From Candidatus Uhrbacteria bacterium (GTDB taxonomy: Bacteria > Patescibacteriota > Patescibacteriia > UBA9934): DNA of 40,171 nucleotides. A model generated the notes under the pieces. That model made no database searches, was not told the DNA's origin, and saw nothing but the letters and a program-made list of their open reading frames with translations. Position numbers and translations under genes: made by a program. Below, piece after piece: positions 1 to 40,171 of the stretch (position 1 is its first letter; each line of letters begins with the position of its first letter). The stretch covers positions 1 to 40,171 of the forward strand of contig CAIKHN010000001.1 in NCBI GenBank assembly GCA_903827265.1. The letters run 5' to 3'.

Positions 1-2
1 AA

Positions 3-701
3 ACCCTCCAAAAACTCTCCCTTCTCTATCCCGATACCGGTGCGCTTCATGTTGGCACGCCGTATCACATGATTGTGATGGTGGCGCTGTCAGCGCGAAC
101 GAGGGACGAACAAATTTTGAAACTTGCGCCGGGATTTTTTAAAATATTTCCCACCGTGGGTCATCTTGCGGTCGCTGATCTGCAATCGATCTCGAATGCG
201 ATTGATACGATTGGGCTGTTCAGGCAAAAGGCGAGAAATCTGAAATTGATGGCGCAGATGATTGTCGATGAATTCAATGGGGAAGTCCCACAGAGCATGG
301 AAGACTTAGTACGTTTGCCGGGCGTTGGACGAAAAACGGCGAGCGTCATTCTTGTTGCAGCATTCAATACGCCGGCAATTGCCGTCGACACGCACGTTCA
401 TCGTGTAGTGAATCGGCTGGGTTGGGTAAAGACGAAAACGGTTGAGGCTACTGAACGGGCGCTCCTTCGGATTATTCCAGCATCGATGCAGCCAATCGTG
501 AATCGAGTTTTTGTTCCATTTGGCCGAACGATTTGTATCGCAAAGCCTCGGTGCTGGGCATGCCCGTTGGTGAACGAGTGTGCGTTCGCAAACAAAAATC
601 TTATCCCTCCGAGCAATCGAGAAAAGGTGTTGAGTACGATACAATCCATGTGTGACGGCATTCGTCTGATGAAAGAACGCCTTTATGATGCACTTCGATG
701 A
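3..701 (+). CDS. nth: Endonuclease III (5'-truncated by window edge)
   Basis: Frame is open from nt 3 (TLQKLSLLYPDTGALHVGTPYHMIVMVALSART); HhH motif LPGVGRKTA with Lys, catalytic DTHVHRV, C-terminal Fe-S Cys cluster CIAKPRCWACPLVNEC. Confidence 0.9.
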   Translation, partial: TLQKLSLLYPDTGALHVGTPYHMIVMVALSARTRDEQILKLAPGFFKIFPTVGHLAVADLQSISNAIDTIGLFRQKARNLKLMAQMIVDEFNGEVPQSMEDLVRLPGVGRKTASVILVAAFNTPAIAVDTHVHRVVNRLGWVKTKTVEATERALLRIIPASMQPIVNRVFVPFGRTICIAKPRCWACPLVNECAFANKNLIPPSNREKVLSTIQSMCDGIRLMKERLYDALR

Positions 702-1182
702 ACATCTTACAACGCGTCTTCGTGACGCTGGAAAACCAATGCTCCGTTGGTGGCGATTGATGGCGACGTACGGGATTGTGGTGTTGTTTGTGTTTGGTGT
801 TGCGCTGATCTGTTCCGGTCGTGTGCCGTGGTATTCGCTGATGCTTCCGGTTGCATTAACGCATGCGGTCACTCTCGGACTGCAATACGTTATTCGTCGT
901 CCGCGTCCGGCAATTGCGCATTCGGCTATTGCGATGTGGTTTCGGACGCCGTCATTTCCATCGGCACATTCCGCGGGAAGCATGGCATTTGCAGTCGCGA
1001 CGTCTGCAATAGTGCTCGATGGATCGACATTTGGCATCTGGGCGAGTGTTAGCGTGTTTGCATTTGCGCTCCTTATTGGCATCTCGCGAATCATGGTTGG
1101 CGTGCATTACGTTACCGATGTTTTGGTTGGATGTATTTTTGGCATAGTGGTTTCGTGGATTTTTCTCTCGGTCGTTTCATAG
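685..1182 (+). CDS. PAP2 superfamily membrane phosphatase
   Basis: RRPRP...PSFPSAHSAGS...SRIMVGVHYVTDVLVG (three-part PAP2 signature), multiple TM segments; overlaps nth by 17 nt. Confidence 0.85.
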   Translation: MMHFDEHLTTRLRDAGKPMLRWWRLMATYGIVVLFVFGVALICSGRVPWYSLMLPVALTHAVTLGLQYVIRRPRPAIAHSAIAMWFRTPSFPSAHSAGSMAFAVATSAIVLDGSTFGIWASVSVFAFALLIGISRIMVGVHYVTDVLVGCIFGIVVSWIFLSVVS

Positions 1183-1320
1183 TCACGCTGTCTATCGCAG
1201 CAATGAGGGCTTTGGGTTTGTGCAGATATCGCTTTGTGGATAAGCGATCCGCGTATCGCGAACGTTTTGGAGTATGATTCTTGTGAATTACGGCTTCTTA
1301 TTTATTCACGTACCATTCCT

Positions 1321-3642
1321 ATGACTGACGTTCGAACATCATCGGCCTCGGTAATGCCATTGCGAGCAAAACTCCGCAAGGCATTATCCGCGAGCCTTTT
1401 CATGGCAATTGCTGCGACGGTCATGACTGGAGCATTCCAGCCAAAGTACGCACACGCAGCTGCCGGACAGGGAACCGCAACAATGCGCACAGCAATCAGT
1501 AACGGATCAGATAACGCATCGACCGCTTCATATAGCGTCCCAAGTGGTACGGCAACGTTCATTGTTGGTTCGAAGACGTATGCGCGTATCGATTTAACCG
1601 TTGGCGCGGGTGGTATCGCCGCAGCACAGAACAACGTCACCATGCAGGTGAATACGAACCTTTTCCCAACCAACGGCTGGTCAACATCAAAGGCTGCGCT
1701 TATCACCGACGTCGATGTCGTTGGTGAATGGTTCGTTTCCTATACTGATACTGATTCAGTTACAACCAACAACGGTGCAATCAGCTTTGCAGCAAGTGCT
1801 GCAGTTAACACCGGACTGATCACCATTCAGGCAAACCAGCAGATGGACGCAACAGATATTCTGAAAGTCTTCATCGTGGTGAACGACAACAACTACGAGC
1901 GCACTGCAGCAAACTTCGTCATTTCTGTTGATGACACCGGCGGAAACAGCTTGGTTGCAATCGGTGCACCAATCAACGTCTCGACAGCATCTGAGCCAGA
2001 GCTCACGTCGTCAATTACGCTTGGTGCAAACTCAGTGGTCGGCGTCGCGGGAACAACAACGCTTCTCTTGACTCCTCCAGCACCTCTTGCAGCAAACGAC
2101 ACGGTTGTATGGACCATGCCTGCAAACTTCTCGGTGCCACAGGGAGCAATCACTGTTGCGTCGCAGACACTTGGTGGAGGTGGAACATTTACCTGTACTG
2201 GTGTTGCACTCACTCGTGTCATTACCTGTACAACCAGCGGAGTTATCACTGCTGACGTTGCGGGAAACATCGTGTTGAACGGCATTCTCTCTATTTACGT
2301 CGCTGGTGCAACGAACGTTGCAGACTTAACCCTGAACAGCGTTACCGCTGGAAGTGGTGCCGACAAGGCGCTTGATGCTACGACCGCAGTCACTGCAACC
2401 ACCACTGGTGCTGTGAGTTCGACGAACGTTGCTCCAGGCGGAACAACGGTTGGAACAATGAACACAGCAACCGTAAGTTTCACCATTATCACCTCAATCG
2501 CAGCAAACGGAAAAGTGAAGGTCACATTCCCATCCGGATTCGTATTGACCGGCATTGGAAGCACTGACGCGAACTGTTCAACCATGGACGGTTCATTCGC
2601 TGCTGGCGTTTCAGGTCAGACTGTCACTATCACTCGAAGCACTGGAACGATCGAAACCGCCGGAGCACAGACTTGTACAATTGCTCACGTCGTAAACCCA
2701 GTTACTGCCGGAACCACTGGAACGTACACCATTATTACAACCGATGGCTCGAACAACGTTCAGGAAACTGATGCTGCAGTCACTGGAGACACGATGTTTG
2801 CAGCAAGCGGTTCGTCGAACAGCACTGCAACCTCAACCCCGGTAACATACGGAATGTCAGTGACAGCTCCTGAGGCAACAACGTCATACAATGCAGGTGA
2901 TGACATCACCATTACCTGGTCGACCGCTTCTGGTACCGGTGCAATTTCTGCCGTAAACCTCGACTACTCAACAGACGGCGGCGTGACGTACTCGTCAATT
3001 GTTACCGGAACAACAAACGATGGTTCATACACCTGGACTGCACCAGACATTGCAGCACAGAGCGTCACGGTTCGCGCACAAGGAACAGACTTGGTGACGG
3101 TGTTGGCAACAGATACTTCTGATGCTTTCAGCATCGGCACCGACGGAACAGACACCACCACTCCGCCAACTGATGTCGACACTGGATCTGGTTCAAGCGA
3201 ACTTCTTCCAACAGGAACGTACATGAAGGGTGCATCATGGACCACGGTGTACTACATCGATGGCACAACCCGCCGCCCATTCTTGGACAGCCAGACATTC
3301 TTCACCTACGCAGACAACTTCGATTCCATTATCGATGTTGCAGACGACTACTTGGCGAACTACACCATTGGAGCTCCAATGATGCCAAAGGCAGGTGTCG
3401 TTCTCGTCAAGATTCAATCAGTGAACAGCGTGTACGCATTGGAGGCTGACAACACCCTTCGATGGATTTCATCAGAATCAATCGCAAAGAGCTTATACGG
3501 TGCACATTGGGCAGACTACGTGATCGATGTCCCAGTCACCGCATGGGGACACTTCAATCATGGTGATGACGTTACTTCGGTGAACGACATCACTGTCGAC
3601 ACAAGCTCAATGCAGACACGAAACGCACTCAACTCAAAGTAA
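1321..3642 (+). CDS. Secreted surface/S-layer-like protein with Ig-like modules and CPR-type C-terminal repeat
   Basis: Signal peptide ending AHA|AAG; Thr/Ser/Ala-rich beta modules; C-terminal VYYIDGTTRRPF...VYALEADNTLRWI...LYGAHW half-repeats; ATG 1321 preferred over 1234 because the signal peptide follows it. Confidence 0.75.
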   Translation: MTDVRTSSASVMPLRAKLRKALSASLFMAIAATVMTGAFQPKYAHAAAGQGTATMRTAISNGSDNASTASYSVPSGTATFIVGSKTYARIDLTVGAGGIAAAQNNVTMQVNTNLFPTNGWSTSKAALITDVDVVGEWFVSYTDTDSVTTNNGAISFAASAAVNTGLITIQANQQMDATDILKVFIVVNDNNYERTAANFVISVDDTGGNSLVAIGAPINVSTASEPELTSSITLGANSVVGVAGTTTLLLTPPAPLAANDTVVWTMPANFSVPQGAITVASQTLGGGGTFTCTGVALTRVITCTTSGVITADVAGNIVLNGILSIYVAGATNVADLTLNSVTAGSGADKALDATTAVTATTTGAVSSTNVAPGGTTVGTMNTATVSFTIITSIAANGKVKVTFPSGFVLTGIGSTDANCSTMDGSFAAGVSGQTVTITRSTGTIETAGAQTCTIAHVVNPVTAGTTGTYTIITTDGSNNVQETDAAVTGDTMFAASGSSNSTATSTPVTYGMSVTAPEATTSYNAGDDITITWSTASGTGAISAVNLDYSTDGGVTYSSIVTGTTNDGSYTWTAPDIAAQSVTVRAQGTDLVTVLATDTSDAFSIGTDGTDTTTPPTDVDTGSGSSELLPTGTYMKGASWTTVYYIDGTTRRPFLDSQTFFTYADNFDSIIDVADDYLANYTIGAPMMPKAGVVLVKIQSVNSVYALEADNTLRWISSESIAKSLYGAHWADYVIDVPVTAWGHFNHGDDVTSVNDITVDTSSMQTRNALNSK

Positions 3643-3654
3643 ATCTTTAGCAAC

Positions 3655-3685
3655 ACACGCCTCTCACGGGGCGTGTTTTGTTTTG
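3655..3685 (+). terminator. Rho-independent terminator
   Basis: ACACGCC (3655-3661) / GGCGTGT (3670-3676) followed by TTTGTTTTG. Confidence 0.75.
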
Positions 3686-3719
3686 TGTGAACGTATCTGT
3701 GATAAAATGTACGCATATC

Positions 3720-5447
3720 ATGAATGTGAAGACTTTTTCTTCATCGTTGCTCCTCGGTGCGGCATTAACTGGCGTACTGTGTATTCTTGTTGGTTGGTTT
3801 TCGTTTGGCTTTTCTGTTGATGCTGCGGCGCTTTCGGCAACAAACGTCCAACCAGCTACGTTAACGGCTGGCGCTTTTGGTGTTTTAACGGTGACGTTTA
3901 CGACGGTGTCGCCAATTCCTGCAGATGGAATTATTCAGGTGGTTATGCCGAGCGGGTATGACATTAATGATATTTCCGAGGCCTCGTGTGTGGGGATTGG
4001 CGGAAGCATCACAGAAGGATCCGAAGGCAATGTTCTTTCATGGCGTCGTGGAGGAGACGGGGACATTATTGCGCCTGGTCCGCAAACATGCACGATGCAC
4101 GGCGTGAGAAACCCGATTGTCGCCGGTGCGACAGGAACATACACGGTTCGAACCATGACGTATCTCGAAGTTGCTATTGATACCGATGCCGCTGTTTCGT
4201 CGGATACTATTGTTGCTGCGGTACTTTCTGGTGCAGATGTTGCGTTAGGTTCTCCACGGCCTGGAGCTCTTACAACTGTGAATGTTGCCTTTACTGCAAA
4301 TATCGCACTGGAGTTTGATGGAAAGATTTATATTATATTTCCAGAAGGGTTTTCGCTTGATGAAGTATCAGATGTGACATGTACGAATATGGATGGTGGA
4401 TTTGATTTTGTTGTTTTTGGAATGCCGAAGTCTGTAGTAATTACCCGTACGGGAGGAGGGTCCGATTTTGGAACCTCCACCGTGTGCTCTATTGTGGGCG
4501 TTCGTAATCCGGAAACGCTCGGAGCAACGGGAACGTATACCATTACGCTTACCGACAGTGCAGACGGTGTACATGAAACGAACACTGCTGTCGCCGGCGA
4601 TTTTACACACCGATCATCTTCAGCTCAGACCGTTGTAACGCTTCAGCCGTCACTTTCTGTTCTTTCGCCACAGGAAAACGCGGTTTTTGATGGAGCACAA
4701 ACGATTCCTATTGCGTGGGAGACAGCTGGCGGGACGTTCCCGCCAAATTTCGTAGACATTTCCTACAGCATCGATGGCGGCGCAACATGGGTGCCTATTG
4801 CGCTCCATGAACAAAATCGCGGGCTGTATGAATGGACGCCAGTCGCATTGCATGGAACGACGGTCAATGTTCAGGTGGAATCGACTGATCTTCTCTCACC
4901 AATTGCGAGCGATACTTCGGGTTTCTTTACTGTGAAGAGCTCGGGTGCGTCCGATTCTGATTCTCCCAGAGGTGTTCCTGTTGTTACAGTGCCGGCTGCT
5001 CATGTTCTTCCCGCGAATACGTATATAAAATTCCCGTCAGTAAATACGGTGTACGTGATCGATGACGCTGGTGCCCGTCGACCATTCGTCGATGAACAGA
5101 CATTCTTTACGTATGTATCGTCATTCGATTCGGTGGTGGTCATTCCGAACAAGGATGCATCGCTGTATCCGTTGGGCTTGCCGATGACGCCGAACACGGG
5201 AACAGTGTTGATTAAAATTGCACCATCAACCTCGGTGTACGTGCTTGAGGCAAATAATGTCCTTCGATGGATTCCAACCGAGGATCTCGCGGTGATGTTG
5301 TATGGCGCGAATTGGATGCAGTACGTTATTGATATTCCTCCAACGCTTTGGGGGCAATTCACCATTGGCACCAACGTGAGTACAGCAAATGCTTCTGTGG
5401 TTGACCATACGCTTTTGCGCACACGATCCTCGTTGAACGGGGAGTAG
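3720..5447 (+). CDS. Secreted surface protein, paralog of 1321..3642
   Basis: Shared ATNVxP / NPxxAGATGTYT modules and C-terminal VYVIDDAGARRPFVDEQTFFTY...VYVLEANNVLRWI...LYGANW; N-terminal signal/TM. Confidence 0.75.
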   Translation: MNVKTFSSSLLLGAALTGVLCILVGWFSFGFSVDAAALSATNVQPATLTAGAFGVLTVTFTTVSPIPADGIIQVVMPSGYDINDISEASCVGIGGSITEGSEGNVLSWRRGGDGDIIAPGPQTCTMHGVRNPIVAGATGTYTVRTMTYLEVAIDTDAAVSSDTIVAAVLSGADVALGSPRPGALTTVNVAFTANIALEFDGKIYIIFPEGFSLDEVSDVTCTNMDGGFDFVVFGMPKSVVITRTGGGSDFGTSTVCSIVGVRNPETLGATGTYTITLTDSADGVHETNTAVAGDFTHRSSSAQTVVTLQPSLSVLSPQENAVFDGAQTIPIAWETAGGTFPPNFVDISYSIDGGATWVPIALHEQNRGLYEWTPVALHGTTVNVQVESTDLLSPIASDTSGFFTVKSSGASDSDSPRGVPVVTVPAAHVLPANTYIKFPSVNTVYVIDDAGARRPFVDEQTFFTYVSSFDSVVVIPNKDASLYPLGLPMTPNTGTVLIKIAPSTSVYVLEANNVLRWIPTEDLAVMLYGANWMQYVIDIPPTLWGQFTIGTNVSTANASVVDHTLLRTRSSLNGE

Positions 5448-5471
5448 CGTTCATGCTACCCTGGAACTTCT

Positions 5472-6224
5472 ATGATCCAGGCTATTCTTCTTGCGGGAGG
5501 GAAGGGCACTCGGCTTGCGCCATTAACGGATAATCTTCCAAAACCATTAGTGCAGATTCATGGCAAACCAATGATGCAGTACGTTCTTGAGCATCTGCGA
5601 CATGCTGGCATTACAAACATCGCAATTTCTGTTGCGCATCTTGGTCACATGATTTCCGATCAATTCGGTGATGGATCGTCGCTTGGCATGAATCTTTCGT
5701 ATCTCGTCGAGCCAGAACCAATGGGAACCGGCGGTTGGACGAAGCTGGTGAACTGGAACGATCTGAACGAAAACTTTATTGTCGCAAACGCAGATAATTT
5801 GTTTTGGATTGATGTTGCGAAGTTCATCGAACGTCACCGATCCCACGGCGACATCGCCACCATCGCCGGAATCGAATTGCCGAGCGCAGATATTGCGAAG
5901 TACGAAATTCTCCGTCCTGATCTCGATCACACAAATCTCGATGCGTACGTTGATCGTTCGCAGGCCGAGCTCGAACTCGCTGGAAAAGAAACCGGGTTCA
6001 TTAGTTCCGGTTGGTACATTATGAACAAGGCCGTGCGTGATATGGTGGACGACGTGATGCCGATTTCCAATGAGGTTCATGTTTGGCCACACATTGCAGC
6101 ATCTGGCAAACGCGTCGGTTTCTATCACGCCACTGAGCCCTGGTTCGATTCCGGAACGCACGAACGGTTAGCGAGGGTTGCGGCGCATGTGGCCTCTTTA
6201 ACTCCGTCATTGCGAGGAGGGTAA
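5472..6224 (+). CDS. Sugar-1-phosphate nucleotidyltransferase (NTP_transferase family)
   Basis: AILLAGGKGTRLAPLTDNLPKPLVQIHGKPMMQY, PMGTGG, ANADNLF motifs. Confidence 0.85.
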   Translation: MIQAILLAGGKGTRLAPLTDNLPKPLVQIHGKPMMQYVLEHLRHAGITNIAISVAHLGHMISDQFGDGSSLGMNLSYLVEPEPMGTGGWTKLVNWNDLNENFIVANADNLFWIDVAKFIERHRSHGDIATIAGIELPSADIAKYEILRPDLDHTNLDAYVDRSQAELELAGKETGFISSGWYIMNKAVRDMVDDVMPISNEVHVWPHIAASGKRVGFYHATEPWFDSGTHERLARVAAHVASLTPSLRGG

Positions 6225-6278
6225 TCCCGACGCGGCAATCCAGGTTCACCTAGATTGCTTCGCTATGCTCGCAATGAC
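6206..6278 (+). repeat. 73-bp palindromic repeat element, family A copy 1
   Basis: GTCATTGCGAG...CTCGCAATGAC terminal inverted repeats with inner GCAATCcAGGT/ACCTaGATTGC; near-identical copy at 13212. Confidence 0.85.
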
Positions 6279-6292
6279 TGAATTTTCTTTTT

Positions 6293-7339
6293 ATGCCCAC
6301 ATATTCCTGGGAAAAATCGCCAAAACGGATGGGGTTAGGTCTTTACCTTTTACTTTTCGCCGTCGTTCTCGTCGCTTTCGTTGCTGGCCGATTCGCATAT
6401 TTTGCATGGTTTGCACATTCAACGGGTGATAATCGTCTGGAGACATCACTCACCATCGATTCCGGCGAAACCGTCAGCCAGCTCGCGAATGAGCTCAAGA
6501 CAGATTCGCTTATCGACTCCTCATTCGCTTTTCGCGTCTATGTTCGACTGTTCGATTCTGCAACGTTGTATCCCGGCGACTACACAATTTCTGGCGGATC
6601 CAGCTATCGTGACATTATGGCGGCGCTTCACCAGGTCGAATCGAACGTTGTTCGCGTAACGATTCCCGAAGGATTTTCACTCACCGATATCGGCGCCCGC
6701 ATTCAGAAGTCTTTGCCAACCATCACCACCGACGCATGGAACAGCGCGGTTGGCGCAAACGGAACTGCATCGGCAAATGCGTTTGTTATTTTATCGCTGA
6801 AACCAGCAGGCGTCGATCTTGAAGGCTACCTTTTTCCTGACACATACGAATTTTCGAAAAGTGCGACCGCCGATGACATTGCGAACATTATGATCGACGA
6901 AATGGCAAAACACGTTAGCGACCTTGGAACGCCAAATGGCGATGCCGAAGGATTCTCCATTCACGACATGCTGACGCTTTCGTCGATTGTCGAAAAAGAG
7001 GTTCGCACCGCAGAAACCATGAAGAACGTTGCGGATATTTTCTTAAAACGTATCGCGATTGGCATGCCGCTGCAGTCTGATGCCACTATTAACTACATTA
7101 TTAAAGGCGACAACCCAAGCCCAACATACGAGGATTTGGAGGTTGATTCGCCATACAACACGTACAAAAATCCAGGATTGCCGCCAGGCCCAATTTCTTC
7201 CCCAGGCTTAAACGCCCTCACCGCCGTATTCCACCCAACGCACAACGACTATTACTACTTCCTTACCACGGATGCCGGCGACATCTATTATGCGAAAACG
7301 TACGATCAGCACTTGGCAAACAAGGCAAAGTATCTATGA
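6293..7339 (+). CDS. mltG: Endolytic murein transglycosylase MltG
   Basis: VTIPEGFSLTDIGARI, DLEGYLFPDTYEF, SIVEKEVR, SPYNTYKNPGLPPGPISSPG; N-terminal TM. Confidence 0.92.
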   Translation: MPTYSWEKSPKRMGLGLYLLLFAVVLVAFVAGRFAYFAWFAHSTGDNRLETSLTIDSGETVSQLANELKTDSLIDSSFAFRVYVRLFDSATLYPGDYTISGGSSYRDIMAALHQVESNVVRVTIPEGFSLTDIGARIQKSLPTITTDAWNSAVGANGTASANAFVILSLKPAGVDLEGYLFPDTYEFSKSATADDIANIMIDEMAKHVSDLGTPNGDAEGFSIHDMLTLSSIVEKEVRTAETMKNVADIFLKRIAIGMPLQSDATINYIIKGDNPSPTYEDLEVDSPYNTYKNPGLPPGPISSPGLNALTAVFHPTHNDYYYFLTTDAGDIYYAKTYDQHLANKAKYL

Positions 7340-8250
7340 TCACAACTCTTTTCACCATTATCGGCCTTGCCGCCTTCGAAGTCGTTTCCAGTATCGACAA
7401 CGCTGTTATTAACGCAGAAGTGTTGCACACCATGAGTCCGAAAGGCCGACGTTGGTTCTTGTTGTGGGGCATGCTCTTTGCCGTGTTCGTCGTCCGCGGA
7501 TTACTTCCATGGCTTATTGTGTGGGGCGTAGTTCCAAGCCTCGGGCCTATCGGCGCGCTATTATCGACGATGAGCAGCGATCCTCTTGTGCACCTTGCCG
7601 TGGAATCCGCAGCACCGATTTTGTTTGCTGGTGGCGGTACGTTTTTGCTCTTCCTCTTTTTCCATTGGTTATTCCTCGAAGAAAAACACTTCGGCCTTCC
7701 ACATGAAAAGTTTTTCTCCCGCCAAGGCCTGTGGTTCTACGCCGTTGTTTCTCTTCTCCTCGCCGCGATTGTTTGGTTCTCTATCGACATCAATCCAATG
7801 ATGGCCTTCGGCGCCGTCGTCGGCTCCACCGCGTTCTTTATTACTCACGGGTTTAAGGATAACGCGGAAAAGGCAGAAGAAGAGCTTCTCTCCGGCAACA
7901 CAAAGCGTTCCGACATCAGCAAAATTCTCTACCTCGAAGCCATCGACACAACGTTTTCGATCGACGGCGTCCTCGGCGCCTTCGCCTTTACTCTCTCCGT
8001 CCCTCTTATTCTCATCGGCAACGGCATCGGCGCCCTTGTTGTGCGCCAACTTACCGTAAGCAACATCGAAACGATCAAAAAATACATCTACCTAAAGAAC
8101 GGCGCGATGTACTCGTTGTTGATCTTGGGCATGATGATGCTGCTCGAAGCATTCGGTGTGCATGTGCCACAATGGGGGGCGCCATTGGCGACGGTGCTTA
8201 TCCTGATCGCGGCAGTGGTGAAGTCGAGGATGTATATGAAGAGTGAATAA
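7336..8250 (+). CDS. DUF475/TerC-like integral membrane protein
   Basis: AAFEVVSSIDNAVINAEVL..., SIDGVLGAFAF, multiple TM; ATGA overlap with mltG. Confidence 0.8.
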   Translation: MITTLFTIIGLAAFEVVSSIDNAVINAEVLHTMSPKGRRWFLLWGMLFAVFVVRGLLPWLIVWGVVPSLGPIGALLSTMSSDPLVHLAVESAAPILFAGGGTFLLFLFFHWLFLEEKHFGLPHEKFFSRQGLWFYAVVSLLLAAIVWFSIDINPMMAFGAVVGSTAFFITHGFKDNAEKAEEELLSGNTKRSDISKILYLEAIDTTFSIDGVLGAFAFTLSVPLILIGNGIGALVVRQLTVSNIETIKKYIYLKNGAMYSLLILGMMMLLEAFGVHVPQWGAPLATVLILIAAVVKSRMYMKSE

Positions 8251-8338
8251 TCTTGCCTGCAAAGGCTTTCTGTGGATAAGGCTATAGCTTTCTACTCAAG
8301 GGGTATATAAAGTTTTGTTATTGTTGCGCTGGGCAATT

Positions 8339-8623
8339 ATGATGAATCCTCAGTTAAAAATCCTCGCAACAGTGAGCTACTGTGTGGCCGCGGGAACAAT
8401 AACCTATGTTTTTGCGAAAATAACCGATAGAGCCTCTCTCGTAGCTATATTTGTCTTTTTCGGCATCCCAACATTTTTGTCTATTCTTGATAAGCTCAGC
8501 GGAAGCGACTGTTTGGGTAGTTGGTATAAGTGGTGGGCGAAGCAAAATACGTGGTTTCACCTCTTTATAATTAGTAGCTCGGCATTAGTCGCCACTAACT
8601 GGAATACATATGGCAAACGGTAG
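8339..8623 (+). CDS. Small membrane protein, unknown
   Basis: ORF with about three hydrophobic segments; overlaps next ORF by 14 nt; AT-rich. Confidence 0.5.
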   Translation: MMNPQLKILATVSYCVAAGTITYVFAKITDRASLVAIFVFFGIPTFLSILDKLSGSDCLGSWYKWWAKQNTWFHLFIISSSALVATNWNTYGKR

Positions 8624-9293
8624 ATTTAGTTTTGCCTCTCTCAAAGAGTTCTCCGCCAATATTTTGGTCCTGTTTTTTCTTGGCGTTGTCTCAATCGTTG
8701 TTTTGAATTATTCAACGGATATATTTTCCCCAAAGACAGTAGTCCGGGTCGGTGACGATACCGTATCCCTTCCATCCGATTTTCCAAATTTTGAAGACGC
8801 ACAGACAAATAACAATCTCTATTTGTATGCGTCTTTTATTATGTCTCAACCAATTAATCGAGACAGCATTGTTAATATATCAAGAATTATAAAGGTGAAG
8901 GGAAAGATTAAGAACTCGCATTTAAACTACATAGCTTCTGTTACAGCCGAAAATGGTGACAATGAAGATAGGAAACATACCGTATATTTTTACATAAATG
9001 ATGGAAATACTGGTGGACATATCGGCGCAGACTATTTAAACGGTGCTCCGTCTGGAGATTTTTTTACGGCAAAGAACTCTCCGCATCCAAAGAAATACGA
9101 TCTTGATTCTCTGCCGCTTTCAAGGTTTCCAAATGGTCCTACTGCATTAGTAAACGTCGAAGATATTTTAAATGATGGGAAAAATCATTACATTGGTAGT
9201 TTTGTAAGCACTGGAATTTTCGGTGTAATACAAAAGATGTGGATTGATTATGAATGCGTTGAGGATGGGTGCGCGATTGAGCTTATAAAATGA
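8610..9293 (+). CDS. Membrane-anchored protein, unknown
   Basis: One N-terminal TM (ILVLFFLGVVSIVVLNY) then extracytoplasmic-looking domain. Confidence 0.6.
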   Translation: MANGRFSFASLKEFSANILVLFFLGVVSIVVLNYSTDIFSPKTVVRVGDDTVSLPSDFPNFEDAQTNNNLYLYASFIMSQPINRDSIVNISRIIKVKGKIKNSHLNYIASVTAENGDNEDRKHTVYFYINDGNTGGHIGADYLNGAPSGDFFTAKNSPHPKKYDLDSLPLSRFPNGPTALVNVEDILNDGKNHYIGSFVSTGIFGVIQKMWIDYECVEDGCAIELIK

Positions 9294-9371
9294 ACGTGCT
9301 TTTCTTTCGTTCGTCCAGAAATAAAACATGAAAGTGAGGTTGACTCCGAAATTCCTATCATATAACGAAAT

Positions 9372-10229
9372 ATGGCACTACCTCAGCCGATAAAGGATTT
9401 GGGAAGCGCGGCATTGTCAAAAGTTGCGGATAAATTCGTCGATTTTGTTATTATTAAATATACAGGAAAATCGATTAAAACTTTCGAGGCTGAAGGTGAT
9501 ATCGAAGCAGACAAAATAAGAACAAAGTGGGAGCTTCTCGAAAAGCCGTTTTGGTTACAGGCGGAGTCTCTGAAAATGGGGCGGCAATATAACAACTTAG
9601 CCAAAACTTTATTGAAGGCCGCTCCAATGATTGCTGCTCCCGTGAATAATATCGCTGATGGCAATGATGCATTTTGGGGTCTTCTTGAGCACTCAAAGGA
9701 GATTTCAAACGAAGGAATGCAGGAATTAATAGCGAAGATTATAGCCGGTGAATATAATGCACCGGGCACATATTCGATGAGTACCCTTCAAATACTGAAG
9801 ATGCTTGGAAAGAGTGAGTTGGAATTATTTGAGAGGACAGCTTCTTTAATGATAAATGATTCTCAGATTCCACAGGATATATTCTCCTCATCTGAGAGTT
9901 CTAGAGAATTGACGGCTAAATGCGGAGTTGATTTTGGGAAACTTCAGTTATTACAAAGCTTAGGGCTTGTTTTGCCGAATGCCATGGAGAAGGTTATTCA
10001 AAACACACTAAAAGCGAAATTGGACATCTTGTATTTTGATAAAAAAATATCTTTTGAACCAAACTTGACGGAAGAGGCCGGTGCAACTGAAATTCGTTTG
10101 CCTAGTTATTTCGGTCTTTCTCCTGTCGGAAAACAAATTTTACAGCATCTTACTCCAAAATTTAATGATGTATATTTTTTCTGGCTGCAAAATAATTACA
10201 AAGTGTCTGGTTATCGACTAGTGGGTTAG
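9372..10229 (+). CDS. DUF2806-like / Abi-alpha-like protein
   Basis: MQELIAKIIAGEYNAPGTYSMSTLQILKMLGKSELELF resembles the 'LhA..GE...PGshS.rTL.iLk.L...ea.lF' core remembered for these families. Confidence 0.5.
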   Translation: MALPQPIKDLGSAALSKVADKFVDFVIIKYTGKSIKTFEAEGDIEADKIRTKWELLEKPFWLQAESLKMGRQYNNLAKTLLKAAPMIAAPVNNIADGNDAFWGLLEHSKEISNEGMQELIAKIIAGEYNAPGTYSMSTLQILKMLGKSELELFERTASLMINDSQIPQDIFSSSESSRELTAKCGVDFGKLQLLQSLGLVLPNAMEKVIQNTLKAKLDILYFDKKISFEPNLTEEAGATEIRLPSYFGLSPVGKQILQHLTPKFNDVYFFWLQNNYKVSGYRLVG

Positions 10230-10379
10230 GCACGCGTATTTATTATAATTGCAACCCGAAAATCGATTATCCTGGTGGATTGTTTATAAAATGTAACGTC
10301 ATCATTATAATTGCTGTCATCAGTATTTTATAAGTATCGCGAACTTTTTCACGGAGATTCAATATATCCACCCGCTTCC

Positions 10380-10417
10380 TTGTCATCATTATTGATGAGC
10401 GACATTATGAGATATCT
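10380..10417 (+). promoter_or_regulatory. Leaderless-type promoter TTGTCA-N17-CATTAT-N9-ATG
   Basis: -35 10380-10385, -10 10403-10408, ATG at 10418. Confidence 0.55.
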
Positions 10418-10774
10418 ATGGAGCGAAATATTGATTTAACGGAAGTGACTAGGGATATTGTGGCGTTTCGGGATGAGAGGGATTGGAAGCAATTTCATAA
10501 CCCGAAGGATTTGGCGATTTCGTTGGTGTTAGAAGCGGGGGAGGTGCTTGAGCATTTTCAGTGGAAGAATTCGGAGGAGATGGCTACGCATGTAGAATCG
10601 CACAAGGAGGATGTCGCGGATGAATTATCTGATACGCTATATTGGGTTTTATTAATGGCGAACGATTTGAATATCGATCTCGTCGCGGCACTTGAGAAAA
10701 AGATGGAAAAGAATCGCGCGAAGTATCCGGCGGATAAAGCGAGGGGGAGCCATAAGAAATACACGGAACTCTAA
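10418..10774 (+). CDS. MazG-like nucleotide pyrophosphohydrolase (dCTPase/RS21-C6-like)
   Basis: LEAGEVLEHFQW...DVADELSDTLYWVLLMA (EAGE / ELSD metal-binding helices). Confidence 0.88.
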   Translation: MERNIDLTEVTRDIVAFRDERDWKQFHNPKDLAISLVLEAGEVLEHFQWKNSEEMATHVESHKEDVADELSDTLYWVLLMANDLNIDLVAALEKKMEKNRAKYPADKARGSHKKYTEL

Positions 10775-10775
10775 T

Positions 10776-12641
10776 ATGATCGTTTACCAGTCAACAAAAG
10801 ATGTATTTTTGGACGACGTGCTATCGAATTCCATTGAGAACACTATTCTGGATTTGCTTCATGCAAAAACAGGAAAGACGGTTGGAAAGTCCGAGATTCG
10901 TTCGTGGAAGGAATCGATGCGGTTCATGGGTGCGCTGCTTCACGATAGCGGAATTCCGTCGACTGCCGGCGTCGCAATCGAATATCACATTCCGCAAACA
11001 TCGAAGCGTATTGATTTTATTTTGACAGGGCAAAATGAACGACGCGAAGAGCACGCGATTTTGATTGAATTGAAACAGTGGCAGACAGCGAAGATCACGG
11101 AAAAAGATGCGATGGTTGTTACGCGCTTTGAGCGGGGAGAGGCAGAGGTGTGTCATCCGTCGTATCAGGCGTGGTCGTATGCCGCGCTATTGCAAGGATT
11201 CAATGAAACGGTGAACGATGAGAACATTCAACTCAAGCCGTGTGCGTATTTGCATAACTACGAGTTGGACGGCGTTATTCAGAACACGTTTTATTCAGAC
11301 TATTTAGAAAAGGCACCGGTCTTTTTGCAGGGCAAAGACGAACAAGAAAAGCTTCGAACATTTATTAAACAGTTCATCAAGTACGGAGACGAAAAGAACA
11401 TAATGGTTCGTATTGATAATGGAAGAATTCGTCCTTCTAAGAATCTTGCTGATAGCATGGCAAATCTTCTGAAGGGTAATCAGGAGTTCATCATGATTGA
11501 TGACCAGAAGTTGGTTTTCGAAACCGCGATGGCGCTCGCGAAGCACTCTACGGCGGAGAAAAAGAATGTGCTGATTGTTGAGGGTGGTCCGGGAACGGGA
11601 AAGTCTGTGGTCGCGGTAAACCTTTTAGTGCATTTAACGAAGACAGGTTTGCTGGCGCAATATGTCACGAAGAACGCGGCGCCGCGAACGGTGTACGAAA
11701 GTAAATTAACTGGGCACTTTAGGAAGTCGGAGATCTCGAATTTCTTTTCTGGATCGGGTTCGTTTATCGACACCGAGAAGCACATCTTTGATGCGTTAAT
11801 TGTCGACGAGGCGCATCGCCTGACGGAAAAGTCCGGCATGTTTAAGAATCTGGGCGAGAATCAAATAAAGGAAATCATTGATGCATCGAAATGCTCGGTG
11901 TTCTTTTTGGACGAAGATCAGCGTGTAACGTTTCAAGATGTTGGTGAGCTTGATGAAATTGAGTATTGGGCAAAACAGGTTGGGGCTACGGTGCAGCGCC
12001 TGAAACTTTCATCACAATTTCGTTGTAACGGTTCTGATGGATATCTCGCGTGGCTCGATGACGTGCTGCAGATTAGGGAAACGGCGAACATCACGATCGA
12101 ACGTGAGGAATACGATATTCGCGTTGTTGATTCGCCGAATGAGCTCAAAGAAATTATTTTGGAGAAGAATATGATTAATAACAAGGCCCGTATCGTCGCT
12201 GGCTATTGTTGGGAGTGGAAAAGTAAAAAGGATCCGAACATCAAAGATATCGTTATTCCTGAGCACGGCTTTTTAATGAAATGGAATTTGGCGAGCGATG
12301 GAAACTTGTGGATTCTTTCGCCAAGCTCCGTTACTGAGGCCGGATGTATTCATACGTGCCAAGGACTGGAAGTTGATTACATTGGCGTTATTGTTGGTCC
12401 AGATTTAGTTGTAAGAAATGATGTCGTCATCACTGATGGCGCAAAGCGTGCGAAAAGCGATAAGTCGATCAGCGGCTTCAAGTCTCTTCTTAAGACGAAT
12501 CCCGCGCTCGCAAAAGAACGCGCGGATATCATTATCAAAAATACATATCGCACATTGATGACTCGTGGAATGAAAGGCTGTTATCTGTATTTTACGGATC
12601 CTGAAACCCAAGAGTATTTCAAGAAACGTCTCGCGGAATAA
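10776..12641 (+). CDS. DUF2075 (Schlafen group-3-like) helicase with N-terminal PD-(D/E)XK-like nuclease region
   Basis: KRIDFILTGQ...AILIELKQW (D-x(n)-ExK); Walker A EGGPGTGKS; Walker B IVDEAHRL; FLDEDQRVTFQD; HTCQGLEVDYIGVIVG; C-terminal YRTLMTRGMKGCYLYF. Confidence 0.85.
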   Translation: MIVYQSTKDVFLDDVLSNSIENTILDLLHAKTGKTVGKSEIRSWKESMRFMGALLHDSGIPSTAGVAIEYHIPQTSKRIDFILTGQNERREEHAILIELKQWQTAKITEKDAMVVTRFERGEAEVCHPSYQAWSYAALLQGFNETVNDENIQLKPCAYLHNYELDGVIQNTFYSDYLEKAPVFLQGKDEQEKLRTFIKQFIKYGDEKNIMVRIDNGRIRPSKNLADSMANLLKGNQEFIMIDDQKLVFETAMALAKHSTAEKKNVLIVEGGPGTGKSVVAVNLLVHLTKTGLLAQYVTKNAAPRTVYESKLTGHFRKSEISNFFSGSGSFIDTEKHIFDALIVDEAHRLTEKSGMFKNLGENQIKEIIDASKCSVFFLDEDQRVTFQDVGELDEIEYWAKQVGATVQRLKLSSQFRCNGSDGYLAWLDDVLQIRETANITIEREEYDIRVVDSPNELKEIILEKNMINNKARIVAGYCWEWKSKKDPNIKDIVIPEHGFLMKWNLASDGNLWILSPSSVTEAGCIHTCQGLEVDYIGVIVGPDLVVRNDVVITDGAKRAKSDKSISGFKSLLKTNPALAKERADIIIKNTYRTLMTRGMKGCYLYFTDPETQEYFKKRLAE

Positions 12642-12656
12642 GTTTTTCTCAAAGCT

Positions 12657-13205
12657 CTGTCTAGCATTCCAACCATCCCCTACACCCTCCGCAGAAAGCG
12701 CTTTTCAAAGGTGCTGCAGTTTGCGGTTCATGGTGACGGACGATTAGTCGTTACTGCGCCTGTCTTGATCGGAAAGCGCATGATCGAGAAGATGATTGCG
12801 GAAAAGAGGGAGTGGATTTTGGAGAAGGTGGAGATTGCAAGAAAGAATGCAAAGCCGGTGGTGCCGAAGAGGAGTAAGAAACAGATCGCTGAGGATAAGG
12901 ATCGCGCGCTGGAGCTGATTCGGTCGCGCATTGAGCATTTCAACCTTGTGTACCGATTGTCGTGGAAACGGATTGCGATTCGGAATCAGAAGACGCGATG
13001 GGGGAGTTGTTCGGGAAAAGGGAATCTGAATTTCAATTACAAAGTTGCACTGTTGCCCTTACATCTTGCCGATTACATCATCGTTCATGAGCTCTGCCAC
13101 TTGGCGCAGATGAATCATTCGAAGAAGTTTTGGGATCTTGTCGCACAGACCATTCCAAATTGGCAAGAGCGAAGGAAAGAAATTCGGGAACATGAGCTAA
13201 AGTAA
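12657..13205 (+). CDS. YgjP-like M48 metallopeptidase (start uncertain: CTG 12657, ATT 12666 or GTG 12711)
   Basis: HELCHLAQMNHSKKFW zinc motif, RWGSCS; conserved-looking IPYTLRRKRFSKVLQFAVHGDGRLVVTAP extends upstream of GTG 12711. Confidence 0.8.
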   Translation: MSSIPTIPYTLRRKRFSKVLQFAVHGDGRLVVTAPVLIGKRMIEKMIAEKREWILEKVEIARKNAKPVVPKRSKKQIAEDKDRALELIRSRIEHFNLVYRLSWKRIAIRNQKTRWGSCSGKGNLNFNYKVALLPLHLADYIIVHELCHLAQMNHSKKFWDLVAQTIPNWQERRKEIREHELK

Positions 13206-13211
13206 TACTCT

Positions 13212-13284
13212 GTCATTGCGAGGAGGGTAATCCCGACGCGGCAATCCAGGTGAACCTAGATTGCTTCGCTACGCTCGCAATGAC
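13212..13284 (+). repeat. 73-bp palindromic repeat element, family A copy 2
   Basis: Matches 6206-6278 except the central TGAA vs TTCA and one other base. Confidence 0.85.
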
Positions 13285-13296
13285 TGAAATGAAATT

Positions 13297-13542
13297 ATGT
13301 CGAGTTGGTCCGTCTACATGCTTCGGTGCGGCGATGGGAGTCTCTATACGGGGATTGCGATTGATGTAGGGAAGCGCATTGTATTGCACAACGCAGGGAA
13401 AGGAGCGAAGTACACCAGGGCGAGGTTGCCGGTGAGGCTTGTATGGAGTGCGCAAATGCAGACGGCTACCGATGCGCGAAAGGCGGAGGTTGATATTAAA
13501 CGACTGTCGAAGAAAGAGAAAGAGGATTTGATTTGTTTGTAA
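13297..13542 (+). CDS. GIY-YIG nuclease superfamily protein (YhbQ-like)
   Basis: WSVYMLRCGDGSLYTGIAIDVGKRI...HNAGKGAKYTRARLPVRLVW. Confidence 0.9.
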   Translation: MSSWSVYMLRCGDGSLYTGIAIDVGKRIVLHNAGKGAKYTRARLPVRLVWSAQMQTATDARKAEVDIKRLSKKEKEDLICL

Positions 13543-13548
13543 AATGGT

Positions 13549-13588
13549 CACGGCCCCGGATCTCCGCGTGAGGAGTTCCGGGGCCGTG
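13549..13588. terminator. Long near-perfect hairpin, probable convergent transcription terminator
   Basis: CACGGCCCCGGA-t-CTCC-gcgtga-GGAG-t-TCCGGGGCCGTG between convergent genes. Confidence 0.6.
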
Positions 13589-13591
13589 CGT

Positions 13592-14146
13592 TCATGCCTT
13601 CCAGATGAATTCGTGCGGATCAGGCAGCTCTGGAATGTTGTCGCTGATCCAGCGGGTGTTCTGGTTTGGGGGCTCGTTGAAGTAGATGACGCCGCAGGGC
13701 TCGCACGCCACCATTTGCTTCCTGCTCTTCGTGAACACGACGAACGGACGCAGGTCGAGTTTCACGATGCTGTCGTCGATATTGTTCGCGCTGATCGCTG
13801 CGATTTTGTCACCGTTGACGATGGTTTTCCGGCAGACCGGACAGACGATCGACCGTCGCCACTCTCGGGAACGTCGGCACGAGTCGCACCGGTGCGGACT
13901 GAGACCGGTGAGGAGCCCGAGCGGCCCGAGCGGACGGAGGCCGAATGCGCCCAGTCCAAGTTCTTCATTGCGCATGGTGTCGATCACCTTAACGCCTTCG
14001 CCGACGACGAGGGAATACCTCGCGTAGATTCGGTGTCCGCATCGGCCAATGGCCGAGGCCGTGTCTTTCGCGGGAACGACGGAGAACGCGAGGTTTGGCG
14101 GACGGACGCAGGAGACAGAACAACGGGTATCGATGTGGTCGCTCAT
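13592..14146 (-). CDS. Zinc-ribbon-containing protein, unknown
   Basis: CxxC pairs (CDSC, CPVC, CEPC); GGAG 7 nt upstream of ATG on minus strand; preferred over + ORF 13544-14164. Confidence 0.6.
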   Translation of the reverse strand: MSDHIDTRCSVSCVRPPNLAFSVVPAKDTASAIGRCGHRIYARYSLVVGEGVKVIDTMRNEELGLGAFGLRPLGPLGLLTGLSPHRCDSCRRSREWRRSIVCPVCRKTIVNGDKIAAISANNIDDSIVKLDLRPFVVFTKSRKQMVACEPCGVIYFNEPPNQNTRWISDNIPELPDPHEFIWKA

Positions 14147-14273
14147 GAGGAGACTCCGAGGTGAAGGACGGAAGGTCCGCGCAGAGATTAGCGAAAATTC
14201 GGGTTTTGGTCAATGAAACCCTATTTCATGAGCTGTTTTCCTGTGATACGGTAACCTTCGTCCAGGAGGGGAC

Positions 14274-15230
14274 ATGAGGCGGGGAAATTCTCTGATCCAA
14301 ACTCTTCCGGGGTACGCCTCGGAGGAAGAGCGTAACGCGGCAATTCGTGCGATTCGTGCGAATGGCGATAAGCCAAATGAGATCGCGGAATTCGCGGCGC
14401 GGAATTACGGGCTGGGCATGCGAATTGCCCGTAAGATGATGGCGGCGTATCCGAATGCAAACCTTGAGGATCTTCAGCAGGAAGGATTTCTCGGTTTGGT
14501 GAAGGCGGCGAAAGCGTTTGATCCAGACCATGGAGTCACGTTCTCGACGTACGCCGATCGGGCAATCCGTCAGCAACTTACGCGTGCTCTTCAGCAGCGG
14601 ATGTTCGATCGACCGTTCGCGCTGTCGCACAAGATCGAGGAAGACCTGCACAAGTGGCGCCGAATGGTTGCGGAGTTCACGAAAGTGAACAATCGCTTGC
14701 CGTTGCAACACGAAATTCGGGAAATGTTTCTCCAGATTGTGCGTTCTCGTTCGGAGCGGAAGGAGAGGCCGGATGTGAGCAGCCACAATCAGAGTGCCGC
14801 CGATCACATGCACCAGTTGACGATTTCCTGGGTTAATTCTCTGGAAGCGCCAGTGAATGACGGGGCAAAACAGACGCTCCACGACGTCATTGGAAGCGAA
14901 GACTTCTCTCCGGGGCATAGCGCCGAGCTGGAGCAGATGTGTCTCCTTGCGCCAACGATCATTCGAAAGGTCGACGCGTACGTGAAGTTGCGGTGCGCTC
15001 GTGGCGATTTCCCGCTGTGGTGGGAAGAAGCGTACTGGCTAATGTTCGAAGAAGAAGCGACGCTCGAAAGCGTTGCACAACAGCTCGGCTACACGCGTGA
15101 GGCCGTGCGACAGGCGCGTAAAGCCATCAGTCGGCGCGTGCAGCTCCGCTTTGGCTACACTGATGCTGTTGTGCGCGCCGCATACGAAGTGTTCGTGCAG
15201 ATGCGTGTGGAAAACGTCTGCGAGCCGTAA
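14274..15230 (+). CDS. RNA polymerase sigma-70 family factor
   Basis: Region 2 NLEDLQQEGFLGLVKAAKAFDPDHGVTFSTYADRAIRQQLTRAL; region 4 HTH TLESVAQQLGYTREAVRQARKAISRRVQ; AGGAGG upstream of ATG. Confidence 0.85.
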   Translation: MRRGNSLIQTLPGYASEEERNAAIRAIRANGDKPNEIAEFAARNYGLGMRIARKMMAAYPNANLEDLQQEGFLGLVKAAKAFDPDHGVTFSTYADRAIRQQLTRALQQRMFDRPFALSHKIEEDLHKWRRMVAEFTKVNNRLPLQHEIREMFLQIVRSRSERKERPDVSSHNQSAADHMHQLTISWVNSLEAPVNDGAKQTLHDVIGSEDFSPGHSAELEQMCLLAPTIIRKVDAYVKLRCARGDFPLWWEEAYWLMFEEEATLESVAQQLGYTREAVRQARKAISRRVQLRFGYTDAVVRAAYEVFVQMRVENVCEP

Positions 15231-15268
15231 GGAAAATGCGGTATCCTCGAAATGTTCCTGGAGCATGC

Positions 15269-15655
15269 ATGGAGAACAACAGCCAGTGGTTCTGGCTCGT
15301 CATTGTCTGCGTCCCTGTGGAGTCCGTCCGGGTACTACAAGAGCGCGACCACGAAGTTCCTGCAGTTCAAGTGCGGATTCGCAACGTGGTTCGCGCTCCT
15401 CGTCATGAACGGCCTGGAGCGTTCGACGTGAAGCGGATCGCCGCGCATCCGGAAGAGGACGCGGTGAACATCAGCTGGCTTCGTCCGGTGTCGCGCGGTC
15501 CGAACCGTGTGCAATCGAGTACGGTTCCTGTCGGCAGGTACATCACGATCGAAGTCGCAGGCCACACGCTCATCGCGCAAGCGTTTCGGAGCGAGAAGGA
15601 GGCGGAGGACTGGGCAAAAGAACGCAAAACACAGCCGCTTCCCATGGCGGCGTGA
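15269..15655 (+). CDS. Hypothetical protein
   Basis: ORF with GGAG 5 nt upstream; followed by a hairpin. Confidence 0.45.
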   Translation: MENNSQWFWLVIVCVPVESVRVLQERDHEVPAVQVRIRNVVRAPRHERPGAFDVKRIAAHPEEDAVNISWLRPVSRGPNRVQSSTVPVGRYITIEVAGHTLIAQAFRSEKEAEDWAKERKTQPLPMAA

Positions 15656-15664
15656 CGCACGACG

Positions 15665-15700
15665 GATGTCCGGCAGCTTCTCGCGAAGCCGCCGGACATC
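15665..15700 (+). terminator. Near-perfect hairpin, probable terminator
   Basis: GATGTCCGGC-a-GCTTC-tcgc-GAAGC-c-GCCGGACATC. Confidence 0.6.
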
Positions 15701-15756
15701 GTGCTGTTTATATCCTATTCGGCGAGCACCGCTGTTTCCGTTACACTTCCTTCGCT

Positions 15757-17889
15757 ATGAAAGATTTTTTCCTCTCCCAACAGCAGCCAGCCACAAATTT
15801 GCATATTGACTATCAGGCGGAGTTGAATGACGAGCAATATCGCGTTGTTTCTAGTGGTGGTGGGCCAATGTTGGTGCTTGCGGGCGCCGGAAGCGGGAAA
15901 ACGCGAACTATCACGTATCGTGTGGCATGGCTTTTGGAACACGGAACACCGGTGGAGAACATGCTGCTTTTAACGTTCACGAATAAAGCTGCAAAAGAAA
16001 TGCTGTCGCGCGTTGAAGGATTATTGCGGGCGTATCCGACGGGACTGTGGTCAGGGACATTCCACTCAATCGCAAACAGAATGTTGCGCATGTACGGCGC
16101 ATGCACCGGATTTGGAAGCGACTTTTCCATTTTGGACGAGGAAGACGCGAACGATTTGATGAAGATGTGCATTAAGGAATTGAAAATCGATACGAAAGGC
16201 CGACGATTTCCGAGCGTTGGCGTGTTACGTGGACTCTTGTCGTATGCGAATAACGCTCGTCGATCATTGCAATCGGTACTGAACGATCGTGCGGAGCATT
16301 TTGCAGGCATTCTTCACGAGGTGACGGCAGTTGCTGAGCGATACGCGTCGGCAAAACGCACGGCGAAGGCGATGGATTTTGATGACTTGCTTCTTGAGTT
16401 GCTCAAACTTCTTCAAGAGAATGAATCCGTTCGCACGCAGCTTGCGAATCGTTTTCAATTCGTTCTTGTCGACGAGTTTCAAGACACGAACATTATTCAG
16501 TCCGATATCGTCGACCTTCTCTCGTCTGGTCATCGAAATCTTTTGGTGGTTGGCGACGACGCGCAGAGCATTTATTCTTTTCGTGCTGCCGAGATTCGAA
16601 ATATTCTCGATTTTCAGAAGCGATACCCTGATGCGCAGTCGTATCGGCTCGTCATGAATTACCGATCAACGCCGGAAATTCTTTCCGTTGCAAATGCGGT
16701 CATTTCAAATAACAGCGAGCAGTTCGCGAAAGAGCTCGTGTCTGCGCGAACGTCTGGCGAAAAGCCGAACATTGTACCAGCAAATGATGCTCGCGAAGAA
16801 GCGCAATATGTTGTTGAGCAGATTTTGACATTGATTGACGAAGGTATTGAGTTACAAGGAATTGCGGTGTTGTTCCGCGCCGCGTTTCATTCGCAGGCGC
16901 TTGAATTCGAACTCATGAAGCGGGGGATTGCGTATGAGTATCGTGGCGGCATGAAGTTTTTTGAACGTGCCCACATTAAAGACGCGGTTGCGCACCTTCG
17001 ATTATTGCGAAACGGACATGATCTTGTTGCATGGGCTCGTGCGTTGCAAATCCAGCCCGGTCTCGGAATAACGACAAGTCAGAAAATTGCGGAAACAATG
17101 AGTCAGTATGATTCTGCTCGCGATGCCCTTGATGCGCCAATGAAGCTTTCTCCCCGAGCACAGTCGGGTTTTGCAGGAACGCGATCCATTTTGCGCCTTA
17201 TGCTTGCAGCGCCATTGCCGTCAGAGGCGGTGCGGGCATTTGCAAACCACGAATCGTATCGGATGTATTTGGAGGCAGAATATCCGAATGCTCGTGAACG
17301 TGTTGATGATTTGGATCAGCTTGCAGTGTTCGCAGAGCAGTATCGCGATCTCGGAGCATTTCTAGACGCGATGACGCTTGCGGGTGATTTTGCGGGACGA
17401 ATTGATGACGCCGAATCTGGAACTTGCGAGGAAAGCGATCGAAATACACTCATTCTCTCGACGATTCACCAGGCAAAAGGATTGGAATGGGATGCCGTGT
17501 TTGTATTGCACTGCGCACAAGGAATGTTCCCGAGTGACAGAAGTATGGGGGAGACGCGAGAAATCGAGGAAGAACGTCGACTCTTTTATGTCGCCGCAAC
17601 ACGCGCCCGGTCGAAGCTCTATTTTACGTATCCAATGACCACTGGATACGAATCAGTGGAGCTTCGTCAGCCGTCGATGTTCCTCGACGAGATTCCGTAC
17701 GGAATGGCTGAAACGGTTCGCTTGCGCAGGGCAATGCCTGCGTGGAGCATGTCATCAACGTACGCCACGCCCTCAGCTTCACGTCATCGCAATCGTGACG
17801 ACTTCGAAGAACCCACAATTGTTCTCGACGACATGGGGGAGAAAATGGTAAAAAAGAGTGCACCAGGATCGTTTCTCGGAGATTATTAA
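15757..17889 (+). CDS. uvrD: UvrD/PcrA-type superfamily 1 helicase
   Basis: VLAGAGSGKTRTI, VDEFQDTN, VGDDAQSIYSFR, STIHQAKGLEWDAVFV, RRLFYVAATRA; start at ATG 15757 rather than 15652. Confidence 0.93.
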   Translation: MKDFFLSQQQPATNLHIDYQAELNDEQYRVVSSGGGPMLVLAGAGSGKTRTITYRVAWLLEHGTPVENMLLLTFTNKAAKEMLSRVEGLLRAYPTGLWSGTFHSIANRMLRMYGACTGFGSDFSILDEEDANDLMKMCIKELKIDTKGRRFPSVGVLRGLLSYANNARRSLQSVLNDRAEHFAGILHEVTAVAERYASAKRTAKAMDFDDLLLELLKLLQENESVRTQLANRFQFVLVDEFQDTNIIQSDIVDLLSSGHRNLLVVGDDAQSIYSFRAAEIRNILDFQKRYPDAQSYRLVMNYRSTPEILSVANAVISNNSEQFAKELVSARTSGEKPNIVPANDAREEAQYVVEQILTLIDEGIELQGIAVLFRAAFHSQALEFELMKRGIAYEYRGGMKFFERAHIKDAVAHLRLLRNGHDLVAWARALQIQPGLGITTSQKIAETMSQYDSARDALDAPMKLSPRAQSGFAGTRSILRLMLAAPLPSEAVRAFANHESYRMYLEAEYPNARERVDDLDQLAVFAEQYRDLGAFLDAMTLAGDFAGRIDDAESGTCEESDRNTLILSTIHQAKGLEWDAVFVLHCAQGMFPSDRSMGETREIEEERRLFYVAATRARSKLYFTYPMTTGYESVELRQPSMFLDEIPYGMAETVRLRRAMPAWSMSSTYATPSASRHRNRDDFEEPTIVLDDMGEKMVKKSAPGSFLGDY

Positions 17890-17902
17890 GCTCCTCTCCA
17901 CT

Positions 17903-19051
17903 ATGTCCAATCACGATTACGCGCAGCGTTCGATGGATGCACACAAGGTTCATGCGGGGAAGTGGGCAATCACGAGTGTGATGCCGCTCGAGACTGCAGA
18001 CGATTTGAGCATTGCCTACACGCCTGGCGTTGCGGCGCCGTGCTTGGCGATTGCTGCGGATCCGTTGGCGGCGTACGACCTTACGATGAAAGGACGAGCG
18101 GTTGCGGTGGTTTCTGACGGATCGTCGGTCCTTGGGCTTGGCAATATTGGCCCGATGGCAGGCTTGCCGGTGATGGAAGGAAAAGCAGTGTTGTATAAAA
18201 AATACGCAAACATCGACGCAGTGCCAATCGTGCTCGCAAGCCAGAATGCGGATGATATTGTTGAGGCGGTGCGCATGATTGCACCAACGTTTGGCGGCAT
18301 TCACCTGGAAGATATTGCAGCGCCTGCATGTTTTGAGATTGAGCGTCGGTTAAGCGAAATGCTCGATATTCCCGTCATGCACGACGATCAACATGCAACG
18401 GCGATCGTCGCCCTCGCTGGACTCATGAACGCGGCAACGGTTGTTGGCCGACCGCTTGAGTCGATGAATGTCGTGGTGAATGGCGCGGGTGCAGCAGGAA
18501 TTGCTATTACACGATTATTCATCGACGCCGGTGTCGCGAATGTTGTTCTCGTCGATTCGAAAGGTGTTATTGGCAATCATCGAACAGATTTAGCAGGTGA
18601 AAAGGCTGCGCTCGTTTCGTTGACGAACAAGAATGGCGTTCAAGGCGGGCTTGCCGAGGCGATGCAGGGAACGGACGTGTTTGTTGGTGTAAGTAAACCA
18701 AATCTTGTGTCGCAAGAGATGGTGAAATCGATGGCGCCGAATCCGATTATCTTTGCGCTCGCAAACCCCGTTCCAGAAATTGCATATGACGACGCGAAGG
18801 CTGCTGGTGCTGCGGTGATTGCGACCGGTCGAAGCGACTACCCAAATCAAATTAACAACGTCTTGGTGTATCCGGGATTGTTCCGCGGGTTGTTGAATCG
18901 TCGTGCAAGCATGTTAACCAGTGTGATGAAAATTGCGGCAGCGACGGCACTGGCAGGTATGATTCCTCAGCCGACCGCTGACAATATTATTCCAAAAATT
19001 ATTGAGATGAACCCTGCGGAAGCTATCGCGAAAGCTATCGAGAACGTATGA
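17903..19051 (+). CDS. NAD(P)-dependent malic enzyme
   Basis: IAYTPGVAAPCLAIA, VSDGSSVLGLGNIGP.AGLPVMEGKA, HDDQHATAIV, NGAGAAGIA, ARSDYPNQINNVL-like motif. Confidence 0.93.
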   Translation: MSNHDYAQRSMDAHKVHAGKWAITSVMPLETADDLSIAYTPGVAAPCLAIAADPLAAYDLTMKGRAVAVVSDGSSVLGLGNIGPMAGLPVMEGKAVLYKKYANIDAVPIVLASQNADDIVEAVRMIAPTFGGIHLEDIAAPACFEIERRLSEMLDIPVMHDDQHATAIVALAGLMNAATVVGRPLESMNVVVNGAGAAGIAITRLFIDAGVANVVLVDSKGVIGNHRTDLAGEKAALVSLTNKNGVQGGLAEAMQGTDVFVGVSKPNLVSQEMVKSMAPNPIIFALANPVPEIAYDDAKAAGAAVIATGRSDYPNQINNVLVYPGLFRGLLNRRASMLTSVMKIAAATALAGMIPQPTADNIIPKIIEMNPAEAIAKAIENV

Positions 19052-19581
19052 GGCAACAAAGCTTCCGACATCGCGGGGGAGGTACGTCGAGCATTGGCGG
19101 AGGAATTTTGGTTGTGCTTGCCGTTATTGTTGGCGCGTTTGTGGTGTATCAACTGATTTTGTGGTTCCGTTCAAGTAATGCAAAGTCGATAGCGAATGAA
19201 GCATCGGCGGTAACGATGGACGCCACCGTTGCATCAACGCCGACCGTTGCGCTGAATAGCACCGCGGTACTGAAAATTTCCGATGGGTCATCGGCAGGAA
19301 CGGTTGTTCGGTCGGGTTCGGTTGAAATGCCGTCGTATAGCCTTGTTGCAAATCTTGCGGCGCTTTCGCCAGATATGTCATACGAGGTATGGCTCGTGAA
19401 AGATGGACTTGCTGATGTGAAAAGTGTCGGCGCGTTGAGCCCCCGCGCCGATGGAAGTTGGGCAGAGACATTTACGCTAAAGGATCCACTGGAATATCCA
19501 ACGGTGGTCATTATGGCTGAACCGAACGATGGGAACACAGAGCCTTCAGGAAATCGCGTCGCAGAAGGGAGATTTGAATAA
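19048..19581 (+). CDS. Membrane-anchored protein with anti-sigma-K (RskA C-terminal)-like domain
   Basis: N-terminal TM; YEVWLVKDG...SWAETFTLKDPLEYPTVVIMAEPNDGNTEPSGNRVAEGRF; ATGA overlap with malic enzyme. Confidence 0.65.
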   Translation: MRQQSFRHRGGGTSSIGGGILVVLAVIVGAFVVYQLILWFRSSNAKSIANEASAVTMDATVASTPTVALNSTAVLKISDGSSAGTVVRSGSVEMPSYSLVANLAALSPDMSYEVWLVKDGLADVKSVGALSPRADGSWAETFTLKDPLEYPTVVIMAEPNDGNTEPSGNRVAEGRFE

Positions 19582-19582
19582 T

Positions 19583-20791
19583 ATGCGCATTGGAATTCTT
19601 GGTGCTGGATACGTTGGCCTTGCAACGGCGGCGAGTTTTGCTGCACGAGGATTCGAGGTCGTTTGTGCTGATATTGATGAAAAAAAGATTGCAAAGCTCC
19701 AGATCGGTGAACTTCCATTTTTTGAGGAAGGGATGAAGGAAGTGTTCGCAGCGTCATCGACTCCGGTAATATTTACCGTTGATCTCGCAAAAGCGTGCAC
19801 GTGCGATATTGTCTTTTGTTGCGTTGGTACTCCGAGTGCGCTCGATGGTTCTGCCGATCTTTCGTTTGTGCAATCGTCCGCTCGAACATGCGCAGATGTT
19901 GCGCTGAACGCCTTATTCGTTTTGAAATCGACTGTTCCGCCGGGAACGTCACGGGCAATTTCTGCCGACGTCGAAGGGAAACTTCGCGTTGCAGCAAACC
20001 CGGAATTTTTGCGCGAAGGATGTGCGGTTGCTGATGCGCTGAATCCGTCGAGGGTTGTGATTGGAGCCGATGACCCATTAGCCCTATCGGTTTTATTGGA
20101 CCTATATTCCGGAGCTGGAGCTCCAATTGTTTCCACCAACACTGTTACTGCCGAAATGATTAAGTACGCATCGAATAGTTTTCTTGCAACGAAGATTAGT
20201 TTTATTAATGACATCGCGAATTTGTGCGACGTTATTGGCGCTGATGTGCGATCGGTTGCTCAGGGAATGGGACTCGACGATAGAATTGGCGCGAAATTTT
20301 TGCAGCCTGGGCCAGGATACGGTGGAAGTTGCTTTCCAAAAGATGTTCGTGCGTTGATGCACTTAGGGCAATCTGTGCACATGCCGCTGCGCATTCTTGA
20401 AGCGACGACAGCGATTAATGCTGATCGTCAGGCATTGCCGTATCGTCGTCTTGTTGAGGCGTTCGGGAGTCTTGAAGGAAAACGTATCGCAGTGTGGGGT
20501 CTTGCGTTTAAGCCGGGAACTGATGACATTCGCGATGCGCCGGTGCTCGGATTGTTGCGTCAGTGCGTTATCGATCACGCAGAATGCGTTGCATTTGATC
20601 CATTGGTTCGATCACTCCCATCGGAATTTAGTGAGGTCGAGATTGCAAACAGTGCAATCGACGGACTCCAAAACGCCGACGCTCTCGTCATTATGACCGA
20701 TTGGCCGGAGTTCGCGGAATTCGATCGCGCACGCATTCTGCAGCAGATGTCTGGAACGTGCGTTGTCGATCTGCGATACGTTTTGCGATGA
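19583..20791 (+). CDS. ugd: UDP-glucose 6-dehydrogenase
   Basis: MRIGILGAGYVGLATAASFA, STVPPGTSR, NPEFLREGCAV, GPGYGGSCFPKDVRAL, WGLAFKPGTDDIRDAP. Confidence 0.94.
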   Translation: MRIGILGAGYVGLATAASFAARGFEVVCADIDEKKIAKLQIGELPFFEEGMKEVFAASSTPVIFTVDLAKACTCDIVFCCVGTPSALDGSADLSFVQSSARTCADVALNALFVLKSTVPPGTSRAISADVEGKLRVAANPEFLREGCAVADALNPSRVVIGADDPLALSVLLDLYSGAGAPIVSTNTVTAEMIKYASNSFLATKISFINDIANLCDVIGADVRSVAQGMGLDDRIGAKFLQPGPGYGGSCFPKDVRALMHLGQSVHMPLRILEATTAINADRQALPYRRLVEAFGSLEGKRIAVWGLAFKPGTDDIRDAPVLGLLRQCVIDHAECVAFDPLVRSLPSEFSEVEIANSAIDGLQNADALVIMTDWPEFAEFDRARILQQMSGTCVVDLRYVLR

Positions 20792-20793
20792 GG

Positions 20794-20799
20794 TATAAT
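20794..20799 (+). promoter_or_regulatory. Consensus -10 (TATAAT), 10 nt before ATG 20810
   Basis: TATAAT-N10-ATG; implies the LOG start is 20810 rather than 20798. Confidence 0.5.
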
Positions 20800-20809
20800 G
20801 ATGGTGCGT

Positions 20810-21550
20810 ATGACACTGTTTCGTAAAGCGCCATCAGCGTCGCAGGGAGACAAATGTCGGTTCCCGTTGAACGACCAAGAACGTGCACTTTGTGAACAAA
20901 GCGGCATGGTTCCGCACGCCTCGGAAATTACGTGGCGCGTGTTTCGGATTATGGCCGAAATTGTCGAAGGTTTTCAGTTGCTTACCAGAACAACGCGCGA
21001 AGTTACTATTTTTGGCTCATCGCGATCTGCGCCAACGAGCCATTGGTACAAGGAGTCATATGCGCTCGGCACTATGCTCGGAAAGAACGGATTCACTGTG
21101 GTAACCGGTGGCGGTCCAGGAATTATGGAGGCTGCAAACAAAGGAGCGTATGAGCAGGGCGCGCAATCCGTTGGGCTGAATATTGAACTTCCGCATGAGC
21201 AACGATTGAATCCGTACGTGACGCTTTCTCATGGTTTTCATTACTTTTTTACACGAAAGGTTATGCTTGCCGCTGCGGCGCAAGCGTACGTCTTTTTCCC
21301 TGGTGGTTACGGCACGCTCGATGAGCTTTTTGAGCTATTAACGCTTGTGCAAACGGGAAAATCGTCAAAAATGCCCATTGTTCTTGTTGGAAAAGATCAC
21401 TGGGCACCGTTATTGGCATGGCTTGAATCGAGCGTGTATGGAACGCAGGACGCTATCGATCCGGGAGACTTGCGGATCTTTACTGTGGTAGACTCCGCCA
21501 AGGAGGCTTTTGCTATTGTGTCAAAATCCGCTGAACGCCATCTTTTCTAG
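20810..21550 (+). CDS. LOG family (TIGR00730-type) Rossmann-fold protein
   Basis: VTGGGPGIMEAANKGA, FFPGGYGTLDELFELLTLVQTG. Confidence 0.9.
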   Translation: MTLFRKAPSASQGDKCRFPLNDQERALCEQSGMVPHASEITWRVFRIMAEIVEGFQLLTRTTREVTIFGSSRSAPTSHWYKESYALGTMLGKNGFTVVTGGGPGIMEAANKGAYEQGAQSVGLNIELPHEQRLNPYVTLSHGFHYFFTRKVMLAAAAQAYVFFPGGYGTLDELFELLTLVQTGKSSKMPIVLVGKDHWAPLLAWLESSVYGTQDAIDPGDLRIFTVVDSAKEAFAIVSKSAERHLF

Positions 21551-21556
21551 ACGATT

Positions 21557-23131
21557 ATGTACGAACGACTCGCAAAACTTGCTGCAGGCTTAAAGCATCG
21601 GGAAAGCGTTGTTTCTGCTGTAAATGGCGAGGAAACAATTGAAGTAAGTGTTCCGGCATCAACTGCTGCGTCGATTTACGAAAAAGTACGCAATACACTC
21701 GATTATCAGGAAGAGCATCTGCTTCGTCGCAATGCGATTGAGCGTATTCTTCGTCGGTATCGTGGGGGAGGGGAAACACCAGATCGCATGGCGAGTGAGC
21801 TGTTGAAAGAGCTGGTTTGGGCAAAATATTTGCCGAATAAAACCGTTCCATTGTCGCTTGGAGAAACCATTGCGACGATTTTAGGAAAATATGAACCATT
21901 GTTTCTTGCGGTTGCATCGGTAAAAGCGAATCGTGATCGACTGAACACGTGGCTCCTCGATGTTGTTGCAACAGAAGTTGAGTACACGCTTGCGCCGCCA
22001 ATGACTGACGAAGCGCTTGCAAGCTTTATGTATGAGGAGATGCGCTCCCGCATTGATTGGGATAGCAAATTTGGTTTGAGCGACGAAGCAAAAGATTTGC
22101 GATTGTATACTGCAATTCATCGCACGCTGTTAAAGAGTAATACCGCAACATTGCGATTCCGATTGCTGACGCTGTATTACCCAACATGGGCCGGAACACA
22201 GGCATCTCCAGAGCTGTCCGATGAACTTGCAAACAACATTGTTCGCATTATCGATACCATCGAGACTGAGATTTATCATCCGCTTACCGACAGACTTTCC
22301 CGTGTGCTCCGGAGAAAGGCGGGAATGTTCCGTGTTCTTCGTGACGCATTTTTGCATGCAAAAGATCCGTCAGCATTATTAACGAGCGCATCAGCACTCG
22401 ATGACGCTGTGAAAGATGCATTGCATCATCGCACTGAGGATTTTCGCGTTCGATTGCGTCGAACCGTTGTTCGCGCGGTGCTGTTCTTGTTTATTACGAA
22501 AATGTTACTCGCACTCATTCTTGAGGTTCCGTACGACTTTTTCATTGTGAAAGATGCGTCGTGGTATCCGTTGTTGGTGAATATTACATTCCATCCGTTG
22601 TTCCTCGCGTTTATTGGTTTGACGGTTTCCATTCCCGAAAAGAAAAACAGCGAGGACTACCAAGCAGCAATTCGTGCAATCGCCGTTGGGGCACAGCATC
22701 AGCTGTTAACGGTTCGTGTAAAGCGCGAAACACGGGGAACATGGTTTAATGTCTTCCTGGTTTTGTACGCGCTTCTGTTCGTCGTTGTGTACGGTGTGAT
22801 TGGTTCGGTGTTGCACGGATTTGGTTTCCATGCGCTTTCCATTGGGCTATTCCTGTTCTTCCTTTCGTTGGTGACGTTCTTCGGTATTCGCATTAGGTCA
22901 TCGGCAAAAGATATTGTGGCATCTGACGCGCGAAACGGATTTTTAGGGACGGCATTTGATATTCTCATGTTGCCGATTGTTCGTGCTGGCGCATGGTTGT
23001 CGATTCGCGTCGCGAAAATTAACGTGTTCATTTATTTCTTTGACTTTATTATTGAAGCGCCATTGAAGGTCGCGATCGAGTTCGTTGAAAGTTGGCTTAC
23101 GTTTGTTCGCGAGAAAAAAGAGGAAATCTAA
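21557..23131 (+). CDS. Large membrane protein, unknown
   Basis: Single long ORF; hydrophobic segments in the C-terminal third. Confidence 0.65.
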   Translation: MYERLAKLAAGLKHRESVVSAVNGEETIEVSVPASTAASIYEKVRNTLDYQEEHLLRRNAIERILRRYRGGGETPDRMASELLKELVWAKYLPNKTVPLSLGETIATILGKYEPLFLAVASVKANRDRLNTWLLDVVATEVEYTLAPPMTDEALASFMYEEMRSRIDWDSKFGLSDEAKDLRLYTAIHRTLLKSNTATLRFRLLTLYYPTWAGTQASPELSDELANNIVRIIDTIETEIYHPLTDRLSRVLRRKAGMFRVLRDAFLHAKDPSALLTSASALDDAVKDALHHRTEDFRVRLRRTVVRAVLFLFITKMLLALILEVPYDFFIVKDASWYPLLVNITFHPLFLAFIGLTVSIPEKKNSEDYQAAIRAIAVGAQHQLLTVRVKRETRGTWFNVFLVLYALLFVVVYGVIGSVLHGFGFHALSIGLFLFFLSLVTFFGIRIRSSAKDIVASDARNGFLGTAFDILMLPIVRAGAWLSIRVAKINVFIYFFDFIIEAPLKVAIEFVESWLTFVREKKEEI

Positions 23132-23135
23132 TCTC

Positions 23136-24149
23136 ATGAAAACATTTTGGAGGCATCGCGTTCGGGGGTATCGCGAAGCTGCGGCATTTGCCGCGGTGGC
23201 GTTTGTGACGCTTTGTGCCGTGGGACTCATTGGGTTTGTGATGGTGCTTCGTCCGGGCGCACAGGAACTTGGCGTGACGTTTTCGTGGCGCTATGCGCAG
23301 GATTTGAATATGAATCCTGAAGATGCGTTCACGGCAATCGTATCGGAATTAGGCGTGAAGCGCGTCCGACTTCCGGTGTATTGGAGTGATATCGAAACAA
23401 GCGCAGAACAGTGGGATTTTGCCCGACTGGATAGGCTTATGGCCATTGCCGCCGCGCACGATGTTCAGGTGACGCTTGCCATTGGTATGAAGGTTCCGCG
23501 ATGGCCAGAGTGCTATGTTCCTTCGTTTATCGATGCGTCGGATGAATCGGTTTTGAATGCTGCGGTGTATCGATACAGCCAAGCGCTTATTGAGCATGCA
23601 AAACATTACGATGCGCTTGTTGGCTGGCAAGTTGAAAATGAACCATTGTTTCCGTACGGTGATTGTCCGTCGCCATCGCTTGAACGCTTAACGCATGAGG
23701 TTGCGCTAGTTCGAGGACTCGATACTACGCACCCAATTATGTTGACGGTCAGCGGTGAGCAGGAGCCTTGGCTCGATCTTTCAAGTCTTGCCGATACGAT
23801 TGGCGTAAGCATGTACCGATTTGCGTACAATGACGCGCTTGGTGCAGTGGCGTTTCCGTATAGCCCGTTGTATTACCGAGTGCACAGCCTTATCACAAAG
23901 CTTTACGCTAAGGATGTTGTTATCTCTGAGCTCCAAATGGAGCCGTGGTTTACAGGCGATCCGCAAGAATCTTCGTCGATGGCGATTCCGTTTGGTGTAA
24001 AGGATTTCGTCGAGCATCTTGATTTTGCGCGCCAAACGGGTATCCGTTCAGTGTTGCTTTGGGGGTCGGAGTGGTGGTATTACGAGAAAGTTCACGGCGA
24101 TTCGTCGTTGTGGGATATTGCAAAACAAGCATTTTCTGAGTCGAAATAA
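23136..24149 (+). CDS. Clan-A (TIM-barrel) glycoside hydrolase, membrane-anchored
   Basis: N-terminal TM; GWQVENEPLFPYG (acid/base E) and VISELQMEPW (nucleophile E). Confidence 0.75.
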   Translation: MKTFWRHRVRGYREAAAFAAVAFVTLCAVGLIGFVMVLRPGAQELGVTFSWRYAQDLNMNPEDAFTAIVSELGVKRVRLPVYWSDIETSAEQWDFARLDRLMAIAAAHDVQVTLAIGMKVPRWPECYVPSFIDASDESVLNAAVYRYSQALIEHAKHYDALVGWQVENEPLFPYGDCPSPSLERLTHEVALVRGLDTTHPIMLTVSGEQEPWLDLSSLADTIGVSMYRFAYNDALGAVAFPYSPLYYRVHSLITKLYAKDVVISELQMEPWFTGDPQESSSMAIPFGVKDFVEHLDFARQTGIRSVLLWGSEWWYYEKVHGDSSLWDIAKQAFSESK

Positions 24150-24158
24150 AGGGAATGT

Positions 24159-24294
24159 GTCATCCCCGCGGCCTGTCCCCCCGGAGGGCGGGGATCCAGA
24201 GCTCGTCACGCTATGACGGTTCACTTCGTTCACCTGTAGCTGGACGACTGTGCGCTCGTTGCGAAACATGCATCCTCGTCACTGGCGCTCGCGA
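24159..24294 (+). repeat. Composite intergenic repeat (GTCATCC...GGATCCAG module plus family B half-element 24239-24294)
   Basis: CCCCGC/GCGGGG hairpin followed by GCTGGACGACTGTGCG...CTCGCGA shared with 29206-29262. Confidence 0.7.
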
Positions 24295-24312
24295 GACTTC
24301 ATCATAATTTCT

Positions 24313-24990
24313 ATGCTCACCACTGTACAAGAAAGACTCCTGCAACAACTCACAACAAAGCGTGGCAGACGTGAAGCGGAAATGTTTGTGATTGAAGGCG
24401 AGAAGTTTGTGCGCGATGCTGGTGGACTCGTCGAGTTTACGTTTACGCCAGCAGATACAGAACGATTTGCGGAATACGTTTCAACAGAAACGCCGCAGGG
24501 GATTGCTGCGGTTGCTCGGATTCCAAAAGTAACAATGAAGCGTTTTGCGGAGTCGACAACGATTGTTGTGCTTGATGGTGTTCAAGATCCGGGAAATGTG
24601 GGAACCATTTTGCGCGCAGCACTCGGCTTTGGCGCAAGCGTGTTGTTGGTGGAGTCAGCGGAGGTAACGAACCCAAAAGTTGTTCGTGCATCGGCGAGTG
24701 CAATTTTGCGCACGCCATGGATGACGGTGTCGCGTGAAGACGCCGGTGCAGTGATTGCGTCGTTTCATCGGACCGTGTATCGGCTCGAGCTTCGCGACGG
24801 TGCGGTACTCCCGAGCGACATTCGCAAGGAACCTTGTGTGATTATTGCGGGAAGCGAAGGGAAGGGAATTACGTTGCCTGTTGCGGGAATTTCTGTGGGC
24901 ATTCCACATCATGCGGCGCTTGAATCATTAAATGTCGGTGTTGCAACATCAATTCTTTTGTATGAACGAAGCCGACAGTTCTCCGTTTAA
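24313..24990 (+). CDS. TrmH/SpoU family RNA 2'-O-methyltransferase
   Basis: LDGVQDPGNVGTILRAALGFG, IIAGSEGKGI, SLNVGVATSILLYE. Confidence 0.92.
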   Translation: MLTTVQERLLQQLTTKRGRREAEMFVIEGEKFVRDAGGLVEFTFTPADTERFAEYVSTETPQGIAAVARIPKVTMKRFAESTTIVVLDGVQDPGNVGTILRAALGFGASVLLVESAEVTNPKVVRASASAILRTPWMTVSREDAGAVIASFHRTVYRLELRDGAVLPSDIRKEPCVIIAGSEGKGITLPVAGISVGIPHHAALESLNVGVATSILLYERSRQFSV

Positions 24991-26140
24991 CGTTCGTGCT
25001 CTTCATGGTGCTGCCCGCCGGGGAGCATTGCACACGATGCATGGCGTTGTAGAGACGCCTGTATTCATGCCGATCGCAACCGCCGGGGCATTAAAGACCT
25101 TGCTGCCAAGCGAAGTCGCGGGCTTGGGCGCGTCTATTATTTTAGGAAATACGTATCACTTACTGCTCCGTCCTGGCGAGAAGGAGCTTCAGAAATTTGG
25201 TGGCGTTCGTCAGTTCATGCATTGGGACGGCCCACTTCTTACTGATAGCGGCGGGTATCAGGTTTTTAGTTTGTCGAAGCTTAATAAGACTGACGACGAC
25301 GGTGTTACGTTTCAGTCACATATTGATGGCAGTACGCATCGATTGACCGCTGAACGATCGATGGAAATTCAAAGCGCAATTGGTTCGTCGATTCGCATGC
25401 AGTTCGACGACGTTGCTGCCGGGAACTCCACGCGCGATCGATATTCTGAGGCGATGGAGCGATCGCTCCGTTGGGCGGCACGATCAAAACAGCGATTTGA
25501 TGAATTGAACAAAGGAGTGGAAGGAGACCGGCCGTTGCTCTTCGGTATTGTCCAGGGCGGAACACATCACGACCTCCGCGCGCAATCGTTGCAGGGTTTA
25601 ACTGAAATTGGATTCGACGGCTACGCAATTGGTGGACTGTCCGTTGGAGAATCTCGCGAAGACACGTTTCGCATCGTGCGATCGTTGGCAAAAGAAATGC
25701 CGGCAGATCGCCCTCGATATTTTATGGGCGGAGGAATGCCAGAAGAAATTGTGGCGTATGTGTCGTTTGGCGTTGATATGTTCGACTGTGTGTTGCCAAC
25801 GCGCAATGCTCGACATGGATCGCTATTTGTTTGGAAGGGAAATCCGGCAGACGCGGTGCGCGAGGCATTTACGCGAGCAATGGACGGCGCGGCAGATTTT
25901 CGTATTGCAGAAGCGCTGTACGACAAGATCCAAATTACCAACGAACGCTTTATGTCTGACGAAACGCCGATTGATGCGTGGAATAGCGCCGAGACGTCGC
26001 GAACGTTTTCTCGGGCGTATCTCCGACATTTGTTTAAAACCGGCGAAACCTTGGGATTACGCCTCGCAACCCTGCAAAATCTGGGCTTTTATTTGCGAAT
26101 GATGGAGGAATTGCGTTTGATCACAGCGAATCCCTTGTGA
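24962..26140 (+). CDS. tgt: tRNA-guanine transglycosylase homolog lacking Zn ligands
   Basis: ILGNTYHLLLRPG, DSGGYQVFSL, FGIVQGG, IGGLSVGE, GVDMFDCVLPTRNARHG; Zn motif replaced by NSAETS. Confidence 0.92.
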   Translation: MNEADSSPFNVRALHGAARRGALHTMHGVVETPVFMPIATAGALKTLLPSEVAGLGASIILGNTYHLLLRPGEKELQKFGGVRQFMHWDGPLLTDSGGYQVFSLSKLNKTDDDGVTFQSHIDGSTHRLTAERSMEIQSAIGSSIRMQFDDVAAGNSTRDRYSEAMERSLRWAARSKQRFDELNKGVEGDRPLLFGIVQGGTHHDLRAQSLQGLTEIGFDGYAIGGLSVGESREDTFRIVRSLAKEMPADRPRYFMGGGMPEEIVAYVSFGVDMFDCVLPTRNARHGSLFVWKGNPADAVREAFTRAMDGAADFRIAEALYDKIQITNERFMSDETPIDAWNSAETSRTFSRAYLRHLFKTGETLGLRLATLQNLGFYLRMMEELRLITANPL

Positions 26141-26172
26141 AAACTCTCGAATTTCCTTAGAATGCTCGCACT
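26135..26172 (+). promoter_or_regulatory. Leaderless-type promoter TTGTGA-N17-TAGAAT-N9-ATG
   Basis: -35 26135-26140 (overlaps tgt stop), -10 26158-26163, secD ATG 26173. Confidence 0.55.
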
Positions 26173-28170
26173 ATGAATCGTACCGCGATTGGTGCTGTTT
26201 TCCTCGTTATTTTTGCCGTGAGTGCTGGAATCCTCTCTTTTCCAAAAGAATGGAACGGCGCGATGGCCGTAATGAAAGATAAAGTTGGGTTTCATCTTCC
26301 GTATGCTCCGGAAAATGATTTTACGTTAGGGCTCGATCTGAAGGGCGGCGCGCACTTGGTGTACGAAGCCGACATGAGCTCTATTACTGACACGGAGCGT
26401 CAGACGGCGCTTGAAGGAGTTCGTGATGTTGTTGAGCGTCGCGTGAACGCCTTTGGTGTTGCAGAGCCAATCGTGCAAACAAACATTGCCGATGGTCACT
26501 ACCGCGTGCTTGTAGACTTGCCAGGCGTCACAGATGTGAAGGATGCAATCGCGCAGATTGGTGAAACGCCGGTCTTAACGTTCCGCACGCCAATTTCTGA
26601 CGTGAGCACCACGCCAACAGCAGAGCAGCAAGCGCAAATCGACGCCGCGCAAAAAACCGAACGCGCAGATGCGCTCGCGGTGATGGACAAAGCGCTCGCT
26701 GGTGAGGACTTCGCTGCACTTGCAAAACAATATTCAATCGACAGCGCAACAAAAGACAACGGCGGATACGTCGGCTTTATTGCTGCTGACGATGCGGAAT
26801 ACGACGGTTTGGTAACGCAGTTAGAGAAAGGCCGCACGAAAGTCGGTGTTGTTAAAGGTTTGTACGAAGGGACAAGCAAGATGCACATCGTGAAGTACAT
26901 CAGCAAGAAAACAGAATCAGAACCACGCATTTCGCACATTCTCATTTGTTACGCCGGTGCGCCACAATGCACACAGACACGAACAAAGGAAGAAGCGCTT
27001 GCGCTTGCAACACAATTGCAATCTGAAGCAACGGTGAAGAATTTTGCAGACCTTGCAAAAACGAATTCTGACGATACGGGAAGCAAGGATGCTGGTGGTG
27101 ATGTAAATTATGTTGCGCGCGGACAGATGGTGAAGCCATTTGAAGATGCTGCATATGCACTTCGTGACACGAAGATCTCTGAGGTTGTGGAATCCGAATA
27201 CGGATACCACATTTTGTACCGTGTCGGTTCACGTCCGTCGCGAACGTACGAAATCGCGCAAATCGAAATGCCATGGACAACGGCATCTGATGTGTTGACG
27301 GTTGATCCATGGAAGAATACTGAACTTTCTGGAAAAGACGTGAAGCACGCATCGGTTGCGTTTAACCAGAACACCGGTGCGCCATACATCGTGCTTGATT
27401 TTAACGAAAACGGAACGCAGCTCTTTGGCGACTTAACCAAAGACAACGTCGGAAAAGTCATTGGTATTTTCCTCGATGGTCAGCCAATTACCACTCCGGT
27501 TGTTCAGGAGCCAATTTACGGTGGTCAGGCATCGATTACCGGCAACTTCACGATTGCTGAAGCGAAACTTCTTGCGCAGCGTTTGAACGCCGGTGCCTTG
27601 CCAGTGCCAATTTCTGTGGTCAGTCAGCAGACGATTGGCCCAGCTCTTGGAACAGCATCGCTTGATTTGAGCGTGAAAGCGGGTTTCATTGGATTCTTGC
27701 TCGTCGCTCTCTTTATGGTGTTGTACTACCGTCTTCCTGGCGTTGTCGCCGTTGGTGCGCTTGGCATGTACGCGGTTATTAACTTGGCATTGTTCAAGAT
27801 CTTCGGTGTCACCATTACGCTTTCGGGTATTGCGGGATTCATCTTCTCCCTTGGTATCGCGGTTGATGCGAACGTGCTCATTTTTGAGCGCTTGAAGGAA
27901 GAACTCCGCAATGGACGCGATCTTCCAACGGCAATGGAGGAAGCATTCCGACGTGCATGGCCTTCGATTCGCGACGGTAACGCAACGACGCTTATTGCGA
28001 CAGCAATTCTTTACACCATGACATCTGGTTCAGTTCGCGGATTCGCGTTAACGCTTGCGCTTGGCGTGTTCGTCTCGCTTTTCTGTGCATTCGTGATTTC
28101 CCGATTTGTTCTTCGTCGACTTGCTCGCGTCGTGAAGCTTCGCAAGTCCGTCTTCTTCCTCGGCCTCTAA
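26173..28170 (+). CDS. secD: SecD translocase subunit with inserted parvulin-type PPIase domains
   Basis: GLDLKGGAHLVYE, P1 strands, NAGALPVPI, GFIFSLGIAVDANVLIFER; insertion RISHILI...GGDVNYVARGQMVKPFEDAAYAL...SEYGYHILYR. Confidence 0.93.
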   Translation: MNRTAIGAVFLVIFAVSAGILSFPKEWNGAMAVMKDKVGFHLPYAPENDFTLGLDLKGGAHLVYEADMSSITDTERQTALEGVRDVVERRVNAFGVAEPIVQTNIADGHYRVLVDLPGVTDVKDAIAQIGETPVLTFRTPISDVSTTPTAEQQAQIDAAQKTERADALAVMDKALAGEDFAALAKQYSIDSATKDNGGYVGFIAADDAEYDGLVTQLEKGRTKVGVVKGLYEGTSKMHIVKYISKKTESEPRISHILICYAGAPQCTQTRTKEEALALATQLQSEATVKNFADLAKTNSDDTGSKDAGGDVNYVARGQMVKPFEDAAYALRDTKISEVVESEYGYHILYRVGSRPSRTYEIAQIEMPWTTASDVLTVDPWKNTELSGKDVKHASVAFNQNTGAPYIVLDFNENGTQLFGDLTKDNVGKVIGIFLDGQPITTPVVQEPIYGGQASITGNFTIAEAKLLAQRLNAGALPVPISVVSQQTIGPALGTASLDLSVKAGFIGFLLVALFMVLYYRLPGVVAVGALGMYAVINLALFKIFGVTITLSGIAGFIFSLGIAVDANVLIFERLKEELRNGRDLPTAMEEAFRRAWPSIRDGNATTLIATAILYTMTSGSVRGFALTLALGVFVSLFCAFVISRFVLRRLARVVKLRKSVFFLGL

Positions 28171-28173
28171 TCT

Positions 28174-29076
28174 ATGAAGTTCTCATTAAACGTTATTGGC
28201 CACTCGAAATTGTGGCTTGGGATCTCTGGAGCAATCATCGTTGCTGCGTTCATTTCGCTCTTCGCGTACGGCCTGAACTTCGGCATTGATTTTACAGGTG
28301 GAAGTTTGTTGCAGGTGAATGCACCAGCGTCGTCGGTGGAATCATTGCGCGATGTCGTAACGCAGGCTGGATTTGAGCCTGTTGTGCAGCAAGGTGAGGG
28401 CGATGCCTACTTTGTTCGCCTTGCGCCAGTGACAGAAGAACAGCACCAAACCATCTTCACTGCGGTAAAAACCATTTCTCCTGACGCAACGGAAATTCGT
28501 TTCGACACGGTTGGTCCAGTGATCGGTGGAGAACTTGAGAACGCGTCGTTAAAAGCAACGGGTCTCATGTTGCTCTTAATTACGCTGTACGTTGCGTGGG
28601 CATTCCGAAAGGTGACTCGTCCGGTTGCTTCGTGGAAATACGGCGTCGTAACAATGATTGCAGCCTTCCACGACGTGATTATTCCACTTGGTGTGTTCGC
28701 GATTCTTGGACATTACTTTGGATATCAGGTGGACATGGCGTTCGTTGCCGCAGTGCTGACGATTCTCGGATACTCCATTAACGACACCATCGTTGTGCTC
28801 GACCGCACACGCGAAAACCTTATTCGTCATCGCCACGGAGATATGTCCTTTGGCGATACGGTGAACAAGAGCGTTGTTGAAACCATCGCGCGTTCATTGA
28901 ACACAACGTTCGCGACGTTACTTCCGCTTCTCGCGGTGTTTATCGTCGGAGGCCCAACCACACGTCCATTCGTTCTTGCGCTCATTATTGGTATGCTTTC
29001 TGGAGCGTATTCCTCCATTTTCGTCGCGAGCCCGTTGCTCGTTGAATGGGAAAAATGGCGTGCGCGCAGAACGTAG
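28174..29076 (+). CDS. secF: SecF translocase subunit
   Basis: FGIDFTGGSLLQV, GYSINDTIVVLDRTREN, SLNTTFATLLPLLAVFIVGG. Confidence 0.95.
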   Translation: MKFSLNVIGHSKLWLGISGAIIVAAFISLFAYGLNFGIDFTGGSLLQVNAPASSVESLRDVVTQAGFEPVVQQGEGDAYFVRLAPVTEEQHQTIFTAVKTISPDATEIRFDTVGPVIGGELENASLKATGLMLLLITLYVAWAFRKVTRPVASWKYGVVTMIAAFHDVIIPLGVFAILGHYFGYQVDMAFVAAVLTILGYSINDTIVVLDRTRENLIRHRHGDMSFGDTVNKSVVETIARSLNTTFATLLPLLAVFIVGGPTTRPFVLALIIGMLSGAYSSIFVASPLLVEWEKWRARRT

Positions 29077-29089
29077 AATTTTCAAGAAC

Positions 29090-29122
29090 AAAACGAGCCC
29101 GAAAGAGCTCGTTTTGGTTTCA
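29090..29122 (+). terminator. Rho-independent terminator after secF
   Basis: AAAACGAGC/GCTCGTTTT stem then GGTTTC. Confidence 0.7.
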
Positions 29123-29262
29123 TCGAGAGCTGGTGACTCGGGTACATGTTTCTTCACTCGCCGCAACGATCGTCACGCCACGACGTCTCGCGCTGCTCGA
29201 CTGTGGCTGGACGACTGTGCGGTTCGTTACGAAACATGCACCCTCGTCACCGACGCTCGCGA
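29122..29262 (+). repeat. Imperfect long inverted repeat (family B full element)
   Basis: Left arm ATCGAGAGCTGGTGACTCGGGTACATGTTTC... resembles the reverse complement of the right arm ...GAAACATGCACCCTCGTCACCGACGCTCGCGAT. Confidence 0.7.
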
Positions 29263-29343
29263 TAATCACTGGATCCCTGCATACCCCCTTCGCTAAAGCT
29301 TCGGTGGGACAAGACGCGAGGATGACTGAGGTGATTGCCACCG

Positions 29344-29352
29344 TGCTATAAT
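29344..29352 (+). promoter_or_regulatory. Extended -10 promoter element TGCTATAAT
   Basis: Consensus extended -10 upstream of ORF 29372. Confidence 0.6.
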
Positions 29353-29371
29353 CAGAGGGATTTAATTGCTT

Positions 29372-30865
29372 ATGATTGGCATCGCGATCCAACTCCCAAC
29401 GCCCGTTGTGCATTACCTGAATGTCACGCCGTTTCCGCTTATCATGGCGCAAGCATTGCTCCTGATTGGATGGATCCCTATTTTTGGTGTGATTATTTGG
29501 GGATTGACGCACATCTGGATGGACTACAAGCAGGGCCTGTACAGCAAAACCCATAAATGGCAGCTTTTAGAAATTCGCATTCCGCAGGATGCAATCAACA
29601 CGCCAAAAGGCATGGAGAACTTCTTCATGAACCTTTCTGGTGTGAAATCTGGTATTACGTGGCGAGAAATGTGGCTTGTTGGTAAAGAGCAAGCGTCGTT
29701 TAGCTTCGAAATTGTGAGTAACAGTGGAAAGATTCAATTCCTTATTCGCACCATCGAAAAGTATCGCGATTTAGTCGAGGCTGCGTTATATGCACAGTAC
29801 CCCGAGGCGCAGATCACCGAAGTTCCAGACTACGTCATGGTGTTGCCAAAAGAATATCCAAATAACGAATGCGACGTGTTCGGTGGGGAATTGGCGCTTT
29901 CAAACAAAGCGTATTTCCCAATTCGGACGTTCGAAGATTTTGAACATCAGGGCGAGAAAGATTTTCGTTTCAAAGATCCTTTGCTGCCAATCATCGAAAT
30001 GATGGGAAAGATGCGCGAAGGTGAGCATTATTGGATTCAGTTTATTATTCGTCCGCCAGACGATCAGCATTGGACGAAAGAAGGCATTGCATACTTGAAC
30101 AAGATGATGGGGAAGGAAGAGAAACATAAGCCTGGGTTCTTCGATTCATTTTCAGAAAATGCGCTGTGGTTGCCAAAAGGTATCGCATCTCAACTTGTTG
30201 GATTTGGCGGCGCCGCCGACGGTCATAAGGAAGATAAGAAGGACGATTTCCGCATGTTCCGCATGACTCCGCAGGAACGGGTAATGCTGGATGCTGTTGC
30301 AGAGAAAATTTCCAAAGTTGGTTGGAAGACGAAGATCCGTTTCCTGTATGCTGGACCAAAAACAGCGTTCCGTAAGGGGTTAATGGCGAGCTCAATGAAG
30401 GGAATGTGGGCGGTTTTTGCAAACCAAAATCTCAACGGATTAAGTTTGCACGGTCCGGCGGTTCCAAAGGATGATTATTTCTGGCAAGCATGGTCGATGC
30501 CGCGAAAACAAAAGAATTTGGTGTCGCGATATCAACGTCGTAGCGGCGGCGAGGGCGGAAGCTGGCAAATGCTCAATACTACTGAATTGGCGACATTGTT
30601 TCACTTCCCGGCTGCAGACGCTCGTACGCCAGTGCTTTCTGCAACAGGTGCGCGTCGCGCTGAAGCTCCGGGCACATTAGAAATTGCGCGACCTGACGAG
30701 CCTCAACTTCAGAACTGGAAGTTGCAGAACGCCGACGCAAAGGAGGAGGAGCGTATGCAGAACCTTCCTATTGCGCCACTCAGTGTTCCAACTCCGGCGT
30801 CGCCAACCGAGCATGTCCTTCTTCCGCAAGAACCTGACGACGTTCCACCGAATCTTCCGATGTAA
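29372..30865 (+). CDS. CPR-type T4SS-associated membrane protein, partner of VirD4-like ATPase
   Basis: N-terminal hydrophobic region; immediately upstream of the VirD4-like gene; Pro-rich C-terminus. Confidence 0.55.
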   Translation: MIGIAIQLPTPVVHYLNVTPFPLIMAQALLLIGWIPIFGVIIWGLTHIWMDYKQGLYSKTHKWQLLEIRIPQDAINTPKGMENFFMNLSGVKSGITWREMWLVGKEQASFSFEIVSNSGKIQFLIRTIEKYRDLVEAALYAQYPEAQITEVPDYVMVLPKEYPNNECDVFGGELALSNKAYFPIRTFEDFEHQGEKDFRFKDPLLPIIEMMGKMREGEHYWIQFIIRPPDDQHWTKEGIAYLNKMMGKEEKHKPGFFDSFSENALWLPKGIASQLVGFGGAADGHKEDKKDDFRMFRMTPQERVMLDAVAEKISKVGWKTKIRFLYAGPKTAFRKGLMASSMKGMWAVFANQNLNGLSLHGPAVPKDDYFWQAWSMPRKQKNLVSRYQRRSGGEGGSWQMLNTTELATLFHFPAADARTPVLSATGARRAEAPGTLEIARPDEPQLQNWKLQNADAKEEERMQNLPIAPLSVPTPASPTEHVLLPQEPDDVPPNLPM

Positions 30866-30870
30866 TTGCT

Positions 30871-32763
30871 ATGCGCTACGAACACGATCACGAGAAAGAC
30901 GTTATCTATTTTGGCCAAACGAACTTCCGCAATGAAATGCGGAGGTTTGGCATTAAAACCGATGACCGTCGTCGCCACATGTACATGGTGGGAAAGACGG
31001 GTATGGGGAAGACGACGCTTCTCGAAAACATGATTCTCGCCGATATTTACGCGGGTCACGGTTGTGCGTACATCGATCCTCACGGAGATACGGTGCAAAA
31101 GATTCTCGACTACATTCCATCGTGGCGCATTAATGACGTCGTATATTTTAATCCGGGTGATGGCGATTTTCCTATCGCCTTCAACATGCTCGAGAAAACA
31201 GAAGGATGGGAAAACGTAAAAGACTACAATGCAAAAGTGATGTACAGCTTGTTGTCGATTTTTAAAAAGGTTTGGGAGAATGTGTGGAGCGCTCGCATGG
31301 AATACATTTTGCAGTACACAATTTTGGCGTTGCTCGATACTCCTGGAACAACATTGCTCGGTATCAACCGCATGTTGTCAGATAAGGAATACCGAACCGA
31401 AATCGTGCAGAACGTGAAAGATCCAATGGTTCAAGCCTTTTGGTTGAAGGAATTTGCACAATACGATGTAAAATTCGCCGCGGAAGCTTCCGCGCCAATT
31501 CAGAACAAAGTTGGTCAGTTCCTTGCATCAACCATGATGCGAAATATTGTTGCGCAATCAAAGTCGTCATTTAGCTTCCGCGAGGTGATGGACGGACAGA
31601 AAATTTTGCTCGTGAATCTTTCGAAAGGTCAGATTGGTGAAGATGCCATGCGTATTTTGGGAGGAATGTTGATTACGAAAATCTACATGTCGGCCATGGA
31701 ACGCGTGAACATTCGCGACGAGAAAGAACGACAAGATTTTTATCTGTACGTTGATGAATTCCAAAATTTCGCAACAGAATCGTTTGCTGATATTTTGTCT
31801 GAAGCTCGAAAATACCGATTGAACCTTATCATCGCGCACCAGTACATCGCACAACTTGATAGCATGACGTCTACTGCGGTCCGCGATGCCGTGTTTGGCA
31901 ACGTTGGAAGCCTGATTACGTTTCGTATCGGTGCGAAGGATGCCGAGTTCATGGAAAGTGAGTTTATGCCGCGGTTTACGCCGGAAGATCTCATCAACCT
32001 TCCAAAATACGGAATTTATTTGAAGCTCATGATTGACGGCGTGAGCAGTCAGCCGTTTTCTGCAATGACGCTTCCTCCAATCGCGCAGCGAACGGGAAGC
32101 GAGGAAAAGGTTATTGAGCAATCACGTGAGCGCTTTGGTGGAAATCGAAAGATGATTGAGGATCATGTCATGACGTGGAGTGGATTTGATCCAAACTTGA
32201 ACGTCGGTGAAGCGTTCGCAAAAGTTGCAGCAGAAAAGAAAGAAGCAAAGAAAGCCAGATTTGCTCATGAATACACTTGTGCGCGTTGCGGAAAAGTTTT
32301 CACATTGCCGGTTGAGCTTGATAAGAGCAGACCGATTTATTGCGACGATTGCCACGCGCTTATTGTGGAGGAACGAAAAAAGAAAGGAGCGTCGCCACGC
32401 CCGCCGCAAGGAAAGGTGTACGCGCCAGAACCGCCAAAAATTGCACAGAGCGAACCTATTGTTATTGTAACGCCTGGTGAAACGACGCTGACGGCATTGC
32501 CAGTGCGCCCAGAGCCTCCAGCTCCTCGACCTCAGCCTGTCGTAGCGCCTGCAGTGCCGGCGCCAGTTGTTCAGCACACAGAGGGTGAGCCGGCAAAGAA
32601 AAAACGACGACGACGCAAAAAGTCTTCAGGATTAGGAACGTCGATTCCAACGATTCCTCAAATGACCCCGTCTGTGGCAAAAGATCCCGTTGCGGCAGCA
32701 ATGTCCGTTGGTATGCGTCCAACACCTGTAGCTCCTGGCGAGCGCATTCATTTCGATTCGTAA
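30871..32763 (+). CDS. VirD4/TraG-like type IV coupling ATPase with C-terminal CxxC-x17-CxxC zinc ribbon
   Basis: MYMVGKTGMGKTTLLENM, YLYVDEFQNFATESFADILSEARKYRLNLIIAHQYIAQL; CARC-x17-CDDC; Pro-rich tail with KKKRRRRKK. Confidence 0.88.
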   Translation: MRYEHDHEKDVIYFGQTNFRNEMRRFGIKTDDRRRHMYMVGKTGMGKTTLLENMILADIYAGHGCAYIDPHGDTVQKILDYIPSWRINDVVYFNPGDGDFPIAFNMLEKTEGWENVKDYNAKVMYSLLSIFKKVWENVWSARMEYILQYTILALLDTPGTTLLGINRMLSDKEYRTEIVQNVKDPMVQAFWLKEFAQYDVKFAAEASAPIQNKVGQFLASTMMRNIVAQSKSSFSFREVMDGQKILLVNLSKGQIGEDAMRILGGMLITKIYMSAMERVNIRDEKERQDFYLYVDEFQNFATESFADILSEARKYRLNLIIAHQYIAQLDSMTSTAVRDAVFGNVGSLITFRIGAKDAEFMESEFMPRFTPEDLINLPKYGIYLKLMIDGVSSQPFSAMTLPPIAQRTGSEEKVIEQSRERFGGNRKMIEDHVMTWSGFDPNLNVGEAFAKVAAEKKEAKKARFAHEYTCARCGKVFTLPVELDKSRPIYCDDCHALIVEERKKKGASPRPPQGKVYAPEPPKIAQSEPIVIVTPGETTLTALPVRPEPPAPRPQPVVAPAVPAPVVQHTEGEPAKKKRRRRKKSSGLGTSIPTIPQMTPSVAKDPVAAAMSVGMRPTPVAPGERIHFDS

Positions 32764-32772
32764 TTGCGGTCT

Positions 32773-33546
32773 ATGGCAGTGATTTCTGCGGTCGTTCTTG
32801 GGCTTGTTGAGGGAATCACGGAGTTCCTGCCGGTTTCCTCTACTGGTCATCTTATTCTCTTCAATGAATGGTTTTCGTTCGCGCCGGAGTTCACGAAGAC
32901 GTTTGATATCGTTATTCAGTTTGGTGCGATCCTTGCAGTGGTCGCGGTATTCGCAAAACGATTCTGGCCATTGAATGGATCGAATCTTGAGTTGTGGAAA
33001 CGCGTTATCGTTTCGGTATTTCCGGCACTCGTGTTCGGTGCATTATTCGGATCGAAAATTCAGGAGGTATTGTTTAATCCAACTGTTGTGGCGTTTGCGT
33101 TGATTGTCGGCGGTGTCATTCTTCTTGCCGCTGAACAATTGCGCAGAAACGAATCGATTACCGATGTTACGAAGATCGGATACGGGAAAGCCTTCGTTAT
33201 TGGTTGTATTCAGTGTTTAGCATTCATTCCTGGAACGTCGCGATCGGCCGCGACAATTATCGGCTCTATGTTCCTTGGAACTTCGCGTTCGACGGCTGCG
33301 GAATATTCGTTCTTTCTTGCGGTACCAACGATCGCTGCGGCGTCGGTATTTTCGTTATTGAAACATCCGATTACGCTTGCCGGGAACGATGCGTTGATCC
33401 TCGGGATTGGATTCGTAGTCGCGTTTATCTCTTCGCTCGTTGTTATTCGGCTGTTCCTCCAATACATTCGGAATAAAACGTTCGCACCGTTTGCGTACTA
33501 CCGCATTGTTCTTGGCGTAATTATCCTGTTGTTCTTTGCTCGATAA
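32773..33546 (+). CDS. uppP: Undecaprenyl-diphosphatase
   Basis: GLVEGITEFLPVSSTGHLIL, CLAFIPGTSRSAATIIGSM. Confidence 0.95.
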   Translation: MAVISAVVLGLVEGITEFLPVSSTGHLILFNEWFSFAPEFTKTFDIVIQFGAILAVVAVFAKRFWPLNGSNLELWKRVIVSVFPALVFGALFGSKIQEVLFNPTVVAFALIVGGVILLAAEQLRRNESITDVTKIGYGKAFVIGCIQCLAFIPGTSRSAATIIGSMFLGTSRSTAAEYSFFLAVPTIAAASVFSLLKHPITLAGNDALILGIGFVVAFISSLVVIRLFLQYIRNKTFAPFAYYRIVLGVIILLFFAR

Positions 33547-33574
33547 CCCGTTTTCGAGTACCGTAGCCCCGAAT

Positions 33575-34435
33575 ATGTCTATACCTGTCGTTCGCGAATC
33601 CGCAGTGTGGAGCGATATCGCACTCTTGGATTCTGGAAATTTTGAAAAGTGCGAACGGTACGGCGATATTGTGATGGTTCGTCCGGAGCCACAGGCGCTA
33701 TGGAATGTCGGTGATGCTTCTGTTTGGGCATCGGCGCATCTTGCGTATAAGCGACAAGGACGCGAAGGCGAATGGACTATTCATAAAAGCGTTCCTGAAT
33801 CATGGAACGTGACGTGGGAAAATCTTACGTTCCGCATTCGTCCAACGTCGTTTAAGCACACAGGGCTTTTTCCAGAACAGGCGAGTAACTGGAAATGGAT
33901 TCGCGAGAATGTAAAGGCAGGAATGACTGTGCTGAATCTTTTTGGCTACACCGGCGGCGCAACATTGGCTGCAGCGAGTGTTGGTGCCGACGTGACGCAC
34001 TGCGATGCCAGCAAGCCAGTGGTAACGTGGGGCAAAGAAAATGCCGAACTCTCCGGGCTCGGTGCAGCGCCGATTCGGTGGATCGTCGACGACGTGCAGA
34101 AATTTGTGTCGCGTGAAATTCGTAGAGGAAATACGTACGACGTTATTATGCTCGACCCTCCGGCATTTGGTCGCGGGCCAGAGGGGGAGTTGTGGCAGTT
34201 TGAAGAACATCTTCCAGCATTGCTTGTGGATTGTGCGAAGTTGTTGAAGCCAGAATCCGGAATGCTCTTGCTCAATGCGTACTCGCTAGGATTCCCGGCG
34301 CTGGCTCTCGAGAATCTCGTTCGTACGACGATGCCGTTTGTGAAAGCGATCGCAGCGGTCGAACTCACATTGAAAGAAGAATCTCCTCGCGCATTTGAAC
34401 TTCCGACGGGAATAGTGATCCGCGCAACGTGGTAG
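33575..34435 (+). CDS. Class I SAM-dependent methyltransferase (RlmI/RlmK-like)
   Basis: VLNLFGYTGGATLAAASVGADVTHCDASKP, YDVIMLDPPAFGRG. Confidence 0.85.
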   Translation: MSIPVVRESAVWSDIALLDSGNFEKCERYGDIVMVRPEPQALWNVGDASVWASAHLAYKRQGREGEWTIHKSVPESWNVTWENLTFRIRPTSFKHTGLFPEQASNWKWIRENVKAGMTVLNLFGYTGGATLAAASVGADVTHCDASKPVVTWGKENAELSGLGAAPIRWIVDDVQKFVSREIRRGNTYDVIMLDPPAFGRGPEGELWQFEEHLPALLVDCAKLLKPESGMLLLNAYSLGFPALALENLVRTTMPFVKAIAAVELTLKEESPRAFELPTGIVIRATW

Positions 34436-34439
34436 CTTT

Positions 34440-34877
34440 ATGGATGCTATTCCACAGTTTGGGAACCCGGTAGGTGAATTTCGAGATCGACCGGGCGCGT
34501 ATGGTGTCATTTTTGATGCCGATGCCAAACTTCTCGTTGTTGTAGCAAAAGAGCGGTATCACTTGCCTGGCGGCGGTATTGATGAGGGCGAGGATCCCGA
34601 ACAGGCACTACATCGGGAAATCCGAGAGGAGACGGGATATGCTGTAGGAGCGCTTCACTTTTTTGGAAGGGCTAATCAATTCTTAGAAACAAAAGACCTG
34701 GGACCGATCAATAAGCTAGGCGTGTATTTCCTTGGGCGTAATGCCGTTGCTTCTGATCCTGATTCTGGTGAAGAGGACCATGTGGCACAATGGATTGATC
34801 CTCAAGCCTTCCTTTCTTCAACCGCTCACGAGTTTCATCGGTGGGCCGTGGCGCTGGCGCTCGAGATCGGGGATTAG
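34440..34877 (+). CDS. NUDIX hydrolase
   Basis: GGGIDEGEDPEQALHREIREETGY (Nudix box). Confidence 0.92.
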   Translation: MDAIPQFGNPVGEFRDRPGAYGVIFDADAKLLVVVAKERYHLPGGGIDEGEDPEQALHREIREETGYAVGALHFFGRANQFLETKDLGPINKLGVYFLGRNAVASDPDSGEEDHVAQWIDPQAFLSSTAHEFHRWAVALALEIGD

Positions 34878-34936
34878 TAGTACGATGTTGATAATCAATG
34901 GATCGGAATTGATCGTTTTGGTACGATCAAAGAACT

Positions 34937-35344
34937 ATGACCGATGAAGAAAAAGGGCAGATCGGTGCAATCCTCGAGATCGTGCAGCAAATGCAGGGGA
35001 ATATTTCGACGATGCAGGCCGACATTAGCGCAATTCAAGGAACGATGGCCACGAAAGACGACGTCGCCGCAGTCCGATCCGAAATGGCAACGAAAGACGG
35101 CCTTAAGAATTTCGCCACGAAAGACGACGTCGCCGCAGTCCGCGAAGATATTGAGTTTATCAAAGAAAACATGGTCACAAAGGCGGAAGCAGAGGAGACG
35201 GAATCCCGTCTCATGGGACACATCGATGGCTTTGCGCGGCAGAACCAGAAGTTCGATATCGAGTTGGTTGCGGCGCGGTCTCAGTTCAATCGGGTAGAAG
35301 AACGTGTGGAGGTTTTAGAATTGAAAGCAGGGATTGGGGCGTAA
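34937..35344 (+). CDS. Coiled-coil protein with ATKDDVAAVR repeats
   Basis: Heptad-like acidic/basic pattern; 29-nt exact direct repeat at 35048-35076 and 35114-35142. Confidence 0.65.
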   Translation: MTDEEKGQIGAILEIVQQMQGNISTMQADISAIQGTMATKDDVAAVRSEMATKDGLKNFATKDDVAAVREDIEFIKENMVTKAEAEETESRLMGHIDGFARQNQKFDIELVAARSQFNRVEERVEVLELKAGIGA

Positions 35345-35345
35345 T

Positions 35346-35921
35346 ATGAATAATGACATTGTTTTAGACATCGAAACGCAGAATACATTCGAAGAGGTGG
35401 GAGGGTATTTCACCGATAAGCTCAAGGTTTCCATTGTTGTTGCGTATTATTACGCTACAGATACGTATGAATCGTATTTGGAACACGAGCTTCCACTCAT
35501 GTTTAAGAAGCTCGAAACTGGCGGAAGAATCATCGGATACAACTCGATTGGGTTCGATATGCCAGTGCTGAATAATTATTACGCTGGCGACCTTTTGAAA
35601 TTGCCACAGCTCGATATTTTGAAGGAGATCGAGAAGTCGCTCGGGTACCGTATTAAGCTCGACGATGTTGCCGCGGCAACGATCGGCGCGCGCAAATCGA
35701 GCCATGGATTGCAGGCCGTTGCCTGGTGGAAAGAAGGGAAAATCGAAGAAATTCGCGAGTACTGTCAGCAGGACGTGAAGGTGACGAAAGAAGTGTACGA
35801 ATTCGGCTTGAAAAATGGGTACGTGTTGTTTGACGATCGTTCCGGTGAGCGTCGCTTGATCCCAGTAAATTTCACCCCTGTCCCAGAAAAAACCGTCGTG
35901 AATTTGACGATGGGATTTTAG
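35346..35921 (+). CDS. RNase H-fold DEDDy 3'-5' exonuclease-like protein
   Basis: VLDIET, IIGYNSIGFDMPVL, REYCQQDVKVT. Confidence 0.8.
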   Translation: MNNDIVLDIETQNTFEEVGGYFTDKLKVSIVVAYYYATDTYESYLEHELPLMFKKLETGGRIIGYNSIGFDMPVLNNYYAGDLLKLPQLDILKEIEKSLGYRIKLDDVAAATIGARKSSHGLQAVAWWKEGKIEEIREYCQQDVKVTKEVYEFGLKNGYVLFDDRSGERRLIPVNFTPVPEKTVVNLTMGF

Positions 35922-35952
35922 AGAGTTATCCCCGTGGATATGTTCTCTTGAC

Positions 35953-35985
35953 CACGCTCCGAGCTTCCTCGGAGCGTGTTTTTTC
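35953..35985 (+). terminator. Rho-independent terminator
   Basis: CACGCTCCGAG-cttc-CTCGGAGCGTG-TTTTTTC. Confidence 0.9.
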
Positions 35986-36055
35986 TTGATATTTTTCACA
36001 CACAAAATTCGCAAGAGCGTTATCCACTTTTTTGCTCCGGCGCGTATCCGCGGAT

Positions 36056-36101
36056 CACTAGATGTAGTGCTATACTCGCAAATGCACCACAAGCGATTGT
36101 G
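36056..36101 (+). promoter_or_regulatory. Putative tandem NrdR boxes around extended -10 (TGCTATACT, 36068-36076)
   Basis: CACTAgatgTAGTG (36056-36069) and CACAAgcgaTTGTG (36088-36101), start-to-start 32 bp; resemble NrdR consensus acaCwAtATaTwGtgt. Confidence 0.6.
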
Positions 36102-36124
36102 TTGCGTCGTCGATAGGAGGAATC

Positions 36125-36152
36125 TCCCAGATTCTTCTTCTGGGATTTTTTT
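36125..36152 (+). terminator. Intrinsic terminator-like hairpin in nrdJ leader (possible attenuator)
   Basis: TCCCAGA-ttcttct-TCTGGGA followed by TTTTTTT; upstream overlapping GGAG-gaat-CTCC. Confidence 0.6.
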
Positions 36153-36200
36153 GTCCCAAATCAACGCTCTCATTTATTTATTTGCTAGACCTCGAGATGT

Positions 36201-39200
36201 ATGTCCGCATCAATTGTGAAGCAGGGGGCCGTCAAGGAACGCGAGGCTGATGTCACATCTGCGGTATATGGATATATGACGTCAGTAAAAGAGGTCATTA
36301 AGCGCGACGGAACGCACGCAGCATTTTCGTCAGAAAAGCTTGAGCGATCCGTTATTCAAGCATTGCTCGCTGCTGGACTGAAGGAAAAAGATCTCCCACG
36401 ATACGTAAATCGTATTACGGGTAATATTCTTTCTCGCATTCAGCGACGGTTCGATGGCCACACTACGCCAACGTCGAACACCATTCGAGAGATGGTTGCT
36501 GTCGGTTTTATTGATAACAATCTTGTTCATGTTGCTCGCGTGTATTTGTCGTATCGAAAATCAGACGTTATTGCGGCAAGTGAGAAGTACGAGAATGGGA
36601 TTGCGATGGACCGGTATTTCACTAAAGAAGGTGTCCATCCATACGACTTGCTCACTTGGGAAAAGCGCACCGCAAGTATCACGAACGAAAAGGGTGCGGT
36701 GGTTTTTGAGCAAAAGGATATTGAGGTTCCAAGTACATGGAGCCAAACATCGGTAAACATTGTTGCGCAGAAGTATTTCCGTGGAAAAGTCGGTACGCCG
36801 GAACGCGAAACCTCAATGAAGCAGTTGATGAGTCGCGTTGCAGTAACCATGGCAAATTGGGGGAGAAAGGACGGGTATTTCGCAACAAAAAAAGATGCTC
36901 AGGTTTTTGAGGACGAATTGACCTGGATTCTCGTCAACCAAATGGCGGCATTTAACTCGCCGGTATGGTTTAACGTTGGCATCAACCCACATCCACAGTG
37001 TTCGGCATGTTTTATCAATAGCGTTGAAGACGACATGCGTTCGATTCTTCACTTGACGGCAACGGAGAGCATGCTGTTCAAGCAAGGTTCTGGAACGGGA
37101 TCGAACCTTTCAAATCTTCGTTCGTCACAGGAATACCTTGGCGGAAGCAACGGACGATCGTCGGGTCCGGTCAGTTTCATGAAAGGCCTTGATTCGTTTG
37201 CGGGTATTGTGAAGTCTGGTGGAAAGACACGTCGCGCTGCAAAGATGGTCATTTTGAACGTCGATCACCCAGATATCATGGCGTTCATCGAGTGCAAGGC
37301 GAAGGAAGAGCGTAAGGCATGGACGTTGGTCGATGCCGGCTATGATAGCGGTATGGACGGCGAGGCATATGGATCTATTTATTTCCAGAATGCAAACAAC
37401 TCCGTACGTGTCACGGACGACTTTATGCGTGCGGTGGAAACAGACGCAGAGTGGGTAACGCATGAAGTTACCACCGGCAAGCCATCGTTGTCATACAAGG
37501 CACGAGAAGTGATGCGATCAATGGCAGAGTGCGCGTGGCAGTGTGGTGATCCTGGTATTCAATATGACACGACATGTAACCGTTGGCACACGTCAAAGAC
37601 TACAGGTCGCATTAATGCAAGCAATCCATGTTCCGAGTACATGTTCCTGGACGACACCGCATGTAACTTGTCGTCGCTCAACTTAATGAAGTTCCGCAAG
37701 AATGTGAACGGCGTCATGGAATTTGATGTTCCATCGTTCATTCACGCCGCAAAGGTGATGATTACCGCCATGGAAATCACCGTCGGCAACTCGAGCTACC
37801 CAACGCCATCTATTGAGCAGAACAGCCACGATTTCCGACCGCTTGGTATTGGATTTGCAAACCTTGGTGCGCTCTTGATGAGCCGCGGGGTTGCATATGA
37901 TTCTGACGAGGGTCGAAACATCGCCGGTGGAATTATGTCGTTGCTTTCTGGAACAACGTACGAACAAAGTGCGCATATTGCGGAAAGAATTGGTGCATTT
38001 GCAGGCTTCGAGTTGAACAAAGAATCGTGTTTGGACGTTATGCGTATGCATCGCGACGCGACGTATGCCATGAACGTTGCATCGTTGCCAGCCGACATTG
38101 CTGCTGCTGCGCGAACCGCGTGGGACAACGTGGTGACAGAAGGTGAGAAACACGGTTTGCGCAACGCGCAGATTTCCGTGCTTGCTCCAACGGGAACCAT
38201 TGCGTTCTTGATGGACTGCGATACGACGGGAATCGAGCCAGACATCGCTATCGTGAAATACAAGTGGTTGGTGGGTGGTGGAATGTTGAAAATGGTGAAC
38301 CAGACGGTTCCAGAGGCACTGACGCGCTTGGGCTATGGCGCCGACGATCGTAAAGCGATTCTTGATTTTATCGATCAGCAGGACACGATTGAAGGCGCGC
38401 CGTTCTTAAAGTCAGAGCATCTTCCGGTGTTCGATTGTGCATTTAAAGCAAAGAACGGTACGCGCTCTATTCATTACATGGGACATCTTCGCATGATGGC
38501 CGCAGTGCAGCCGTTTATTTCTGGCGCAATCAGCAAAACAGTGAACATGCCAAACGAGGCAACCGTTGAGGATATTGAAAAGGTGTACATGGAAGGTTGG
38601 AAAATGGGTTTGAAAGCGATCGCAATTTATCGCGACGGCAGCAAGCGCCAGCAGGCGCTCACGACGAGTAAGGAAAAGGATTCTGGTAAAGCGCACGATG
38701 CTGCAAAGTCAGAAAGTGTTGCTCCGGTGAAAATTGCGCCTGTCGCAGAAGCTGCGAATGCGCCACGTCGTCGCCGCTTGCCAGATGAGCGTCGTGCAAT
38801 CAATCACAAGTTCTTGGTTGGCGGACACAAAGGATTCATCACGGTTGGGTTGTATGACGACGGAACGCCGGGAGAAATGTTCATCACCATGGCAAAGGAA
38901 GGTTCAGTGATTAGTGGTTTGATGGATGCATTTGCAACGTCGGTTTCCATCGGCTTGCAGTACGGTGTGCCAATCCAGGTACTCGTGAATAAGTTCGTGC
39001 ACATGCGTTTTGAGCCATCGGGATTCACGAATAATCCAAATATTCGCATTGCGAAGTCCATCGTTGACTACATTTTCCGTTGGATGGCGCTGAAGTTCCT
39101 TTCGCCACAGGAACAGGTCGCTGTAGGAATTAACGTCGTTCCGGCAATCGGTGAGGCAGTTGCAGCAAGCGCGCCAGCTGAAGTTTCAGCGGCTCCTGTG

Positions 39201-39410
39201 CAGGCAGAGCTTCAGCCAACAATCTTTGCAACCGCATCAGACGTGAATCCGGCAATGACGCCTGGAACGGCACCGCAAAAGGCTGGACTTACCTCCACCT
39301 TTAACAACACCGCCGACGCCCCAGCTTGCGACACCTGTGGCAACATCATGGTTCGCAACGCAGCGTGCTACAAATGCCTCAACTGCGGCAGCACAAGCGG
39401 CTGCTCCTGA
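36201..39410 (+). CDS. nrdJ: Adenosylcobalamin-dependent (class II) ribonucleotide reductase with N-terminal ATP-cone
   Basis: VIKRDGTHAAFSSEKLERSV ATP-cone; FNSPVWFNVGI, NPCSEYMFLDDTACNLSSLNL, LAPTGTIAFLMDCDTTGIEPD; C-terminal CDTCG...CYKCLNCGSTSGCS. Confidence 0.95.
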   Translation: MSASIVKQGAVKEREADVTSAVYGYMTSVKEVIKRDGTHAAFSSEKLERSVIQALLAAGLKEKDLPRYVNRITGNILSRIQRRFDGHTTPTSNTIREMVAVGFIDNNLVHVARVYLSYRKSDVIAASEKYENGIAMDRYFTKEGVHPYDLLTWEKRTASITNEKGAVVFEQKDIEVPSTWSQTSVNIVAQKYFRGKVGTPERETSMKQLMSRVAVTMANWGRKDGYFATKKDAQVFEDELTWILVNQMAAFNSPVWFNVGINPHPQCSACFINSVEDDMRSILHLTATESMLFKQGSGTGSNLSNLRSSQEYLGGSNGRSSGPVSFMKGLDSFAGIVKSGGKTRRAAKMVILNVDHPDIMAFIECKAKEERKAWTLVDAGYDSGMDGEAYGSIYFQNANNSVRVTDDFMRAVETDAEWVTHEVTTGKPSLSYKAREVMRSMAECAWQCGDPGIQYDTTCNRWHTSKTTGRINASNPCSEYMFLDDTACNLSSLNLMKFRKNVNGVMEFDVPSFIHAAKVMITAMEITVGNSSYPTPSIEQNSHDFRPLGIGFANLGALLMSRGVAYDSDEGRNIAGGIMSLLSGTTYEQSAHIAERIGAFAGFELNKESCLDVMRMHRDATYAMNVASLPADIAAAARTAWDNVVTEGEKHGLRNAQISVLAPTGTIAFLMDCDTTGIEPDIAIVKYKWLVGGGMLKMVNQTVPEALTRLGYGADDRKAILDFIDQQDTIEGAPFLKSEHLPVFDCAFKAKNGTRSIHYMGHLRMMAAVQPFISGAISKTVNMPNEATVEDIEKVYMEGWKMGLKAIAIYRDGSKRQQALTTSKEKDSGKAHDAAKSESVAPVKIAPVAEAANAPRRRRLPDERRAINHKFLVGGHKGFITVGLYDDGTPGEMFITMAKEGSVISGLMDAFATSVSIGLQYGVPIQVLVNKFVHMRFEPSGFTNNPNIRIAKSIVDYIFRWMALKFLSPQEQVAVGINVVPAIGEAVAASAPAEVSAAPVQAELQPTIFATASDVNPAMTPGTAPQKAGLTSTFNNTADAPACDTCGNIMVRNAACYKCLNCGSTSGCS

Positions 39411-39431
39411 TCGGTAACTTAGCCATCAATA

Positions 39432-39459
39432 GCAAACGGGGCAGCTTTGCCCCGTTTGC
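39432..39459 (+). terminator. Perfect 12-bp hairpin between nrdJ and cobO
   Basis: GCAAACGGGGCA-gctt-TGCCCCGTTTGC; no strong T-run, so terminator or RNA processing/stability hairpin. Confidence 0.5.
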
Positions 39460-39467
39460 GGTTCTCT

Positions 39468-40052
39468 ATGAATGAACAAAAACCAATTCTCGACGAACGT
39501 ATCAAAGGCCGGCAGGGGTATGGGCTGATTCAGCTTATTCATGGCCATGGAAAGGGAAAGACGACGGCGGCGCTGGGGCAGGCTGTGCGGTGTGCGGGGG
39601 CGGGGAAGAAGGTGTTGATTGTGTACTTTGATAAAGGCGGAACGACGCATTACAGCGAACGGTGCGTTATTGATCAAATTGAAGGAATTGATTACGTCGC
39701 CACGGGGCGCGATCGGATCGACCCTGTCACGAATCGATTTGATTTTTCAATCACGGATGAGGATCGGCTCGAGGCTGGGAAGGGAATCGAGGTCGCGAAG
39801 GCGGCGATGATGTCTGGCGAATATGATCTGGTGATCCTCGATGAAATTAATTCCACGCAGAACCTTGGCATGCTTTCCGTCGAGTCTGTGCTCGATGCAT
39901 TGCAGTCCAAGGGCGTGAATGTCGAGGTGATTCTTACTGGGCGTAATCCGGCGCAGGAGTTTCTCGACGCCGCGCATCTCATCACAGAGACGCAATTACA
40001 AAGGCATTACTTCTATTCTGGCGTTCCGGCGCGCGAGGGACTTGATTTTTAA
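39468..40052 (+). CDS. cobO: Cob(I)alamin/corrinoid adenosyltransferase (CobO/BtuR type)
   Basis: IHGHGKGKTTAALGQAVRCAGAGKKVLIVYFDKGG; YDLVILDEINSTQNLGML; VILTGRNPAQEFLDAAHLITE. Confidence 0.9.
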   Translation: MNEQKPILDERIKGRQGYGLIQLIHGHGKGKTTAALGQAVRCAGAGKKVLIVYFDKGGTTHYSERCVIDQIEGIDYVATGRDRIDPVTNRFDFSITDEDRLEAGKGIEVAKAAMMSGEYDLVILDEINSTQNLGMLSVESVLDALQSKGVNVEVILTGRNPAQEFLDAAHLITETQLQRHYFYSGVPAREGLDF

Positions 40053-40136
40053 TTGGATTCTGTGGATACTCGGGCTTCGCACTCTGAACGAGCCGAGTAT
40101 ACTGATTCCGATCATTGATGTTCACTAACGAATTTT

Positions 40137-40171
40137 ATGACCATTACCGAAATTATTGCCGCACTTCAGGA
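40137..40171 (+). CDS. Start of a further CDS (MTITEIIAALQ..., truncated)
   Basis: ATG 40137 open to window end; TATACT at 40098-40103 upstream. Confidence 0.35.
   Translation, partial: MTITEIIAALQ

Follow-up and report, generated by a model that had tools for sequence, protein, structure and literature searches.

Parvulin units inserted between the base and head of the SecD P1 domain in a class of Patescibacteria

Introduction

SecDF draws on the proton gradient, and the chain that emerges is bound by the P1 head, which moves with it (PMC9987972). In E. coli, SurA is a binding partner of the SecYEG-SecDF-YidC complex; AlphaFold docking puts its two parvulin domains on the P1 head of SecDF, where SurA is proposed to sit in trans (PMC9987972). 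Two further members of the parvulin family are found on the exit side of the membrane: PrsA, a Gram-positive foldase, and PpiD, a membrane-anchored and translocon-associated protein whose complex with YfgM is reported to bind SecYEG (PMC9643414). The evidence that chaperones or isomerases may work directly at SecDF comes, in E. coli, from low-resolution EM and AlphaFold docking of SurA (PMC9987972).

Here we analyze a SecD encoded in a 40,171-nucleotide stretch of DNA from a Candidatus Uhrbacteria bacterium (contig CAIKHN010000001.1; "the window"). The protein shares the P1 base and head, the six-transmembrane RND-type core, the proton-path Asp and Arg, and the tgt-secD-secF gene order with SecD and SecDF of T. 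thermophilus and other bacteria (PDB 3aqp, 5yhf, 5xan), but adds two parvulin units between the base strand and the head. SurA (E. coli, 1m5y) likewise has two tandem parvulin units at similar spacing. Unlike SurA, the window's protein has no N-terminal chaperone domain, is covalently part of SecD, and pairs a decayed unit 1 with an intact unit 2. Whereas PrsA and PpiD are separate proteins, here the parvulin sits inside the motor subunit.

Results

The window encodes a complete SecD with an insert in its P1 domain

The 665-residue product is read from a single unbroken frame and scores 371.4 bits against the NCBIfam SecD model TIGR01129, which has a cut-off of 244.4. A Pfam scan of the product places SecD_1st, SecDF_P1_head and SecD_SecF_C in order, all above cut-off (Table 1). 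The Sec_GG family (PF07549) scores 19.0 bits, below its cut-off of 20.3, and the motif LGLDLKGG can be read by eye in the protein. Alignment to the PDB sequence pairs SecD Asp565 with Asp340 of T. thermophilus SecDF, and Arg240 of the adjacent SecF aligns with Arg671; D340 and R671 are known proton-path residues. A profile search of the window's genome returned this open reading frame (ORF) as its sole SecD match. Given a single SecD in the genome, the family score and the retained proton-path residues, the sequence evidence indicates that this product is the cell's working SecD and no side copy. Relatives with 85-91% identity belong to Candidatus Uhrbacteria, most likely the window's own lineage. 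Immediately after secF, window positions 29366-32763 encode a 499-aa protein with no Pfam match and, beside it, an ATPase of 630 aa resembling type IV secretion coupling proteins (TrwB_AAD_bind).

Table 1. Features of the secD locus and of its parvulin insert, in window coordinates
Feature	Position	Strand	Description
tgt (queuine tRNA-ribosyltransferase)	24932..26140	+	32 nt upstream of secD; usual tgt-secD-secF neighbourhood
secD	26173..28170	+	665 aa: TM1, P1 base, parvulin insert, P1 head, TM2-6 core
P1 base, N-terminal part	26416..26589	+	PF21760 SecD_1st, residues 82-139; final strand LTFR (135-140, DSSP) is the entry point of the insert
Parvulin unit 1, degenerate body	26620..26901	+	residues ~150-243; spans the helices through the last strand; has lost the substrate pocket
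His-bearing strand RISHILI	26926..26946	+	residues 252-258; H255 corresponds to Pin1 H59; first strand of unit 2
Parvulin unit 2	26935..27222	+	residues 255-350; complete active-site motif set
Cys259 and Cys266, catalytic loop of unit 2	26947..26970	+	C-x6-C directly after the His strand
Long strand	27202..27273	+	residues 344-367; joins the last strand of unit 2 to a third strand, which has no His and precedes the P1 head
P1 head	27313..27606	+	PF22599 SecDF_P1_head, residues 381-478
SecD transmembrane core	27610..28113	+	PF02355 SecD_SecF_C, residues 480-647
secF	28174..29076	+	300 aa; 3 nt downstream of secD

The insert contains one degenerate and one intact parvulin unit

Between the P1-base strand LTFR and the remaining head, the protein carries about 230-240 extra residues, extending approximately from residue 141 to residue 376. 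The Pfam Rotamase family (PF00639; curated cut-off 21.7 bits) matches this segment twice, with 35.5 bits for unit 1 (26635-26895) and 78.3 bits for unit 2 (26935-27222). In the Pfam scan, the best Rotamase stretch covers residues 255-349, and Rotamase_3 (PF13616) matches over two stretches at 3.3e-35. The unit 1 match begins at Rotamase position 10, and so is without the first strand. Scored with a parvulin HMM built from other phyla only, without any Patescibacterial SecD, unit 1 reached 31.5 bits against a maximum of 10.0 in 2000 shuffles, which rules out chance similarity. By sequence, unit 2 is nearest to PrsA, archaeal parvulins and Pin1, and its best PDB sequence match is a PrsA parvulin domain. 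We rejected the possibility that the protein is itself a SurA-like protein, since the Pfam scan found no SurA_N family and the N-terminal part is that of a SecD, though its mode of action may resemble that of SurA.

AlphaFold modeled the full-length SecD with a pLDDT of 80 and a pTM of 0.41, the latter giving little information on how insert and head are oriented to each other. The insert modeled alone reached a pLDDT of 87, with most of the parvulin core between 90 and 97. Foldseek aligned the insert model with the PPIase domain of Pin1 (3ik8; TM 0.82 over 113 columns, rmsd 2.1) and with that of S. aureus PrsA (2jzv; TM 0.84), and also returned a SurA structure; the full-length model matched SecDF structures. 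In the Pin1 and PrsA superpositions unit 2 has the canonical strand order, and it is predicted to have the parvulin fold. Both AlphaFold models show one continuous strand (236-258) made of the end of unit 1 and the beginning of unit 2, and another (344-367) in which unit 2's final strand extends into one more strand ahead of the head. The units thus appear, in the models, to be tied by long shared strands, not by flexible linkers.

Profile searches, solved-structure relatives and the predicted fold agree with the original prediction of a SecD that carries an intact and a degenerate parvulin unit, read without interruption through the insert. The motifs on which that prediction relied (SHIL, GGD, GQMV..F and GYHI) all lie in unit 2, and the AlphaFold and HMM analyses of the ORF recover both the parvulin fold and the P1 head. 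One detail was refined and another corrected. The insertion had been placed at the P1 head; it enters between base strand LTFR and the remainder of the head, which is not replaced and persists at residues 381-478, so the insert is not itself an ordinary P1 head. Unit 1 had been called a degenerate copy missing its first strand, which matches the late start of its Rotamase alignment, but it is better read as the earlier of two copies of a permuted module made of body plus strand (see below).

A single complete active site is conserved per protein

The active-site residues of unit 2 are H255, D301, M319, F323 and H346, which, from alignments and established knowledge, we take to be the equivalents of H59, C113 (or D), M130, F134 and H157 of Pin1. 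We counted these columns in 48 two-unit and 50 one-unit forms from the window's class. Unit 2 of the two-unit forms keeps the F134 phenylalanine and the H157 histidine throughout (48/48 each), the M130 methionine in 44/48 and the His strand in 47/48, while the D/C113 position is a glutamate in 27/48. In unit 1 of the same proteins the pocket columns are scrambled, with the H157 histidine present in 9/48. The one-unit forms keep the aspartate in 49 of 50 proteins, F134 in 47, H157 in 48 and the histidine of the trailing strand in 47. In each protein, constraint acts on one complete site and no more, and we infer that catalysis would be carried out by unit 2. The isomerase activity of SurA is known to be largely dispensable, so intact residues are insufficient proof that catalysis matters. 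The window's genome encodes one other Rotamase match (L003:952-1872, on G000:C32), a membrane-anchored parvulin without the GYH histidine or the adjoining HIL strand, which is probably inactive.

The catalytic loop of unit 2 also carries a pair of cysteines (Table 1). Among 81 multi-unit SecD forms, 44 have both cysteines of the C-x6-C motif, 37 have neither and none has a single one, a count that is inflated by shared ancestry. We propose that this all-or-none pattern reflects a disulfide stapling the catalytic loop. The window's genome encodes VKOR.

Strand order points to a possible circular permutation and module duplication

In one-unit forms, the His strand (ARHILI and similar) follows the parvulin body and directly precedes the P1 head, in 45/51 proteins by pattern and in 47/50 on aligned columns. 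Two-unit forms have the His strand between the units (77/83), and the strand after unit 2 almost always lacks the histidine. A profile of the one-unit module, consisting of body and trailing strand, fits two-unit proteins twice over its full length, first on unit 1 together with the middle strand and then on unit 2 together with the final strand; the RISHILI strand of the window's protein is collinear with the trailing strand of this module. When the trailing strand was moved to the front, the canonical parvulin HMM score rose by a mean of 5.8 bits for 48 one-unit SecDs and 8.1 bits for 16 stand-alone proteins, against about 1 for shuffled strands. For the window's unit 2, its own first strand is worth 8.8 bits (122.3 versus 113.5). 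We also tried the third strand as a permuted first strand of this unit and rejected it, as it has no His and lowered the score (111.6 versus 113.5 bits, -1.9). The working unit of the window's protein is canonical in order and not circularly permuted, as the Foldseek superpositions of the insert model indicate.

The simplest reading of these sequence comparisons is that one-unit forms carry a circularly permuted parvulin. The first and last strands of the parvulin sheet are adjacent, so permutation would be cheap: a hairpin joins them and the first loop opens. A tandem duplication of the permuted module inside SecD would then restore the canonical order for the second body, and the first body and last strand, freed by that duplication, could decay, which would account for their present state. 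We favour a direction from one-unit to two-unit forms, although one-unit forms may instead have arisen from two-unit forms by loss. A tree of parvulin bodies, built to date the duplication (123 columns, 199 rows), was too poorly resolved.

Stand-alone Patescibacterial parvulins (for example among L171, L172 and L234-L248) have the same order of body and then His strand as the one-unit SecD fusions. They differ from the window's parvulin in forming their own membrane-anchored proteins with SurA_N-like N-domains, while the window's unit 2 is canonical. The membrane-anchored foldases L171:608-1906 and L172:633-1592 and most of L234-L248 carry an ASHILI strand after the parvulin body. Across the 23 stand-alone parvulins fetched, the His strand follows the body in 15 and precedes it in 6, numbers that do not represent a frequency because the set was partly picked for matches without the first strand. 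Those with the trailing strand apparently form a circularly permuted parvulin family. We are evenly divided on a fuller scenario, in which Patescibacteria evolved a permuted parvulin and used it both in stand-alone foldases and in the SecD P1 head, where tandem duplication would have yielded a canonical middle parvulin and a decayed first body, giving a proton-driven motor its own isomerase.

The fusion is near-universal in one class and occurs in other families of the phylum

We surveyed 380 Patescibacteria genomes, 309 of them with a SecD match. Of the 33 genomes sampled from the window's class, 30 have the fusion; so do at least 35 genomes from at least 12 other families, in several of which SecD, parvulin and SecF form a single chain of 1025-1114 aa. 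A class-wide sample gave a SecD match in 184/192 genomes; about 65 are full-length two-unit forms, nearly all other matches listed have frames of 500-700 aa, and the 40 of these that were fetched are one-unit or similar. The fusion is thus near-universal in the window's class. The original prediction did not know this as a standard SecD architecture. We found no description of it in the open-access literature searched, but within the class it is the standard one and no peculiarity of a single genome.

In many other Patescibacteria families an ordinary SecD, with 9-70 residues in the gap and no parvulin, is the rule, and about half of the sampled Patescibacteria genomes have no parvulin whatever. 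The fusion is therefore not essential to the Patescibacterial lifestyle. In at least 12 near-complete genomes (for example G085, G230, G248, G298, G374, G027, G155, G198, G217, G121, G317 and G352), the SecD-borne unit is the only Rotamase match. Among about 270 genomes sampled outside Patescibacteria (32 from many phyla, 148 from the phylum of a Syntrophaceae genome and 97 from that of an Omnitrophota genome), no fusion was found, and SecD and parvulins are encoded in separate frames; this apparent absence outside the phylum is a property of the sample and no proof. On a SecD-core tree the presence of the fusion needs at least four changes, many forks are poorly resolved, and the tree fits either one gain with losses or several gains.

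Forms of the insert vary among families. A degenerate first unit is supported at 98.5% in the SecDF chains of family f67 and at 97.2% in those of f46/f118. SecDs of family f79 (L131, L153-L160, L165-L168) have inserts of about 345 residues that comprise one clear parvulin and about 200 unexplained residues; profile comparison for additional parvulin units there was non-significant, and we accept one unit. Upstream of these genes lies an ORF of about 220-320 aa with weak P1-head similarity. Three SecDs (L127, L128 and L129), the first of them a parvulin-less SecD from the window's own order, have non-parvulin inserts of 50-125 residues at the same site, partly acidic and of low complexity. Another SecD (L161:1600-4044, minus strand) has a hydrophobic, membrane-like stretch within the P1 head in addition to a parvulin. 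Two putative lipoproteins (L169:1732-3168, plus strand; L170:1962-3434, minus strand; LTGC/LSGC lipobox) combine a SecD P1 domain with parvulin units and have no membrane core; their genomes also encode a SecD-parvulin-SecF chain (L110, L111).

Discussion

We consider it probable that the cell's SecD has a built-in foldase, in which unit 2 acts on the chain at the translocon exit while mounted on the proton-driven head. The architecture, its conservation and class-wide occurrence, the predicted fold, and the intact active-site and proton-path residues were obtained by computation. From these we infer an action on emerging chains and a coupling to head movement. The P1 head would bind the chain emerging from SecYEG, swing with proton flow and present the exiting chain to the pocket of unit 2. 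Unit 2, as a working parvulin, would isomerise prolines and hold the chain; folding would begin at the exit, and backward slippage would be hindered. Unit 1, a decayed copy, may now serve as a spacer or binding surface. The task that SurA, PpiD or PrsA perform in trans, as separate proteins, would here be done in cis.

The insert might instead be a chaperone-like module that holds the chain, as a ratchet or hand-over site, with isomerase chemistry incidental, as proposed for SurA. SurA likewise pairs parvulins, its HMM and structure align across both units, and published predictions dock it on the SecDF P1 head; yet the catalytic His strand, needless for a pure holder, is kept almost without exception, even with the strand order rearranged, and we regard this explanation as rather unlikely. 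That exactly one unit per protein has a conserved active site argues against a mainly mechanical role, in which the insert makes the P1 head longer or stiffer, to act as a lever or as a platform on which another envelope protein docks, and the parvulin is a convenient rigid fold. The long continuous strands linking unit 1, unit 2 and the head would suit such a role, as would the variable number of units and the low-complexity acidic spacers that a few relatives (L128, L129) have at the same site, but on balance we find it improbable.

An isomerase located at the base-head junction could also act on prolines in the SecD/SecF hinge or head, timing the motor instead of serving clients. No conserved target proline was identified, and the stand-alone parvulins of these genomes show an ordinary membrane-anchored foldase layout, making self-directed isomerization very improbable in our judgment. 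An artefact of assembly or gene prediction joining two genes has a negligible chance of being correct, since ten independent loci (L004-L013) share this architecture in an unbroken frame, as do most of the class's genomes and more than 100 genomes in all. The reading we favour remains that of a SecD with its own working foldase.

Our search of the open-access literature, with subscription papers outside its scope, found no published description of a SecD- or SecDF-parvulin fusion or of a circularly permuted parvulin, though the architecture may well be listed in automatic domain databases. The SecD-parvulin protein appears to be undescribed, and the parvulin inside this family is possibly also a new variant. 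Because strand order changes among its members, this protein family would be a rare example in nature of stepwise circular permutation through duplication of a module. That evolution has covalently fused a parvulin to the P1 head on which SurA is docked, and has retained it class-wide, is strong independent support for direct action of chaperones or isomerases at SecDF and provides a one-piece test system. SecDF is usually regarded as an accessory that does not vary, yet these very reduced bacteria have rebuilt it. In Patescibacteria, a large group of tiny and mostly uncultured bacteria, a single molecule appears to combine export with folding.
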